A DNA stretch of 64,000 nucleotides, from assembly GCA_001464455.1 (NCBI GenBank), contig LNEI01000019.1, forward strand, positions 124,001-188,000, written 5' to 3'. The notes under the pieces are model-generated. The model had not been told where the DNA came from. It was given only the letters and a program-made list of their open reading frames with translations, and did no database searches. Within the stretch, counting starts at the first letter, position 1. Each line of letters starts with the position of its first letter. Shown in pieces: positions 1 to 64,000 of the stretch. This DNA comes from Acidobacteria bacterium Ga0077534. Its GTDB lineage: Bacteria; Acidobacteriota; Blastocatellia; Pyrinomonadales; Pyrinomonadaceae. The position numbers and the translations under genes are program-made.

Positions 1-877
1 AAGTTGCAAAGTTGCCGAGGGAATAGGCTATCAGGCGCTCTTTGTAGATCTCGATGCCGCGCATGACGTGCGGGCCGTGACCGAGAACTATGTCGGCTCC
101 GGCATCTATGACGGCCTTTGAAAATGCAGGAAGATTGCCGCGGTTTTCGCCGAGAAACATCTCCGTCGCGTTTGGGACACGCTGTTTGTCAGTGCCTTCG
201 GCTCCGCCGTGGAATGAAACGATAACAATGTCGGCCTTCTTGTCTGCTTCCTGAACGAGCTGCCGCGCCGCCGCCAGATCGGTAACGCTGGGCATACCAC
301 GGTTATGTCCAAAAGCAACAAGGGCAACCTGTTTTCCTCGAACCGTCAAGTATGCGATCGTTGCGGGCGGGTCGAAACTTCCCGCGTACTTAATGCCTAG
401 TTCGTCCAGAACCCGCTGTGTACTCGCCCTGCCCGGCAGTCCAAAATCGCCTGCGTGATTATTCGCTACACTCAACATATCGAAGCCTGCGTCCTTGAAA
501 TATTTGCCGTAGCGAGTCGGCGTTCGGAATGAAAAACATCGGGTAGAGCCCGGACGGCACTTAGCAGAGACGCCGCCATCGATGATCGGACCTTCGAGAT
601 TACCGAACGCAACGTCGGCCGCACTGAGGATCGGGGTCACATCCTTAAGAAGGTCGGCCCCGTCATTGGGCGGCATGCGGGATTCGTTAGGAAAGGTCGA
701 CGCAAGCATGATATCGCCAACAGCGGCGATCGTTATCGGTTCGTTGTTTCGCGGCGTGGCTTGGGCCGAGGGCTCTATAACAGGCTCTTCACTCTTAACC
801 TCTTTTGGCTGGCACGCAAATGACGTCAAAGTCACTGCAAACAAAAGAAATGACGCAAATACCCACCTGCTCTTCAT
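1..877 (-). CDS. CapA-family (poly-gamma-glutamate/capsule-type) lipoprotein, 3' end outside window
   Basis: The reading frame is open from ATG at 877 to the left edge, about 292 residues, and the stop lies outside the window. The N-terminus has a hydrophobic signal sequence ending in a lipobox (TSFAC, Cys22), so an envelope lipoprotein is expected. A CapA/PGA_cap metallophosphatase-like domain follows: AAVGDIML near residue 50, FGNLEGPI near 95, SVANNHAGDFG near 145, a conserved FHGG stretch, and HGPHVMRGIE with SLGNF at the edge. Family members take part in poly-gamma-glutamate export or are uncharacterised calcineurin-like enzymes. No capBC partners are visible, so the substrate is unknown. 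It lies 15 nt downstream... in map order only; the neighbour at 893 is on the same strand and would be transcribed first. Confidence 0.85.
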   Translation of the reverse strand, partial: MKSRWVFASFLLFAVTLTSFACQPKEVKSEEPVIEPSAQATPRNNEPITIAAVGDIMLASTFPNESRMPPNDGADLLKDVTPILSAADVAFGNLEGPIIDGGVSAKCRPGSTRCFSFRTPTRYGKYFKDAGFDMLSVANNHAGDFGLPGRASTQRVLDELGIKYAGSFDPPATIAYLTVRGKQVALVAFGHNRGMPSVTDLAAARQLVQEADKKADIVIVSFHGGAEGTDKQRVPNATEMFLGENRGNLPAFSKAVIDAGADIVLGHGPHVMRGIEIYKERLIAYSLGNFAT

Positions 878-892
878 ATAGTTTCTTACCCT

Positions 893-3800
893 TTATGCAC
901 TAGCCGGAGCAATCTTTTCCGAGACTTCCGGATCGCTTGCCGGAGACATCTCATCGTTCTCGCCAATTAGAGCCTCATCGATGAACTTTCGTTGCTCAAG
1001 TTCATGGATCGCATACGAGCCCGTCGCCGGTGAGGCCGAAGCCGCTCGACCGATGTACCTTAAACGAATCGCGTCAGGCTTGATCGCCCTCAAACGAGGT
1101 TCCACAAACATCCAGCCGCCCATATTCTGCGGCTCTTCCTGCGTCCAAAATATCTCGGTCGCATTTGGATACGATGCAACGATCTCCTTAAGCTTCTCGG
1201 TTGGAAACGGATAAAATTGCTCCAGCCGAACGATTGCGACTGATCCATTGCCCGAACCTTCACGAGCGGCTTCGAGATCATAAAAGACCTTTCCGCTGCA
1301 CATAACGATCCGTTTGATCGCTGCGTGATCAGCTACGGTCGCGTCGTCGATCACCGGTTGGAAGCCGCCCGACTCAAGTTCCGCCATTGTCGAACTAGCC
1401 GCCGGTAAACGCAGCAGACTCTTCGGAGTCATAACGATCAGTGGCCGGACAATTTCCTGCTTCGCCTGTCGTCTCAATAGATGAAAATACTGGGCCGGCG
1501 TCGTCGGATAGCAGACCTGCATATTGTTCTCGGCGCAGAGCTGCAAGTATCGCTCGAGACGTGCCGACGAATGCTCAGGCCCCTGACCTTCGTAACCGTG
1601 CGGAAGAAGCATCACAAGACGCGATCGTTGCTGCCATTTATCCTCGGATGAGGAAATGTACTGATCGATCATTATCTGCGCTCCGTTCGAAAAGTCTCCA
1701 AACTGAGCTTCCCACGCAACGAGATGATCCTGCGATACGACGGAATATCCGTACTCAAACCCTAACACGCCGTACTCGGACAGTGAACTATCGAAAATGT
1801 ACGCTCTAGCATGCGGATTTGCATCATTTCGCAATTCATTGAGCGGAGCCCAGCGATCGCCGGTCATCGTGTCGTACATCGAAGCGTGACGCTGCGAGAA
1901 GGTCCCTCGGCCCGAGTCTTGACCGCTAAACCGAACCGGCGTTCCCTCGAGCACCAGCGACCCGATCGCCATTGCCTCACCAAAGCCCCAATCCATTGGA
2001 ATTTCACCGGCACCCATTTTTGCCCGGCGAGCAAGCTGACCGACCATCTTGGGATTGATCTGAAAGTCCTCCGGTACAAGGGATATCTTTTCGGCGACCC
2101 GTGTTAGAACATCGGCAGATGCACCGGTTTCAAGAACGACCGACCCGTCTTCATCTACTGGAGGCGGATTTAGCACTGCTCGGGCAGGCTTTTTCGCGGC
2201 AATTTCTTTTGCTCTGGCTAGGATCCCTTCGTACTTTTCAACGACCTTGTTCGTCATCGCTGCGAGATCGTCGTCAGAAATTACTCCTTCGCGGATCAAC
2301 TGCTGAGCGTAGAGGTGACGCGTTCCGGGATGCGCCTTAACCCGGGCATACATCACTGGCTGCGTGTAGCTCGGTTCGTCGCCTTCGTTATGCCCGAGGC
2401 GGCGAAACCCAACGAGGTCAAGAACAACATCCTTGTCGAATTCACGGCGATAATCGAGTGCGATCTGGATAACGCGAAAAGCGGCTTCCGGATCGTCTCC
2501 GTTGATATGAAATATAGGCGTCTGAGTAATATGGGCCGCGTCAGTCGAGTAGATCGAGCTGCGGCTGAGCCCCGGCGAAGTAGTGAACCCGATCTGATTG
2601 TTTATCACCAAATGGATCGTACCGCCGGTACGATAACCCGGAAGCCCCGCAAATTGAAGCGTTTCCATCACAACGCCCTGTCCCGCAAACGCGGCGTCAC
2701 CGTGGAGCAGGACCGGCATGATGTGCTTATAAGTTTCCTGCCGCTCTTTGCCTTCGCCGTCGCGGAGGTAGTCCTGGCGAGCTCGGACCATGCCTTCGAC
2801 GACCGGATTAACTGTCTCAAGGTGGCTCGGATTGCATGAGAGTTGGATGGTCAATTCCCGTCCGGCCTTCGTATTCTTCTTGCCAACAGCTCCCTGATGA
2901 TATTTAACGTCACCCTCGTCTGCAGGGAAGTTCGGGTGCGACGTGCCTTCGAAGACCGTAAAGATCCGCTCGGCCATCTCGCCGGTTTCGGGGTCTCCGA
3001 TTATGTTCGAAAGCACGTTCAGGCGACCGCGGTGGGCCATTCCCATGTAGATCTCATCTACCCCGCGAGCCGAAGCCCCCTCTACCAACTGATCGAGCAT
3101 CGGGATGACCGTTTCGCAGCCTTCTAGCGAGAAGCGTTTCTGGCCAAGGTACTTTTTATGAAGAAACTGCTCGAACTGTTCGGCCTCAATAAGTTTTTCC
3201 AGCAATTCTTTTTTGATCTCGACCGGCAGCGGCTGGGTATCAACGAACTGTTCGCGAACCTGCTGTCTTATCCAATCTTTTTGCTTCTTACTCTGGATAT
3301 GACGGTATTCAAACCCGACCTTACCACAGTATGCCTTGCGAAGAATTTCAAGTATCCGCCGAAGCGTCGCAGTCTTTTCTCCGTGGAGACCGCCAGTAAT
3401 AAACTCGCGGTCAAGATCCCAGATCGTAAGGCCGAAGTTCTCTAGATCAAGTTCCGACGCATGCTGAGTGGTCATCTTAAGCGGATCGATGTCCGCTAGA
3501 AGATGGCCGCCTGAACGATAGGCATTTATCATCTGCAGAACGTTCGCCTGCTTTTCGACCTGCTCGCTGTTGTTGCCAAAAAGGTTTGGATTGAAATCCT
3601 CGGCCCATCGAAGCGGCGGGAACATGATATCGAGATCGTCGAAGATCGCGTCGTAGAATCGGTGATCGCCCTTAAGGAATTCGTGGATCTTAGCGAGGAA
3701 CATCCCGCTTTCGGCACCTTGGATGACTCGGTGATCGTAGGTGCTCGTGACGGTCACGATGCGGCTGATACCGATCTGCGAGAGTGCCGAGTTGGTCATC

Positions 3801-4633
3801 GCCTGATACTCGGCCGGATACTCGATCGCGCCAGTCGCTATGATCGCACTTTGGCCGGACATAAGGCGTGGATTTGACGCCACCGTGCCGATCGTTCCCG
3901 GGTTGGTTAGCGAGATTGTCGTTCCCTGAAAGTCCGCGATCTCCAGCTTGCCGTCGCGAGCCTTTTTGACTTGCTCGTTATATGCCGCGAAAAACTCGGC
4001 GAAATTCATTTGGTTCGCACCCTTGATATTAGGAACGAGCAGGTTCCGTGAGCCATCTTTTTTCTCGATGTCGATGGCGATGCCGAGATTGACGTTTTCG
4101 TGCTCGAGCCGCGAAGGGGCACCGTTTACGACGCCAAAACCAAAATTGAGGTTCGGATAGGCCTTTACAGCCTGAACGATCGCCCACGCGATAATGTGTG
4201 TGAACGAAACCTTGCCGCGGCCTGAAGCCGCAAGGTGCTCGTTTATGATCCGGCGATTTTCCTCGAGAACCTTGACCGGAATATTTCTAAAACTCGTCGC
4301 TGTAGGAACGGTCAGGCTTTGCTCCATGTTCTCGACGATCTTTTTGCCGACCCCGGTTATCGGTCTCGGCTCAGTATCCGGTGAAAGCTGGGCCGAGACC
4401 GGAGCTGCGGCGGGGGTTTGAACCGGCTGCGCCGGAGCCTGCTGGGGCGCAGCAGTTTGGCCGTTGACCGACGGTTTTCCGCCGCCGAGAAGCTCGGCAA
4501 AATAAGCCTGCCACGACTCATCGACCAGTTTGGGATCGTTTTTGTAACGCTCAAGGAGTCCTTCGACATAGGTCGCGTTCGACCCAAAGGCTTCGCTGAT
4601 GAACTCGGTTAGTTTTGCTGGATTATCGCTCAC
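893..4633 (-). CDS. kgd: Multifunctional 2-oxoglutarate dehydrogenase E1/E2 (Kgd/SucA type)
   Basis: One polypeptide of about 1246 residues joins an N-terminal E1-type helical segment, a Gln/Ala/Pro-rich linker (about residues 55-80), a succinyltransferase (E2) core with the motif HRVIQGAESG, and a full thiamine-diphosphate E1 domain. The E1 domain shows GMAHRGRLNVL, HGDAAFAGQG, RLGHNEGDEPSY and FSGQDSGRGTFSQRHA. No lipoyl domain is present. This is the Kgd architecture best known from actinobacteria. It decarboxylates 2-oxoglutarate in the TCA cycle, usually with an E2/E3 partner supplied elsewhere. I chose GTG at 4633 (MSDNPAKLTEF). The frame extends upstream to ATG 4732, but that would overlap the upstream gene and adds residues unlike the family. 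Confidence 0.92.
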   Translation of the reverse strand: MSDNPAKLTEFISEAFGSNATYVEGLLERYKNDPKLVDESWQAYFAELLGGGKPSVNGQTAAPQQAPAQPVQTPAAAPVSAQLSPDTEPRPITGVGKKIVENMEQSLTVPTATSFRNIPVKVLEENRRIINEHLAASGRGKVSFTHIIAWAIVQAVKAYPNLNFGFGVVNGAPSRLEHENVNLGIAIDIEKKDGSRNLLVPNIKGANQMNFAEFFAAYNEQVKKARDGKLEIADFQGTTISLTNPGTIGTVASNPRLMSGQSAIIATGAIEYPAEYQAMTNSALSQIGISRIVTVTSTYDHRVIQGAESGMFLAKIHEFLKGDHRFYDAIFDDLDIMFPPLRWAEDFNPNLFGNNSEQVEKQANVLQMINAYRSGGHLLADIDPLKMTTQHASELDLENFGLTIWDLDREFITGGLHGEKTATLRRILEILRKAYCGKVGFEYRHIQSKKQKDWIRQQVREQFVDTQPLPVEIKKELLEKLIEAEQFEQFLHKKYLGQKRFSLEGCETVIPMLDQLVEGASARGVDEIYMGMAHRGRLNVLSNIIGDPETGEMAERIFTVFEGTSHPNFPADEGDVKYHQGAVGKKNTKAGRELTIQLSCNPSHLETVNPVVEGMVRARQDYLRDGEGKERQETYKHIMPVLLHGDAAFAGQGVVMETLQFAGLPGYRTGGTIHLVINNQIGFTTSPGLSRSSIYSTDAAHITQTPIFHINGDDPEAAFRVIQIALDYRREFDKDVVLDLVGFRRLGHNEGDEPSYTQPVMYARVKAHPGTRHLYAQQLIREGVISDDDLAAMTNKVVEKYEGILARAKEIAAKKPARAVLNPPPVDEDGSVVLETGASADVLTRVAEKISLVPEDFQINPKMVGQLARRAKMGAGEIPMDWGFGEAMAIGSLVLEGTPVRFSGQDSGRGTFSQRHASMYDTMTGDRWAPLNELRNDANPHARAYIFDSSLSEYGVLGFEYGYSVVSQDHLVAWEAQFGDFSNGAQIMIDQYISSSEDKWQQRSRLVMLLPHGYEGQGPEHSSARLERYLQLCAENNMQVCYPTTPAQYFHLLRRQAKQEIVRPLIVMTPKSLLRLPAASSTMAELESGGFQPVIDDATVADHAAIKRIVMCSGKVFYDLEAAREGSGNGSVAIVRLEQFYPFPTEKLKEIVASYPNATEIFWTQEEPQNMGGWMFVEPRLRAIKPDAIRLRYIGRAASASPATGSYAIHELEQRKFIDEALIGENDEMSPASDPEVSEKIAPASA

Positions 4634-4706
4634 GTTATTTCTTAATGCCTCAACCAAAGTTTTAATTTTATCGCAAACGATTGAAAAAACGTAGCGTTTG
4701 AGATGG

Positions 4707-5267
4707 TTAGAGCGAGCGGAGCGGGTTGGCAAACTTCAGATCGATCTTTACCGGTACGACACGCTTGAACGTAAAGCCGAATTTCTTAAATCTTGCGAAC
4801 ACAAATGCGGTTCCGGTAACCACGAGTTCTTTTGGCGAATTCATCAATTCGTTCAAAGCCGCTCGAGGTATTGATGTGGTGCGGATCGAAACTTTGGCGG
4901 GCTTGGGTATGCTTACAGGCTTTCCGTTCTTAAATTCAAACGGATGAGCGTATTCCTCGACATAAAGCGAAAGCCCGTTGACTGAAAGGTCTTTGAAGGT
5001 CACTAGATCGACTTTGCCGCTTTCCTTTTTTGATAAGAACTCTGCAGACACCTCAAAGGACACGCCCGTCAAGCCTATCTGAGCGGCTTTCGGCGACGCG
5101 ACCGACACAACCGCATCCGGTTCTGACGCGGCCGAACTCAAGGGCAACCTGGTAACCAGAATGTCCGCCTGATGAAGCTTGTACCCGTTGATCTTATCCG
5201 GCAAATTCTGCGCGGGTGTGATCAGGCAAAATGCGGAAAATAAAAGGCTTAGGGCGAGGAGACGCAC
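4707..5267 (-). CDS. Secreted protein of unknown function
   Basis: 186 residues from GTG at 5267, one base after the nusB stop. This start gives a clean signal peptide (VRLLALSLLFSAFCLITPAQ). An in-frame ATG at 5399 would overlap nusB by about 130 nt and place a basic non-hydrophobic tail before the signal, so I reject it. The mature part is beta-rich with no motif I recognise. It mentions no Cys and has several Lys-rich strands near the C-terminus. It probably shares a transcript with ribH and nusB upstream and kgd downstream (73 nt gap). I infer an exported protein, but the function is unknown. Confidence 0.75.
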   Translation of the reverse strand: MRLLALSLLFSAFCLITPAQNLPDKINGYKLHQADILVTRLPLSSAASEPDAVVSVASPKAAQIGLTGVSFEVSAEFLSKKESGKVDLVTFKDLSVNGLSLYVEEYAHPFEFKNGKPVSIPKPAKVSIRTTSIPRAALNELMNSPKELVVTGTAFVFARFKKFGFTFKRVVPVKIDLKFANPLRSL

Positions 5268-5268
5268 T

Positions 5269-5757
5269 TTATTTTGAAGACGCTTTGGTTTTTCGGGCTG
5301 GCCGTTCAGCCGCTTCGGTAGAAAAGCGGTCTTGCTTGATGCCGTCCAGAACGCCGTTGATGAACTGGGTTGCCTCGTAAGACGAGAACCGCCGGGCAAG
5401 CTCGAGGGCTTCGTTGATGGCTACAGTGTTTGGCGTCTCCTGATAGACAAACTCAAAAACTGCCAGACGGAGGACGTTGCGGTCGACCACCGCCATCCGC
5501 TCGATGCGCCAGTGCTCAGCACGTGTCTTGATGATCTCATCGATGGCCGAGAGATTGTCGAGCGTTCCGCAGGCCAGTTTGTTGGAAAACTCCCGCGTCT
5601 TGTCATCGATAGCAACGTCGCCGAGTTCGTGCCAATAATCGTTGGTAAGCACGTCTCCTACGGAGCCGGTCATGTCAGCCGCGAACAGCATCTGCAGCGC
5701 GCATTCGCGTGCTTTATGCCGGGTACCGGAACTCTTCTCTGCCTTGTCAATCGCCAT
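5269..5757 (-). CDS. nusB: Transcription antitermination factor NusB
   Basis: 162 residues, close to the usual 130-165. The all-helical NusB fold is recognisable: N-terminal ARECALQMLFAADMTG (the RNA-binding arginine-rich start), IDEIIKTRAEHWRIERMAVVDRNVLRLAVFE in the centre, and the signature TPNTVAINEALELARRFS followed by FINGVLDGI. NusB with NusE (S10) binds boxA RNA and prevents premature termination in rRNA operons. It starts 3 nt after ribH ends, the common ribH-nusB pairing, and is followed immediately by a secreted-protein gene. The C-terminal 20 residues are a basic, probably disordered tail. Confidence 0.96.
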   Translation of the reverse strand: MAIDKAEKSSGTRHKARECALQMLFAADMTGSVGDVLTNDYWHELGDVAIDDKTREFSNKLACGTLDNLSAIDEIIKTRAEHWRIERMAVVDRNVLRLAVFEFVYQETPNTVAINEALELARRFSSYEATQFINGVLDGIKQDRFSTEAAERPARKTKASSK

Positions 5758-5760
5758 TGC

Positions 5761-6264
5761 CTAAAACGGGATCCCTATATTATCTTCGCGGCGAACTTCC
5801 ATGTCCCGCAGCAGGTTCGCCATCTCGATCGCTGAAATGGCGGCCTCATAGCCTTTATTGTGAGCATTTTCACCGCATCGCGCCTCGGTCTGCTCAATGT
5901 TGTCAGCAGTGATAACGCCGAAGAGGACCGGAACACCAGTCTCGATCGAAACCTGCATCAGGCCTCGGGCTGTCTCACCTGCGACATAATCAAAATGCGG
6001 CGTATCGCCACGAATGATGACTCCGAGAGCGACCACCGCGTCAAACTCCCGGTACTTCGCCGCTTTGCGACAAACCAGCGGAAGCTCAAAAGCACCCGGC
6101 ACATGAAACGTGACAACCCGGTCAACCGCACCACCACGTTCGTCAAATGCTCGCCGAGCAGCCGCCTCGAGCCGCGACGTGTAAACGTCATTCCAACGGC
6201 TCACCACTATCGCGAACTTAAATCCCGCCGCCGAAGCGTCAGTGTGCGAAAAACCAGTTATCAA
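5761..6264 (-). CDS. ribH: 6,7-dimethyl-8-ribityllumazine synthase
   Basis: 167 residues. It condenses 5-amino-6-ribitylaminouracil with 3,4-dihydroxy-2-butanone 4-phosphate, the penultimate step of riboflavin synthesis. Family motifs are present in order: FAIVVSRWNDVYTSRL, VPGAFELPLVCRKAA (substrate-binding loop), ALGVIIRGDTPHFDYVAGE (catalytic His region) and VLFGVITADNIEQTEAR. The C-terminus holds the usual helical KGYEAAISAIEMANL segment. It is the first gene of a minus-strand run with nusB. The 106-bp region upstream separates it from the divergent RDD gene. I see no FMN (RFN) riboswitch there. Confidence 0.96.
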   Translation of the reverse strand: MITGFSHTDASAAGFKFAIVVSRWNDVYTSRLEAAARRAFDERGGAVDRVVTFHVPGAFELPLVCRKAAKYREFDAVVALGVIIRGDTPHFDYVAGETARGLMQVSIETGVPVLFGVITADNIEQTEARCGENAHNKGYEAAISAIEMANLLRDMEVRREDNIGIPF

Positions 6265-6370
6265 AATTCAGTCACCACCTAAAGCAAGTATAGTGAAGGC
6301 GTTGCGGAAATGACAAGCACACGATTCGATTGCAATAGCAACTCATTCCACGAATAATAGAGTTTGAACG

Positions 6371-7222
6371 ATGCCCCGCGAGATAATTCAAACCGAAGAG
6401 ACCCTGATCATCGAAACGCCTGAGCGGGTGCCGCTGGAGTTTGCTCTGGCGTCGATCGGAAATCGGTTCCTTGCGGTCGCGATCGACCATTTTATCCAGT
6501 ATCTTTCGATATTCTTGATCGCTTGGTTCGCAATAAGCCTGGCGGGCACGAGCTGGTCACAGATCGTCGACGCCCCGGATCAGGTACTGACGGAAATGCC
6601 GAAGTGGACGATCGCGATCCTGATCGTCGTGCTTTTTCTGGTTTTTGCTGGGTACTTTATCGCTTTTGAGTGGCTGTGGAATGGCCAGACGCCCGGTAAA
6701 CGGCTGCTGAAACTACGGGTTATCCGCGATGACGGCCGTCCGCTGACGCTCTGGGAAGCGATCGCCCGCAACCTGCTGCGGATCGGCGACGCTGTTCCCG
6801 GATTTATCATTCCCGTTTACTCGGTCGGCTTGATCGTGATATTCCTGAGCGGACGCGACCAGCGGCTCGGGGATATTTTTGCGGGAACGGTGGTCATTCG
6901 CGAACGCACCGACGAAGCTCCGACATTTGCCGAGACTTTTTCGACACGGGTCACCGACGTTGCTTTCACACGAGTTCAGAAGATAACCGGTATCAAAGCA
7001 AATGTCAGTTTGCTGACCGACCGCGAAGTCGAGGTCGTCGAGACGTTCCTGCGTCGTCGCTGGGACCTGACCGAGCGACAACGCTCGTGGATGGCATGGC
7101 GCATCGCCCTGCCGATAATGTACAAACTTAAACCGAGCTACAATTCGGAAGATTTCAGCTACGAAGGCTTTCTCGAAGAAATTCTGCACAGTTTCCACGC
7201 AAAACAGCGGTTTCTGAATTGA
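6371..7222 (+). CDS. RDD-family membrane protein
   Basis: 283 residues. The N-terminal half is an RDD domain: RFLAVAIDHFIQYLSIF with the family Arg and Asp, two strong membrane segments (about residues 40-65 and 78-100), WNGQTPGKRLLKLRVIRDDG, and a third segment ending in FLSGRDQRLGDIFAGTVVIRE. The C-terminal 100 residues are soluble and helical, and contain FLRRRWDLTERQRSWMAWRIA. RDD proteins are poorly defined inner-membrane proteins; some act in Na+/H+ exchange. It is divergent from ribH and followed by a palindromic element (7234-7334). Confidence 0.85.
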   Translation: MPREIIQTEETLIIETPERVPLEFALASIGNRFLAVAIDHFIQYLSIFLIAWFAISLAGTSWSQIVDAPDQVLTEMPKWTIAILIVVLFLVFAGYFIAFEWLWNGQTPGKRLLKLRVIRDDGRPLTLWEAIARNLLRIGDAVPGFIIPVYSVGLIVIFLSGRDQRLGDIFAGTVVIRERTDEAPTFAETFSTRVTDVAFTRVQKITGIKANVSLLTDREVEVVETFLRRRWDLTERQRSWMAWRIALPIMYKLKPSYNSEDFSYEGFLEEILHSFHAKQRFLN

Positions 7223-7233
7223 CCTCACGATTT

Positions 7234-7334
7234 GCAGAAGCCCGCACGAAGTAAGGGCTCCGTTGGGGATTCCAGCAATTGGGTCCTTAAACAGGTCTGT
7301 CGAATACAGAGCCCATACTTCGTGCGGGCCTCCA
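7234..7334. repeat. REP-like palindromic element, copy 1
   Basis: Arms at 7240-7260 and 7309-7329 are inverted copies of GCCCGCACGAAGTAAGGGCTC with one mismatch in 21, separated by 48 bases. The flank GCAGAAGCCCGC and the core AAGTAAGGGC closely match the element at 9240-9312, so the two probably belong to one dispersed family. It sits between the RDD gene and the epimerase gene. It has no T-run, so it is not a simple terminator. Confidence 0.7.
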
Positions 7335-7365
7335 CAGCATGTTTCTCACGCAGCCGCCAAACCGC

Positions 7366-7379
7366 TATAATCTTTTTTT
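7366..7379 (+). promoter_or_regulatory. Candidate -10 box for a leaderless epimerase transcript
   Basis: TATAAT at 7366-7371 is followed by exactly 8 nt (C then a T-run) and the ATG at 7380. No Shine-Dalgarno fits in the T-run. A start site about 7 nt after the hexamer would fall at the ATG, implying a leaderless mRNA. The same spacing occurs before crcB. No good -35 was found. Confidence 0.45.
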
Positions 7380-8339
7380 ATGAGAAACATTCTCGTCACC
7401 GGCGGGGCCGGATTTATAGGGTCGCATCTTGTCGATAAGCTTTTATCCGAAGGCGTCTGGAACATCACGGTCATTGACGACCTGAACGACTTTTACTCGC
7501 CCGAGATCAAACGCTCGAACATCGCCGGGCATCTGACGCAGCCGAACTACCGCTTTATCGAAGCGGACATCCGTGACGACGCAAAACTAGCCGAGATCTT
7601 TGCCGAAACAAAGTTTGACGACATCGTCCATCTTGCCGCCCGAGCCGGTGTCAGGCCGTCGCTTTCAGAGCCGAAACTGTATGCGGAAACCAACATCAAC
7701 GGTACTGTAAACCTGCTGGAACTCGCACGCGAATACGGTATCAAGCAATTCGTTTTTGGCTCGTCATCGAGCGTTTACGGCATCAACGAGAAAGTTCCGT
7801 TTGCCGAGGACGATCCGATATTTCAGCCGATTTCGCCCTACGCCGCCACTAAGGCGGCGGGTGAACTGATCTGCCACACGTACTCGCACCTATACGACAT
7901 CCGAACCGTCTGCCTGCGATTTTTCACCGTTTACGGAGCACGCCAACGGCCCGATCTGGCGATCCACAAGTTCTCTAAATTGATCACTGAAGGTAAACCG
8001 ATACAGGTCTTCGGCGACGGTTCGTCCCGGCGAGATTACACGTACGTAGACGACATCATCCAGGGCGTCCGTGCAGCGATCGACTACGACAGGTCTATCC
8101 ACGAGGTTTTCAATCTAGGCGAATCTCAAACAGTAACACTGTCCGAATTGATCGAACTTATAGAAAACGCTCTCGGCCAGAAAGCCGTCATCGACCGCCA
8201 GCCGTGGCAGCCCGGCGACGTCCCGGCGACCTACGCCGATATTTCAAAGTCGCAGCGATTGCTCGATTACGATCCGAAAACAAAGATCCAGGAGGGGATT
8301 CCGAAATTTGTCGAATGGTTTCGTTCGCAAAACCGTTAA
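7380..8339 (+). CDS. NAD-dependent sugar-nucleotide epimerase/dehydratase (UDP-glucuronate 4-epimerase-like)
   Basis: 319 residues, a complete extended short-chain dehydrogenase. The Rossmann motif [15 protein letters not shown] lies at residues 8-22. ARAGVRPSL and [11 protein letters not shown] carry the catalytic Ser/Thr region, and [11 protein letters not shown] supplies the Tyr-x3-Lys pair. [20 protein letters not shown] and [14 protein letters not shown] complete the family pattern. The RPDLAIHKF segment resembles UDP-glucuronate 4-epimerases, so a role in surface polysaccharide precursors is likely. The exact sugar cannot be fixed from sequence. It appears to be monocistronic, with a TATAAT-8 nt-ATG start. 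Confidence 0.9.
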
Positions 8340-8399
8340 ATGTGCGTAAGTGGGTGATGTAGCTCAAACAACTAAGCGTGGTACACGCAAAGAATTTCG

Positions 8400-9179
8400 C
8401 TAGATCATCTCGTCGCCCATATTCCGCAACCCTTGCTTCTCGGCGCGTTCGTTATCGAGTTCGGTGAGGACATCGAGGAGGAAATTAGTGTTGCTGCTGA
8501 CCGCGATGATGATCGGGAATTCTTTTTCGGAAACGTTGAATTCGAACGTTCCGGAATTTATCTCGATGATGTCACGGAAGGCCATGTGTCCGTTGGCACC
8601 GTTACACTCGGCGTCGACTATCTTGCCTTCGTTGAACGAAACGCTGCCCATGTGCAGGTCGGATTTGATGATAAGAAGGCCCGTCATTTTTGCACTTTCG
8701 ATAACCTGCACGGCGTCGAAAATACTGACATAAGCGAGACTTCCGGCAAAAGTGACATCGGTTCGCACTTCCTGTGGTGAACGGTCACGGTCGACCGCAA
8801 AATCCGGTCGTCGAGCGCGTCTGATCGCTTCCAAACCCGGTGCCACCGAGATGCGCGGGTCGAGCAGCTTCGCTTCTTGCAGACGGTCGTACGCCAGATC
8901 GAAATCCTCGCGCGCTATGTACAGGCTAACCAAGGCCAGACACTGCTTCGCTGCCTCATTTAAGTTCTTCTGCCGAACGCAGATATCGCGCATCTTCTCT
9001 CGCAGCCCGATCGACCTGGGCGAACGCTCAAGAGACTGCCGCAAAAGCTCAAACGCCTTTTCCGGGGAGCTGTATTTGACGAAGAGATCGGCATCTAGAA
9101 GCACCGATTCGATCGTAGTTTCGGTTACGGGAATTTGGGGTTCGGCTATGGCGAGGCTCATATCTTGAAGAGTGAACAA
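8400..9179 (-). CDS. DUF4388 (PATAN-type) protein with helical-repeat N-terminus
   Basis: 259 residues. Residues 20-130 form TPR-like helices (LLRQSLERSPRSIGLREKMR, AKQCLALVSLYIAREDFDLA). From about 145 comes the DUF4388/PATAN domain, with GSLAYVSIFDAVQVIESAK, TGLLIIKSD and GSVSFNEGKIVDAECNGANG, followed by the AFRDIIEINSGTFEF segment. Such proteins are common in Acidobacteriota and myxobacteria and are thought to be signalling or scaffold proteins linked to response regulators and gliding. ATG 9161 (MSLAIAEPQ) is an alternative start. It is convergent with the epimerase gene; the 60-bp gap holds a weak GCGTG/CACGC hairpin. Confidence 0.85.
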   Translation of the reverse strand: MFTLQDMSLAIAEPQIPVTETTIESVLLDADLFVKYSSPEKAFELLRQSLERSPRSIGLREKMRDICVRQKNLNEAAKQCLALVSLYIAREDFDLAYDRLQEAKLLDPRISVAPGLEAIRRARRPDFAVDRDRSPQEVRTDVTFAGSLAYVSIFDAVQVIESAKMTGLLIIKSDLHMGSVSFNEGKIVDAECNGANGHMAFRDIIEINSGTFEFNVSEKEFPIIIAVSSNTNFLLDVLTELDNERAEKQGLRNMGDEMI

Positions 9180-9239
9180 AGTTGTTCAACAACGAGAATA
9201 GCATACCCGAGATATGCACGTCACGAAAAATTTCCATGC

Positions 9240-9312
9240 AAAAGCCCGCTAACGAGTAAGGGCGATACGATCAACGTTGGATGTATCGCCCTTGCTCGCA
9301 CGCGGGCCTTTG
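9240..9312. repeat. REP-like palindromic element, copy 2 (possible terminator of the TonB receptor gene)
   Basis: Inverted arms at 9244-9268 and 9283-9307 match at 21 of 25 positions around a 14-nt loop. The motif GCCCGCTAACGAGTAAGGGC resembles copy 1 (7240-7258). Read on the minus strand, it lies 14 nt after the stop of the receptor gene and is followed by TTTT, so it may also end that transcript. Confidence 0.7.
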
Positions 9313-9325
9313 CATCGTAGTTACC

Positions 9326-12300
9326 TTAGAAATCGAACCGGATACCCGCCCTGATCTGTCTCTGGCGATACGTTCGGGTCGGAACGAGGAAGTTCTGACG
9401 GGCCAGCAGTTGAGCGGCGGTCGGCGTTCCGTTCGGGTCGTTTCTCAGAGCCGTAAAATCGATAAATTCCGATCCATAGCTGAAAACAGCAGCGTTCAGA
9501 ATGTTGCCGAATTCCATAACCGGCCTGAAGCGAAAACGCTCTTTATATTTGAATTCGCGAGTGACGCTCAGGTCAAAAGTATAAAAGCTCGGTCCTGTGC
9601 CGGAGTTTCGCGGAAGGTTGCCACTCTTTGCTCCGATCGGCTGGAGAGCGAATTGCGAGATCAGTGCCGTCGGAACCGGCGAACCGGGCTTACGGAACTT
9701 GATATCGGCGAGATTTCCTGTAAACAGCAGGCGGTCTGTGCTTACGTCATCAAGATTACGATCTGTGCCGCCGGCACCGAGATTGAATGGAGCCGAGCTG
9801 CCGTATCGGAACAGCGGAGAGAACTTCAGTTTGCCGAGCCACCATGGAGAATCGAACGTGCCAGACAAAGCAAAGCGATGACGACGATCCTGCAGATTTC
9901 TCGCCCATTCACGATCAAAATCCGCATTGATCTCAGCATTTGAGGTATTGTTCAGGCCGTCGTCCCTGGTGCTCGACAGCGTGTAAGCCATACGGAACGA
10001 TGCCCCAAAACCCTGGCCGAGTTTCCTATAACGGCTGCGGAGCTCGAGGATGAGGCCCTGATAATGGGCGTTACCGATCGAGGCGATACGCGAAGTCTCC
10101 TCAACCGTCTGATCCGGGCGGAAGCGAGCGATCGCAGCAAGTGCGATACCGATCGGGCCGCCTGTCGCATTATTATTCTGGCCGGGCACCGCAACAGCCG
10201 GAGCGGTCGAGCTGCTGTTGATGGTATTGAGATTGACGTAGCAGTTCGGGGTGGTGACACCGCAAACGGTCGTGCCGTTTGGCGTGGTATGCAGGCCGCT
10301 GCCGTCCGCAGTGTTGGTGCCTAGATAGAAGGTGTACTGTCTGCCCGGTGCTAGCGTGAACGGGTTTGCGAGGAGGTACGAAGTCCAATCGGCAAAGCCG
10401 CTAGGCAGCCGCGGGGCATTGTTGTTGTAATCGCGCCATAAATGAACCGTCTTGTTCCAGGTGTAGTTCGCCTCAAACACCCAACCTTTGATCAGCTCGC
10501 GTTCGAACCCGACATTGAACTGATAACTCTCAGGGATCTTGAGGCCTGCCTCGACCGAGCGAAGCGGATTACCAGCACTCGAAAGATTACCAACCGTAAA
10601 TCCTGTATTTGCAGTACAGGGCCCCGGCGGTGCGGCCACGCCTGCACAGGCGGCAGTAACCAAGGATCGGAGTTCGGCAGTGGATGGGTAGCTATTCGGG
10701 AAATTATTGGCAATCGCCGATAGTATCGCAACACGACGTGGGTCCGTCGCTGCCGTGCCGATCGTCGATGAATCGAATGAGACAAGTGTTCCGCCGCTAT
10801 TCTGGATCGAATCGCCGACTGTTCGCAGAAGAACTCGGTTATAGAAAATACCCGTTCCCAAACGGATCACTCCGCGGCCCGACTTAAACGGATCCCACGA
10901 AACGCCGAAACGCGGCCCGATGTTGTTTGAATCACTAACCGCAGTTTCCTTTTCATACCGAAGGCCGTAGCTCATCGTGACATTAGAGCGGGCCTGAAAT
11001 TGGTCGTTAAAAAAGACTCCGGTATAGCGATTCCTGACGTCTTGGCTCGTTCCAAAATTCTGGCGGTAACGGTTGATCTGATTCTGACCGTAGGCGAGCA
11101 CACTGCCGAAATTAAATGTTCCGGTCGCATCTCCAAGTCCAGTGACCTTTGATACGACATTCTGAATGTCGAATCCATACTTCAAGGAGTGGTTACCGAT
11201 AATGACCGTCATTGAATTTTGAACCTGCCACCTCGTTTCATTTCGTGTGTCCGCAAAATTAGATGAGGTGCTGGTGGTCGAATTACCCATGATCAGCGTA
11301 CGAACGGCGTTAACGATCGGGTCGCGATAGCTAACCAAAACTACGGGGTCGAACGGATCTGGTGCTTGAAAACTAGGCTGATATCTCGACCACTGCATGC
11401 GAAACTGATTAACGGTATTGGCGCCGAAAACGTGGTTGTCGGTAAGATTCACCGCGTCCGTGTTGATGTTTCGTGCCTGAAAGGCATTCTCCAGTCGCGA
11501 GGTAGCGTTTCCATTCGTTCTCTTGTTATTTTTACGGCCAAACTGAAACCCGACTGTAAGGTCGTTGTTCTTAAACAGGTTGTGATCGATCCTCGCGGTC
11601 AGAACGTTACTCTGATTTGGGGTGTCGTAAAGTTTTGTGTATGGCGAAATAAAACCGGCCGTGGGCGGAACAGATGTGCACGCGGTCGGACTCGCGTTGT
11701 CACAGAACTGCGTGCTACCAGTCGGCGAAGGAAGTGTATAACGGGGATTCGCTATTACCGGAAGGTAGGCATCGATGAGAGTCGTGTCAGCAAGCTTGTT
11801 GTACTCGTATGCGACCGCGAAAAAGGTCTTTTGCCTGATAATCGGACCGGAAAGCGTGAATCCGGGGTTAAGTTCCTGAAGCGGCACGCGGCTGATATTG
11901 CGGCTGTTGTTGTACCACGAGTTCGCATTCAGAGCCTCGTCACGAAAGAACATGAACCCGCGGCCACGAAAAGCGTTGCCGCCCGAACGCGTTCTGATAT
12001 TGATACGACCACCCGAAGCACGCCCGTATTCAGCCGAGAACTGATTGGCGATGACCTGCACTTCGGCGATCGACTCCAGCGAAGGCTGAAAGCGGTCACG
12101 TGACGACCGATCGTCATTATTGTCGAGGCCGTCGATCGTAATGTTGTTCGAATATGCCGTACCGCCCGAAATGGAGAAATTCCCCTGCTCAAGCGGTGCC
12201 GATGACGGGTTTGCACCACGGTCTTCTGCCAGACCGGAGGTCGAAAGCTGTTCTTCGGAAGTGCCGCCAAGAGTTAGGACCAAGTCAAGGGCATTGCGGG

Positions 12301-12769
12301 TATTGTTTGGAAGTTCTTCGATATCACGGCTCGTTATCGTTCCGCCAACTGTCGTACGGGTCGTATCAACGACAGGAGCGTCATCATCCGTCACGGTTAC
12401 CGTCTGTTCTGCAGTGACGCCCGCTGGCACGAGCGTAAAGTCCTTGCTCAAATTCTGTGCGGAAACGGTCGCGATCTCGGGGGTTTCCTGTGTCCCGAAT
12501 CCGGATGCGGCCGCCTTGACCTTATACGTACCCGGACGGAGTTTCACGAACCGATAGCGGCCTTCGTCATCGGTCGTGACGTTTCGCGATTCCCGGGTTT
12601 CGACTAGGGTTGCCGTTACGGTCGCACCGACGACCGCCTGTCCATTCGCATCAACCACGCGCCCAGAAATGGTTACATCGTCGAGGTCTTGCCCGATCAC
12701 AACAAAAGAGGCCGCGACGACAAAGAGGACAACTACAGAAACGCGCGATAACATTCTTGAAAACATCAA
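9326..12769 (-). CDS. Oar-like TonB-dependent outer-membrane receptor with carboxypeptidase-regulatory domain
   Basis: 1147 residues. A signal peptide (residues 1-27, ending near VIGQ) is followed by a carboxypeptidase regulatory-like (CarboxypepD_reg) domain, about 30-115, with ISGRVVDANGQAVVGATVTA. The plug domain comes next, with ITSRDIEELPNNTRNALDLV and NNITIDGLDNNDDRSS and the characteristic AEYGRASGGRINIRTRSG. A long beta-barrel then ends in RQRQIRAGIRFDF, with the terminal Phe of outer-membrane barrels. Acidobacteriota carry many such receptors for uptake of polymers or peptides; the ligand cannot be told. ATG 12766 is an equally good start. It is downstream of hspR on the same strand but 125 nt away, so it is probably separately transcribed. 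Confidence 0.92.
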   Translation of the reverse strand: MMFSRMLSRVSVVVLFVVAASFVVIGQDLDDVTISGRVVDANGQAVVGATVTATLVETRESRNVTTDDEGRYRFVKLRPGTYKVKAAASGFGTQETPEIATVSAQNLSKDFTLVPAGVTAEQTVTVTDDDAPVVDTTRTTVGGTITSRDIEELPNNTRNALDLVLTLGGTSEEQLSTSGLAEDRGANPSSAPLEQGNFSISGGTAYSNNITIDGLDNNDDRSSRDRFQPSLESIAEVQVIANQFSAEYGRASGGRINIRTRSGGNAFRGRGFMFFRDEALNANSWYNNSRNISRVPLQELNPGFTLSGPIIRQKTFFAVAYEYNKLADTTLIDAYLPVIANPRYTLPSPTGSTQFCDNASPTACTSVPPTAGFISPYTKLYDTPNQSNVLTARIDHNLFKNNDLTVGFQFGRKNNKRTNGNATSRLENAFQARNINTDAVNLTDNHVFGANTVNQFRMQWSRYQPSFQAPDPFDPVVLVSYRDPIVNAVRTLIMGNSTTSTSSNFADTRNETRWQVQNSMTVIIGNHSLKYGFDIQNVVSKVTGLGDATGTFNFGSVLAYGQNQINRYRQNFGTSQDVRNRYTGVFFNDQFQARSNVTMSYGLRYEKETAVSDSNNIGPRFGVSWDPFKSGRGVIRLGTGIFYNRVLLRTVGDSIQNSGGTLVSFDSSTIGTAATDPRRVAILSAIANNFPNSYPSTAELRSLVTAACAGVAAPPGPCTANTGFTVGNLSSAGNPLRSVEAGLKIPESYQFNVGFERELIKGWVFEANYTWNKTVHLWRDYNNNAPRLPSGFADWTSYLLANPFTLAPGRQYTFYLGTNTADGSGLHTTPNGTTVCGVTTPNCYVNLNTINSSSTAPAVAVPGQNNNATGGPIGIALAAIARFRPDQTVEETSRIASIGNAHYQGLILELRSRYRKLGQGFGASFRMAYTLSSTRDDGLNNTSNAEINADFDREWARNLQDRRHRFALSGTFDSPWWLGKLKFSPLFRYGSSAPFNLGAGGTDRNLDDVSTDRLLFTGNLADIKFRKPGSPVPTALISQFALQPIGAKSGNLPRNSGTGPSFYTFDLSVTREFKYKERFRFRPVMEFGNILNAAVFSYGSEFIDFTALRNDPNGTPTAAQLLARQNFLVPTRTYRQRQIRAGIRFDF

Positions 12770-12894
12770 ATACTCCTACAAATACGTATCTCCGAATCCA
12801 AGAATCCTATCCCAAAACGGGCCTGAAATCAACGTTATGGCTGGTGTAATTAAGAAAGGTGAAAGATGGGGGGCGGGTAGAAATGCGGCGAGCA

Positions 12895-13293
<399 letters not shown>

Positions 13294-13328
13294 CTACTTT
13301 TCGCAAAATTTCGAGGTTGGGAAGTTAC

Positions 13329-13368
13329 GAAGTTCGCAATGTATCCGCCATTCAGCATTCGGAACTTC
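13329..13368 (-). repeat. Inverted repeat between dnaJ and hspR
   Basis: GAAGTTCGCAATG (13329-13341) and CATTCGGAACTTC (13356-13368) are inverted copies with two mismatches, with a 14-nt loop. It sits in the 97-bp dnaJ-hspR gap and has no T-run after it on the minus strand. It may modulate stability or partial read-through into hspR. Confidence 0.5.
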
Positions 13369-13390
13369 GAAACATCGCAACTCTCGCAAC

Positions 13391-14560
13391 TTACTCCAGT
13401 CCCATTACCTTTCGTGGGTTTTCGGGATTCAATTTCTCAAACTGCCTCAATAACTCCTTCGTTTCTTCCGACAAAACTCTTGGTAAAGCTATCTTGACCT
13501 CGATAAACTGATCACCGCGGAGGCTCGGGTTGCGGAGGCTGGGGAACCCGCGTTCGCGAAGTCGGAACTTCTGGCCAGATTCGGTTCCGGGTGGAACTTT
13601 GAGCTGAGCCTTGCCTTCGACCGTCGGCACTTCGATCTTGGTCCCAAGCGATGCCTCCGGAACGGTTATCGGTACGGTGACGTAAACGTTATCGCCCTTT
13701 CTGGTCAGAAACGGATGCTTTCCGACGTTTGTCAGAATGAACAGGTCGCCGGGTTCGGCACCTAACCGTCCGCCGTGGCCCTTCTTCGGCACTCGTACAC
13801 GCGAACCGGTATCGACACCCGCGGGTATTTTGATCTTTACCTGCTCGCTCTTCGGCGTTACGCCCTTTCCGTTGCACAGCGAACACGGCTGGCGGCGGCG
13901 TCCGGTCCCTTCGCAGTCGCCGCATGGCTGCGAAAACTGAAGACGCCCGCCCGATTTCATTACCTGGCCGCTTCCTTTACAGGTCGGACACTGCACTACA
14001 GGTCCGCCTGTATCGCCCGCTCCCTGACAACGCGAACATTGTTCGCTGCGGTTAACGGTGATGTTCGTAGTTAGGCCGGTGAATGCCTCTTCAAAACTTA
14101 GAGCCAGCGGGATCTCAATATCCCGTCCCTTCTTCGGCAGAGGTCGCGGCGGTTCGGGCTGAGCGCTTCGCGAAGCCCCGCCGCCGCTTCCGCCAAAAAG
14201 GTCGGAAAATATATCACGAAAGCTTGATCCTGAAGACTGCGAACTCGAAAAATCAAACCCTGAAAAATCAAATCCTCCCGCCGGCCCAGCACCACCTCCG
14301 GCACCCGATGTTCCGAACGGCGAATCGGGATCGAGATTCTCGGCATAATACCCAAACCGGTCAAAAACCTTCCGCTTCTTATCGTCTGACAAAACGTCGT
14401 AAGCTTCCTGGACCTCTTTGAATTTGTCCTCAGAAACCTTGTCGTTCGGGTTCACGTCCGGATGATGCTTACGCGCAAGCCGCCGATAGGCCTTCTTGAT
14501 CTCATCAGCCTTCGCATCTTTCTTGACGCCGAGTATGTTGTAATAATCCTTTTTTGCCAT
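13391..14560 (-). CDS. dnaJ: Chaperone DnaJ (Hsp40)
   Basis: 389 residues. The J-domain at the N-terminus has the HPD motif ([15 protein letters not shown]). A Gly/Phe/Ser-rich region follows (about residues 80-130). A zinc-finger region then has four CxxCxGxG-type repeats: [24 protein letters not shown] and CSLCNGKG. The C-terminal substrate-binding beta domains follow ([11 protein letters not shown]). It stimulates DnaK ATPase and delivers unfolded clients. It is 77 nt downstream of dnaK, and the gap holds a perfect hairpin. Confidence 0.97.
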
Positions 14561-14578
14561 TCAAATAGGGGCAAGTTT

Positions 14579-14620
14579 AAGGGACAAGGGAAAAGACAGC
14601 AAGCTAATCCCTTGTCCCTT
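14579..14620 (-). repeat. Perfect 13-bp hairpin between dnaK and dnaJ
   Basis: AAGGGACAAGGGA (14579-14591) and TCCCTTGTCCCTT (14608-14620) are exact inverted copies around a 16-nt loop. On the minus strand it lies between the dnaK stop and the dnaJ start and is followed by AAACTTG rather than a T-run. It looks like an intercistronic processing or stability element rather than a terminator. Confidence 0.8.
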
Positions 14621-14637
14621 GATCGCTAACCGATCAC

Positions 14638-16575
14638 TTACTTCTTCTCTTCTTCCACGTCGACGTATTCGGCGTCGATCACGTCGCCTTCATCGGCGGC
14701 TGTGGTCGAACCACTGTCGCCGCTGGCGGACGCGGATGAAGCCTGTTCCGTCGTTTCGGCATCACCACCCGTCGCCGCTGTCTGGCTGTAAAGAACCTCA
14801 GCCAACTTGTGCGACGCCGTCTGAAGCCGTTCGAACGAGTTGTTCATCGCATCGACGTCCTCTCCGACGAGGGCGGCCTTCGATTCAGAAATTGCCGTTT
14901 CGAGCTCTGCCGAGGCCGTGGCATCGAGTTTGTCCTTGTTTTCCGACAAGGTCTTTTCGACGCTGTAAACCAATCCGTCCAGACGATTTCTCGCCTCGAT
15001 CGCGGCTTTTTTCTTTTCATCTTCGCCTGCGTGAGCTTCGGCGTCCTTCATCATGCGGTCGATCTCGTCTTTCGACAGGCCGCTGGAAGCGGTGATCGTG
15101 ATCTTCTGCTCACGACCCGTGCCGACGTCTTTCGCCGAAACATTAACGATACCGTTCGCATCAATGTCAAAGGTCACCTCGACCTGCGGAACGCCACGAG
15201 GTGCCGGCGGAATGCCAACCAAGTGGAATTTGCCAAGGGTCTTATTATCGCCAGCCATCGGACGTTCACCCTGAAGCACGTGAACCTCGACCGAAGTCTG
15301 ATTGTCCGAAGCGGTCGAGAAGATCTCGCTTTTACGCGTCGGGATCGTCGTATTCTTCTGGATCATCGGCGTTGCTACACCGCCAAAGGTCTCGATTCCG
15401 AGCGTCAAAGGCGTCACGTCGAGCAGCAGAATGTCTGTCTTCTCACCACCCAAAACACCGGCCTGAACCGCAGCTCCGAGAGCGACGACCTCATCAGGAT
15501 TTACCGATTTATTCGGCTCTTTGCCAAAGAATTCCTTGACCATTTCCTGGACCTTAGGAATACGCGTCGAACCGCCGACCAGAACTATCTCCTCGATATC
15601 TTTCGCGGTCAATCCGGCATCTTTGATCGCCTGTTCGACCGGCGGCATCAAGCGTTTGAGAACTGGCTCAACAAGCTGTTCGAATTTCGAACGCGTAAGC
15701 TTCATCACCAAATGCTTCGGTCCCGAAGCGTCCGCCGTGATGAACGGTAGATTGATCTCCGTTTCCATCGCCGACGAAAGCTCGACCTTGGCCTTTTCAC
15801 CAGCTTCTTTCAGACGCTGAAGGGCCATTTTGTCATTATGCAGATCGATCCCCTGATCTTTTTTGAACTCGTCAATGATCCAACTAACTAGGATCTCATC
15901 CACGTCATCACCACCGAGGTGCGTGTCGCCGTTGGTCGATTTCACCTCGACAACGCCTTCGCCAACCTCGAGGACCGAGATATCAAAAGTACCGCCGCCA
16001 AAGTCGAAAACCGCTATAACTTCATCTTTTTTCTTGTCCAGACCGTATGCCAAAGCGGCTGCGGTCGGCTCGTTGACGATACGCAACACCTCAAGGCCAG
16101 CGATCTTGCCGGCGTCCTTGGTCGCCTGACGCTGTGCGTCGTTGAAATAAGCAGGCACCGTAATAACCGCCTTATCTACCTTCGAGCCAAGATAGTCCTC
16201 GGCCGATTGCTTCAATTTCTGAAGCACCATCGCTGCGATCTCCGGTGGCGAAAATTGCTTCCCTTCGGCGGCTATCTGCACGTCCCCGTTACCGGCCTTT
16301 TCGACCTTGTACGGAACCTGCTTGATCTCGCCGCCGACCTCTTCAAACTTTCGGCCCATGAAACGCTTGATCGAATAAAGCGTATTCTCCGGATTGGTCA
16401 CGGCCTGACGCTTGGCGACCTGGCCGACCAGACGATTGCCGTCTTTTGTAAATGCTACAACAGAGGGAGTTGTGCGTCCGCCCTCACTATTTGTGATAAC
16501 AACGGGTTCGCCCCCCTCCATCACTGCAACGACCGAGTTGGTCGTGCCCAGATCGATTCCAATGATCTTGCTCAT
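14638..16575 (-). CDS. dnaK: Chaperone DnaK (Hsp70)
   Basis: 645 residues from ATG 16575, giving the classic start [18 protein letters not shown] with GGGAG about 10 nt upstream. An ATG 54 nt further upstream adds a non-conserved tail. The ATPase domain shows the phosphate-1 loop, [35 protein letters not shown] and [13 protein letters not shown]. The substrate domain contains [14 protein letters not shown]. The C-terminus ends acidic, [12 protein letters not shown]. It is the first gene of the operon and is preceded by a promoter overlapped by an HspR site. Confidence 0.98.
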
Positions 16576-16646
16576 AAAAATTATTCTCCCAAAACTATTA
16601 TTGCCACTGCTCAGTATAAAAATACACACTTATTGAGCATGCAAGG

Positions 16647-16676
16647 ATGATAATACTTGAGTGTATCATTGTCAAG
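16647..16676 (-). promoter_or_regulatory. dnaK promoter with embedded HAIR (HspR) operator
   Basis: On the minus strand, TTGACA (16675-16670) and TATCAT (16652-16647) are spaced by 17 nt, a near-ideal sigma70 promoter. Between and overlapping them is CTTGACA-N7-ACTCAAG (16676-16656). This matches the HAIR consensus CTTGAGT-N7-ACTCAAG at 12 of 14 positions. HspR bound here would block the -35 and spacer. The hspR gene at the end of the operon supports the call. The leader is about 65 nt. Confidence 0.82.
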
Positions 16677-16754
16677 TTTATTTTATACTGAGTTGTCTGT
16701 TTAGTCAGCGTCCTGATAAGTCGATACTTTGGAATCGGAACGATCAAGTGGAAC

Positions 16755-16781
16755 AAAAAACCTCCAGCCGAAACTGGAGGT
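16755..16781 (-). terminator. Rho-independent terminator after the TonB-like gene
   Basis: On the minus strand, CCTCCAG-TTTCGG-CTGGAGG (16780-16761) is a perfect 7-bp stem with a 6-nt loop, directly followed by TTTTTT (16760-16755). It is placed 30 nt after the stop of the gene at 16811-18163 and insulates dnaK from read-through. Confidence 0.93.
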
Positions 16782-16810
16782 CATCGAAAAGAAAGGTATC
16801 AGACTTACTT

Positions 16811-18163
16811 CTACAACGAAAAGTTAAAGTTCACAAAACCGGTGGCCTTGACCGGCTGGCCGTCTCGGGTGAATGGGCGGAATTTCCATTTCCTGATGGC
16901 ATCTTTGGCCGCTCCCTGCAGCATCATCGGGCCGCTGAGTTTCTGCACCTCGGCAACCGAGCCGCTTTCGTCAACCGTAACTTCGACGGTCACAACGCCG
17001 GTCGTTCTGGCAACTTTGGCGGCCGACGGGTATATAGGACGCGTCTGATTCGTCGCAAAACCGATGAGCGAACCAACGGCGAGCGGCGAAGTGTCCTTCG
17101 CGGTTTCCGGCTGGTCGGCCGGTTTCGGACCTTCGTCCTTCGGCTCTTCAGTCGCGGTCTCTGCCTTTTTTGTCTGTACCGGCTCGGTGGGAGCCTGCGC
17201 CGTCGGAACATAAACTGGCTTGTCCACCTGCGCCACGGTATTTTCGAGCGGCTTGTTGCCGATTACCTTGACCTCTCGCTCTCTCGTCGGAGGCGGAACG
17301 GCTGCAGTCGGGATTATGACAGACTGATTTACGACAGACTGCATTGGGGGTGGCGGCGGAACGTTCTGGGCGACCGGCTCAGTAGCAACGGTCGTGGTAG
17401 TGATGACAGAGGCGATGTTGGTTTCGGCCGCAGAACTGGTCACAACGCTTTGCGATCTCGCCATTTTCTCGCGCGTGTCCGCTACCTCATCTTTCCAACG
17501 CCGGGCATCGTAGCTGTCACGGGCGATCATGCCGCGAGAATTGCTCGCTTCCTCTAGCATCGCCATTGCGTCGGCAGCCTTGCTCTTGTCCGTGCCGATA
17601 TCTTTAGCTTGCGTGATAACGAGTTCGAGTGTTTCGCGCATCTTTTCGAGATCGTTGAGGGCTTCGAGAGGCAGCGTGCGGTCCGAAACGTTCAGGCCCA
17701 GCGCGTTGTAACGCTCGACGCGGCTGCGGGCACCCTTGACGATCTGACCGGCAACGGCCGCGTATGTGGTTGCTGCGTTTACCTTATTGGTTTTCTGCGC
17801 GGCGTAAAACTCGTTGAGCAGGTCCTGCGCGCGTTTGAAATCGCCCTGTTCGAGATAGCTGTTCATCAACAGAACGTTCACCACGCCCTGAACGGCCGCA
17901 TCGGATGATTCCTTGCGGATGTTTTCAAGCTCAAAAATGGCGGCGTTGTAATTGCGAACTGCTATGAAAGCTTTCGATTTCGAGATGCGATCCCGCATGA
18001 TGTCACCCGACGAAGGCGGGCCCATTTGCGGAGTTGTGGCCGTTGCGGCGGTGGTAGAAGGCGGCGGTGGTACAACCTGAGCTATGGAATCAAACGAATT
18101 TAATCCCGTGAAAATCAAAAAACCAAAGACGGAAGTGCGAAACCTCCTGACATTTAACGGCAT
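16811..18163 (-). CDS. TonB-family energy-transducer-like protein with N-terminal repeat domain
   Basis: 450 residues. A signal/anchor stretch (residues 8-28) is followed by a helical region with TPR-like character (about 55-200, AVRNYNAAIFELENIRKES, LMNSYLEQGDFKRAQDLLNE). A Pro/Val-rich spacer (VPPPPPMQSVV, VPPPTREREV, then a KAETATEEPKDE charged stretch) leads to a C-terminal TonB domain (about 360-450). That domain has RPIYPSAAKVARTTGVVTVEVTVDESG and RKWKFRPFTRDGQPVKATGFVNFNF. TonB couples inner-membrane energy to outer-membrane receptors; here it may serve receptors such as 9326-12769. No exbBD lie nearby, so a non-transport role is possible. Confidence 0.85.
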   Translation of the reverse strand: MPLNVRRFRTSVFGFLIFTGLNSFDSIAQVVPPPPSTTAATATTPQMGPPSSGDIMRDRISKSKAFIAVRNYNAAIFELENIRKESSDAAVQGVVNVLLMNSYLEQGDFKRAQDLLNEFYAAQKTNKVNAATTYAAVAGQIVKGARSRVERYNALGLNVSDRTLPLEALNDLEKMRETLELVITQAKDIGTDKSKAADAMAMLEEASNSRGMIARDSYDARRWKDEVADTREKMARSQSVVTSSAAETNIASVITTTTVATEPVAQNVPPPPPMQSVVNQSVIIPTAAVPPPTREREVKVIGNKPLENTVAQVDKPVYVPTAQAPTEPVQTKKAETATEEPKDEGPKPADQPETAKDTSPLAVGSLIGFATNQTRPIYPSAAKVARTTGVVTVEVTVDESGSVAEVQKLSGPMMLQGAAKDAIRKWKFRPFTRDGQPVKATGFVNFNFSL

Positions 18164-18261
18164 TTATAGTCCCCCTTTCTTGACTTAAATTTTCCGTAAA
18201 GGCCAAGCGAACAAATCGACGTGAAGGCTCACTTATATGACCAAAACATGCAATCAACCGG

Positions 18262-18299
18262 AAAAAATCAAAGTGGCGGGCCTCTTTCCAAGCCCGCAC
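18262..18299 (-). terminator. Terminator of the nucleoside-salvage operon
   Basis: On the minus strand, GTGCGGGC (18299-18292), the loop TTGGAAAGAG and GCCCGCCAC form a strong GC stem with one bulge. It is followed by TTTGATTTTTT (18272-18262). It begins 4 nt after the amidohydrolase stop at 18304. The GCCCGCAC arm resembles the palindromes at 7240 and 9244, possibly by chance. Confidence 0.85.
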
Positions 18300-18303
18300 A
18301 AAA

Positions 18304-19719
<1,416 letters not shown>

Positions 19720-19775
19720 GGCTGAAACTGCAAACGGACCCAACAAACATCGAACTCTTTTCGTGGGCCCCAGAA

Positions 19776-20174
19776 CTATTTCAAAAACTTAGAATCAAAT
19801 GCCCTCGGCAACAGTTCGCTCATCCTTATTATCTCACTTTTCCCCTCCAAATTGGAGAGGATCACGGGTACGTCACCGCAGAATTCCCAGATGATCTGGC
19901 GGCAAACTCCGCAGGGTGGTGTGAGGTCTTCGGTGTCGACGACGACGGCTATTTGCTTGAAGCGTTTTTCGCCACAGGAAATCCCTTTCCAGATGGCAAC
20001 GCGTTCGGCGCAGACGGTCAGGCCGTAGCTGGCGCTCTCGACGTTGCAGCCGATGTAGATGTCGCCGCTCTCGCCCTCGACGGCGGCTCCGACCTGAAAA
20101 TTGGAATATGGTGCGTATGCACGCTCGCGGGCCATTGTGGCCGCTTCTATGAGTTTATTTTCGCTTTCCTGCAT
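19776..20174 (-). CDS. cdd: Cytidine deaminase
   Basis: 132 residues, the standard size of the homotetrameric enzyme that turns cytidine and deoxycytidine into uridine forms. Zinc-site motifs: CNVESASYGLTVCAERVAIW (Cys-Ala-Glu with the catalytic Glu) and PPCGVCRQIIWEFC (two Cys ligands). The N-terminal YAPYSNFQVGAAVEG is the substrate loop. It follows udk by 3 nt, which couples deamination with uridine phosphorylation. Confidence 0.97.
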   Translation of the reverse strand: MQESENKLIEAATMARERAYAPYSNFQVGAAVEGESGDIYIGCNVESASYGLTVCAERVAIWKGISCGEKRFKQIAVVVDTEDLTPPCGVCRQIIWEFCGDVPVILSNLEGKSEIIRMSELLPRAFDSKFLK

Positions 20175-20177
20175 TAA

Positions 20178-20804
20178 TTATTCGGCGGCGTTTACTTCTT
20201 CGCTCAGTTTCTCGCGGACCATGCTGCAAAGAAACTCGATCCCGATCTCCTGCTGGCCGCCCTCGGGGATGATGATGTCTGCATGACGTTTCGAAGGCTC
20301 GACGAACTCCTGATGCATCGGCCTCACACTCCTAAAGTACTGAGCTATGACCGAGTCCGTCGTACGCCCGCGTTCTGCGATGTCACGCTGGAGCCGTCGG
20401 ATGAAACGGATGTCATCCGGCGTGTCGACGTAAACCCTGACATCAAGCAGATCAAGCACACGCGGCTCAGCAAATATCAATATCCCTTCGACGATCACTA
20501 CCGGTTTTGGTTCGATCGTTTCGATATTGTTACTTCGTGTGTGCGTCTTAAAATCGTACAACGGCATTTCGACCTTAAGACCCTGTTTTAGTCGCAGAAG
20601 GTGATTTACAAGCATGTCGCTGTCGATCGAATCGGGGTGGTCGAAATTTGCCTGATGCCGCTCATCCAGCGGCATGTCGGCGAGGTTTCGGTAGTACGAA
20701 TCCTGCTCGACCAGCACGACCTTCTCCGCCCCAACCGCGCCAACGATCGCACGAGCAATAGTCGTCTTTCCCGAACCAGTTCCACCGCAAATTCCAATGA
20801 TCAT
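20178..20804 (-). CDS. udk: Uridine kinase
   Basis: 208 residues. The P-loop GICGGTGSGKTTIARAIV is at residues 4-21. The uridine-binding segment YYRNLADMPLDERHQANFDHP, the conserved PLYDFKTHTRS, the VIVEGILIF strand and the RDIAERGRTTDSVIAQY lid are all present. It phosphorylates uridine and cytidine to the monophosphates. It lies 9 nt after an unknown gene and 3 nt before cdd. Confidence 0.96.
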   Translation of the reverse strand: MIIGICGGTGSGKTTIARAIVGAVGAEKVVLVEQDSYYRNLADMPLDERHQANFDHPDSIDSDMLVNHLLRLKQGLKVEMPLYDFKTHTRSNNIETIEPKPVVIVEGILIFAEPRVLDLLDVRVYVDTPDDIRFIRRLQRDIAERGRTTDSVIAQYFRSVRPMHQEFVEPSKRHADIIIPEGGQQEIGIEFLCSMVREKLSEEVNAAE

Positions 20805-20813
20805 AATATCCAG

Positions 20814-21152
20814 CTAACTTTTCGAAACACCATATGTCGAAATGATCTCAAAACAAGCATCAATGACTTCTTCTTTGTACCTACGATACAAATCATCAAG
20901 AATCTCGTCATAGCGTCTCAAAGCTTCCCTGCTACAGTTTAATCGCTCCGATCCGATTGGAACGGCAGAGCTTTCGGAATTGTAGGCTTTAAACACGGGA
21001 TAACTGACTTCCTCAAATTCCTGAAGCCAATTGATTCTGGCCTCCATTTTAAGGCAACCCAACGGCAGACCGACCTGATTCGAGATTATTGCCCGAGCGT
21101 TCGCTACAAGCTTATTCCTGTACGTTCGTTGTTTTTCTTCATTAGTGCCCAA
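20814..21152 (-). CDS. Small helical protein of unknown function (DUF2489-like?)
   Basis: 112 residues, overlapping the end of punA by 11 nt and ending 9 nt before udk, so it is translationally linked to the operon. The sequence is helical and charged: TYRNKLVANARAIISNQVG, EARINWLQEFEEVSYPVFKA, RRYDEILDDLYRRYKEEVID. The pattern ARAIISNQ-x-LPLGCLKM-x-NWL loosely recalls DUF2489 proteins, but I am not sure. There is no signal peptide or membrane span. A role in nucleoside metabolism is suggested only by position. Confidence 0.6.
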   Translation of the reverse strand: MGTNEEKQRTYRNKLVANARAIISNQVGLPLGCLKMEARINWLQEFEEVSYPVFKAYNSESSAVPIGSERLNCSREALRRYDEILDDLYRRYKEEVIDACFEIISTYGVSKS

Positions 21153-22002
21153 TTCTCTTTAGTATCCTTATAAGAAGCTCGTTAAAAACCTCAGCCACGC
21201 GAGCCCCTGTATCCATAACCTCATAGTGGTTGATCCCGCCTTCGACCATACCAGCCGCGAGATTGGTGATGCAGGAGATTCCGAGCGTTCGAATGCCCAT
21301 GTGCCTCGCGGCGATCGCTTCTGGAACCGTCGACATCCCAACAGCATCTGCCCCGAGCTGTCGATACATTCTTACCTCGCTCGGCGTTTCGTAAGTCGGG
21401 CCAGAAAGTGCACAGTAGATGCCGCGGTGGATGAAGTCGGTCAGTTCGGCATCCCGCCCTTTGTCAAACCTTTCGCGGGCTATCGATTCGGCTTCCTGAT
21501 GCGCGATCTCCTGAAACTCGCGATCGTAAACCTCGGTCATATCCGGGAATCGCGGCCCAAAACGCTCGTCGTTAGGCCCACGCAATGGGTTGACACCGAG
21601 GCAATTGAGGTGATCCGAAATGATCATCAAACTGCCGGGCGTCATGTCCGAATTTGTGCTGCCGGCGGCATTCGTCAAGATCAAATTCTTGACCCCGAGC
21701 AGTCCAAAGCTCCGTACCGGCAGCATAACTTGCTGCATGTCGTAGCCTTCGTAGTAATGAAAACGGCCCTGCTGCACCACCACGCCGACACCATCCAACT
21801 CGCCGATCACAAGCTGACCGGCATGGCCCTCGACTGTCGAACGAGCGAAACCAGGAATCTTTTCGTACGGAATGCGAACCGCATTCTTGATAGTCTCGGC
21901 AAACGCACCCAGCCCGCTGCCGAGCACGATCGCGGTGCTCAGCTCGGCTGCATAGTTACTTCTAATAAAATCAGCCGCCGCAGCGGCCTGTTCGTATGAC
22001 AT
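21142..22002 (-). CDS. punA: Purine-nucleoside phosphorylase (inosine/guanosine type)
   Basis: 286 residues, the trimeric class I size. It has IVLGSGLGAFAE (phosphate site), TVEGHAGQLVIGEL with QQGRFHYYEGYDM, LILTNAAGSTN, YCALSGPTYETPSEVRMYRQLGADAVGMSTVPEAIAARHMG (purine pocket) and GISCITNLAAGM with the specificity Asn. It cleaves inosine and guanosine with phosphate. It is the first gene of the salvage operon, divergent from yggS across 138 bp. Confidence 0.95.
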   Translation of the reverse strand: MSYEQAAAAADFIRSNYAAELSTAIVLGSGLGAFAETIKNAVRIPYEKIPGFARSTVEGHAGQLVIGELDGVGVVVQQGRFHYYEGYDMQQVMLPVRSFGLLGVKNLILTNAAGSTNSDMTPGSLMIISDHLNCLGVNPLRGPNDERFGPRFPDMTEVYDREFQEIAHQEAESIARERFDKGRDAELTDFIHRGIYCALSGPTYETPSEVRMYRQLGADAVGMSTVPEAIAARHMGIRTLGISCITNLAAGMVEGGINHYEVMDTGARVAEVFNELLIRILKRIGH

Positions 22003-22140
22003 AAACGGAGAAACAGGTTATCACAATTTTGCAGCAAATCCGCCGCCCGTGTCTTGTCCTGCGATCAGTTTATGGAGAAACTGTAGAAAATGGCGGTGCT
22101 CCATCGGACATCACCCCAAAATAACTGATACCTTTGTCTA

Positions 22141-22815
22141 ATGCCTGGCGATTTGAACAGCAATTTAAACTCGATCCGGACCCGGATCAACGAGGCGTGC
22201 ACCCGCTCCGGTCGCGGCCATGAAAGTGTAAAGCTGATAGCCGTAAGCAAAACACATTCGGCTGCAGTGATCGCTGAAGCCCTAGAGGCCGGCATCGCTG
22301 ACCTCGGCGAGAACAAGGTGCAGGAAGCCGAAGGTAAGATCACAGAACTCGGCCGTGATGCCGCCGAATGGCACCTTATCGGCCACCTTCAGTCGAACAA
22401 GGCTCGGAAAGCGGTACAGCTTTTTGACGTTATCCATACGCTCGACTCAGCCGAACTCGCCGAGCGGCTGGATCGTATTTGTAATGAAGAAGGCCGTGAA
22501 AGGCTCGACGTCCTTATTCAGGTTGACCTTGGCGGAGAAGAAACAAAAGCCGGTGTAGACGAAAACGGATTACCGGCCCTGATCGATGTAGTAAGTCGTT
22601 GCAAACATCTGAGATTGAGAGGGTTGATGACGCTGCCGCCATATTTCGATGACCCTGAGGCGACGCGGCCATATTTTGTTGGACTTCGCGAGTTGCGCGA
22701 TCGATACATTCCCGGCGGCGAACTCTCAATGGGAATGAGCCACGATTTCGAAGTCGCCATCGAAGAAGGAGCGACGATGGTTCGGGTCGGTACCGCAATC
22801 TTTGGAAAAAGATAA
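22141..22815 (+). CDS. yggS: YggS-family pyridoxal-phosphate homeostasis protein
   Basis: 224 residues, a single TIM barrel resembling the N-terminal half of alanine racemase. [18 protein letters not shown] holds the PLP Lys, then come [54 protein letters not shown] and [27 protein letters not shown]. It balances free PLP and amino/keto acid pools and has no known catalytic activity. It opens the conserved yggS-yggT-yggU cluster. Confidence 0.94.
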
Positions 22816-22836
22816 AGCCAGTTTCGAGTAATTCAT

Positions 22837-23430
22837 ATGCTTTCTGCACTCGTTTATCCAATATTTTTCCTGATCATCTGGTCGGTCTTCGGATTATTCC
22901 TCGGCGTGATGTTGCTGCGTCTGATCTTTAACTACAGCGACCCAAATCCCTTTGGAAAGGTCGGGCGGTTTGGCTTCAAGATCCGCAAGTTTACTGAGAA
23001 ATGGGTTTACCCGGCGGCCAGATTCTTCGCGATGTATCGAGTAGACACTCGCCTCGCACCGCTGTTGACTATATTTATCGGGCTGGTGCTGACCTACTTT
23101 TTCACGCAGATCATCGGAAATACATTCTTTGTCATTGACGGCCTGACCGCAGGGGTTTTGGGCGGCAATCCGAAGGTGATCATCGGCTTCATACTCTACG
23201 GCCTGCTTAGCGTGCTCGTTTTGTTCATCTTCATTCGGTTCATTGCGTCCTGGTTCGTATTTACCAGAAAGACCTTTCTTGCCTTCGTCATGCGCGTGAC
23301 CGACCCGATCATGCTGCCCGTCCAACGCCTGATCCCTCCGATCGGGATGTTCGATATCTCGGCAATGATCGTGCTGCTGTTGATCAGTTTTCTACAGTCG
23401 ATCGTGCTTAGTATTTTCGTAAGAAATTGA
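22837..23430 (+). CDS. yggT: YggT-family integral membrane protein
   Basis: 197 residues with about five membrane segments. The first is FFLIIWSVFGLFLGVMLL, and there are strong spans near 75-95, 110-140 and 170-195. The family signature lies at the end: VTDPIMLPVQRLIPPIGMFD followed by the ISAMIVLLLISFLQ span. YggT homologues act in osmotic tolerance, envelope growth or cytochrome/FtsZ-ring organisation. It lies 21 nt after yggS. Its stop overlaps the TTG start of the next gene (TTGA). Confidence 0.9.
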   Translation: MLSALVYPIFFLIIWSVFGLFLGVMLLRLIFNYSDPNPFGKVGRFGFKIRKFTEKWVYPAARFFAMYRVDTRLAPLLTIFIGLVLTYFFTQIIGNTFFVIDGLTAGVLGGNPKVIIGFILYGLLSVLVLFIFIRFIASWFVFTRKTFLAFVMRVTDPIMLPVQRLIPPIGMFDISAMIVLLLISFLQSIVLSIFVRN

Positions 23431-23711
23431 TCGATCTAATCGAAACAACCGATTCGCTGACTTTTAGCGTACGAGTTATCCCGCGGGCTTCGCGTAGCGA
23501 GGTCGTTGGTGAACACAATGGGGCGTTGAAAGTAAAGATCGCATCGCCGCCGGTTGATGGTGCTGCAAACGCTGAATTGACCAAGCTATTTGCTAAGCAA
23601 TTCGGCGTTTCAAAGACCGACATCCATATCGTTAGCGGAGAAACTTCGAAAAATAAAAGAATAAAGATCAATAACCTGTCAAAATCAAAGTTTGAAGAGG
23701 TTACAAAATGA
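23427..23711 (+). CDS. yggU: DUF167/YggU-family protein
   Basis: 94 residues from TTG 23427, overlapping the yggT stop by 4 nt (TTGA), an arrangement typical of translational coupling. The DUF167 signature is clear: FSVRVIPRASRSEVVGEHNG, LKVKIASPPVDGAANAEL, KLFAKQFGVSKTDIHIVSG and KNKRIKI. It is a small alpha/beta protein of unknown function that is often found next to yggT. Confidence 0.92.
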   Translation: MIDLIETTDSLTFSVRVIPRASRSEVVGEHNGALKVKIASPPVDGAANAELTKLFAKQFGVSKTDIHIVSGETSKNKRIKINNLSKSKFEEVTK

Positions 23712-24094
23712 AAACACAGATATCCTTTATGACCAGTTTGTTTAAGAGCGGGATCCGGATGCAGGCGGCCGATGGAGACCGTCTGCTCGGTGAAGATCTT
23801 GCACTTTGGTTCGTCGGGCGTTCGAAAGATGGCGAATTTGCTTTCAGTAAGCCCGTACAGGGCCAGACGGGTTGGTCGGAATCGGCAAGCTCAGAGGGTG
23901 TGGAGTTTACGCTGGGGTTTGAGATAGTACACGCATCGGTCGGGTCCGACTATGCTGAGTGGAACATCAACATCGGCAAGACAGGAAAGATGTTTGGGGC
24001 AAAGGCTACGGAGGTTCGCTCGCGATTATGCGATCACGTACATAACGTGCTCCGCGAATCGCGTCATGTGCGGGAGATTCAGTGGGCTGACTAA
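23708..24094 (+). CDS. Unknown cytosolic protein coupled to yggU
   Basis: 128 residues starting inside the yggU stop (ATGA overlap), so it is surely expressed with the cluster. There is no signal or membrane segment. The sequence has a glycine/serine-rich beta half (VGRSKDGEFAFSKPVQGQTG, ASSEGVEFTLGFEIVHASV) and a basic C-terminal helix (CDHVHNVLRESRHVREIQW). I recognise no family. Confidence 0.75.
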   Translation: MKTQISFMTSLFKSGIRMQAADGDRLLGEDLALWFVGRSKDGEFAFSKPVQGQTGWSESASSEGVEFTLGFEIVHASVGSDYAEWNINIGKTGKMFGAKATEVRSRLCDHVHNVLRESRHVREIQWAD

Positions 24095-24176
24095 GCCGTT
24101 GTATTTTGCCCGGTAAAAAGGCGCGTGGTATATTCGTAAATTCGAATCTAGGCCAACAAATTCAAGTTTTCAGCAT

Positions 24177-24917
24177 ATGTCGGGACATTCCAAGTGGCAC
24201 ACAATCAAGCATAAAAAAGGCGCTTTGGACGCCAAGCGCGGCAAGATCTTCACAAAGCTCATCAAAGAGATCACTGTCGCCGCCCGAACCGGCGGCACAG
24301 GCGACTTGGACGCTAATGCACGACTGCGCAAAGCCGTTAGCGATGCCAAGGGCATGAATATGCCCAACGACACCATCGACCGTGCTATAAAACGCGGCAC
24401 CGGAGCCCTGGAGGGTGTCGCCTATGATGAGATCACCTACGAAGGCTATGGCCCGAACGGCGTAGCGATCCTGGTCGAGACAATGACCGACAATCGAAAC
24501 CGAACGGTCGCTGAACTTCGCCATCTCTTTTCGAAGAACGGCGGCAATCTGGGCGAAGCTGGTTCGGTAGCGTGGATGTTCGATAAGAAAGGCTACATTG
24601 TGGTCGATAAAGCGGCCAAGTCCGAGGATGAACTCTTCGAGATAGCTATCGAGGCCGGAGCCGACGATATGCAGGACGAAGGCGATGTTTTTGAGATATA
24701 CACCGCTCCAGACGCCTTCGAAGCCGTAACCGACGCTCTAAAGGCGGCAGGCATCGAGCCCCAGGCAGCCGAGGTCTCAATGATCCCGCAAAACTACATC
24801 GCCCTAACCGGCGGTGACGCCAAGACCATGATGAAACTCTACGACGCCATCGACGACAACGACGACGTCCAGAAGGTTTACGCTAATTTTGATATTGATG
24901 AGAGCGAGATGGAGTAG
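24177..24917 (+). CDS. yebC: YebC/PmpR-family protein (TACO1-like)
   Basis: 246 residues with the invariant start [20 protein letters not shown] and [67 protein letters not shown] and [11 protein letters not shown] follow. Members were described as DNA-binding regulators; recent work links them to translation of proline-rich stretches. It is convergent with hicA, with only 1 nt between the stops. Confidence 0.96.
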
Positions 24918-24918
24918 G

Positions 24919-25104
24919 CTAGGGCTTCGGAATGTCCAGATCCTGGCAGATCTTCTTCGCCAGGAAATCATTTATCTCGCGATGACGAGGAACGGCGGTA
25001 GATTTTTGTCTAGCCCTGTTGACGAAGACGCTGTGGCTACCTCCCTCTCGGAGCTTTTCACAGCCATTTCGTTCGAGGTGCTTGATCAGATCGCGAAGTT
25101 TCAT
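24919..25104 (-). CDS. hicA: HicA-family toxin (mRNA interferase)
   Basis: 61 residues, typical of HicA. The dsRNA-binding-like fold shows KLRDLIKHLERNGCEKLREG, then GSHSVFVN with the catalytic His, and AVPRHREINDFLAKKICQDL. HicA cleaves mRNA and is neutralised by HicB. The start overlaps the hicB stop by 4 nt, so antitoxin is made first. Confidence 0.9.
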   Translation of the reverse strand: MKLRDLIKHLERNGCEKLREGGSHSVFVNRARQKSTAVPRHREINDFLAKKICQDLDIPKP

Positions 25105-25325
25105 GCAGCATTCAGCATGAACGGTTCCCTGATCACTTCCCCTCCGTTCATAGATTCCTCAGCTAGTTGCCTATTTGCTTCGAGAACTAGCTGGACTGCT
25201 TCATTAAGATTAACTCGTGTTTCTTCGAGCGTTCTACCTTGGGTGTTGGCTCCGGGGAGTTCTTCAACGTAGCCGATGTAACCCTCGGGAACCTTCTGAA
25301 AAACCGCTGTAAAAGAAAAATTCAT
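25101..25325 (-). CDS. hicB: HicB-family antitoxin (short form)
   Basis: 74 residues, the RNase H-like HicB fold without a C-terminal DNA-binding domain. FTAVFQKVPEGYIGYVEELP is followed by GANTQGRTLEETRVNLNEAVQLVLEANRQ, the classic HicB pattern. It is upstream of hicA in the transcript. Because no DNA-binding domain is visible, autoregulation may be weak. Confidence 0.9.
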   Translation of the reverse strand: MNFSFTAVFQKVPEGYIGYVEELPGANTQGRTLEETRVNLNEAVQLVLEANRQLAEESMNGGEVIREPFMLNAA

Positions 25326-25373
25326 ATATCGATCTCTCCAGTCGGAATTTTATCACGCATTTCTGGCGAAGAG

Positions 25374-27209
25374 TCACCTTAGCGTTTCCAGTGCTCTCAT
25401 AGCCTGATTCCGGTATCCGGTGATCGCTTTATCGCTAAATGCGGCCGTCGAGCGGAGGTATTCGTTCAGCGCTCCCCGGGCTTCGTCCTTGCGGCCTTGT
25501 TCGGCATAGAGCAGGCCGAGGCGGAAGACGACATTTTTTGATTCGGGCAGCAGTTCGCGACGGGACTGGACCACGTTGGCCTCTAGTTCGCGGAGGGCAT
25601 CCGATTTGTTTCCGGCCTGATAGTGGACGACGGCAAGCTTTTCGGTAAGAGCTGCAGCGTAGATCGGAAGCTGCTTGCGGGCCTCGAGAAAATTCCGGAT
25701 CGCCTGTTCGTATTTCTTCTGCTCAAGGTAAGTGATCCCGAGCGATTCGTAGACTTGGTACATTGCGTACGCATCCTTATCTTTCTCTGGTGTGGCAAGT
25801 GCCTGAACGAGGTCCTTCTCAGCTTCGTCATAACGCTTCAACGCGTTAAGGTTGCGGCCCCGGCCGTAGTAGGCACGAAGGGACCGTTTGCTATTTATCG
25901 CCTCGGAGTACACCGCTACCGCTTCATCATATCGATTCAATTCACTGAGTGCACTGCCGAGCTGCATTGCCGTCATTGGCGAAGTGTCCACGGCCCGCGT
26001 CCACGTCCAGAGAGCAAGCTCATTCGCCCACGCTGAGTTATACCGAACGGTCTGAAACGCCAGTGCCGCTGAGATCACACATCCGGCGACAAGCAAAGAT
26101 CGTTCATTTACGAACTTCGCAGCAAAAGGCACGATCAGCATTAACAGCCCAAACAGCGGTAAGTAGAGGTAGCGGTCATGGACCAACTGATCGGACGGAA
26201 ACGCCATTGCATTCATCGCAGGTGCAAGCGGCAGCAGAAATAAAGCCGCCGCGATCCGCGCCTTTGAGGACTCACGGGCTATGTAGACCAGTCCGCCGAG
26301 AGCCAACACGGAAACTACAAGCGGCAGCAGGAAGTTCATCGCCCCGATCTCGACCACAGGGCTGATCGGATAATTGATCGCGATCGAGTACGGCAGAAAG
26401 ATCTGCTTCAGATAAAATGCGAACATCATCGGAACGCTAAGGATCGCCGGACCGAACTCCACGGCATCCGTCGGCGGCAATGCAACCGCTCCGATGATAT
26501 TTAGCCGGATAACAAAATAGAGTATTGCCGTTGATGCTATCGCGAGTAGCGGAACCTTCAGATCAAGTTCCGCCCGCTCCCCGGCATCATCTTCAAGCAC
26601 AAAGTAGTAAATGGGCAGGCAAAGGATGGCCACCTCTTTTGCTCCGAGCGCGACCATGTAAAGCATACCCATCAGCAGCAGGTGTTTGTTTGAACGAGTC
26701 GTTCGGTACCTCGTTGCGAACCAAAGCGACCCTAACAGGGCTAATGCGAACAGAAGGTCAGGCGATCCGGCGATCCATGCGACTGATTCAACTCGTGTCG
26801 GATGAACCGCGAATATTAATGCGATGACGAAAGCGACGGTTGCCCTGAACTGCCAGCGCCGCAAAAGCAGAAACCCGAGCATACAAACGCCGGTATGAAG
26901 CAGTACGTTCACGACGTGCCACCCGACCGGGTTCATGCCGAACAACCGGAAGCAAACGATGTTTAGGAACGTAAACGTGGGCCGCCAATAGTTACTGGCT
27001 GCCTGCGTTCCGTCGCCCTTGAAAGCCCAAACATCAGACGTGAGGGCTTTCCAGATGAACAGATTATCCTGGATGAGGGTGTTTCGAACGATCTGCCTCG
27101 TATCGTCATAAACAAACTCACCTGTCAGCGAGTTGCCAAATACGATAAAGCAAACCGCCGCCAGCGGTAGTAGCCATTTCAGATCGGTGTGAATTTTCAC
27201 GATGCCCAC
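25374..27209 (-). CDS. TMTC-like membrane protein: GT-C domain plus TPR
   Basis: 611 residues. The first 400 form a multi-span GT-C-type glycosyltransferase-like domain, with FVYDDTRQIV (a candidate catalytic Asp pair near residue 35), NYWRPTFTFLN, GWHVVNVLLH and FAVHPTRVESVAWIAGSPDL. These are the motifs of the TMTC/DUF1736 family of protein O-mannosyltransferases. The C-terminal 200 residues contain TPR motifs (NRYDEAVAVYSEAINS, KRYDEAEKDLVQALA, KKYEQAIRNFLEARKQ). Family function in bacteria is unproven. It is monocistronic between hicB and an Lrp gene. Confidence 0.85.
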   Translation of the reverse strand: MGIVKIHTDLKWLLPLAAVCFIVFGNSLTGEFVYDDTRQIVRNTLIQDNLFIWKALTSDVWAFKGDGTQAASNYWRPTFTFLNIVCFRLFGMNPVGWHVVNVLLHTGVCMLGFLLLRRWQFRATVAFVIALIFAVHPTRVESVAWIAGSPDLLFALALLGSLWFATRYRTTRSNKHLLLMGMLYMVALGAKEVAILCLPIYYFVLEDDAGERAELDLKVPLLAIASTAILYFVIRLNIIGAVALPPTDAVEFGPAILSVPMMFAFYLKQIFLPYSIAINYPISPVVEIGAMNFLLPLVVSVLALGGLVYIARESSKARIAAALFLLPLAPAMNAMAFPSDQLVHDRYLYLPLFGLLMLIVPFAAKFVNERSLLVAGCVISAALAFQTVRYNSAWANELALWTWTRAVDTSPMTAMQLGSALSELNRYDEAVAVYSEAINSKRSLRAYYGRGRNLNALKRYDEAEKDLVQALATPEKDKDAYAMYQVYESLGITYLEQKKYEQAIRNFLEARKQLPIYAAALTEKLAVVHYQAGNKSDALRELEANVVQSRRELLPESKNVVFRLGLLYAEQGRKDEARGALNEYLRSTAAFSDKAITGYRNQAMRALETLR

Positions 27210-27274
27210 TATTGTGCAACGTCTCGGAGTTCGGCTTCAAGGCCGCACCCTCCAAGATCATTTTGAAGCGCTAA

Positions 27275-27709
27275 CTAAATCTCGAGTATCCTTCGCCTGA
27301 CGGGAGACGACAGTACGATCGTCGTAGTCGTGATGCCGTAAGGGACCAGACGGTCTATCATTTCCTGCAGGTGCTCAACCGACGCGACAGCGACCTTCAT
27401 TATAAAAGAATCGCCGCCCGTTCCTCTGTGACATTCCAAAACCTCATTTGAGTCCTGGACGACCTCGATTATGTGACTGTAATCGACACCCGTAATACTC
27501 ATTCGAATGAATGCCGTAATAGGGAGACCGATCTTTGCCGTGTCTATTTCGGCACGATACGCCGTAATAATCTGTGCGTCTTCAAGCTTCCTCGCACGCT
27601 CGATGACCGCAGGCGTCGTCAGGCCCACGCGACGGCCAAGCTCAGCGTAGCTCGTACGAGCATCCTGCTGGAGCTCACGCAGTATCTTCCGGTCGATCTC
27701 ATCGATCAT
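27275..27709 (-). CDS. Lrp/AsnC-family transcriptional regulator
   Basis: 144 residues. The N-terminal winged HTH (MIDEIDRKILRELQQDARTS, YAELGRRVGLTTPAVIERAR) is joined to the RAM ligand-binding domain (ITAFIRMSI, VLECHRGTGGDSFIMKVAV, LQEMIDRLVPYGITTTTIVLS). It is divergent from phhA across about 150 bp. An Lrp protein sensing aromatic amino acids and controlling the phhA-hppD-hmgA genes is a reasonable inference, but no operator was identified. Confidence 0.93.
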   Translation of the reverse strand: MIDEIDRKILRELQQDARTSYAELGRRVGLTTPAVIERARKLEDAQIITAYRAEIDTAKIGLPITAFIRMSITGVDYSHIIEVVQDSNEVLECHRGTGGDSFIMKVAVASVEHLQEMIDRLVPYGITTTTIVLSSPVRRRILEI

Positions 27710-27862
27710 AATTGTCTGATATCAATGTTCTCTGACGCATTCTAAGGATATTCACCCTAATAAACTAACAATCTAAAGGCAAACTATCATATTTCCTTAA
27801 GAATGCCATTCAGCGAATTTGCGTTATCCATTAAAATATCTAATTCGAAGATAACTTACGCA

Positions 27863-28807
27863 ATGATCCAGAGCATCGAAGGTATGACAGGAGCCGCTGC
27901 AAAAATGCTAAACGAAACCATCCAAACCGTGATCGAACCAGAAGTCGAGATCTCTAACTATCGTGTCTCCGATGACGACCTGCCGCAGTTTCGCGACTTG
28001 AAATTCGAGAACATTAACGAACTGCACATAGATCATCCGGGAGCTAATGACAAGGAGTATCGTGCCCGGCGTGACTATATTGCCAGTTGCGCCAAGAGCT
28101 TTCGCGAGACAGGTGTTATCACGGATGTCGACTATAACGCCCGTGAGCAGCGCGTTTGGCGTTACGTAGCTGAGGAATTAGAGGAGTTGCAGCAAAAATA
28201 CGCATCGCCGTTTTATCTACGTGCAAAAAAAGACCTGGGGATCACGACGGAGCGAATACCTCAGCTTTCAGAGATGAACCGCCGTTTGAAAGAACTGACC
28301 GGCTTTCGGCTCGCCCCGATCGAAGGGCTCGTCGAAACGCGTGGCTTTCTCTCTTGGCTCTCGTACCGCGTGATGCTCTGTACGCAATACATCCGCCATC
28401 ATTCGCACCCGGCGTACACGCCCGAGCCGGACATTGTCCACGAAGCCATCGGCCATATTCCGATGTTCACAAACCCGAATTTTGCCGACTATTCCCAGTT
28501 CATCGGCCACGGAGCCAGGATCGCAAACGACAAACAGCTCGAAGAACTCGGCCGCCTCTACTGGTTCACTGTCGAATTCGGCATGGTCGAACACGAAGGC
28601 GACATCAAAGCCTACGGAGCCGGCCTGCTCTCATCATTCGGCGAACTAGAACACGCCTTCAGCGACCAAGTCGAACGCCGACCTTTTAATTTAGAACAGG
28701 TCATCAATCACGAATACACCTACAGCGACATGCAAAAGGTCCTGTACGTCGTACCGTCGTATGCGGAATTGAAAGAGGTGACGCGGAAGTATATTGAGAG
28801 TTTCTAG
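27863..28807 (+). CDS. phhA: Phenylalanine 4-monooxygenase (aromatic amino acid hydroxylase)
   Basis: 314 residues from ATG 27863; an in-frame ATG at 27803 also exists. It is a non-haem iron, tetrahydrobiopterin-dependent enzyme that makes tyrosine from phenylalanine. The core shows [40 protein letters not shown] (two His ligands) and [17 protein letters not shown] (Glu ligand). The N-terminus lacks an ACT regulatory domain, as in other bacterial enzymes. It heads the tyrosine breakdown region with hppD (29886) and hmgA (32490). Confidence 0.95.
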
Positions 28808-28810
28808 CTT

Positions 28811-29098
28811 ATGCATGTCATCACCCGAAAGCGGTTGAATGAATTTGCCGCAAAATATCCCGAGACGAACAACGCTCTTGCAACTTGGTTCCGTCAAATG
28901 AAGCAGAAGGATTTCACCTCGATCCAGGAAATTCGTGAGATGTTTCCAGCCGCAGACAAAATTGGCAAATTGACTGTATTTAACGTCGCCGGAAATAAGG
29001 TTCGTCTAGTAACAGCGATACACTATAATCGAAGAAAGATTTATATCCGTGCCGTTTTGACGCACAGTGAATACGACGCCGGAAAATGGAGAGAATAA
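28811..29098 (+). CDS. higB: HigB-family toxin
   Basis: 95 residues, RelE/HigB-like ribonuclease fold: MHVITRKRLNEFAAKYPE, TWFRQMKQKDFTSIQEIRE, NVAGNKVRLVTAIHYNRRKIYIRAVLTHSEYD. The last segment is the HigB signature with the catalytic-region His. It starts 3 nt after phhA and overlaps its antitoxin gene by 13 nt. Confidence 0.88.
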   Translation: MHVITRKRLNEFAAKYPETNNALATWFRQMKQKDFTSIQEIREMFPAADKIGKLTVFNVAGNKVRLVTAIHYNRRKIYIRAVLTHSEYDAGKWRE

Positions 29099-29322
29099 CT
29101 ATGCAGGCCATTGATCTTCAATCATGGAAAAACATTTCGGATACGGTATTCGTGCCGCATAACGAACTCGAATACGAACGTCTCGTCAAAATGCTCGACG
29201 ATCTAATCGATCAAGTTGGTGAGGACGAGTCGCATCCGCTTGCTTCGATGATGGATGTTTTGTCTGCTTTGATTGAGAACTACGAGAACGCTCATGTACC
29301 AGAATTGGCACTGAGAAATTAG
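29086..29322 (+). CDS. HigA-type antitoxin lacking a helix-turn-helix domain
   Basis: 78 residues, overlapping higB. NELEYERLVKMLDDLIDQVG and HPLASMMDVLSALIENYENA match the N-terminal part of HigA proteins that accompany this HigB type, ending at HVPELALRN. The usual XRE DNA-binding half is absent. No further HTH-like frame is visible downstream, so it is either a naturally short form or a truncated antitoxin. ATG 29101 is an alternative start. Confidence 0.75.
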   Translation: MERITMQAIDLQSWKNISDTVFVPHNELEYERLVKMLDDLIDQVGEDESHPLASMMDVLSALIENYENAHVPELALRN

Positions 29323-29361
29323 GGCCATTTGGTAATCCAGTTTTGATGGTCGGGAAAGTTT

Positions 29362-29862
29362 GTGAAGAAATTAATTCTTATTCTTCTGTTTTCATTTTCG
29401 GTGTTTCCGCAGAAAGGCCAGGAGACGCTTTATTCAAAAGGCTTGCAGGCCTGTTTAGACAAAGAGTTCGCAAGCTACGCAAAATTCTCAGAACGGAATC
29501 TACGCAACGTATTTGCCGAATACGACTTCTACTTAACCCGCGAACTACCAACTCAACTCGGTGAAACAAAGGTTCAGTATTTAAGCGACTCCGAGCTGAT
29601 CGAAAAATACAAGCTGCTTTCCAAGGCAGAACGAGAACGCGGAGTTCCATTCATTAAAATCTTCCCACTGAGCGACAAGGAAGATAAGCTAATTTTTGCC
29701 TATAACAATTACTGGTTTACGTACTCCGAGAAGGGGGGCTTTTTCTCGCAGAAGCAATTCATCCATCAGCGCGCGTTAGAAGGTGGCTGTAATGCCTACA
29801 TCGGCTTCGACCCCGCTCAGAAGCGATTTGTAATCGAGAAAGTAGAGCTTTGGGGCGTTTAA
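29362..29862 (+). CDS. Small secreted protein of unknown function
   Basis: 166 residues from GTG 29362 with GGGAAAG 5-11 nt upstream. Signal peptide MKKLILILLFSFSVFPQ. The mature protein is charged and aromatic (YAKFSERNLRNVFAEYDFYL, KLIFAYNNYWFTYSEKGGFF) with two Cys. No family recognised. Confidence 0.7.
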   Translation: MKKLILILLFSFSVFPQKGQETLYSKGLQACLDKEFASYAKFSERNLRNVFAEYDFYLTRELPTQLGETKVQYLSDSELIEKYKLLSKAERERGVPFIKIFPLSDKEDKLIFAYNNYWFTYSEKGGFFSQKQFIHQRALEGGCNAYIGFDPAQKRFVIEKVELWGV

Positions 29863-29885
29863 GTAGCCTTCTCTAGACATTTTTT

Positions 29886-31031
29886 ATGATCACAGAAACA
29901 CAAACAGCAATTAATACAGAAACAGCGGTAAAAAATCCGCTAGGGCTTAAGAAGATCCACCACGTCGAATTCTACGTCGGCAATGCTAAGCAGGCGGAGT
30001 TTTATTATCGTAAGGCTTTCGGGTTTTCGCGGGTTGGGTATATGGGGCTGGAGACTGGGAACCGTGAGGTTACGAGTTATTTGCTCAAGCAGTCGAACAT
30101 CAATTTTATTCTGTCGACGCCGATGTCGCCGGAGCATCCGGGTTCGGAGCATATCAAGCAGCACGGTGACGGAGTTCACGATATAGCGTTTTTGGTCGAG
30201 GACGCCGATCATGCATTTCATGAGGCGGTGAGACGCGGTGCGACCCCGGTTGAAGAGCCTCACGATCATGGCGACGAGCATGGTATGGTTCGTCACGCCT
30301 CGATCGCGACGTATGGCGATACGATCCATTCGTTCCTCTCGTACAACAACAATAACGGCCACAACTACAACGGCGTTTTCCTGCCCGGTTTCGTCGAGCA
30401 GCGTGTCGAGGGTGACCCGACGGGCATTATGCTGGTCGATCATATCGTCGGCAACGTCGAGCTCGGTCAGATGACCAAATGGTGCGATTTCTATCGAGAT
30501 GTGATGGGCTTTTTCCGCTATATTACGTTTGACGACCAGGACATCTCGACCGAGTATTCCGCCCTGATGTCGATCGTGATGTCCGACGGCGGGCACAATA
30601 TCAAGTTCCCGATCAACGAACCCGCACCGGGCAAGGCGGGAAAATCGCAGATCCAGGAATATATCGACTTCTACCGCGGTCCCGGTGCTCAGCACGTAGC
30701 ACTTCTGTGCCGTGACATCCGCTCGACGGTGGCCAAGCTGCAAGCGAACGGCGTCGAGTTCCTCCGTGTGCCCGACACATATTACGACGAGTTGCCTTCA
30801 CGCGTCGGCGAGATCGACGAAGACATCGAAAGCCTGAAAAAACTCGGCATCCTCGTCGACCGAGACGAAGAAGGCTATCTGCTTCAGATCTTCACAAAAC
30901 CCGTCGAAGATCGGCCGACCGTGTTTTACGAAATTCTTCAACGAAAGGGATGCAAAGGCTTCGGCAAAGGCAATTTCAAGGCTCTGTTCGTCTCGATCGA
31001 GGAAGAGCAGCGGCGGCGTGGAAATCTATAG
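29886..31031 (+). CDS. hppD: 4-hydroxyphenylpyruvate dioxygenase
   Basis: 381 residues with two vicinal-oxygen-chelate domains. N-terminal: [20 protein letters not shown]. Catalytic: [15 protein letters not shown] (His ligand), [13 protein letters not shown] (His ligand) and [19 protein letters not shown] (Glu ligand and C-terminal gate helix). It converts 4-hydroxyphenylpyruvate to homogentisate with Fe(II) and O2. It acts between phhA and hmgA; the tyrosine transaminase is not in this window. Confidence 0.97.
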
Positions 31032-31089
31032 CTTCTTTGGTTGGCGAGCTGGGCATCAAATTCTGCTATTGGAAACTGACAATAACGCT

Positions 31090-31530
31090 GTGAACATCGA
31101 GTACCGCAAAGCTGATCTTGCTACATTTAGGCAGTTAAACGTAGTCTTTTCCGAAGCGTTTGAGGATCCGGAGCATTACCAGAGCAGGCTACCGTCTGAT
31201 GAATATCTTTCAAAGCTTCTTTCCCGCGAAGACTTTATCCCGCTCGTCGCGACCATAGACGGCAATGTTGTCGCGGGACTCGCCGCGTATGTGCTGCAAA
31301 AATTCGAACAGGAGCGAAGTGAGATCTACATTTACGATCTTGCGGTTTTGGAAAGTCATCGGCGGAGTGGGATCGCGACCGGTCTGATCAATAAGCTTCG
31401 CGAGATAGCCCGCGAGATCGGTGCGTATGTGATCTACGTTCAGGCCGATCCGCCGGACGAGCCCGCGGTCAAGCTGTACGAATCGCTCGGGGTACGCGAG
31501 GATGTACTGCATTTTGATATCGAACCTTGA
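31090..31530 (+). CDS. GNAT acetyltransferase resembling aminoglycoside 3-N-acetyltransferase I
   Basis: 146 residues from GTG 31090 (the frame can also start at GTG 31018, overlapping hppD). The acetyl-CoA site and surroundings are strikingly AAC(3)-I-like: AAYVLQKFEQERSEIYIYDL, AVLESHRRSGIATGLINKL, REIGAYVIYVQADPPDEPAV and REDVLHFDI. Characterised AAC(3)-I enzymes acetylate gentamicin or fortimicin. In this chromosomal setting, between aromatic-degradation genes, the natural substrate is unknown. It overlaps the downstream acetyltransferase frame if that gene starts early. Confidence 0.82.
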   Translation: MNIEYRKADLATFRQLNVVFSEAFEDPEHYQSRLPSDEYLSKLLSREDFIPLVATIDGNVVAGLAAYVLQKFEQERSEIYIYDLAVLESHRRSGIATGLINKLREIAREIGAYVIYVQADPPDEPAVKLYESLGVREDVLHFDIEP

Positions 31531-31562
31531 TGATAGTCGCGAAAACGCGACCTGTGACCGTT

Positions 31563-31997
31563 ATGGACATTCGGCCATACTCAGAGACGGATATTGACGC
31601 GGTCGTAGCAGTGTTTCGCTCGAACATACCTAAGTATTTCGGACCGTCCGAAGAGCCCGGGCTTCGAGAGTTTTTGGCGGAGTTTGCCGATGACTATTAT
31701 GTGATCGAGCGAGATGGCGAGATCGTCGGTGCCGGCGGAATTGCTTTGAACGACGACGATACGGTCTCGCTCTGCTGGGGAATGGTTCACAATGACCATC
31801 TTGGGACTGGTCTCGGAAAGGTGCTGACTGAATACCGCATCGAACGTTCGCGTAGGATATTTGGTGATAAAGCACTGGTCACTAGCACCTCGCAATTGAC
31901 TGAGGGCTTTTACAAGAAATTCGGGTTTGTAACCGTGGAACACACGCCAGATGGCTTTGGGCCTGGTCTAGATATTTGTAAGATGCGATTGGATTAG
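31563..31997 (+). CDS. GNAT-family N-acetyltransferase
   Basis: 144 residues from ATG 31563 (MDIRPYSETDIDAVVAVF); ATG 31530 and TTG 31527 are possible earlier starts coupled to the previous stop. GNAT features: EIVGAGGIALND (strand 4), GMVHNDHLGTGLGKVLTEYRI (acetyl-CoA loop) and TEGFYKKFGFVTVEH at the end. Substrate unknown. Confidence 0.82.
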   Translation: MDIRPYSETDIDAVVAVFRSNIPKYFGPSEEPGLREFLAEFADDYYVIERDGEIVGAGGIALNDDDTVSLCWGMVHNDHLGTGLGKVLTEYRIERSRRIFGDKALVTSTSQLTEGFYKKFGFVTVEHTPDGFGPGLDICKMRLD

Positions 31998-32021
31998 CCC
32001 GTCTGGATTCGAATTCGGTCT

Positions 32022-32474
32022 ATGTTGCAGATCATTGCTGCTAAGATTTCTCAATTGCATCCTCTTGAGATCTTGTTTCGAGGAACGTTACTCAGTCTCG
32101 GACTGATGTTCTTTGGGTTTGCGGCGTGGCAGGCGACAGGATCGATCGGGATTGTCGGTTCGCACGATAGGTATACCGCGGAGGTCAAACGGTGTGAGCC
32201 TGACGGTGCGCCAGGTGCTCGGTTCCGCTTTTACCAATGCGAAGTGAAATATCGATCGGATCATGGAAATCATTCTGCATATATCGACAAGCTGCTTTCG
32301 AAATATGCCGTAGGTGATCAGGTCGATATCTATATAGGCAGAGGCGAGCAATACAGCGTCCATGCCGGCGGCTTTTTAGGGCTTTGGGCGATACCAACTC
32401 TTCTCACTATCATAGGATCTGTGTTCGCTGGAGTTGGTGTATGGCCAGTTAGAGATACTAAGGTCAAACCTTAA
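32022..32474 (+). CDS. DUF3592-like membrane protein
   Basis: 150 residues with two membrane spans (about 20-45, LLSLGLMFFGFAAWQATGS, and 117-140, GLWAIPTLLTIIGSVFAGVG). They flank an extracytoplasmic beta domain (RFYQCEVKYRSDHGNHSAYI, VDIYIGRGEQYSVH), the typical DUF3592 layout. Function unknown. It is 16 nt before hmgA, so the two may be cotranscribed. Confidence 0.7.
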   Translation: MLQIIAAKISQLHPLEILFRGTLLSLGLMFFGFAAWQATGSIGIVGSHDRYTAEVKRCEPDGAPGARFRFYQCEVKYRSDHGNHSAYIDKLLSKYAVGDQVDIYIGRGEQYSVHAGGFLGLWAIPTLLTIIGSVFAGVGVWPVRDTKVKP

Positions 32475-32489
32475 GTGTTTGAGTAGACC

Positions 32490-33782
32490 ATGGAAACAAA
32501 ATACCAGACAGGTTTCGGAAATGAATATGCTACCGAGGCGGTTGCGGGTGCATTGCCCGTAGGGCAAAATTCGCCTCAGAAGGCACCGCATGGACTGTAT
32601 GCCGAACAGCTTTCGGGAACGGCTTTCACCGTGCCGCGCGCCGGGAATAAGCGGACGTGGACCTACCGCATTCGGCCGTCGGTCATGCATTTGCCGTTTG
32701 AGCGGATCGATAACCGTCGCTGGCAGAGCAAGCCGGACGATATCGACGTTACACCAAATCAACTCCGTTGGGATCCACTTCCGATCCCCACCGAACCAAC
32801 TGATTTTATTGACGGCATCACGACGATCGCCCTCAATGGTGACCTTATGTCGCAGGCCGGTATCGGAATTCACATCTATACCTGCAACAAAGGCATGGGC
32901 GACCGGTATTTTTACAATGCTGACGCCGAAATGCTAATAGTGCCCGAGATGGGCCGACTCGGTTTTCTTACCGAACTTGGAGCATTGCAGGCAGGTGCAG
33001 GTGAAGTTGTTGTCATACCTCGCGGCGTTAAATTCAAGGTCGAACCGCATCCGGAGGACAAACAATGTCGTGGCTATATCTGTGAGAATTATGGAGCGCA
33101 GTTTCGCCTGCCCGACCTCGGCCCGATTGGTGCGAACGGACTCGCCAACTCACGAGATTTCGAAACTCCGGTCGCGTGGTACGAGGACCGCGAAGGCAAG
33201 TTCGAACAGGTCGCCAAATTCGCCGGAAATCTATGGTCGTGCGAGATAGATCACAGCCCGCTGGATGTCGTCGCATGGCACGGCAACTACGCTCCGTACC
33301 GCTACAACCTAAAGACATTTAACACCATAGGCTCGATCTCATTCGACCATCCCGACCCGTCGATCTTTACGGTTTTGACGTCGCCCTCGGGCGAAGCGGG
33401 CGTGGCGAATTGCGACTTCGTCATATTCCCCGACCGCTGGCTCGTGGCCGATAACACCTTCCGCCCGCCGTGGTATCACCGCAACTACATGTCCGAATAT
33501 ATGGGCCTCATCTACGGAGCATACGACGCCAAAGAAACCGGCTTCGTCCCCGGCGGAGGCTCGCTCCATAACCAAATGTCCGCCCACGGCCCGGACCTCG
33601 ACGCCTTTGAAAAAGCATCGAACGCCGAGCTCGCACCGCAAAAATTGTCCGGCACAATGGCATTCATGTTCGAGTCGAGATATATCATCCGCCCGACGCG
33701 ATTCGCGATGGAATGCGCCGAATTACAGAACGATTATTTTGAGGTGTGGCAGAGGTTGAAGAAGAATTTCAAGGGAGAATAG
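32490..33782 (+). CDS. hmgA: Homogentisate 1,2-dioxygenase
   Basis: 430 residues. The N-terminal [21 protein letters not shown] is diagnostic. The iron site lies in [18 protein letters not shown] (His and Glu ligands) and QMSAHGPD (His ligand). It opens homogentisate to maleylacetoacetate. With phhA and hppD it makes three steps of phenylalanine/tyrosine breakdown. Maleylacetoacetate isomerase and fumarylacetoacetase are not in the window. Confidence 0.97.
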
Positions 33783-33819
33783 CTTTGCTAACGAGCCCAA
33801 TGCTTTGACGGGAGTGAAC

Positions 33820-34215
33820 GTGACCCGAAATCTTATAAACAAAGGTCTTATCGCGGCCGCCCTGATGAACATCATGGGGGTTCTGATTTTTTCGCGTGCG
33901 CTTACCAATTCTGCTATCAACAACGCCGACCCGGTCGTGATGTCGAATTTCGGACTTGTGATGATCGTAGTTTGGGGCCTTGCATACTTAGCCGCCGCTA
34001 GCATCGCTTCCAGCATCAGATGGCTGGCCGGTGCGTTTGCCTTAGAAAAGCTTGTTTATGTTGTGGTTTGGGTTCGGTGGCTCTCAGTGAATAGCCTCAC
34101 GGATCTCTATGCCAAGGATGTCTTTGCCGGTATTTTTTATAGCATCTACGGGATAAACGATCTCGTATTTATGTTATTTTTTACCTACATTTTCCTCTTC
34201 AGAAGATCAGATTGA
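33820..34215 (+). CDS. Small four-span membrane protein
   Basis: 131 residues from GTG 33820, which has GGGAG 5 nt upstream; TTG 33805 is the upstream limit of the frame. Four hydrophobic segments: GLIAAALMNIMGVLIF, FGLVMIVVWGLAYLAAASIA, FALEKLVYVVVWVRWL, and GINDLVFMLFFTYIFLF. No family recognised with confidence. It follows hmgA by 37 nt. Confidence 0.7.
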   Translation: MTRNLINKGLIAAALMNIMGVLIFSRALTNSAINNADPVVMSNFGLVMIVVWGLAYLAAASIASSIRWLAGAFALEKLVYVVVWVRWLSVNSLTDLYAKDVFAGIFYSIYGINDLVFMLFFTYIFLFRRSD

Positions 34216-34268
34216 CCCGCGGGCCGCGATCGCAACGGGCTTCAAACATTTTATGACGTAAAAAGTAT

Positions 34269-36074
34269 ATGAAAAAATGCCCGCAATGCGGTCGTGATTA
34301 CGACAACACAATGATGTTCTGTCTCGACGACGGGGCCGAGTTGCTCTACGGCCCGGCTTTGTCGGTACCACCTGCGGTAGCGGGTGGGGCTTTGTCCTCG
34401 GACGAAGGACCAGAGACCGCGATCTTGCACTCGACGGCTGCTCCGGGCGAAGCTCCGACTCGTGCGCTGATTCATACTACTGAGCAGACTGCAGTGTTGC
34501 CTCGCGGAGCGGAGGCGGAGCCTCGGGAATCTTTGGGTGGGCTTTCGGAGAAGCAGAGCTTCTCCGCAAATAGAGCGGCAAAGCCGCTTATCGCAGCGGT
34601 CGCGGCCGTGGTTCTCTTTATAGGAGCATTCGCAGGTTATCGATATTTCAGCATCGGTGGATCGGGGGCGATCAATTCTATTGCGGTGATGCCGTTTGAG
34701 AATAGGAATTCGGATGCTGATACGGATTATTTGTCTGATGGTTTGGCGGAATCGGTGATCTTTCGGTTGACGCAGATCCCTGATCTGAAGGTCAGCCCGA
34801 CGAGTTCGGTGATGCGTTACAAAGGAGCGTCGACTGATGTTGCCAAGATCGCTTCAGAACTTGGCGTAGATGCGGTAATGACCGGACGCCTTACCAAGCG
34901 GGGCGACAATCTGAACATCACGGTCGAGCTCGTGGATGCCCGCACCAACAAGTCGCTGTGGGGCGAACAGTACGAACGGAAACTTTCGGAATTATTGACC
35001 ACCCAACGTGAAATGGTCGCTGAGATCGTGAGCAAACTGCAACTAAAACTGTCGGGTGAAAGCGAGCAAAAGCTGGCCAAGAAATACACGGACAACAGCG
35101 AAGCCTATCAGCTTTATCTGCAAGGTCGTTTTCATTGGAACAAGCGAACTGCAGCTGAATTTGAAAAGGCGGTCGTGTTTTTCAAACAAGCCATCGAGAA
35201 AGATCCGAACTATGCTTTGGCACATAGCGGATTAGCCGATACTTATGGCTTGTTTCCTCGTTACGGCGATTTCCGACCAAAGGAATATATGCCGCAAGCC
35301 AAGGCAGCGGCGCTCAAGGCACTCGAACTTGACCCGAACTTGGCGGAAGCTCATACGTCGCTCGCACAAATCACTCTTTTTTATGAATATGACTTTACAG
35401 GTGCAGAAAAATCGTTCAAACGGGCGATCGAACTCGATCCGAATTACGCGACCGCTCATCAATGGTATGGACTCTTATTAACATACATTGGCAAAAACGA
35501 CGAGTCGGTTAGGGAAGCTAAGAAAGCTTTCGAACTCGACCCCTTTTCACTTAGAATCAACGCTGATTTGGCGACTTCTCTCGCAGTTGCCAATCGATTT
35601 GACGAAGCTCTGTTGCAGAACAAAAAACTTAACGCGCTATTTCCCGACGAAAGACGTTTTCGTGGGATAAACGGTAATATTTATACCGCTCAAGGCAAAT
35701 ACGATCAGGCGGTCGATGAATTGCTACTTAGTTTAACGGCAGATAAAGACTTCAAACCCGAAAATATTACCAGAATGAAAGAAGCCTACGGAAAAAACGG
35801 ATGGGATGGATTCCAGCGTATGTATGGGGAAATACTCCTCGAAGAACTGAATACCAAACAGGCAAAAGACCCCAACGGATATATCAGTGCCGGGGAGTTT
35901 GCCAACGCATACGCCTGGGGCAAAAACAAAGAGAAGACTATCGAATATCTGAACAAAGCCTATGACGAGCGTGACCGGAGGATGATGAACCTCAAGGCCG
36001 ATAAAACTTGGGACTTCGTGCGAGACGACCCGCGATTTAAGGAATTGGTCAAACGAGTCGGGATCCCGGAATAG
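34269..36074 (+). CDS. Zinc-ribbon / TolB-N-like / TPR membrane protein, paralogue 1
   Basis: 601 residues. The N-terminal zinc ribbon (CPQCGRDYDNTMMFCLDDG) is followed by a long linker and one membrane span (about 113-133, LIAAVAAVVLFIGAFAGY). A periplasmic FlgO/TolB-N-like domain follows (IAVMPFENRNSDADTDYLSD, ELGVDAVMTGRLTKRGDNL), then several TPRs from about residue 275 (AFELDPFSLR, RAIELDPNYATAH). This is the layout of receptor-kinase relatives lacking the kinase. It is about 70% like paralogue 2 (36503-38233). Unlike that copy, its linker holds several palindrome-derived insertions (34361-34566). Confidence 0.85.
   Translation: MKKCPQCGRDYDNTMMFCLDDGAELLYGPALSVPPAVAGGALSSDEGPETAILHSTAAPGEAPTRALIHTTEQTAVLPRGAEAEPRESLGGLSEKQSFSANRAAKPLIAAVAAVVLFIGAFAGYRYFSIGGSGAINSIAVMPFENRNSDADTDYLSDGLAESVIFRLTQIPDLKVSPTSSVMRYKGASTDVAKIASELGVDAVMTGRLTKRGDNLNITVELVDARTNKSLWGEQYERKLSELLTTQREMVAEIVSKLQLKLSGESEQKLAKKYTDNSEAYQLYLQGRFHWNKRTAAEFEKAVVFFKQAIEKDPNYALAHSGLADTYGLFPRYGDFRPKEYMPQAKAAALKALELDPNLAEAHTSLAQITLFYEYDFTGAEKSFKRAIELDPNYATAHQWYGLLLTYIGKNDESVREAKKAFELDPFSLRINADLATSLAVANRFDEALLQNKKLNALFPDERRFRGINGNIYTAQGKYDQAVDELLLSLTADKDFKPENITRMKEAYGKNGWDGFQRMYGEILLEELNTKQAKDPNGYISAGEFANAYAWGKNKEKTIEYLNKAYDERDRRMMNLKADKTWDFVRDDPRFKELVKRVGIPE
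34361..34566. repeat. Cluster of palindromic mini-sequences inside a coding region
   Basis: Four hairpins lie in the linker of the TPR gene: CCACCTGC-GGTA-GCGGGTGG (34368-34387), GTCCT/AGGAC (34394-34410), GAGGC-GGA-GCCTC (34512-34524) and CGGAGAAGC-AGA-GCTTCTCCG (34546-34566, perfect 9 bp). The equivalent linker of the paralogue at 36590-36740 is shorter and lacks them. Confidence 0.75.
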
Positions 36075-36229
36075 AATCGAAATATCCGCAGCAGCAGATA
36101 ATCGTGGTTTGTGTAGAGGATTATGTATATCTCGTGCCGTTCGTCGAGAACGATCAGGAGATCTTCCTAAAGACGATAATTCCGAGCAGCAAAGCCACCA
36201 AAAGATATCTAGGAGATGAAAATGAATAA
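36075..36229 (+). pseudogene. 5'-truncated toxin gene (BrnT-like/cyanobacterial-type toxin) fused to the end of TPR paralogue 1
   Basis: From just after the TPR stop, one frame reads KYPQQQIIVVCVEDYVYLVP and then FVENDQEIFLKTIIPSSKAT, ending at TAA 36227-36229. This looks like the C-terminal half of small toxins that end in YLVPFVE...FLKTIIPSRKATKRYL. No start-proximal half exists: the homology begins where the TPR gene ends. Its stop overlaps the antitoxin start by 14 nt, the normal pairing. I conclude that it is a decayed toxin. Confidence 0.7.
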
Positions 36230-36485
36230 GCTGGACGTTGAAGAAAAAGAAATACTGGCTGCCTATGATAGCGGTAAGTTGGCCTCAATCACCGGGGTCA
36301 AAAAGGAACTTGCCCGGCATCGCAAGGTAGCCGAAAGTACGTTCAAAAAAGATGCGCGGATCAACATCCGCATCGCATCGCGCGATCTGCGTGCCCTGCA
36401 AAAGCGTGCTCTGGCCGAGGGCATACCATATCAGACCCTTATCGCCAGTATTTTACATAAGTACGGCGAGAACCGCACGAACTAG
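36216..36485 (+). CDS. Orphan ribbon-helix-helix (CopG-like) antitoxin
   Basis: 89 residues with AGGAG 5 bases upstream of ATG 36216. LDVEEKEILAAYDSGKLASI is followed by INIRIASRDLRALQKRALAE and GIPYQTLIASILHKYGENR, an RHH-type DNA-binding antitoxin. The toxin that precedes it is truncated, so it is probably an orphan. Confidence 0.8.
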   Translation: MKMNKLDVEEKEILAAYDSGKLASITGVKKELARHRKVAESTFKKDARINIRIASRDLRALQKRALAEGIPYQTLIASILHKYGENRTN

Positions 36486-36502
36486 TTCAATACACGGAAC
36501 CT

Positions 36503-38233
36503 ATGAAACGATGCCCTGAATGCGGTAGAAATTACAACGACGATTCGATGAGTTTTTGTCTCGATGACGGCGCCGAACTGCTCTTCGGCCCGGCGTCGAT
36601 GGACGAGCCGGCGACGGCGATCTTGCACTCGACATCTGCTCCGGGCGAGGCTCCAACACGGGCGCAGATCCACTTGACAGACCAGACTGCGGTCTTGCCT
36701 GCAAGCACGAGCGATATTGCCCCTCAGCTTCGCGGTTTCGATAAACGTTTGCTGGCCGCTCCTTTTTTACTGGCGATCATCATCCTCGGCGGATTTTTCG
36801 GATATCGATACATCACGCCTGCTAAACAGATCGAATCCATCGCCATGATGCCGTTTGAGAATAGGAATTCTGATGCCGACACCGAGTACCTGTCCGATGG
36901 TCTGGCGGAATCGGTGATGAATCGTCTTTCGCAGCTGCCGGATCTAAAAGTTAGTCCGACGAGTTCAGTTTTTCGTTACAAAGGCAAGGATACCGATCCG
37001 CAAGTTATTGCCACAGAATTGGGAGTTGATGCGGTGATGACCGGACGAATCACCCAGCGAGGTGAAAATTTGACCATCAACGTTAATCTGGTCGATGCCC
37101 GCGTCAACAAGTTGCTGTGGGGCGAGCAGTATGAACGGAAACTTTCGGAATTGTTGACCACCCAACGCGAGATCGTCGCCGAGATCGTGAGCAAACTGCA
37201 ACTGAAACTGTCGGGCGAAAGCGAGCAAAAGCTGGCGAAGAAATACACCGACAACAACGAAGCCTATCAGCTTTATCTGCAAGGTCGTTACCATTGGAAC
37301 AAGCGGCAGATACCTGAATTTGAAAAAGCGATCGTGTTTTTCAAGCAAGCCATCGAAAAAGACCCGAACTACGCCCTGGCTTACAGCGGTTTAGCTGACA
37401 CTTACACTTTGTTTCCCGACTACGGTGATTTCAGACCGAAAGAATATTTGCCGCAAGGCAAGCAAGCGGCACTCAAGGCTCTCGAACTCGACCCGAATCT
37501 TGCCGAAGCCCACACATCGCTGGCACAAATCATTATGTTTTCTGATTATGACTTTGCAGGAGCGGAAAAGTCATTCAAACGGGCGATTGAACTCAATCCG
37601 AATTACGCAACCGCTCATCATTGGTATTCAAGACTATTATCATTCAGTGGCAGGCACGACGAAGCAATTAGAGAAATAACGAAAGCCGTTGAACTCGATC
37701 CGTTTTCATTGGCAATCAATGGTTCTATGGGACTTCAACTGCAATTAGCAGGACGATTTGACGAAGCACTTTTACAAAACAAGAAGGTCAATGAACTGCT
37801 TCCTAATGAAGCAGCATTTCATAGTTTCAACTATTATGTTTATGCGGCTCAAGGCAAATATGGTCAGGCTGCCGAAGAAGACCTACTCGCTGCGAAGGCA
37901 ACCAAGGATTTCAAACCCGAAAATATTACGAAATTGAAAGAAGCCTACGAAAAAGGCGGCTGGGACGGCTTGGGGCGGATGTGGCAGGAAATAACCATCA
38001 AAGAACTGAACGCCAAACAGGCAAAAGACCCCAACGGATATGTTAAAGCCATGGATTTTGCCTGGGCATATGCTTTGGGCAAAGACAAAGATAAGACGAT
38101 CGAATATCTGAACAAAGCGTATGACGAGCGTGACCTCAATTTGACCCAACTAAAGGTCGAAAATACTTGGGACTTCGTGCGAGACGACCCGCGATTTAAG
38201 GAATTGGTCAAACGAGTCGGGATCCCGGAATAG
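36503..38233 (+). CDS. Zinc-ribbon / TolB-N-like / TPR membrane protein, paralogue 2
   Basis: 576 residues, same plan as the gene at 34269. Zinc ribbon CPECGRNYNDDSMSFCLDDG, shorter linker, membrane span about 88-108 (LAAPFLLAIIILGGFFGYRY), FlgO/TolB-N-like domain (IAMMPFENRNSDADTEYLSD), then TPRs. The last 69 nt are identical to those of paralogue 1 (from the ACTTGGGACTTCG stretch to the stop), well above the overall similarity. This suggests gene conversion or recent duplication. Confidence 0.85.
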   Translation: MKRCPECGRNYNDDSMSFCLDDGAELLFGPASMDEPATAILHSTSAPGEAPTRAQIHLTDQTAVLPASTSDIAPQLRGFDKRLLAAPFLLAIIILGGFFGYRYITPAKQIESIAMMPFENRNSDADTEYLSDGLAESVMNRLSQLPDLKVSPTSSVFRYKGKDTDPQVIATELGVDAVMTGRITQRGENLTINVNLVDARVNKLLWGEQYERKLSELLTTQREIVAEIVSKLQLKLSGESEQKLAKKYTDNNEAYQLYLQGRYHWNKRQIPEFEKAIVFFKQAIEKDPNYALAYSGLADTYTLFPDYGDFRPKEYLPQGKQAALKALELDPNLAEAHTSLAQIIMFSDYDFAGAEKSFKRAIELNPNYATAHHWYSRLLSFSGRHDEAIREITKAVELDPFSLAINGSMGLQLQLAGRFDEALLQNKKVNELLPNEAAFHSFNYYVYAAQGKYGQAAEEDLLAAKATKDFKPENITKLKEAYEKGGWDGLGRMWQEITIKELNAKQAKDPNGYVKAMDFAWAYALGKDKDKTIEYLNKAYDERDLNLTQLKVENTWDFVRDDPRFKELVKRVGIPE

Positions 38234-38242
38234 TGAAAAAAT

Positions 38243-38974
38243 GTGAACCGATGCCCTGAAAAATATCGAGTCGAAGCTGATGAGATACATAAAACAACGA
38301 TGGACGTAATCTCTAAAGAATCGAGGTTTACGGCAACGCCCGATAAAGGCGAAGTCTCTTCAATTCTATTGCGGCCCCAAAATCCGTCGCATCTGTTAAT
38401 GCTGGGTCACGGGGCGAGTTCGAATATGCGGACGCCGATGCTGACGACGATCGCTGAGAACTTGTCGGAGCATGGGATAGCGACGTTTCGGTATAACTTT
38501 CCTTATTCTGAGAAAGGCGGCGGGCGGAATTCGCAGGCTACTTGTTTGGAGACTATTCGGTCGGCTGTGAGAGCGGCGGGCGAGGCGGCGCCTGATCTGC
38601 CGATATTGGCGGGTGGACATTCGTTCAGTGGGCGGATGACCTCGACGGCGCAGAGTGAGGAGCCGATCGAAGGCGTGAAGGGTCTTGTTTTCTTCGCGTT
38701 TCCGCTGCATCCGTTGGGTGAACCGGCGACTAAGCGAGCCGATCATCTGGCGAATATCGACGTTCCGATGCTATTCCTCAGCGGCACACGCGACGCTCTC
38801 GGCGAGCTTGTTCTGCTCGAACCCGTTGTAGAAAGGCTGGGCTCGAAGGCCACGCTTCATCTTCTCGATACGGCGGATCACAGTTTCAAAATTCTCAAAC
38901 GAACGCGGCAGAGCAGTGAGGACGTTTTTGCTGAGATGGCACGGGTCGCCAAGGCTTGGGCTGACACGATCTAG
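38243..38974 (+). CDS. Alpha/beta hydrolase (KANL3/Tex30-like) with borrowed first codons
   Basis: 243 residues from GTG 38243. The fold shows LLMLGHGASSNMRTPM (oxyanion region), FRYNFPYSEKGGGR, LAGGHSFSGRMTS (nucleophile GHSFSG) and DTADHSFKI (catalytic His), as in predicted dienelactone-hydrolase/KANL3 relatives. The first codons (MNRCPE) match the start of the upstream zinc-ribbon genes, not hydrolases, so a fusion is likely. ATG 38300 (MDVISKESRF) may be the ancestral start. Substrate unknown. Confidence 0.8.
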   Translation: MNRCPEKYRVEADEIHKTTMDVISKESRFTATPDKGEVSSILLRPQNPSHLLMLGHGASSNMRTPMLTTIAENLSEHGIATFRYNFPYSEKGGGRNSQATCLETIRSAVRAAGEAAPDLPILAGGHSFSGRMTSTAQSEEPIEGVKGLVFFAFPLHPLGEPATKRADHLANIDVPMLFLSGTRDALGELVLLEPVVERLGSKATLHLLDTADHSFKILKRTRQSSEDVFAEMARVAKAWADTI

Positions 38975-39003
38975 CCGGCTGCACATGCTAGACTTAATTT
39001 CAG

Positions 39004-39660
39004 ATGAGGATCAAGCGGCTCACAATTTTGTCAGGCATCGTAGCGGTCGCCATCTCAGCGGTAAGCGTCTTTGGACAGTCCGGCGTCAAGGCTCCGCGGA
39101 CGATCTTGCTGGATCACAATGGTGCGGAGATCTCGAATAATGAGTTCGTCGATATTCGAATGGCGAATTTTCACTATCCGGACGCAACCATTACCCGAAC
39201 TCTCAACGACGGTACGATCGAGTTTCGTTTGCAGCGGATCCCGCAAGAAGGCGAAAAAGCTCCGAAAGTTGTATTTAGAACCCTCGGCGGTGAAAAGCTG
39301 GATCTTTCCGGCCTCACCGGGAAAGTCATCGTCTTGAACTTCTGGTTTATCGGCTGCGCGTCTTGTCTTGCCCATCAACCAAAACTGAATATTCTCAGAT
39401 CAAAGTTTGAAAACGAAAAGGACGTTATCTTTCTGGCCGCAACGGCAGATCCTGCGGGAGATGTTAAGAAATACCTCGCCAAACAGAGATTCGAATACAC
39501 GCAGATCGCCGATGCCGACGAACAACTAAAGGCTTTTCGCTTCAGCGGCTATCCCCGAAATATTGTCATAAGCAAAACCGGTGAGATCGTTTATTGGCGA
39601 ACAACCATTGCCGCGTGGGATAAATTCGAGTCCGTGATCCGGTCTGAGCTTTCCAAGTGA
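39004..39660 (+). CDS. Exported thioredoxin-like (TlpA/ResA type) protein
   Basis: 218 residues. Signal peptide about 1-25 (ILSGIVAVAISAVSVFGQ). The thioredoxin fold has the active site FWFIGCASCLAHQP (C-x-x-C) near residue 118 and a cis-Pro region, SGYPRNIVISKTG. An additional N-terminal domain of about 75 residues precedes it (DHNGAEISNNEFVDIRM). It probably reduces or oxidises envelope thiols. It is an independent gene. Confidence 0.88.
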   Translation: MRIKRLTILSGIVAVAISAVSVFGQSGVKAPRTILLDHNGAEISNNEFVDIRMANFHYPDATITRTLNDGTIEFRLQRIPQEGEKAPKVVFRTLGGEKLDLSGLTGKVIVLNFWFIGCASCLAHQPKLNILRSKFENEKDVIFLAATADPAGDVKKYLAKQRFEYTQIADADEQLKAFRFSGYPRNIVISKTGEIVYWRTTIAAWDKFESVIRSELSK

Positions 39661-39732
39661 TCCCGCCAATCGAGCATCAAATATTTTTTGATCAGCGTGA
39701 AATGTTTTTCATGTTTTCGTCACTACCTGTGT

Positions 39733-40494
39733 ATGAAAACACCTAAGAACATCAAATCAATCGTTTTAGGCCTTTTTCTGACCCTGGTTCCTGGGGTTGT
39801 CTCAGGCATGGCTCAATCATTGCCCACCGATTCACGCACAATGACCGATGCTAGATCGGCGATCAAGACCGCGACAGTCGAGAAAGCTGAATTTACCAGT
39901 GAATGGAAACTTGAGCGCGAACGCGGATATACCTTTAGCAATCTTGCAAAACGTGCGATCAAGATGGTCGTGCGAGATAACGCATCAGGCCAGAAAAGAA
40001 GTTTCGAGGGGCTTGCAATCTATCAGCGGGGTTCGGCATCCGACGCCTGGCGTTGGAGCCGGTTCTTTACCTACGAAAATTCCATCCAGATGATAGGAGC
40101 GGTAGAGAATACCGCTGAGCTTGAACAGATGACTCTCGACGGCATGCAGGCGCGTCCCACCGAATGGTTTGGCGACCTCACCGGGATTTTCTGGGTACAT
40201 CCGATCAAGATCGTGCCGGGCAGCTTTCAAAAGCGATCTGAGCGGAATATGAGCTGGAAGGTCGAGTTCGAATTGACGCGGCGCTGGGATCATAAGTTCC
40301 TCGTCGAACGTTCGCAGGTTAAAGCAGTCGACGCCTATCTCGGTCAGGATGGTAAGACTTGGACATTCTCTGTCGGAAGCGACGGCGAAAAGGAACTGAA
40401 CCGCGTGGAACGATCGCCGTCCGAGCTTGACGCCACGCCAAATATGGAAAAGCTCGGCTTCCGAGCACTATACGGGGCCAAGCCCACAAAGTAA
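39733..40494 (+). CDS. Secreted protein of unknown function
   Basis: 253 residues from ATG 39733, which gives the signal peptide [20 protein letters not shown]. The upstream in-frame start at 39688 would precede it with non-hydrophobic Cys-rich sequence. The mature domain has many aromatic residues ([36 protein letters not shown]). No family recognised. Confidence 0.72.
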
Positions 40495-40583
40495 CGCCCG
40501 ATCCGATAAGATCAGCCGGGGGATATGCACGATGTTTATTCGTGGATACCCCCTTTGTTTCGTTCCGCGTGCGAAGTTTGGTA

Positions 40584-41102
40584 ATGTTTGTCCGTATGGC
40601 GAACCGTAAGAAGCAGACCGCCCCGCTGGTATCCATAATCATGGGCAGTAAATCTGACTGGCCGACGATGGAGCACGCTGCGACCACACTTGACGATTTC
40701 GGCGTGGCCTACGAGTGCAAGATAGTCTCAGCCCACCGAACGCCCGATCTGCTTTTTGAGTTTGCAAAATCCGCTGAGGAACGCGGGATCGAGGTGATAA
40801 TTGCCGGAGCGGGCGGAGCTGCCCATTTGCCGGGAATGTGTGCATCGCAGACGATATTGCCGGTGCTAGGTGTGCCCGTTGAGAGCCGAGCTCTCAACGG
40901 CCTCGATTCCCTTCTTTCCATCGCACAGATGCCGGCGGGCATTCCAGTGGGAACTCTTGCCATAGGCGAGGCGGGGGCAAAGAATGCGGGCTTGCTAGCT
41001 GCGTCCATTCTATCGGGCTCTCGCCCGGAACTTCGCGAAAAGCTCAGGAAGTTTCGTTCAAAACAGACAAAAACCGTACTTAGCACAAAACTTCCGAAAT
41101 GA
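40584..41102 (+). CDS. purE: N5-carboxyaminoimidazole ribonucleotide mutase
   Basis: 172 residues from ATG 40584 with GAAG 7 nt upstream; ATG 40596 is also possible. Class I PurE motifs: [40 protein letters not shown] (active-site His) and [17 protein letters not shown], then [20 protein letters not shown]. It works with PurK in purine synthesis. An alkylation-repair gene is inserted between purE and purK, with both junctions overlapping. Confidence 0.96.
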
Positions 41103-41815
41103 CTCCCACCGAGATAATCGAGGAATTGCGGGCGCTCGGTGATCCGACAAAATTGGCAGTTCTTGAGCGTTTCGGCATCCGAACCACGACCGCTTTCGGC
41201 ATCAGCACTCCCGAACTCAAAACCTTTGCTAAAGAGCTCCGTAAAATAGTTGCGGACAGACATTTTACTGCCCAACAGCTATGGGAGACCGGGATCTACG
41301 AAGCTCGGGCTCTCGCGTTTTTGATTGACGACCCTAAACGCGTCACACCTGATCAAATGGAGGCGTGGGTAGCGGATCTTGATAACTGGGCAACAGTCGA
41401 CGGTGTCTGCAGTAATCTATTTTGCCGAACTCCGTACGCCTATAGCAAAGCAATAGAATGGGCCGAACGCGAAACTGAATTCGAGAAACGCGCCGGATTC
41501 TCACTGATGGCGTACCTCGCCGTTCACGACAAGAAGGCTCCTGATGAGAAACTTGCAGCATTCTTACCGATAATTGAGAAACACGCCTACGACGGTCGCA
41601 ATTTTGTTCGAAAAGCGGTAAATTGGGCACTTCGGCAGATTGGCAAACGCAGCGTTTTTCTGAATAAACTTGCAATCGCTGCAGCCGAGGATATCCGTCT
41701 CCAAGACAGTGTATCGGCCCGTTGGATCGCTTCTGACGCGTCTAGAGAATTAGCAAGCCCGGTCGTACAGGAAAGGCTAAAGAAGAAAGCCGCAAGATCA
41801 ACGCTACGTGAATAG
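41099..41815 (+). CDS. DNA alkylation repair protein (AlkD-like HEAT-repeat)
   Basis: 238 residues of helical pairs, PF08713-like: [75 protein letters not shown]. The W-x-x-x-D and RKA-NW-LRQIGKR motifs match AlkD-type glycosylase relatives, which remove bulky or alkylated bases. Its start overlaps purE by 4 nt and its end overlaps purK by 8 nt, so it is a true operon member. Confidence 0.88.
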
Positions 41816-42938
41816 ATCGATACTTCCAAACTCAACCATCGGCGTTTTTGGCAGCGGCCAGCTGGGCCGGATGTTTGCGATCGAGGCCAGAAAACTTGGC
41901 TATCGCGTCCATACATTTTCGCCTGAGAGCGATACGCCGACCGGCCAGATCGCCGACATCGAAACATCTGCGGCCTATGACGATCTCCTGGCGGTGCGAA
42001 CATTTGCGCAAAGCGTCGATGTTGTTACGTTTGAGTTTGAAAATGTACCCGCCAGCGCAGTTGATGCGGCAGCCGAGTTCGTCGACGTATTCCCACGCGG
42101 CGAGATCTTGCACACGACTCAGCACCGTTTGCGGGAAAAGCTGTTTTTATCCAAGAACGGTTTTCCGGTCACACCGTTTCGCCACATAACAAGTCTTGAC
42201 GAACTTGAAAATGGGGTCAGCGAGCTGGGGCGGCCGTGTGTGTTAAAGACTGCTGGTTTTGGGTACGACGGAAAAGGGCAAGCTAAGATCGAAAGCGATA
42301 CCAACCTCACCGGCGCATTTGCCGGTCTAAATGGTGCCGATGCCGTGCTCGAAGCCTTCGTCCCATTCTCCAAAGAAGTTTCTGTGGTGTGTGCTCGTGA
42401 CCAAAGCGGAAATTTTGTCAACTACGGCGTTATCGAGAATCAGCACGCAAATCACATCCTCGACATTTCCTTTGCCCCGGCGATCGTCTCCCATGATGTC
42501 TTTGCCGAAGCCGTCGAAATTGCGAGAAGTATCGCGGAAACGCTCGATTACGTGGGAACGCTGTGTGTGGAGTTTTTCTTGACGAGCGACGATCGGCTCC
42601 TGGTTAATGAACTCGCCCCGCGGCCTCATAATTCGGGGCATTTGACGTTTGACGCGTGCGTTACGTCGCAGTTTGAACAGCAGCTCCGTGCAGTCTGCGG
42701 CTTACCACTCGGCTCGACGGAGTTTTATCGGCCAGCCGCGATGGCGAATTTGCTTGGGGATATCTGGCAGACCGGCGAGCCCGACTGGGCCGCTGCTCTC
42801 TCAACCAAAAACACAAAACTTCATCTTTACGGAAAACTTGAGCCGCGAATAGGCCGTAAAATGGGGCACCTTACCGCAATGGCAGACTCGAACGAGGCCG
42901 CAGCGAGCCTTGCGGCGGAAGCTCGGCGGCGGCTATAG
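41808..42938 (+). CDS. purK: 5-(carboxyamino)imidazole ribonucleotide synthase
   Basis: 376 residues from GTG 41808, an ATP-grasp enzyme. GVFGSGQLGRMFAIEARKLG, DVVTFEFENVPASAVDAA, RPCVLKTAGFGYDGKGQAKI, VEAFVPFSKEVSVVCARD-like core and NELAPRPHNSGHLTFDACVT are all present. It carboxylates AIR using ATP and bicarbonate, feeding PurE. The 3' end overlaps the convergent crcB gene by 6 nt. Confidence 0.96.
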   Translation: MNRSILPNSTIGVFGSGQLGRMFAIEARKLGYRVHTFSPESDTPTGQIADIETSAAYDDLLAVRTFAQSVDVVTFEFENVPASAVDAAAEFVDVFPRGEILHTTQHRLREKLFLSKNGFPVTPFRHITSLDELENGVSELGRPCVLKTAGFGYDGKGQAKIESDTNLTGAFAGLNGADAVLEAFVPFSKEVSVVCARDQSGNFVNYGVIENQHANHILDISFAPAIVSHDVFAEAVEIARSIAETLDYVGTLCVEFFLTSDDRLLVNELAPRPHNSGHLTFDACVTSQFEQQLRAVCGLPLGSTEFYRPAAMANLLGDIWQTGEPDWAAALSTKNTKLHLYGKLEPRIGRKMGHLTAMADSNEAAASLAAEARRRL

Positions 42939-43316
42939 GCGGTTTGCCAAAGCGACACCCGCCGCAACGCCGACAAAACCGACAGCGACGCTGAGAACGA
43001 CATACAATAACGCGAGCAGTCCTTGCTTACCATTGAGCAAACTGAGGACCTCGAATTCGAACGTTGAAAACGTTGTAAATGCCCCCAAAAATCCGACGAT
43101 GACTGCCGCTCGGATATTCTCGCTGATCTCGTATTTTTCCGCGAAGACGATCGCAGCGAATCCGATAGCGAACGATCCAGTCATATTTATCAAAAATGTC
43201 GCAAGGGGAAACGACTGAAAAATTAAAGACACCGGCGAAATATTGACGAGGTGGCGTGCCACCGCTCCTAGAGCTCCGCCGAGACCGATGACCGCGAGTT
43301 TGATTGCACCTTCCAT
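42933..43316 (-). CDS. crcB: Fluoride channel CrcB/FluC
   Basis: 127 residues with four membrane spans. Family pattern GLGGALGAVARHLVN, TFLINMTGSFAIGFAA (the pore-lining Asn), and VGFLGAFTTFSTFEFEVLSL with the Phe box. It exports F- as a dual-topology dimer. No fluoride riboswitch is visible upstream. TATAAT lies 8 nt before the ATG. Confidence 0.95.
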   Translation of the reverse strand: MEGAIKLAVIGLGGALGAVARHLVNISPVSLIFQSFPLATFLINMTGSFAIGFAAIVFAEKYEISENIRAAVIVGFLGAFTTFSTFEFEVLSLLNGKQGLLALLYVVLSVAVGFVGVAAGVALANRL

Positions 43317-43330
43317 TGCCGCCGATTATA
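43317..43330 (-). promoter_or_regulatory. Candidate -10 box for a leaderless crcB transcript
   Basis: On the minus strand TATAAT (43330-43325) is followed by 8 nt (CGGCGGCA) and the ATG at 43316. A start about 7 nt after the hexamer would place the RNA 5' end at the start codon. The spacing equals that before the epimerase (7366-7380). The -35 is weak. Confidence 0.45.
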
Positions 43331-43391
43331 CACCCGCACCGCAGATCAAATCATTTGCCCGTAACCGCCGCACGAAGTAAACTTATCGGTT

Positions 43392-43880
43392 ATGGCTGAG
43401 GCTATCGCTTTTTCAAAAGAAGCTGACCGTAGCACACGGTATCTTGAGCTCGTCCCGCAGATCGAAGCTCTGGTAAGCGGTGAGAGTGATCTGATCGCAA
43501 ATCTTGCAAACGTTTCCGCGGTACTGAAGGAAGTGTTCGGTTTTTTTTGGGTCGGGTTCTACCTAAAGAAGGGTGACCAGCTCGTGCTGGGCCCGTTTCA
43601 AGGCCCCCTCGCATGTACAAGGATAGACCTCGACAAAGGCGTCTGCGGTCACTCTTTTACAACCGAGCAAACCGTGATCGTCCCGAATGTTGATGAATTT
43701 CCCGGACACATAGCTTGTGCGTCAGCATCCAGATCCGAGATCGTTGTGCCTCTTTTTGATGCAAGCGGGACAATTGTCGGAGTGCTCGATGTCGACAGCG
43801 ACCGTCTCGACGATTTTTCCGAGATCGATGCTCACGGACTTGAAAAGATAACTAGAACGTTAACGAAAGTTTTAACATAA
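43392..43880 (+). CDS. msrC: Free methionine-R-sulfoxide reductase (GAF domain)
   Basis: 162 residues, a lone GAF domain. FWVGFYLKKGDQLVLGPFQG, ACTRIDLDKGVCGHSF and GHIACASASRSEIVVPLFD contain the three catalytic Cys of fRMsr enzymes, and VGVLDVDSDRLDDFSEID is the terminal signature. It reduces free Met-R-sulfoxide. It is 4 nt before the terC-like gene. Confidence 0.93.
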   Translation: MAEAIAFSKEADRSTRYLELVPQIEALVSGESDLIANLANVSAVLKEVFGFFWVGFYLKKGDQLVLGPFQGPLACTRIDLDKGVCGHSFTTEQTVIVPNVDEFPGHIACASASRSEIVVPLFDASGTIVGVLDVDSDRLDDFSEIDAHGLEKITRTLTKVLT

Positions 43881-43884
43881 CATT

Positions 43885-44934
43885 ATGACACCAGTTGAAT
43901 ACCCCATGTGGGTTTGGATCATGTTCTTTGCGGTGGTCCTGACGGCACTTTTCGTCGACATCGGCATCGTAAACCGAAAGTCTCACGTTCCAAGCAGGAA
44001 GGAGACTATCGGCTGGAGCATTGTCTGGGTTTCCCTTGCGTTAGCTTTCAATGTCTTCGTCTATTTCCAGTTTGGTACAGAAACGGCAAAACTGTTCCTG
44101 ACCGGCTACCTCATCGAGCTTTCATTATCGGTCGACAACCTCTTTGTATTCCTGCTCATATTTGCGTTTTTCAAGGTTCCGAAGGAATTCCAGCACCGCG
44201 TTCTATTCTGGGGAATCATGGGAGCCCTGGTCATGCGAATGATCATGATCTTTGCGGGGGCGGAGCTGGTTGAGAGATTTCACTGGATAATCTACCTCTT
44301 CGGTGCGTTTCTCGTTTACACCGGGCTAAAGATGTTCGGAAACTCCGAGGACAACTTTGAACCTCACGAGAGTGCGGTTGTTAAGCTCGTAACTCGGTAT
44401 ATACGGATAAGCAAGCATTACGACGGCGACAAATTCTTCACCCATATCGATGGTGTTCGGACCGGTACGCTGCTTTTGATGGTATTGATCGTCGTCGAAT
44501 TCACGGATCTGGTCTTCGCGATCGATTCGATCCCCGCGATCTTTGGCATCACCACTGACCGTTTTATTGTTTACACCTCAAATATTTTCGCGATCCTTGG
44601 GCTTAGAACATTCTATTTTCTGCTGGCCGACATGGCGAATCGGTTCCATTATCTGAAGTACGGGCTTGCTTTTGTTCTGACCTTCATTGGCGTGAAGATG
44701 CTGCTGCCGCTTCTCGCACAAGGTGTGATGTGGGCAATGGGCGACGCGAGTTCCGGGGCCTTTGCCGACTTCATGAGGCGATATTTGAATCACGAATATA
44801 AAGAAGCCGTGATCAACATTTCGCTGAGCGTCGTTGCCGGAGCGATCTTGCTTTCGATCCTGCTCTCGATCATTTTCCCGCCTAAAGAAGTTGAAGGGAG
44901 TGAAGCGGAATCAGTAGAAGAGCAAGAATCCTAG
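43885..44934 (+). CDS. TerC-family membrane protein
   Basis: 349 residues, about nine spans. ELSLSVDNLFVFLLIFAFFK and VVEFTDLVFAIDSIPAIFGI carry the acidic metal-site pairs of TerC/Alx proteins. These are linked to manganese export and metalation of secreted proteins. A cytoplasmic acidic tail follows (EVEGSEAESVEEQE). No yybP-ykoY riboswitch fits: only 4 nt separate it from msrC. Confidence 0.93.
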   Translation: MTPVEYPMWVWIMFFAVVLTALFVDIGIVNRKSHVPSRKETIGWSIVWVSLALAFNVFVYFQFGTETAKLFLTGYLIELSLSVDNLFVFLLIFAFFKVPKEFQHRVLFWGIMGALVMRMIMIFAGAELVERFHWIIYLFGAFLVYTGLKMFGNSEDNFEPHESAVVKLVTRYIRISKHYDGDKFFTHIDGVRTGTLLLMVLIVVEFTDLVFAIDSIPAIFGITTDRFIVYTSNIFAILGLRTFYFLLADMANRFHYLKYGLAFVLTFIGVKMLLPLLAQGVMWAMGDASSGAFADFMRRYLNHEYKEAVINISLSVVAGAILLSILLSIIFPPKEVEGSEAESVEEQES

Positions 44935-44947
44935 ACCAAGCGGCGAA

Positions 44948-46177
44948 ATGGATCCGAACAATTATCGAAAATTCTATGTCGACTGGTGGAACATCCGCAA
45001 GAGTTCCGTCTACGTCCTCATAGCCGTTATTTTGCTGGGCATTGTCCTGGTGTTCGGTTTTCGGTACGCGTCGCAGAACAACTGGTTTATTCCAGACGAG
45101 AAGGGCGAGATCCCGATAGATGCGGCACGGATAATTTCGTTCGAAGGCGATGTAAGAATTACCCGGGCCGCTACCCGCGAGACGATCGTGGTTACAAAGG
45201 AGACCTACGCGTTGCCCGGCGACATAATCCAGACGATGTCGGACGGGCGGGCGATCATTCAGATGGTCGATGGCTCACGGCATCAACTGCGCCCTAACGG
45301 CGCGATCACTATAAAGGACAACAGTTCCCTTTTCGGCGGACGCAACGTTCGCGTCACCCTCGACGACGGCCAGCTACAGGTGCGAACCGACGAGCAGCAG
45401 GGAGCAAACAACATAGTCGAGGTCGCCGATTCTGAGAACAAGCTGATGTCGAATACCGACGCGACCTTTGATGCGGATGGCGGCGGCGGTGAGATACGTA
45501 TCAGCCGCGGAGGCGTTGAAACCACGATAGGCGGTGAAAAGACGACGATCACCGAGGGTGAGTTTGCATCGGTAAATAATGGAAAACTTTCGGCCCGCGA
45601 GCGATTAATGGGGCTTCCGCGACAGACCTCGCCCGATAATTCGGCCCAGATCGTCGACCCCGGAAGCGGTGTCAGTGTGGTTTTCAACTGGCAGGATGCT
45701 GAAGGAAATCCAGCATCGAACTACCATCTCCAAGTATCGCGTTCTGCGACATTTGCCTCCGACGCGATAATGGTCGATCGCAGCGGCCTGACGGCTCGTG
45801 AGTTTCGCCTCGCGTCACTCTCGCCCGGCAGTTATTACTGGCGTCTAAAGGCGACGGGGCGTTCCGGACAGACTACGAGCTGGAATGATCCCTGGAAGTT
45901 TACGATCGTTCGCGGGGGCGATTCCGTCGCGATCGAGGCGTCGGAATGGGCGGTCGAACGCGTCGGAGGCAGCGTATATCTCCTCAGCGGACGCACGCGG
46001 CCCGGTGTGACGATAAAGTGCCAGGGCCGGGAGACGAATTCGGCAGCGGACGGTTCTTTCAAGCTGCAGATCTCCTCTCCTTCGGTTGAAACTGCCGTCG
46101 AGATCAACGACGACCGCGGCAATCGCAGCGGATTTATCATCTCACTTAGGAACGGCTCCGTGCTTCGGCGTTATTAG
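44948..46177 (+). CDS. Membrane-anchored FecR-domain protein
   Basis: 409 residues. A cytoplasmic start is followed by one span (about 18-40, SVYVLIAVILLGIVLVFGF). A FecR domain comes next (AARIISFEGDVRITRAATRE, YALPGDIIQTMSDGRAIIQM, NSLFGGRNVRV-like strands), then fibronectin/Ig-like modules with SYYWRLKATGRSG and a carboxypeptidase-regulatory-like end (SGRTRPGVTIKCQGRETN). It is probably an envelope structural or signalling protein. It ends 9 nt before the CDF start. Confidence 0.85.
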   Translation: MDPNNYRKFYVDWWNIRKSSVYVLIAVILLGIVLVFGFRYASQNNWFIPDEKGEIPIDAARIISFEGDVRITRAATRETIVVTKETYALPGDIIQTMSDGRAIIQMVDGSRHQLRPNGAITIKDNSSLFGGRNVRVTLDDGQLQVRTDEQQGANNIVEVADSENKLMSNTDATFDADGGGGEIRISRGGVETTIGGEKTTITEGEFASVNNGKLSARERLMGLPRQTSPDNSAQIVDPGSGVSVVFNWQDAEGNPASNYHLQVSRSATFASDAIMVDRSGLTAREFRLASLSPGSYYWRLKATGRSGQTTSWNDPWKFTIVRGGDSVAIEASEWAVERVGGSVYLLSGRTRPGVTIKCQGRETNSAADGSFKLQISSPSVETAVEINDDRGNRSGFIISLRNGSVLRRY

Positions 46178-46186
46178 GAGGCAGTT

Positions 46187-47122
46187 ATCGGGCACGATCA
46201 TTCAAATCACAGTCACAAGCTTAGCCGGACTGGCCGGTTAAAAGTGGCGCTTGCGATCACGGCGATCTACATGGTCGTCGAGGCGGCCGGCGGCTGGCTG
46301 ACAAATTCGCTTGCCCTTCTCGCCGACGCGGGCCACATGTTAACTGACGTTGCCGCATTGACGCTAACGCTAACGGCGATCTGGTTTGCATCGCGGCCGG
46401 CGACGGCGAAAAAGACTTTCGGCTATTACCGTCTTGAGATACTTGCCGCATTTGTAAACGGCATCGCGTTGGTTCTCATCTCCCTCTGGGTCATCTACGA
46501 AGCATATTCGCGATGGCAAGCTCCGCCCCAGATCGACGGCCTCAACCTGACAGCGATAGCTACCGGCGGCCTCATCGTTAACATCGTCGCCGCAAAACTA
46601 CTCCACCACGGCCATCATAACGACCTCAACATGCGGGGAGCGTGGCTTCATGTGATGGGTGATCTGCTTGGGTCGGTGACAGCGATCGTCGCGGGTGTGC
46701 TTGTGTTCGCTTTTGGGTGGCTCTGGGCGGATCCGGTTTGTTCCGTCTTTATAAGCTTGATCATTATTTTTGGTGCGTGGCGGTTGATCGCGGCTTCGGT
46801 CAACGTTCTACTCGAGGGCACACCTGCCCACATTGATATCGCTGCGGTCGAATCGATAATCCTGGAAACAGAAGGTGTCACCGGTGTACACGATTTGCAC
46901 GTCTGGACCATCTCTTCTGGGATGGAAGCACTGTCAGCCCATATTCGCCATGAGTCTTCGGTCGCGCAATCCGGCTTGCTCACTCTTGTTCGTGACCGGC
47001 TCAATGAACGCTTCGGGATCGAACATCTGACGATACAGATGGAATCGGCCGGAAGCGGTCAGGAAACTACCTTTGTTTGCGAGACCGGCGGTAAATGCTT
47101 TGAAACTGCGAGGCAGCACTAA
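46187..47122 (+). CDS. Cation diffusion facilitator (zinc/cobalt/cadmium exporter), apparent ATC start
   Basis: 311 residues if read from ATC 46187, which has a perfect GGAGG 5 nt upstream (46177-46181) and gives GHDHSNHSHKLSRTG, the His-rich N-terminus expected of CzcD-type CDFs. The first canonical codon is GTG 46244, which would lose this region and cut into span 1. Body: NSLALLADAGHMLTDVAAL (HxxxD metal site), ATGGLIVNIVAAKLLHHGHH, and GSVTAIVAGVLVFAFGWLWADPV (second site), then a cytoplasmic domain (VHDLHVWTISSGMEALSAHI). It exports Zn2+ or similar by proton antiport. Confidence 0.88.
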   Translation: MGHDHSNHSHKLSRTGRLKVALAITAIYMVVEAAGGWLTNSLALLADAGHMLTDVAALTLTLTAIWFASRPATAKKTFGYYRLEILAAFVNGIALVLISLWVIYEAYSRWQAPPQIDGLNLTAIATGGLIVNIVAAKLLHHGHHNDLNMRGAWLHVMGDLLGSVTAIVAGVLVFAFGWLWADPVCSVFISLIIIFGAWRLIAASVNVLLEGTPAHIDIAAVESIILETEGVTGVHDLHVWTISSGMEALSAHIRHESSVAQSGLLTLVRDRLNERFGIEHLTIQMESAGSGQETTFVCETGGKCFETARQH

Positions 47123-48376
47123 ATGCCAACCATCGCACTCAAATACGGAGACGAAGCCATTCCACTTGAGTTCGGCGATAATTTCCGCGTTCTTGGCCAG
47201 CCCAGTTCAAAACGGCCCCTGTCCGATATTGAAATAAACGAACGCCTCGATGAGCCGATCGATTCTGCAATGATCGAAGAAGTGGTAGGGCCGGGCAAAA
47301 CCGTCCTTATCGTCGTTCCTGACGCTACCCGACAGACCGCCGCAGGGCAGATCGTCAACCTTCTCGTTCGCCGCCTGATAGCAAACGGGTCTGCCCCGCA
47401 CGAGCTTCGTATTATTTTCGCCACGGGCATCCACAGGAAAGTACGTGCGGACGAAAGAGCCGAAATTTTAACACCGTTCATCGCTGACAGGATCAAGACC
47501 CTCGACCACGATCCGCGAGACTTGGTCTCACTGATCAAGATCGGTGAGACATCGAGCGGTATTCCGATCGAACTTAATCGGGCACTGGTCGAGCATGATC
47601 ACGTCATTCTCGTCGGCGGTATCTCGTACCACTATTTCGCAGGATTTACCGGTGGGCGAAAGCTCATCTGCCCGGGCCTCGCGTCGTCGCGAACGATCTC
47701 TGGCACGCATAAGCTAGCGTTCGACTGTGAATCGCTCGACCGCCGTAACGGAGTTGGAACGGCATTACTTGAGGGGAATGCGGTTCACGAAGCCTTTGTT
47801 GAGGCAGTTGAAAAGATCGAACCGGTATTTGCGATCAACACAATAGTTGATGATCGAGGTCAGGCGACCGATCTCTTTTGCGGTGATTGGCGGACTGCAC
47901 ATCGAGCGGCCTGCGATGCCTTTGACGCCGATCACGCAGTGACGATCAACGAGAAACGCGAGTGCGTCATCGTTAGCTGCGGAGGGTCGCCACATGATCT
48001 AAACCTGATTCAGGCCCACAAGGCTCTCGAGTCGTCGGCTCACGCATGCCGGGATGGCGGAACGATCGTATTGCTCGCCAAATGCTCTGATGGGCTCGGG
48101 CGCGAGGATTTTGTGAAATGGTTTGAAGCGGCAAATAGCCGAGATCTCGCCCGAGATCTTTGTGAGAAATACCAGGTCAACGGACAGACCGCCTGGAGTT
48201 TGCTAGGAAAAGCCGAAAGGTTCCGGATCAAGATATTAACTGATCTGGATTCACGATCAGCAACGAAAATGCGGCTCGAAAAGATCGACGCCGCATTAGT
48301 GCAGAACCTTATAAATGATGCCCGCTCGGGTTATGTTCTTCCACTTGGAGCAAAGACCCGGATCGTAATGGGCTAG
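47123..48376 (+). CDS. larA: LarA-like nickel-dependent racemase
   Basis: 417 residues. VVPDATRQTAAGQIVNLLVR, IFATGIHRKVRADERAEIL (catalytic His), GGISYHYFAGFTGGRKLICP (second His and the Lys that binds the nickel-pincer cofactor) and GTHKLAFDC (Ni-ligand His) match LarA. Family members racemise lactate or other 2-hydroxy acids. LarB, LarC and LarE, which make the cofactor, are not in the window. It starts directly after the CDF stop and converges by 4 nt with the next gene. Confidence 0.9.
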   Translation: MPTIALKYGDEAIPLEFGDNFRVLGQPSSKRPLSDIEINERLDEPIDSAMIEEVVGPGKTVLIVVPDATRQTAAGQIVNLLVRRLIANGSAPHELRIIFATGIHRKVRADERAEILTPFIADRIKTLDHDPRDLVSLIKIGETSSGIPIELNRALVEHDHVILVGGISYHYFAGFTGGRKLICPGLASSRTISGTHKLAFDCESLDRRNGVGTALLEGNAVHEAFVEAVEKIEPVFAINTIVDDRGQATDLFCGDWRTAHRAACDAFDADHAVTINEKRECVIVSCGGSPHDLNLIQAHKALESSAHACRDGGTIVLLAKCSDGLGREDFVKWFEAANSRDLARDLCEKYQVNGQTAWSLLGKAERFRIKILTDLDSRSATKMRLEKIDAALVQNLINDARSGYVLPLGAKTRIVMG

Positions 48377-48891
48377 CCCTTGACCGCAAATGTTCTGGAG
48401 ATCGAATCGGTCTGACTCCTGATGGAACGGAGCGAATCCTTTTGCCCGGTAAAACGCAGAACGTAAACCGTGGTTTCATTTGCTTTTAGAAAATAGAAGC
48501 GTCCGCTCATATTTCGCCCTCCGGCTATGTATTCGAAATTATAGACCGCTCCTCGAAGCTTGCCGGTAAAGTTATCCTGAGTTCCTGCCGCAAATCCCTG
48601 TCTGAACTGAAGCCGTTTCTCTTCTTCTTCGACGATGTCCGCCATGATCGAATCACGAGGCACCGTAACTTTACGAACCTCAAGATGCCCGTCGAAGCGG
48701 TCACCATACACATACTCGACATTGGGACTTGTCGCCGATGGCTTGACCGTCATCTTCCATTTTCCTTCGGGTACAGTAAAATTGTAATCGACGGCCGGGT
48801 CCGAAAACACCGAGTCCTGGGCCGGAACCGCATAGGCGCCGATCACCAGAGCACACAAGACGCTAAAGATGGAGAGCTTGATCGTTTTCAT
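48373..48891 (-). CDS. Secreted protein of unknown function
   Basis: 172 residues with signal peptide (IKLSIFSVLCALVIGAYAVP). Mature part: DYNFTVPEGKWKMTVKPSAT, FDGHLEVRKVTVPRDSIMAD, GAVYNFEYIAGGRNMSGRFY, a pattern seen in small lipid- or surface-associated beta proteins, but I cannot name a family. It converges with larA (4-nt overlap) and is divergent from the DUF1800 gene across 195 bp, in which I see no clear motif. Confidence 0.75.
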   Translation of the reverse strand: MKTIKLSIFSVLCALVIGAYAVPAQDSVFSDPAVDYNFTVPEGKWKMTVKPSATSPNVEYVYGDRFDGHLEVRKVTVPRDSIMADIVEEEEKRLQFRQGFAAGTQDNFTGKLRGAVYNFEYIAGGRNMSGRFYFLKANETTVYVLRFTGQKDSLRSIRSQTDSISRTFAVKG

Positions 48892-49086
48892 TTTTTCACT
48901 CGCGAGTTCGAAAACCTAGGTTATTTTAGCGTGTAATGCCGCATAACAAAAATTTGATGTCGGCAGGCGTGCGGTTTGTTGTCCGGATTAGCATTTTCAA
49001 GATTTTTTCGGCCTTATAGCCTTTAGCAGCGTCTAAGTTTGCAGGAAGCATTGATTGCAAAGAATTTATGCTGGGATAGTGAAATT

Positions 49087-51087
49087 ATGATAAAACGCAT
49101 TTCTATTCTGAATCGGCTCGTCTCGCTGACCGCCATGACGGCTATTGTTATGCCAGGCCTGTTGTTCGCTGCCGACACGAAAAAGCCTGCAAAGCCGCTC
49201 AACGATGATCAAAAGATCCTTCATGTCCTTAACCGCCTTGGCTTTGGTGCCAAACCGGGCGATATCGAACGCGTCAGAACCATCGGCGTAAAGAAATACA
49301 TCGACCAACAGCTAAACCCTGCTTCGATCACCGACAACCTGGCTGAGGGAAAGCTGAAGAATCTCGAGATATTTAACATGACGACCGCGGAGGTTTTTGC
49401 GAAATATCCAAATCCCGGCGGCCTTATGCAAGCCCTTCAGCGGATGGAAAACGGCGGTCGACAAGCTGCACAGCCAAATGCGAATGCCGAAGAAATGACT
49501 GAGAAGGAGCGTCAGGATCGTCAGGCAAAGCTTCGCGAGATCTATCAGAAATACGATCTGAAACCAGCTAATCAGCTCCTGCCGCAGATAACCGCAAACC
49601 GCCTTTTGCGTGCTGTTTATTCCGAGAGACAGCTGCAGGAGGTTATGGTCGATTTCTGGCAGAATCACTTTAACGTTTTTGCCGGAAAGGCCGCCGTTCG
49701 CTGGTATATCCCTAGCTATGAACGCGACGTATTGCGAAAGAACGCCCTCGGCAATTTCAAGGATCTTGTTGTTGGTACGGCACAGCATCCGGCGATGCTC
49801 TTTTACCTTGATAATTTTGAGTCGCGTGCGCAGAATACGCAGCAGCCAAGAGGAAATCAGATGGCCGACCGTCTTCGGCAGGCGATGCGCAATGGTCAGC
49901 TCCGCCCTCAAGCACGCGAACGGCTGAAGCAGCAGTTCGGCCTGACGGACGCGCAGCTCGATGAGCGTATCAAGCAGCTCAATGCAAATCCTCAGGCTGG
50001 TAATGCAAATCAAGCCCGTGCCGGCATTAACGAAAATTACGCTCGCGAACTGATGGAGCTGCACACACTTGGTGTTGATGGCGGCTACACACCTAAAGAC
50101 ATCGTCGACGTAGCAAAGGCGTTTACCGGTTGGACGATCGTTGACCCTCGTGGATATCGCCGCATTGCCGCCGGCGAGATAAATGGAAACGAAGAGCAGC
50201 GTCTCGCCCGCCTTCAGCGACAGATGGGCATTCCCGACGACGCACAGAGTGGTTCGTTCTATTTCAATTCGCGTTGGCACGAAAATGGCCCTAAGACCGT
50301 TCTTGGGCAAAAGGTCGACGAGGGCGGGATCAAGGATGGCTTAAAAGTGATCGATATCCTGGTCTCGCATCCCTCAACGGCGAAATTCATAGCTAAGAAG
50401 CTTGCGGTAAAGTTTGTAAGCGATACGCCGACCGATGCACTCGTCGGACGCGTTGCAGATGCGTTTACTAAGTCTAAAGGTGACATCAAGACAACACTCC
50501 GGGCATTATTCGAAGATAAGGAATTTTTCGCTCCGGAAAATTACCGGGCAAAGATCAAATCCCCGTTCGAGTTGGCCGTTAGCTCGATCCGTGCTCTCGG
50601 TGCCGACACAAATGGCGGTGCTCAAATGCTGGCCATGCTTAACAAACTCGGTGAGACGCCGTACGGCTATCAGGCTCCGACCGGGTATCCTGACACAGCG
50701 GAAGACTGGGTGAACACCGGAGCCTTGCTCGAACGCTTGAACTACGCGATCGCCCTCTCAAGTAATCAGATCGCTGGAACAAGGGTCGATCTAAAACGCT
50801 TTGAGGCGAAGGAGAAGACAGGAGTCCTCGACAAGGCGATAGAGCTGGTTCTGGCTGGTGAGATCTCACCAACGACCAAAGCTACGCTCTCCCGACAGAT
50901 AGAACAACCTTTGCCGGAGGTCAAGGCACCGAACGAGGTCGATGACGAAGTGATGGTCCCGAACATGCGTGAAGGCCAGGCCGGGGCACGCGGTCGGCAG
51001 GCACGCCTTTTAAGGCCGAGCGGCAATCCGGATGTTTTCAAGGTCGTAAGTTTGGTGCTTGGAACACCCGAGTTCCAGCGTCAATGA
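49087..51087 (+). CDS. Exported DUF1800-family protein
   Basis: 666 residues from ATG 49087 (signal ISILNRLVSLTAMTAIVMPG); an ATG 48 nt upstream adds non-signal residues. DUF1800 hallmarks: ILHVLNRLGFGAKPGDIERV, LQEVMVDFWQNHFNVFAGK, NENYARELMELHTLGVDGGY and DIVDVAKAFTGWTI. DUF1800 genes normally precede a DUF1501 gene; here a serine hydrolase follows with a 4-nt overlap. The pair's role is unknown. Confidence 0.9.
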   Translation: MIKRISILNRLVSLTAMTAIVMPGLLFAADTKKPAKPLNDDQKILHVLNRLGFGAKPGDIERVRTIGVKKYIDQQLNPASITDNLAEGKLKNLEIFNMTTAEVFAKYPNPGGLMQALQRMENGGRQAAQPNANAEEMTEKERQDRQAKLREIYQKYDLKPANQLLPQITANRLLRAVYSERQLQEVMVDFWQNHFNVFAGKAAVRWYIPSYERDVLRKNALGNFKDLVVGTAQHPAMLFYLDNFESRAQNTQQPRGNQMADRLRQAMRNGQLRPQARERLKQQFGLTDAQLDERIKQLNANPQAGNANQARAGINENYARELMELHTLGVDGGYTPKDIVDVAKAFTGWTIVDPRGYRRIAAGEINGNEEQRLARLQRQMGIPDDAQSGSFYFNSRWHENGPKTVLGQKVDEGGIKDGLKVIDILVSHPSTAKFIAKKLAVKFVSDTPTDALVGRVADAFTKSKGDIKTTLRALFEDKEFFAPENYRAKIKSPFELAVSSIRALGADTNGGAQMLAMLNKLGETPYGYQAPTGYPDTAEDWVNTGALLERLNYAIALSSNQIAGTRVDLKRFEAKEKTGVLDKAIELVLAGEISPTTKATLSRQIEQPLPEVKAPNEVDDEVMVPNMREGQAGARGRQARLLRPSGNPDVFKVVSLVLGTPEFQRQ

Positions 51088-51158
51088 TCAAGGGGCGAAC
51101 TAACCTTAGAAGCCGGCATCCGCTAGTCACGGTTGTCGGCTATTTTTTCCGACAGAAT

Positions 51159-52148
51159 ATGAAATTTGTCATGGTCATTTTGATATTGGTGTTCGCCGTG
51201 TTCGCTTCCGCTCAGCAGAAAGAGCCGAGCAAAGCGTTTGAGGCTGCGGCAAAATACTCGCGCGATCATCGCGGCATCGCGGTCGTCGTGATGAAGGGTG
51301 ATAAGGTCGTTTTCGAAGATTATGCAATGCAAGGGACCAAGGATCTGCCGTGGATGCTTGCGAGTGGAACAAAATCATTTTCCGGTGTAATGTTCGCCGC
51401 TGCCATTGAGGACAAGTTGATCTCGGGCTTCGATGAAAAGGTTGCCGACACGATCACCGAATGGAAAAGCGATCCCCGAAAATCAAAGGTCACGATACGA
51501 CAGTTGTTGTCACTCACCAGCGGCATCGATGCCGGACAAATTGGACGCGTTCCGAGCTATTCCGAGGCGATCCAGTCGCCCGCCCGGCACGACCCCGGCA
51601 CCAGATTCGAGTACGGGCCGGTTCCGTTTCAAATCTTCGGTGAGGTTCTGACCAGAAAACTTAAACCTCGTGCCGAAACCGTCGATAGTTATCTAAAAAA
51701 GCGCATCCTGGAACCACTGGGGATAAAAGTATCTCTTTGGCGAAAAAATGCCAACCAGCCGCTGCTGCCTCAGGGAGCCGTCATCTCGGCAGCCGAATGG
51801 ATCAAATTTGGCCAGTTTCTAAAGGACCGTGGCAAGTGGAACGGCAAGCAGCTGATCGCCGCAAAGCTGCTGGACGAACTCACTATCGGATCCAAAACCA
51901 ATCCGGCTTACGGCATTACTTTCTGGCTTAATGAAGACGGGATCGGGCCGTCGGGCGGTGAGAGGCTCAGCATTTCGGGCGATATCGGCAAGAAAATGTC
52001 CGCTTCAACAAAGATCTACATGGCGGCCGGAGCAGGTAATCAGCGGCTCTACATAATTCCTTCCGAAGATATGGCCGTTGTCAGGTTTGGAGCGTTTGGT
52101 GACTATGACGATCGCGAATTCATCGGTAAACTGCTCGGGGCCAAATAA
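51159..52148 (+). CDS. Exported serine hydrolase (class C beta-lactamase fold)
   Basis: 329 residues from ATG 51159 (signal FVMVILILVFAVFASAQQ); the frame also extends to 51084, overlapping the DUF1800 stop. MLASGTKSFSGVMFAAAIED carries the S-x-x-K nucleophile. TIRQLLSLTSGIDAG and FEYGPVPFQIFGEVLTRK follow, with Tyr in the Y-x-P position. Relatives are esterases and DD-peptidases; true beta-lactamase activity is not implied. Confidence 0.87.
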   Translation: MKFVMVILILVFAVFASAQQKEPSKAFEAAAKYSRDHRGIAVVVMKGDKVVFEDYAMQGTKDLPWMLASGTKSFSGVMFAAAIEDKLISGFDEKVADTITEWKSDPRKSKVTIRQLLSLTSGIDAGQIGRVPSYSEAIQSPARHDPGTRFEYGPVPFQIFGEVLTRKLKPRAETVDSYLKKRILEPLGIKVSLWRKNANQPLLPQGAVISAAEWIKFGQFLKDRGKWNGKQLIAAKLLDELTIGSKTNPAYGITFWLNEDGIGPSGGERLSISGDIGKKMSASTKIYMAAGAGNQRLYIIPSEDMAVVRFGAFGDYDDREFIGKLLGAK

Positions 52149-52150
52149 CG

Positions 52151-52858
52151 CTACTTTCGTCCCAGGGCAAAAAGCTTGATCAGAGCAAGCCCGGCTATAA
52201 AACCGCCAATATGCGCCGCGTACGCGACTCCGCCCCCGGACGAAGGGGCGAGATATCCCTGAATGATCTGAAACGCTATCCAAAGGCCCAGGGCCACAAA
52301 CGCTGGAACCGTGGTCAGGTGGTAAAAGATTATTGCTCTGACCTCATTCCGCGGGAATAAGAGCAGGTATCCACCCAGCACACCAGATATTGCACCCGAG
52401 GCTCCCAGCATCGGGATCACGGAACTCGTGTCCATCATGATCTGCGCTATTGAAGCTGCGATACCAACACAGATGTAGAATAAAAAGTAACGGACGTGGC
52501 CGAGCAGATTCTCAAGATTATCCCCGAAAACAAAGAGGAACATCATGTTACCGAGAATATGCATGATGCTCCCGTGCATGAACATCGAACTCAAGAAATT
52601 GAAGTAAACCGGTAACGGGGTAGGATAATGCGGCACCTCGCCGATGATCTTTCCGGCCGAGTCCTTGAAGTCGATGATCCCACTTAGGTCGGTTCCCGAC
52701 GTGATCTCACGCGGTACAAGCGAAAACGCGTACGAAAAAGCGTCATTGGTCCCCAATTGCTGCAGCAGCAGAAATACAAGAACGTTGACCGCGATCAAGA
52801 CCCAATTCACGATCGGCATGATCGTATGGCCTCTGTTGTCATCACCGATTGGAAACAT
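52151..52858 (-). CDS. Rhomboid-family intramembrane serine protease
   Basis: 235 residues, six spans. FLSSMFMHGSIMHILGNMMF (HxxxHxxxN), MLGASGAISGVLGGYLLLFP (nucleophile Ser) and VAYAAHIGGFIAGLAL (catalytic His) complete the dyad. It cleaves membrane proteins within or near their spans. It is 11 nt after the Uma2 gene on the same strand. Confidence 0.94.
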   Translation of the reverse strand: MFPIGDDNRGHTIMPIVNWVLIAVNVLVFLLLQQLGTNDAFSYAFSLVPREITSGTDLSGIIDFKDSAGKIIGEVPHYPTPLPVYFNFLSSMFMHGSIMHILGNMMFLFVFGDNLENLLGHVRYFLFYICVGIAASIAQIMMDTSSVIPMLGASGAISGVLGGYLLLFPRNEVRAIIFYHLTTVPAFVALGLWIAFQIIQGYLAPSSGGGVAYAAHIGGFIAGLALIKLFALGRK

Positions 52859-52869
52859 TTTTGGAAAAC

Positions 52870-53472
52870 TTAGGACAAAAGTTCATCTACCAAAAGCGAA
52901 AGCCCGTCCAGCAAGGCCGACTTGATCATATCGCCCGCTTTGAAGATCTCGGTCGTTCTATACATCCCAAACTCGGGATTCGTGTAAACTTCGACGATCT
53001 GATCCGGTATGTTGACGATCCAAAATTCCGGTATCTTGTTCGAGGCATATAAAGGCAGCTTTGTACTCCGGTCGATCCGCAATGAAGTCTCCGCTACCTC
53101 GATGACCAGAAGTGTTTCTTCGGGCGTTGGATGACGGCGTCCGTCATATTTGGTCAAGTCAGCGAGAACGATGTCCGGTTCCGGCTCGTCGTAATCGCCG
53201 AGACGCAGTGGGTTCTGAACACTGACCAAAACGGACTCCGGCATATGTCGGGAAAAGAATCGGTTGAGAAAATTAACCAGCCAAGCGTGTTTATCCCCGA
53301 TGCTCATTTTCCTTACTAATTCTCCATCAATGATCTCAGACTTCTCAAAGTCTTGAACGTCGATCAAGCCGAGCTCATACATCCTGTAGTACTCGTCGAC
53401 CGGGAGACGCAGACGAACGGGCGGCCGAGTAACTGAAGGCATGCCTGAGATTTCATTTCGGATCATAATCAC
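52870..53472 (-). CDS. Uma2-family (PD-(D/E)XK-like) protein
   Basis: 200 residues. YYRMYELGLIDVQDFEKSEI, GDKHAWLVNFLNRFFSRHM, DEPEPDIVLADLTKYDGRRH and LLVIEVAETSLRIDRSTKLP match Uma2 putative endonucleases, with D-x-x-x and E-V-A-E as candidate metal residues. Function in bacteria is unproven. It is transcribed with the rhomboid gene downstream. Confidence 0.85.
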   Translation of the reverse strand: MIMIRNEISGMPSVTRPPVRLRLPVDEYYRMYELGLIDVQDFEKSEIIDGELVRKMSIGDKHAWLVNFLNRFFSRHMPESVLVSVQNPLRLGDYDEPEPDIVLADLTKYDGRRHPTPEETLLVIEVAETSLRIDRSTKLPLYASNKIPEFWIVNIPDQIVEVYTNPEFGMYRTTEIFKAGDMIKSALLDGLSLLVDELLS

Positions 53473-53496
53473 AATATACTCTCAATCACGCGCAAC

Positions 53497-54900
53497 TCAA
53501 ACTTTTTCCGGCTCTTGCATAAGCTCAAATCCCTCGCTCCGGGCAACAAAAGTGGCCGCGGTCAGATCACCAACAACATTGAGCGTGGTACGGCACATAT
53601 CGAGTATGCGGTCGACGCCGAGAATGATCGCGATCAATGCCGGATCGATACCTATCATCGCAAGGATACCGATAATGAACGGTATAGAACCAGACGGTAC
53701 GCCCGCTGTGCCGATACCGCCTAGGATCGCGAGATATACGACCATCAACTGGATCGAGAGCGTTAGATCGACACCCGCAAGTTGGGCTATGAACAGCACC
53801 GTGACGCCCTCGTACAAGGCAGTGCCATTCTGATTTGCCGTGGCCCCGACCGTGAGGACGAAATTGTTGATCTCCTTCGGAACACCGAGATTCTCATGTG
53901 AGACGCGAAGGGCAGTCGGCAGCGTTGCGTTTGACGATGAGGTGGAGAAAGCCGTGACGATCACTGTCCAGCTTCGTCTAAAAAACTCGATGGGGTTGAT
54001 CCTGGACAGTAACCAAACAGAAAGCGAATAGACACCGAAGAAATGCAGGCCGAGCCCCAGCAGGACGGTAGCGACGAACCAGCCAAGCGATCTCAGAAGA
54101 TCTATGCCAAAAACCGCAATATTCGTGAAAATAAGGCAAGCCACGGCGTACGGAGCGAACTTCATTATAATGTCGATTATCTTCGACGTTATCGCGAACA
54201 GAGACTCCATCACGCTTACGAACGGTGCCGAGACGGGTGCCGGCAGCAGCGTGATCGCAATGCCTATGATGAGAGCAAAGAACATGATGTGGAGCATGTT
54301 CGGATTCTCGCCCGCGATCGAGTTGAAGACACTCTTGGGGACGATGGTCTTAACCGCCTGCATAAGCGGTGAATCGGCTTTTGCTGCCTCGGCGGCCTTT
54401 TTCTGGGCGTCGGTTGCTGTCGTAGCCCCGCTGCTGTATTTCTCCTTCAGCTGAGCGGCGATCTCCGGGCTGACCTTTTCGCCGGGACGGATCGTATTTG
54501 CGAGCCCAAGGCCGATAACGACGGAAATTGCGGAAATTATGATGCAATAGGCGAACGATTTCAGACCGATCCTGCCCAGTTTCCGAATGTCTCCAATGCC
54601 CGCAACACCAACAACAAGCGACGAAAAGACAAGTGGCACGACGATCATCAGCAGCAGATTCAGAAACAGGGTGCCGATCGGCTGCGTGATGTTCGCGATC
54701 GTCCACGTCACGTTCGCATCATTGCCGCCGAGAGTCTGATTTGCGATCAACCCACCGGCGATGCCCACAACCAGCCCGATGAGGATCTTGGTATGAAGAG
54801 CCATGCCCTTCGGCTTGTCGGGGGTGTTGTCATTGAGATCGGTCGCCATATCACGCTCGTAAGCGTCACCCGATGGTTGCTTGTCGTCCTGTTCGGCCAT
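53497..54900 (-). CDS. Dicarboxylate/amino acid:cation symporter (DAACS)
   Basis: 467 residues. Hairpin 1 TAFSTSSSNATLPTALRVSH and the helix-8 segment ILDMCRTTLNVVGD are typical of GltP/GltPh. The helix-7 motif, normally NMDGT, reads NQNGTALYEGV here, so the sodium-site Asp is Asn. The insertion of about 45 residues after span 3-4 (LKEKYSSGATTATDAQKKAA) is larger than usual. It imports glutamate, aspartate, or C4-dicarboxylates. Confidence 0.93.
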   Translation of the reverse strand: MAEQDDKQPSGDAYERDMATDLNDNTPDKPKGMALHTKILIGLVVGIAGGLIANQTLGGNDANVTWTIANITQPIGTLFLNLLLMIVVPLVFSSLVVGVAGIGDIRKLGRIGLKSFAYCIIISAISVVIGLGLANTIRPGEKVSPEIAAQLKEKYSSGATTATDAQKKAAEAAKADSPLMQAVKTIVPKSVFNSIAGENPNMLHIMFFALIIGIAITLLPAPVSAPFVSVMESLFAITSKIIDIIMKFAPYAVACLIFTNIAVFGIDLLRSLGWFVATVLLGLGLHFFGVYSLSVWLLSRINPIEFFRRSWTVIVTAFSTSSSNATLPTALRVSHENLGVPKEINNFVLTVGATANQNGTALYEGVTVLFIAQLAGVDLTLSIQLMVVYLAILGGIGTAGVPSGSIPFIIGILAMIGIDPALIAIILGVDRILDMCRTTLNVVGDLTAATFVARSEGFELMQEPEKV

Positions 54901-54989
54901 TTATTGCTCCTTGGTTGTGTTCGTCTGAAGTTTTTGTGAGTTTAGCAGACCTTGCGTTTTCGGTAAATGCGAAGGGCCGCTGAATGGAA

Positions 54990-55002
54990 TATCATATTTT
55001 TG
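54990..55002 (+). promoter_or_regulatory. Possible -10 box close to the glcD-like start
   Basis: TATCAT at 54990-54995 is 7 nt before ATG 55003, with no Shine-Dalgarno between. This is similar to the TATAAT-8 nt-ATG arrangements at 7366 and 43325 but weaker. Confidence 0.3.
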
Positions 55003-56433
55003 ATGGCAACCTTCGAATCAATACATTTTGAGTCCACCGGCCGCAAGACGACCCCCGCATCCACTCCGGAAGTTCTGGAAGGCTTGCGAGCGATCGTCAG
55101 TGCAGAGAACGTCGTTGTCGACCCGACCCGGGTTGAACCGTACGGAGCCGATGCTGTAAAAGAAAAATTTCCGCCCGAAGCCGTCGTTTTTCCAGAATCG
55201 ACAGCTGAGATGGTGGCGATCCTAAAACTCGCCAACAAGTATCGATTTCCCGTAACGGCTCGCGGCGGCGGCGTTGGCTACACCGGCGGAGCTGTCCCGG
55301 TCGACGGCGGGATAGTGATAGGAACGGACCGAATGAAAAAGATCATCGAGCTGAATGTTGATGATCTGTATGTCGTCTGTCAGCCTGGGCTAACTACATA
55401 CGATATCCAACAGGCGGCCGCCGAGAAGGGGTTGATGTTTGCACCTGATCCAGCTAGTTACAAAGACAGCTTTATTGGCGGAAATATCGCCGAAAACGCC
55501 GGCGGAATGCGAACGCCAAAATATGGCGTGACCAAGCACCACGTACTTGGCCTGGAAGTTGTGACGGCGACGGGCGAGATCATCCGCACCGGCGGCAAGA
55601 CGGTCAAGAACGTCGTCGGTTTTGATCTGACCGGGCTGATCTGCGGAAGCGAGGGAATGCTCGGGATCATCACAGAGGCGACGTTGAAGTTGCTGCCGAT
55701 GCCTGAAGCGACTTCGACCGTTCGGGCGAATTTTCATTCGATGGAGGCCGCTTGCAAAGTGCTCACCAAGTTCACTCCTCACGGCCTTCTGCCGATGGCG
55801 ATGGAGGTCATCGACAAATTCTGCGTCGCGGCGGTCGAGGAAAACTTCGCTTTCGGGCTGTCGAAGGAAGCTGAGGCGATCTTGCTCGTCGCTGTGGACG
55901 GTTCGAAAGAGGAAGTTGAGCGAAGCGCGGTACTCATCGAGCAGATCATTGCCGAAAACGGAGGCTTCGACATCCTCCGGGCCAGATCGAAAGAGGAAGA
56001 AGACAAGCTGTGGGATGTTCGCCGCGCCATCTCGCCCAGCCTGATGAAGTACGGCACGCTCAAGATCAACGAGGATGTCGTCGTACCGCGCTCAAAGGTG
56101 CCGGAACTTGTCGCCGAGATCGAAAGGATCGGCAAAAAGCACGATACTTTTGTTGCCAACTTCGGACACGCCGGTGACGGAAATATTCATGTCAATTTCG
56201 TAGTGGACCGCGAAGATCCAGCCGCAATTGCCCGTGCCCGCGAATGCGTTTCAGAAACATTCCAGCTCTCCGTCGCCCTCGGCGGCACGATCTCTGGCGA
56301 GCACGGCATCGGCTACGTGAAATCCCAGTACATGCACTACGCCATCGATAAGCCGACGCTCGAGATAATGAAGGGGATTAAAAGGGTCTTCGACCCGAAC
56401 GGCATCTTGAATCCCGGTAAGATGTTTGTGTAA
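55003..56433 (+). CDS. FAD-binding oxidase, glycolate/D-lactate dehydrogenase type (GlcD-like)
   Basis: 476 residues from ATG 55003. FAD domain: FPVTARGGGVGYTGGAVPVD, DPASYKDSFIGGNIAENAGG, KTVKNVVGFDLTGLICGSEG. Cap domain and end: ANFGHAGDGNIHVNF, GGTISGEHGIGYVKSQYMHY. It oxidises D-2-hydroxy acids such as glycolate or D-lactate. GlcE/GlcF partners are absent. The LarA-like gene at 47123 may act on similar substrates. Confidence 0.93.
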   Translation: MATFESIHFESTGRKTTPASTPEVLEGLRAIVSAENVVVDPTRVEPYGADAVKEKFPPEAVVFPESTAEMVAILKLANKYRFPVTARGGGVGYTGGAVPVDGGIVIGTDRMKKIIELNVDDLYVVCQPGLTTYDIQQAAAEKGLMFAPDPASYKDSFIGGNIAENAGGMRTPKYGVTKHHVLGLEVVTATGEIIRTGGKTVKNVVGFDLTGLICGSEGMLGIITEATLKLLPMPEATSTVRANFHSMEAACKVLTKFTPHGLLPMAMEVIDKFCVAAVEENFAFGLSKEAEAILLVAVDGSKEEVERSAVLIEQIIAENGGFDILRARSKEEEDKLWDVRRAISPSLMKYGTLKINEDVVVPRSKVPELVAEIERIGKKHDTFVANFGHAGDGNIHVNFVVDREDPAAIARARECVSETFQLSVALGGTISGEHGIGYVKSQYMHYAIDKPTLEIMKGIKRVFDPNGILNPGKMFV

Positions 56434-56445
56434 TATCAGCGAACG

Positions 56446-56964
56446 ATGAAATTAATCACCTTGTCTTTCTTTGCCGGAGCGATCCTGATCCTGGCATTCG
56501 CTCCGGCCGCATTTGGCCAGTCCAAGAATAAGACGATCGTTCTCGTCCGCCACGCAGAAAAAGCTGTAGTCCCGCCAACAGAACCCGACCCGCACCTTTC
56601 GAGCGAGGGCGAGGAGCGCGCCAAGAGGCTGATGAAAGCGGTTGCACGAAAGTATAAGCCTCACGAGATCTTCGCGACCAATTACAAACGCACTCGCCTA
56701 ACCGCCGAGCCTACCGCGAAGAAACGCGGAAAACAGGTCCAGACCTATGACCCCTCAAAGCACGCCGATCTGGTCGCACAGATTATGGCGAGTAAGACCG
56801 ACCACTACCTGATAGTCGGGCACAGCAACACGATCCCCGCACTGGCAAATCTTCTGGCCAAAAAGGAATTGTTCAGAAATCTGCTAGAGATCGAATACGG
56901 TGTTTACTGGGTGATTCGAATGAAAAACGGCCAGCTCACCAAGATCGAGATGTTCCCGTATTGA
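56446..56964 (+). CDS. Secreted histidine-phosphatase (SixA/PGAM-like)
   Basis: 172 residues. Signal (SFFAGAILILAFAPAAFGQ), then TIVLVRHAEKAV with the phospho-accepting His, FATNYKRTRLTAEPTAKKRG and LIVGHSNTIPALANLL (second catalytic His). It is a member of the histidine-phosphatase superfamily; substrate unknown. It ends 4 nt after the first in-frame start of the LamG gene. Confidence 0.88.
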   Translation: MKLITLSFFAGAILILAFAPAAFGQSKNKTIVLVRHAEKAVVPPTEPDPHLSSEGEERAKRLMKAVARKYKPHEIFATNYKRTRLTAEPTAKKRGKQVQTYDPSKHADLVAQIMASKTDHYLIVGHSNTIPALANLLAKKELFRNLLEIEYGVYWVIRMKNGQLTKIEMFPY

Positions 56965-56972
56965 TCCCCCAC

Positions 56973-57635
56973 ATGCGTATTCTGACAATTCTCATCTTTC
57001 TGCTTTCGACCTTCTGCACGTTTGCCCAGTCCCTCGAAACCCGCAAGACGTCCGTCGTCTGGAAGATCGATAATGTTAAGAAGATCGGCGGGCATCCAGT
57101 CGAAGTGCTTGGATCGCCGCGAGTCGTAAAAACCGATCGCGGCAATGCGGTCGTCTTCGACGGAGTGCGGGACGGGATATTTATTCAAAACAATCCGCTG
57201 GCCGGTGCTGACAAATTTACGATCGAAGCAGTTTTCCGGCCCGACGAAGGCGGCGGGGCCGAGCAGCGTTGGCTTCACATCGAAGATAAAGAGAACGTCG
57301 AAAGCCGAGCGATGCTCGAATCTCGCCTCAGTGGCAAGGAGTGGTTTCTCGACACTTTCTTAAAATCCGGCGATAATCGCATGCCTTTATACGCCGAGAA
57401 TTTTAAACACCCAACCGGCCAGTGGTTTCACGTAGCTCTCGTCTACGACGGCACCGAAATGCGGCACTACATTGATGGAAAGCTCGAACTCTCGGGAAAA
57501 ATAGATCTCAGGACCTTCGGCAAAGGGGTCACTTCAATAGGCGTGCGGCAGAACAAGGTCTTCTGGTTCAAGGGAGCGGTGCTCAAGGCCCGTTTTACCC
57601 ACCGTCCACTTCCTCCGGCTGAGTTCATGAAATAG
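56973..57635 (+). CDS. Secreted LamG/concanavalin-like domain protein
   Basis: 220 residues from ATG 56973 with signal RILTILIFLLSTFCTFAQ. The jelly-roll domain shows AVVFDGVRDGIFIQNNPLAG, FTIEAVFRPDEGGGAEQRWL, WFHVALVYDGTEMRHYIDGK and VTSIGVRQNKVFWFKGAVLK. It is a carbohydrate- or protein-binding domain by family. The 3' end overlaps convergent proB by 11 nt. Confidence 0.85.
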   Translation: MRILTILIFLLSTFCTFAQSLETRKTSVVWKIDNVKKIGGHPVEVLGSPRVVKTDRGNAVVFDGVRDGIFIQNNPLAGADKFTIEAVFRPDEGGGAEQRWLHIEDKENVESRAMLESRLSGKEWFLDTFLKSGDNRMPLYAENFKHPTGQWFHVALVYDGTEMRHYIDGKLELSGKIDLRTFGKGVTSIGVRQNKVFWFKGAVLKARFTHRPLPPAEFMK

Positions 57636-58389
57636 TGAATTTCGTGAAAGCGATCTTTCCTGCGAGTGCACTGATCATAAAATTCGGCATACCGCCGTTC
57701 ACTATCCAAGTTTCAGTATTTGTTTCCTGACAGATCATCGCGGCCTCGAGTTTTGAATTCATCCCGCCGGTTCCAAGGCCGGAATCGCGTTCCTCGACCA
57801 GAGAACGAGCCTCATTGATATCTTTTATCTCAGAAATAAGCCGAGCATCAGCATGAAGATGTGGATTCTTGTCAAAAACGCCATCGATGTCGCTTGCAAG
57901 GACGAGCAGATCGGCTTCGATCAGGGTTGCGACGAGCGCTGAGAGCTTGTCGTTGTCGCCCAATAGGATCTCTTCGACAGACGTCGTGTCGTTTTCGTTG
58001 ATGATCGGCAGGTAGTTGTATTTCAGGAGTTCAGTGATCGTGTTGAGCGTATTTTGCCGTGAGGTTTCGTTCTCAAAATCACGATACGTCATCAAACACT
58101 GCGCGGTTGGGATTCCGAAGTCGGAGAAAACCTCGTTATATGTCCGCATCAGCAGCGGCTGGCCGATGGCGGCCATCGCCTGTTTTGATTCGATGGGTTT
58201 ACCGGCATCCTTGATGTTTATGTACTGCTTTGCCGCAGCGATCGCCCCGGACGAGACGAGGACGATGTCATACTCCTCGCGAAGCTCTAGTATCTGCCGC
58301 CCGATGTCCTCGATCTTGCCGCGAGAGATCAGCTTTGTTCCGCTCGTAAGCGTTGAGGTTCCGATTTTTAGGACGAGTTTCTTTTTCAT
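57625..58389 (-). CDS. proB: Glutamate 5-kinase (without PUA domain)
   Basis: 254 residues, amino-acid-kinase domain only; typical bacterial ProB has about 370 with a C-terminal PUA domain. KLVLKIGTSTLTSG, DIVLVSSGAIAAAKQYINI, INENDTTSVEEILLGDNDKL and GLGTGGMNSKLEAAMICQE. It phosphorylates glutamate in proline synthesis. It is 29 nt after proA on the same strand. Confidence 0.95.
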   Translation of the reverse strand: MKKKLVLKIGTSTLTSGTKLISRGKIEDIGRQILELREEYDIVLVSSGAIAAAKQYINIKDAGKPIESKQAMAAIGQPLLMRTYNEVFSDFGIPTAQCLMTYRDFENETSRQNTLNTITELLKYNYLPIINENDTTSVEEILLGDNDKLSALVATLIEADLLVLASDIDGVFDKNPHLHADARLISEIKDINEARSLVEERDSGLGTGGMNSKLEAAMICQETNTETWIVNGGMPNFMISALAGKIAFTKFTIS

Positions 58390-58418
58390 GTCTCAAGCCG
58401 GGAACGCAGGCCAATACG

Positions 58419-59606
58419 TTAATCCCGGATCTGTCCGTCGCCATAAACGAACCACTTATTCGTGAGCAAATGCTCCGCGCCGAGCGGTCCGCGAAAATGC
58501 AGTTTTTGTGTCGATATCGCGATCTCGGCTCCGAGGCCGAGCTGGCCGCCGTCGGTAAATCTTGTCGAAGCATTGTGATAGACCGCCGCACAATCGACTT
58601 CGTCCAGAAATCTATCTGCCGTTGCCATATTCGACGTTACGATCGCGGCCGAGTGTCCGCCAGAATACTCATTGATCGTCTCGATCGCTTCCTCGGTCGA
58701 AGTCACGATGCCGATGACGATCTTCGCAGACAAAAACTCTTCGTACCAAATATCTTCGTCCGGTATCGGCAAAACACTCGGATCTATCTCAACTATCTCC
58801 TCGTCGCCAATAACCTCAATACCGTGCTCTCGCAGAGCAGCGATCAATCGCGACGTTTTCGTCTTAAGGTCCGGTAAGTTGTCATTGATCAATATCTTGT
58901 CCAGCGCGTTGCATACGCTCAGACGCTGTTTTCCGTTAACGGCGATCCTGACGGCCATTTCGAGATCGGCTTCGCTGTCGATGTAAAGGAAGTTATTTCC
59001 GCGACCGCTGACTATGACGGGAGCAGTAGAATTCTGCAGCACAAAGTTGATCAGTGCCTCACCTCCCCGAGGGATCACAAGATCGAATTTCTCGTATTCG
59101 CCGCGGATCAGGCTCTGAGTTTCCTCGCGGGAAATGTCGAGATACTGGATAGTGTCGATCTCCGCTCCACTTACTTTCAGTGCTCGTCGCCAGAGTTTTA
59201 CGAGGCACAGATTCGTATTTCGGGCTTCCTTTCCGCCCTTTAGCAGGATCTTATTTCCGGCTTTGAGTGCAATAGCTGCCGCCTCGATCGAAACGTCAGG
59301 GCGGGCTTCGTAGATGATCAGGATCGTACCAAAAGGCACCGCTCGATTCTCGATCCGCAGCCCGTCTTTGCGTGTGTGAGATGAGAGGATCTTGCCGACC
59401 GGATCAGGTGCGGCGATCACGCTGCGCACCGCCGCGATCATTGCGTCGATCTTCTTGTCATCGACCTTTAGCCGATCGACTATGACATCGTCCTCGGTCG
59501 GACAGGCCGCGACATCCATGCGGTTAGCCTCGAGGATCGCGTTCCGCTCTTCGTCGAGCATCCTCGCGAGATGCTCAAGTACGTTTTTTCTAACACTGCT
59601 GTTCAT
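58419..59606 (-). CDS. proA: Gamma-glutamyl phosphate reductase
   Basis: 395 residues of aldehyde dehydrogenase fold. PFGTILIIYEARPDVSIEAA, ALKAGNKILLKGGKEARNTN, VIPRGGEALINFVLQNSTAP, and the catalytic Cys in KQRLSVCNALDKILI. NASTRFTDGGQLGLGAEIAI is the terminal signature. It reduces glutamyl phosphate to the semialdehyde. The proA-proB order is the reverse of the common proB-proA. Confidence 0.97.
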   Translation of the reverse strand: MNSSVRKNVLEHLARMLDEERNAILEANRMDVAACPTEDDVIVDRLKVDDKKIDAMIAAVRSVIAAPDPVGKILSSHTRKDGLRIENRAVPFGTILIIYEARPDVSIEAAAIALKAGNKILLKGGKEARNTNLCLVKLWRRALKVSGAEIDTIQYLDISREETQSLIRGEYEKFDLVIPRGGEALINFVLQNSTAPVIVSGRGNNFLYIDSEADLEMAVRIAVNGKQRLSVCNALDKILINDNLPDLKTKTSRLIAALREHGIEVIGDEEIVEIDPSVLPIPDEDIWYEEFLSAKIVIGIVTSTEEAIETINEYSGGHSAAIVTSNMATADRFLDEVDCAAVYHNASTRFTDGGQLGLGAEIAISTQKLHFRGPLGAEHLLTNKWFVYGDGQIRD

Positions 59607-59650
59607 CTTCGAGTAGAATCTTACTATATTAGACGATTCGAACTTTCATT

Positions 59651-60265
59651 ATGAACACTACGCGATCGGTAATTTCCGTCCTTGGCCTCGCTTTTCTTAC
59701 GTTGTTGTCTTGCTCAGAGATACAGTCGCAGACAAAGGCTCCGAATGACATTTTCTGGGATGAGTTAAAAAAACTCTGCGGTAAGGCGTTCGCGGGGAAG
59801 ATCGATGCCGACACGTCGCCGAGCCCGGATTTTACCGGGAAGACTCTTGTAATGCATGTACGTTCGTGCGAAAAGGACCGCATTCGCATTCCTTTCTTCG
59901 TTGGTGAAGATAAGTCACGCACGTGGGTTTTGACCCGCAAAAAGGGGCGGATCGAACTAAAGCACGACCACCGCCACGAAGACGGCAAACCCGACAAAGT
60001 AACGATGTACGGCGGTACTACGAACAACGCCGGTGAGGCGATCAGGCAGTTCTTCCCGGCTGACGAACAGACGACCAGGGTCGTCGCCCCGCCCGTTGGC
60101 GATGCTCCCTCCGCAGCCGCGAACATCTGGTGGATCGAACTGGTTCCCGGACAGCACTATTCGTACAATCTGCGACGACTGGGCCGCGGACGTCTGTTCT
60201 CGGTCAAGTTCGACATCACAAAAGAGGTCACCGCACCGTCAGCCCCTTGGGGCTGGAAAGATTAG
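59651..60265 (+). CDS. Lipoprotein of unknown function
   Basis: 204 residues, signal VISVLGLAFLTLLSCSE with a likely lipobox at LLSC (Cys 21). The mature part includes FWDELKKLCGKAFAGKIDAD, IRIPFFVGEDKSRTWVLTRK, KHDHRHEDGKPDKVTMYGGT and ANIWWIELVPGQHYSYNLRR. I have seen similar small envelope proteins but cannot name a family. It is divergent from proA. Confidence 0.78.
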   Translation: MNTTRSVISVLGLAFLTLLSCSEIQSQTKAPNDIFWDELKKLCGKAFAGKIDADTSPSPDFTGKTLVMHVRSCEKDRIRIPFFVGEDKSRTWVLTRKKGRIELKHDHRHEDGKPDKVTMYGGTTNNAGEAIRQFFPADEQTTRVVAPPVGDAPSAAANIWWIELVPGQHYSYNLRRLGRGRLFSVKFDITKEVTAPSAPWGWKD

Positions 60266-60525
60266 TAAACAACCGCCACCTTCGTCGGGCGCACTAGCAC
60301 GATCCACGCGCCCGCAAAACGTCTCGACATCCAGGATGTTAATTCTTCCTTTCATTCCGTCACTATATGACGGAAATGTAAACGCGAAGGGTAAAGTTCT
60401 CCGATTCACGACTTGGAAATTGGTAAGTTATTGACTTCGAAGACAGAAGTTCTGCGCCCAGCCACCCGGCTTTCGGGTTCACGGGCGATCTTTACCAATT
60501 TTTGTTCGCCTTTTGGAGGATCGGT
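60266..60525 (+). promoter_or_regulatory. Upstream region with palindromes and a structured leader
   Basis: 260 bases without a gene. Contents: ACATCC-A-GGATGT (60327-60339), TTCCGTCA-CTATA-TGACGGAA (60355-60375), the three-helix RNA candidate at 60417-60501, and GGAGGA (60515-60520) 5 nt before ATG 60526. The palindromes could bind regulators. Confidence 0.6.
60417..60501 (+). ncRNA. Candidate structured leader RNA (three-way junction)
   Basis: P1 pairs AAATTGGTAA (60417-60426) with TTACCAATTT (60492-60501), 10 perfect bp. Inside lie P2, ACTTC (60434-60438) with GAAGT (60446-60450), and P3, CGCCC (60455-60459) with GGGCG (60483-60487), extended by ACCCG/CGGGT (60464-60478) across an internal loop. 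It ends 13 nt before GGAGGA. The layout is riboswitch-like, but it fits no consensus I know; c-di-GMP-I was considered and did not match. Confidence 0.5.
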
Positions 60526-63500
60526 ATGTATAACAAGTTCGTCGTTCGTAGCGGCATATTAGTTTTGTTTGTAGGTTTGGTCATTTTCTACGCCAGCAGC
60601 GTAGGCGCCGAAAGGGCGGCATTGCTCAGCCCGGATACTGTTGCCGTTCAACAAGATCGCGTTGAAGACACTGCACGCCCGGAACAAGTTCAGGCGGCAG
60701 TTGTAAGCATATCCGAAGTTCATCCATCCGGGAGCGGAAATGCATCATATGCGGCCGACTGGTTCGAGATCTCAAATACCGGAACGACCGATCTGAACAT
60801 CACAGGTTGGAGAATGGACGACAGCTCGAATGCTTTTGCTACGGCCGTTCCGCTTCGCGGAGTCACGGTCATACCGGCGGGCAGATCTGCCATATTTTTC
60901 GAAGGCACAGCAGCCGGAACAACCGACGCCGCAATAACGGCCGCATTTTCGACCGCTTGGTTTGGATCCGCAACCCCACCCGCGGGAGTTCTTATCGGGG
61001 CGTATGGCGGATCGGGTGTCGGACTAGGCACAGGTGGCGACGCAGTTAATTTATTCGCTGCGGACGGCACGGCCGTGACGGGCGTAGCTTTTGGTAGTGC
61101 GACTGCTAATGCAACGTTTGATAACACTGGCAGGCTCGCGACTGTGACTGCTTTGAGTGTGGCCGGAGTAAACGGAGCATTTCTCTCGTCCAACGGGGCT
61201 GAAACCGGATCGCCCGGACGCAGACAGAACGCGACTCCGCTTACGTCGATCGATCTTTCACAATACATAATAGTGGGCCGCTATGACCTGCCAGAGCCCA
61301 CACGCACGACCGCACCACCAAACAATCTACTTGCTCAGGAAGTTTCCGGCGTTACCTACAATTGGGATACCGACACACTTTTCGTCGTCGGTGACAGCGG
61401 CACTTCGGTCACCCAGGTAACGAAGACGGGGCAGTTGATCGACACCATGACGCTTGCTCAGGGCTCAAGTCCGCAGGGCACTGAGTTTTACGATCCGGAA
61501 GGCATTACCTACATCGGCAACGGTAAATTTGTAATGACCGAAGAACGTGACCGCCGAGTTGTACAGTTTACATACGTACCGGGCACGACGTTAACCCGTG
61601 CCGCCGCCCAGACGGTAACGCTCGGAACATTTGTCCAAAACATTGGGCTCGAGGGCCTCACTTACGATCCAACAACCGCCGGATTCATCGTCGCCAAGGA
61701 GATCGACCCGCAAGGGATTTTTCAGACAACGGTCGATTTTGCAGCCGGCACTGCGTCCAACGGATCAGCCTCAACCGTAAATTCGATCAACCTTTTCGAC
61801 CCCGCTCTCATGGGCCTGTTGGATGTTGCAGATGTCTACGCAATGTCGAATATTCCAACGCTTACTGGCGCAGACTCGGCCAGATTGCTCGTACTCAGTC
61901 ACGAATCCGGCAAGATACTTAACATCAGCCGGACGGGCGTGATCGCGAACAGTCTAACGATTCGCGGCGATGTCGGAAATCCGCTGACCGTTCCTGCGCA
62001 GCAGCACGAAGGCCTGACGGTTGATTTCAATGGCAATCTGTATGTGGTAAGCGAAAATGGCGGCGGCGGATTCGATTTTCCGCAGCTTTGGGTGTATCAA
62101 CGGTCAACGGCACCAAATCAGCCTCCGACCATGATCGCTCTCAACAACCCGGTGGCTTCGATCATAGAGAATACGAACACCACCGCACCCGTAAAAGTCG
62201 CGGATATCGCCGTCACCGATGATCAACTCGGAGCGAACAATCTGACCATCACCGGTCCGGACGCAGCGTTTTTCCAGATCACCGGTTTCGAACTTTTTAT
62301 CCGAGCGGGCACGGTTCTCGACTTTGAGACGAGATCGAGCTACAGCATCACGGTAAATGTTGACGATCCGACGGTAGGAGCCACACCGGACGCGAGCGTC
62401 AATTACACGCTTAACATCATCGATCAGGTCAACGAGACCCCCGTGCTCAATTCGCTGATCATCTCGGAGGTCGCTCCGTGGTCAAGTGGAAATAGCCCGG
62501 TGCAGGCTGACTGGTTTGAGGTAACAAATACCTCGGCAAACCCGATTACGCTCACCGGTTGGAAGGTCGACGATAGCTCAAATTCCTTCACGGCGGCAGT
62601 AAATCTAGCGGGTATCACAACGATCGGTCCTGGCGAGTCGGTGATCTTCCTCGAAAGCAGCACTACGAACGGGGCGGCTCTAATTGCCAGCTTTAGACAG
62701 ACCTGGTTTGGGACGAATCCACCCGCCGGATTGCAGATCGGAACTTACACCGGGTCGGGTATCGGCTTGAGTACCGGCGGTGATGCCCTAAATCTCTATA
62801 ATCCAGCCGGCGAACTCCAGGCGAACGTAGTTTTCGGGGTCTCTCCTGCCGGGCCATCGTTCCCGACATTCAATAACGCAGTCGGACTGAACAATACGAA
62901 CATTTCGACCTTGAGTGCGGTAGGCGTAAACGGAGCATTTATTGCCGCCAACGATCCGAACGAGATCGGTTCGCCGGGTACCGTCGGGCGGTTGATCATC
63001 TCAGAAGTCGCTCCCTGGTCAAGCGGAAATAGCCCAGTCCAGGCGGATTGGTTCGAGGTTACGAACACGAAAGCCACTGCAGTCGACATCACCGGCTGGA
63101 AATTCGACGACAGCTCGGGTTCGCCCGTCGCAGCCGTCGCGTTGCTCGGCATAACGAGCATCGCCCCGGGCGAATCGGTCATATTCCTCGAATCCTCTAC
63201 GCCGGATGCGACCGCCGCAACATTCCGTTCAAATTGGTTTGGAATGAACCCGCCCGCCGGCCTCAAGATAGGCGGCTACACTGGCGGCGGAGTCGGTTTA
63301 AGTACTGGCGGCGACGCAGTGAATCTCTACAACGCGGCAGGAGTTTTGCAGGCAAGCGTCCTATTCGGAGCATCGCCCGCTGGACCGGCATTTCCTACCT
63401 TCGACAACGCAGCCGGGTTGAATAACGTTACTATTTCTCAGCTCAGTGCGGTCGGCGTAAACGGCGCCTTCGTCGCTGCTAACAGCTCAGTCGAAACGGG

Positions 63501-64000
63501 ATCTCCGGGGCGTATCGTTGGCACCGGGCCAACTCCGACACCGACTCCGACACCATCCCCGACGCCTCCACCGGTGACGCCCGGAATTCGCGTGACCGAG
63601 GTCGCTCCCTGGGCGAGCGGCAACAGTCCTGTCGCGGCTGATTGGTTCGAGTTAACAAATACCGGCTCAACTGCGGTTAACATTACCAACTGGCGCGTCG
63701 ACGACAGCTCCGCCGCGTTCGCTTCGGCCGTGGTGCTAAATGGAATTACCAGCATCGCTCCGGGCGAGTCAGTGATCTTTGTAGAGTCTGCAACACCCGC
63801 CACGATAGCTGCGACATTTAGGAACAATTGGTTCGGTACTAACCCGCCAGCCAATTTGCAGATCGGTACATACACGGGCTCGGGCATCGGACTGGGTACC
63901 GGTGGGGATGAGGTCAACATTTTCAATGAAGCCGGTGTAGTTCAGGCGCGGGTCATATTTGGTGCTTCGCCGGCCGGGCCCGCGTTTCCGACATTTGACA
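60526..64000 (+). CDS. Large secreted lamin-tail-domain protein, 3' end outside window
   Basis: Open from ATG 60526 (GGAGGA 5 nt upstream) to the right edge, 1158 residues seen. Signal/anchor (VVRSGILVLFVGLVIFYASS), then a lamin-tail domain (about 59-215, ADWFEISNTGTTDLNITGWR). An SdiA-regulated/YjiK-like beta-propeller segment follows (about 245-527, DPEGITYIGNGKFVMTEERD, LTVDFNGNLYVVSENGGGGF), then a cadherin-like region (530-637). Three near-identical lamin-tail repeats start about 643, 823 and 1021 (ISEVAPWSSGNSPVQADWFE), the last after a PTPTPTPTPSPTPPP linker. It is probably a cell-surface or matrix protein; an anchoring C-terminus would lie outside. Confidence 0.88.
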   Translation, partial: MYNKFVVRSGILVLFVGLVIFYASSVGAERAALLSPDTVAVQQDRVEDTARPEQVQAAVVSISEVHPSGSGNASYAADWFEISNTGTTDLNITGWRMDDSSNAFATAVPLRGVTVIPAGRSAIFFEGTAAGTTDAAITAAFSTAWFGSATPPAGVLIGAYGGSGVGLGTGGDAVNLFAADGTAVTGVAFGSATANATFDNTGRLATVTALSVAGVNGAFLSSNGAETGSPGRRQNATPLTSIDLSQYIIVGRYDLPEPTRTTAPPNNLLAQEVSGVTYNWDTDTLFVVGDSGTSVTQVTKTGQLIDTMTLAQGSSPQGTEFYDPEGITYIGNGKFVMTEERDRRVVQFTYVPGTTLTRAAAQTVTLGTFVQNIGLEGLTYDPTTAGFIVAKEIDPQGIFQTTVDFAAGTASNGSASTVNSINLFDPALMGLLDVADVYAMSNIPTLTGADSARLLVLSHESGKILNISRTGVIANSLTIRGDVGNPLTVPAQQHEGLTVDFNGNLYVVSENGGGGFDFPQLWVYQRSTAPNQPPTMIALNNPVASIIENTNTTAPVKVADIAVTDDQLGANNLTITGPDAAFFQITGFELFIRAGTVLDFETRSSYSITVNVDDPTVGATPDASVNYTLNIIDQVNETPVLNSLIISEVAPWSSGNSPVQADWFEVTNTSANPITLTGWKVDDSSNSFTAAVNLAGITTIGPGESVIFLESSTTNGAALIASFRQTWFGTNPPAGLQIGTYTGSGIGLSTGGDALNLYNPAGELQANVVFGVSPAGPSFPTFNNAVGLNNTNISTLSAVGVNGAFIAANDPNEIGSPGTVGRLIISEVAPWSSGNSPVQADWFEVTNTKATAVDITGWKFDDSSGSPVAAVALLGITSIAPGESVIFLESSTPDATAATFRSNWFGMNPPAGLKIGGYTGGGVGLSTGGDAVNLYNAAGVLQASVLFGASPAGPAFPTFDNAAGLNNVTISQLSAVGVNGAFVAANSSVETGSPGRIVGTGPTPTPTPTPSPTPPPVTPGIRVTEVAPWASGNSPVAADWFELTNTGSTAVNITNWRVDDSSAAFASAVVLNGITSIAPGESVIFVESATPATIAATFRNNWFGTNPPANLQIGTYTGSGIGLGTGGDEVNIFNEAGVVQARVIFGASPAGPAFPTFD

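Follow-up and report, generated by a model that had tools for sequence, protein, structure and literature searches.

We propose that two of the four hairpins in the linker of a TPR gene are mobile repeats of unrelated families. The window is the whole 64,000-nucleotide stretch of DNA that was analysed, and in it hairpin 1 with its tag (34361-34387) is a GTC-tagged REP, which we call family A, while hairpin 4 belongs to a second family, D, that is unrelated to family A and has its own canonical REP-associated tyrosine transposase. We consider it likely that hairpin 1 is a non-autonomous family-A REP, which in this clade a small Y1 (HuH) transposase, encoded by a gene bracketed by the same element, probably moves in trans, and that the same holds for hairpin 4 within family D. 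The features on which this model builds are as follows.

34216-34239, + strand: CCCG...CAACGGG sequence directly 5' of the host gene, by resemblance a possible third repeat family
34269-36074, + strand: host gene, TPR paralogue 1, 601 aa; TPR by Pfam, with a zinc-ribbon-like N-terminus, a linker and a membrane span (ribbon and span read from the sequence)
34361-34387, + strand: family-A REP, tag GTCGGTA plus hairpin; host-frame peptide SVPPAVAGG; one mismatch to the unit present in 61 copies
34368-34387, + strand: hairpin 1, CCACCTGC/GCGGGTGG, 8-bp stem including one G.T pair, loop GGTA
34394-34410, no strand: hairpin 2, GTCCT/AGGAC, 5 bp, a chance-level stem and not an element
34512-34524, no strand: hairpin 3, GAGGC/GCCTC, 5 bp, a chance-level stem and not an element by itself
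34546-34587, + strand: family-D REP-like element of two adjacent hairpins; host-frame peptide EKQSFSANRAAK
34546-34566, + strand: hairpin 4, CGGAGAAGC/GCTTCTCCG, perfect 9-bp stem
34574-34588, + strand: second family-D hairpin, AGCGGC/GCCGCT, 6 bp, absent from the list in the original prediction
36503-38233, + strand: paralogue 2, the comparison gene, 576 aa, with a shorter linker without either element

The original prediction held that four compact hairpins, one of them a perfect 9-bp stem, are palindromes inserted in frame in this linker and missing from the shorter linker of paralogue 2. The 9-bp stem is there, at 34546-34566, and paralogue 2 is as described, but insertion holds only for hairpins 1 and 4, which are dispersed elements, and not for the two 5-bp stems. 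The 206-nt linker has three perfect stems (at least 5 bp, loops of 3-8 nt), compared with a mean of 1.07 in codon-shuffled linkers (three or more in 7.3% of 2000 shuffles) and of 1.12 in sampled stretches of the window (three or more in 3.9% of 155). As about one stem of at least 5 bp is expected per 206 nt, stems 2 and 3 by themselves need no explanation, and we ruled them out as elements. The DNA of stem 2 is not conserved in the three C16 paralogues that bear hairpin 1, and stem 3 falls within the peptide text EAEPRES common to several congeners. A stem of at least 9 bp arose in just 0.6% of the codon-shuffled linkers, and hairpins 1 and 4 each occur at one exact place in the window, against shuffle means of 0.00 and 0.01, respectively. 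Stems 1 and 4 are beyond chance, and the absence of other genomic copies, which was named as the result that would speak against insertion, is not what a genome search returned: both have many dispersed copies, within and between genes. As a separate observation, the sequence at 34216-34239 resembles the presumed coding DNA of a SEPGAIATGF peptide seen in other TPR linkers.

Family A has the general traits of a REP, an imperfect palindrome of 20-40 nt in many dispersed copies with an unpaired conserved tag at one end. Its 27-nt unit, GTCAGTACCACCTGCGGTAGCGGGTGG, is present within three mismatches in 61 copies in its own 4.2-Mb genome (36 on one strand, 25 on the other; reversed-pattern control 0), a 32-contig assembly in which array copies at contig ends may be undercounted. 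Conservation begins sharply at GTC, with 0.34 bit at position -1 and 1.76 to 2.00 bits at positions 0 to 2; the tag bases G, T and C are present in 59, 61 and 61 of the 61 copies, within an unpaired tag that reads GTC[AG]GTA, the preceding base is mostly G (24/61) or T (19/61), and the tail GG has G in 50/61 and 47/61. The stem alignment A3, made of 34 copies picked for their differences and giving 29 distinct rows, has an 8-bp stem and a 4-nt loop, a T.G pair in 27 rows, and C-G as the first two stem pairs in 27 and 29 rows. A single two-sided change, A-T to G-C in nine rows, is the covariation seen, the remaining seven pairs being constant or nearly so; paired cells and covariation score exceeded all 500 shuffles, and neither the number of changed pairs nor the number of pair types in A3 showed an excess over them. 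The DNA of the window element is predicted to fold at -8.1 kcal/mol. Inverted pairs with outward-facing tags, 15 in number and with start-to-start distances of 52 to 87 nt, account for 30 of the 61 copies, seven lie in tandem arrays at 66-nt spacing (C10, C18, C31), and three more (C1:70816, C2:49861, C18:570609) have the arrays' flanking unit. The flanks of family-A copies, when read, showed no apparent target-site duplication; a 9-nt direct repeat around the window copy, GGCTTTGTC, was dropped as a candidate since the flanks of other copies are without it. Family A is found in 32 of 60 genomes, its own included, and in 13 of the 297 genomes of a phylum sample, again with its own, all 13 belonging to its own class (32 of the 297); it is absent from all 265 sampled phylum genomes outside that class. 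The closest named relatives of one host gene are in Pyrinomonadaceae, Chloracidobacterium and other Acidobacteriota assemblies, which makes Blastocatellia the probable class.

Many copies lie in frame inside conserved genes. Each copy was assigned to open frames, 20 host frames were compared with Pfam, and a copy was called intragenic, by the analyst's assignment, if recognised domains flanked or contained it, or if it lay well within a frame that bears a domain. On this definition 24 of the 61 copies are in frame at 18 sites in 16 domain-bearing genes: those for alpha-2-macroglobulin, MutS2, UvrA, PurH, DNA polymerase III alpha (DnaE), methionyl-tRNA synthetase (MetRS), an Mpl-like Mur ligase, an ABC exporter, an M1 aminopeptidase with five copies at three sites, an Eco57I-like methylase, a peptidyl-arginine deiminase and five TPR paralogues. 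REPs in general are predominantly extragenic; here the remaining 37 copies comprise ten with the array unit, two at a transposase gene, and others that lie outside recognisable genes or are undecided. The undecided ones lie close to where ETF-QO, SDR and LutB genes begin, or their frames contain no known domain. The unit has four open frames out of six, of which hosts mostly use two, giving the Pro/Ala/Gly-rich peptides SVPPAVAGG and PPATAGGTD; the 12 single-copy sites carry SVPPAVAGG or a near form (9), PPATAGG or a near form (2) and VSTAC (1). With the four TPR copies of C16 and C19 counted once, the four open frames hold 6, 2, 1 and 0 sites (chi-square p = 0.026, nine sites, small expected numbers). 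The start distance within dimers is 1 modulo 3, which keeps both halves in an open frame, in 6/6 dimers inside genes and 2/7 outside (Fisher p = 0.021; two undecided dimers, both 1 modulo 3, are left out, and two aminopeptidase dimers may be related). Both frame tests draw on few, partly related cases.

Comparison with homologues reveals empty sites. About 14 extra residues lie at the element in the Mur ligase relative to 3hn7, and about 29 and 28 lie between aligned blocks in UvrA and the ABC exporter relative to 2r6f and 6raf. The exporter turn has 33 residues here and 4 or 6 in 35 of the 40 orthologues read; that of relative L243 carries PPAVAGG...PPATAGGSD, and in four other orthologues the turn is long but different, three of these turns being recognised as another repeat (41 of 80 loci were aligned, and the table omits L295, a locus with a long turn of its own). 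In the deiminase the excess over 1xkn is only about 5 residues, the DnaE element aligns to sequence of similar length in 5fku with no clear gap, and in PurH the linker exceeds that of 3zzm by 39 residues and measures 47 residues where congeners without a recognised repeat already have 31-51. These three cases are weaker, and the argument is carried by the other hosts and by the transposase bracket. For hairpins 1 and 4 alike, some orthologues or paralogues are without the element.

Selection on the protein is another conceivable source of the palindromes. Were they a by-product of selection for a linker motif (SVPPAVAGG, EKQSFS) and not mobile DNA, the recurrence of both peptides in TPR paralogues and orthologues of the genus would be in keeping with it, but the same DNA appears in unrelated proteins, where it is read from both strands and in more than one frame (SVPPAVAGG, PPATAGGTD, once VSTAC), with all positions conserved, silent ones too. 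Copies that match exactly yet lie outside any recognisable gene, together with the transposase bracket, contradict this explanation and make it very improbable. The related expectation, that distant orthologues would share the residues if no insertion had occurred, was borne out in a weak form only, in that the hairpin-4 residues EKQSFSANRAAKP and variants recur in 8 of the 15 congeneric TPR proteins delimited by script.

The TPR copies on C16 and C19 probably represent one site spread by gene duplication. Duplication or gene conversion among paralogues could go further and account for every TPR copy with no insertion into the window gene itself, as family A occupies one common position in four own paralogues (C19:158361; C16:157882, 159721, 163277) and a close orthologue in genome G006 has both elements. 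This would explain the spread among TPR genes but not the origin of the element, which is found in 11 other domain-bearing genes, and other paralogues have SEPPASAGG or SEPGAIATGF in that slot. We regard the absence of any insertion into the window gene as a real possibility, although not the favoured one, and retain insertion of a mobile repeat as the source of hairpin 1.

A candidate Y1/HuH gene lies between inverted family-A copies in the same genome and in seven relatives. None of 40 PF01797 loci (10 own and the best 30 of 8 relatives) has family A nearby, and the PF01797 genes near C27:248-251 kb were rejected as family-A movers with the nearest copy about 3.2 kb off. A relative's pair of family-A copies, 500 to 700 nt apart, encloses a Y1 protein gene between inverted copies. 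In 19 further stretches at weak PF01797 matches the element is beside the gene in five, making 6/20 with the first, and all six are bracketed on both sides if the L330 copy with one changed tag base is accepted. A profile from these six genes has three matches in the own genome, the best on contig C11, where a REP (20999-21025, +), the transposase gene (21053-21562) and a second REP (21581-21607, -) follow one another. This gene was probably missed at first because of its PF01797 score of 18.4 bits (E 0.0024; Pfam cut-off 23). Among 30 loci with a class-3-like Y1 match, which take in five of the six profile genes, eight are bracketed by family A, two by its CCGCC variant, and the remaining 20 have no family-A bracket; bracketed genes total 11 with L330 counted, the one in G030 having an internal stop. 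The idea that family A is an orphan without a transposase was dropped once this class-3-like subgroup showed brackets.

On a tree restricted to loci where the script located a gene, which omits four of the 30 (L359, L360, L371, L374), the bracketed genes are clustered without forming one clade, with 5 changes against a shuffled mean of 10.1 (0/200 as low). Genomes that have a bracketed gene contain more REP copies than those that do not (Mann-Whitney p = 0.0012, a test that ignores kinship and counts G023 and G026, with the variant bracket, as unbracketed). The REP-rich genomes G008 (89 copies) and G036 (43 copies), both 87% complete assemblies, have no match to the transposase profile.

The C11 protein, of 169 residues, retains N94, H95, H97, Y156 and Q161, all invariant across 14 aligned proteins. 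It scores 21.6 bits against NF047646 REP_Tyr_transpos (cut-off 80) and reaches the cut-off of neither NCBIfam Y1 family. Its AlphaFold model (mean pLDDT 79; residues 22-42 of low confidence) has as top Foldseek matches the REP-transposase 4er8 and the IS200/ISDra2 proteins 2f4f and 2xm3, among 11 matches at E <= 0.001, and VIA gave Z 13.4 and 2.7 A over 104 residues for 2ec2 and Z 9.8 and 2.9 A over 117 for 4er8. The predicted structure thus matches the REP-transposase/IS200 fold.

Hairpin 4 is part of a 42-nt family-D unit (34546-34587) that gave nine BLAST matches in its own genome and was matched in 34 of the 37 genomes of the genus, its own included. Of eight stretches selected by their spacing, five (G013, G017, G009, G014 and G016) have a Y1 gene bracketed by family D, and the three of these five proteins that were scored all exceed the NF047646 cut-off of 80, with 93.9, 90.0 and 83.0 bits. 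In the own genome no Y1 gene bracketed by family D was found. The hairpins flanking a RAYT gene of that genome (L059) were discounted as family D, BLAST of the unit giving no match longer than 9 nt there. D-like peptides occur in four of the six other own-genome TPR paralogues displayed, and hairpin 4 was probably inserted before hairpin 1 or else multiplied through duplication within the genus.

The strength of the predicted folds raises the question of a role in the mRNA or DNA itself, whereby the hairpins would be kept as terminators, stability elements, or gyrase or host-factor sites and their coding position would be incidental. As single-stranded DNA, the exporter dimer has a predicted folding energy of -41.2 kcal/mol, compared with a shuffled mean of -15.6, and such roles for REPs are proposed in the available part of PMC3733652; against this, copies lie mid-gene in long genes, on either strand, and many orthologues are without the hairpins. 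We find it improbable that such a role maintains the hairpins.

The mobile-repeat model that best accommodates these observations would operate as follows. By analogy with TnpA-REP and IS608, the Y1 enzyme would recognise a single-stranded hairpin with an unpaired 5' GTC tag, then cut and rejoin one strand, and would in this way seed single REPs and outward-tagged, REPIN-like inverted pairs across the genome. Because the open frames encode short Pro/Ala/Gly-rich peptides, in-frame copies in loops and linkers would be translated as near-neutral inserts, tolerated and inherited, and family-A copies elsewhere in genes, where they would be harmful, would be lost.

Several of the loops that hold family A hold other repeats in other species. 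The MutS2 loop before the Walker A motif reads SVPPAVAGG...PPAIAGGT in the own genome; in 29 other genus orthologues it is family-A-like in 5, of SPPYEGG types in 4, RRKDAK/SSKDAK in 2, RAVATG in 1 and none of these in 17. In PurH (21 read) one sequence has an A-like peptide and three an SPPYEGG-type peptide, and the TPR linker (15 read) has A-like peptides in 5, GAIATG-like in 4 and D-like in 8; eight PurH and 14 TPR sequences were left out as not delimitable by script, and the family labels are peptide patterns, not DNA, written after viewing the alignments. Loops common to unrelated repeats are apparently new, and the MutS2, PurH, exporter and TPR loops, with repeat peptides that differ by species, amount to a natural insertion-scanning of protein tolerance.

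Protein-coding palindromes are best known from Rickettsia, and CGTC-tagged REPs, two Rickettsia families included, have been reported without a transposase. To our knowledge, the Rickettsia palindromic elements (RPEs) have no bracketed transposase. Here, repair, translation, cell-wall and transport genes of one 4.2-Mb genome contain in-frame copies, and that genome also has an intact candidate transposase gene between two copies of the GTC-tagged hairpin, so that the origin of in-frame insertions becomes directly testable. As described in the accessible part of PMC10969869, the Rickettsia elements are, as here, in-frame protein-coding palindromes in unrelated genes, but are about 150 bp long, whereas a family-A unit measures 27 nt and its dimers 79 to 114 nt, and family A brackets a transposase gene. 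The likeness to Rickettsia drawn in the original prediction was apt, since RPE-6 and RPE-4 of Rickettsia conorii are CGTC-tagged REPs according to the part of Di Nocera 2013 (PMC3733652) available to us, on which the following comparison also draws. CGTC-tagged REPs are marked there by a tag CGTC, TGTC or CCTC, a stem of 8-9 bp and a loop of 4-5 nt; intragenic REPs, including those in uvrA and dnaE genes, were already described, none of the CGTC repeats has a bracketing transposase gene, and Acidobacteria are outside the five phyla listed. Family A is like them, RPE-4 and RPE-6 included, in its GTC core, in its 8-bp stem and 4-nt loop (as in CGTC-1), in its mostly inverted dimers and in its intragenic units. 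It differs from them in lacking complementary A-T at the first and second stem positions, in having GG in place of an unpaired CCA tail, in the variable base before GTC and in the bracketed Y1 gene, and we rejected its membership on the stem start, the tail and the no-transposase trait. The TIRYTs of Acidobacteria, compared by their description in the same part of Di Nocera 2013, are alike in their Y1-type genes with flanking repeats, dispersed in one case, but have long terminal inverted repeats that are unrelated to REPs.

The REP/RAYT systems (REPtrons, REPINs) resemble family A in a gene between inverted REPs and in dispersed single REPs and inverted pairs, but family A has no GTAG tag, and the score of its transposase is well short of the NCBIfam RAYT cut-off; family D fits them, with a canonical RAYT-family gene between inverted copies in relatives. 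As far as the available text of the 2018 HuH survey (PMC6006769) describes it, class 3 TnpA-Y1 shares with the C11 enzyme and its bracket the NHxH and Y....Q motifs, a similar length, Acidobacteria hosts and flanking genome-repeated hairpins, and has a 5' foot CnGA where ours is GTCA, although the strand convention may differ. The C11 enzyme fits class 3 save for the foot and is class-3-like by motif and description; the words 'intragenic' and 'in-frame' do not occur in that text of the survey. That a class-3-like Y1 lineage made GTC-tagged protein-coding palindromes generally, CGTC repeats, RPE-4 and RPE-6 included, with elements selected as translatable and loops serving as shared landing pads for competing families, is a speculative extension that we think unlikely. 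No prior description of family A was found in the open-licence literature; it is apparently a new GTC-tagged REP family with a class-3-like transposase and not a member of the CGTC group, and a dedicated transposase for a GTC-tagged REP is apparently new as well.

Copies of family A, the GTC-tagged REP element, occur in multiples as well as singly. They lie inside 66-nt tandem arrays at loci L030, L037 and L046 and at the ends of contigs C10 and C31, and some of these arrays are close to contig ends; the assembly may break at them. A row of six family-A-like copies, spaced at 43-44 nt, is found in genome G042 (contig C167, 18008-18252), and an M1 aminopeptidase frame (L039:442-3690) holds five copies at three sites while remaining open across 1083 codons.

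The loops used by family A also receive other insertions. Relatives carry another coding repeat, SPPYEGGVAAASADGVVLS, in the same loops, and in an Eco57I-like gene of Ga0077534 this repeat immediately adjoins a family-A copy.

Locus L042, from about 1561: SPPYEGGVAAASADGVVLS coding repeat
Loci L083, L085, L140 and L141, MutS2 and PurH orthologues: SPPYEGGVAAASADGVVLS coding repeat

In several assemblies (L236, L237, L249) the turn of the ABC exporter is occupied by a further type, a TTEDTE-like insertion.

Immediately 5′ of the TPR gene, at window 34216-34239, lies CCCGCGGGCCGCGATCGCAACGGG, which is like the coding DNA expected for the peptide SEPGAIATGF / SEPGAVATGF present in the TPR linkers of relatives, and which, judged by its sequence, is possibly a third repeat family. 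Among stems of at least 9 bp (loop 3-8) in the window, the only one besides the 9-bp stem of the TPR linker is the perfect 11-bp stem CCGTTGAGAGC/GCTCTCAACGG at 40876-40900.

In G038, a genome from another family of the class, inverted family-A-like copies (contig C70, 108008-108374) surround a short segment, 108230-108343, that matches the profile of the transposase, and the stretch looks as if it were an internally deleted element. Separately, a PF01797 gene of Ga0077534 (L050, C18:293815-294153) has GTAGCCCACGGCC hairpins on its flanks, a GTAG-type arrangement that is distinct from families A and D.
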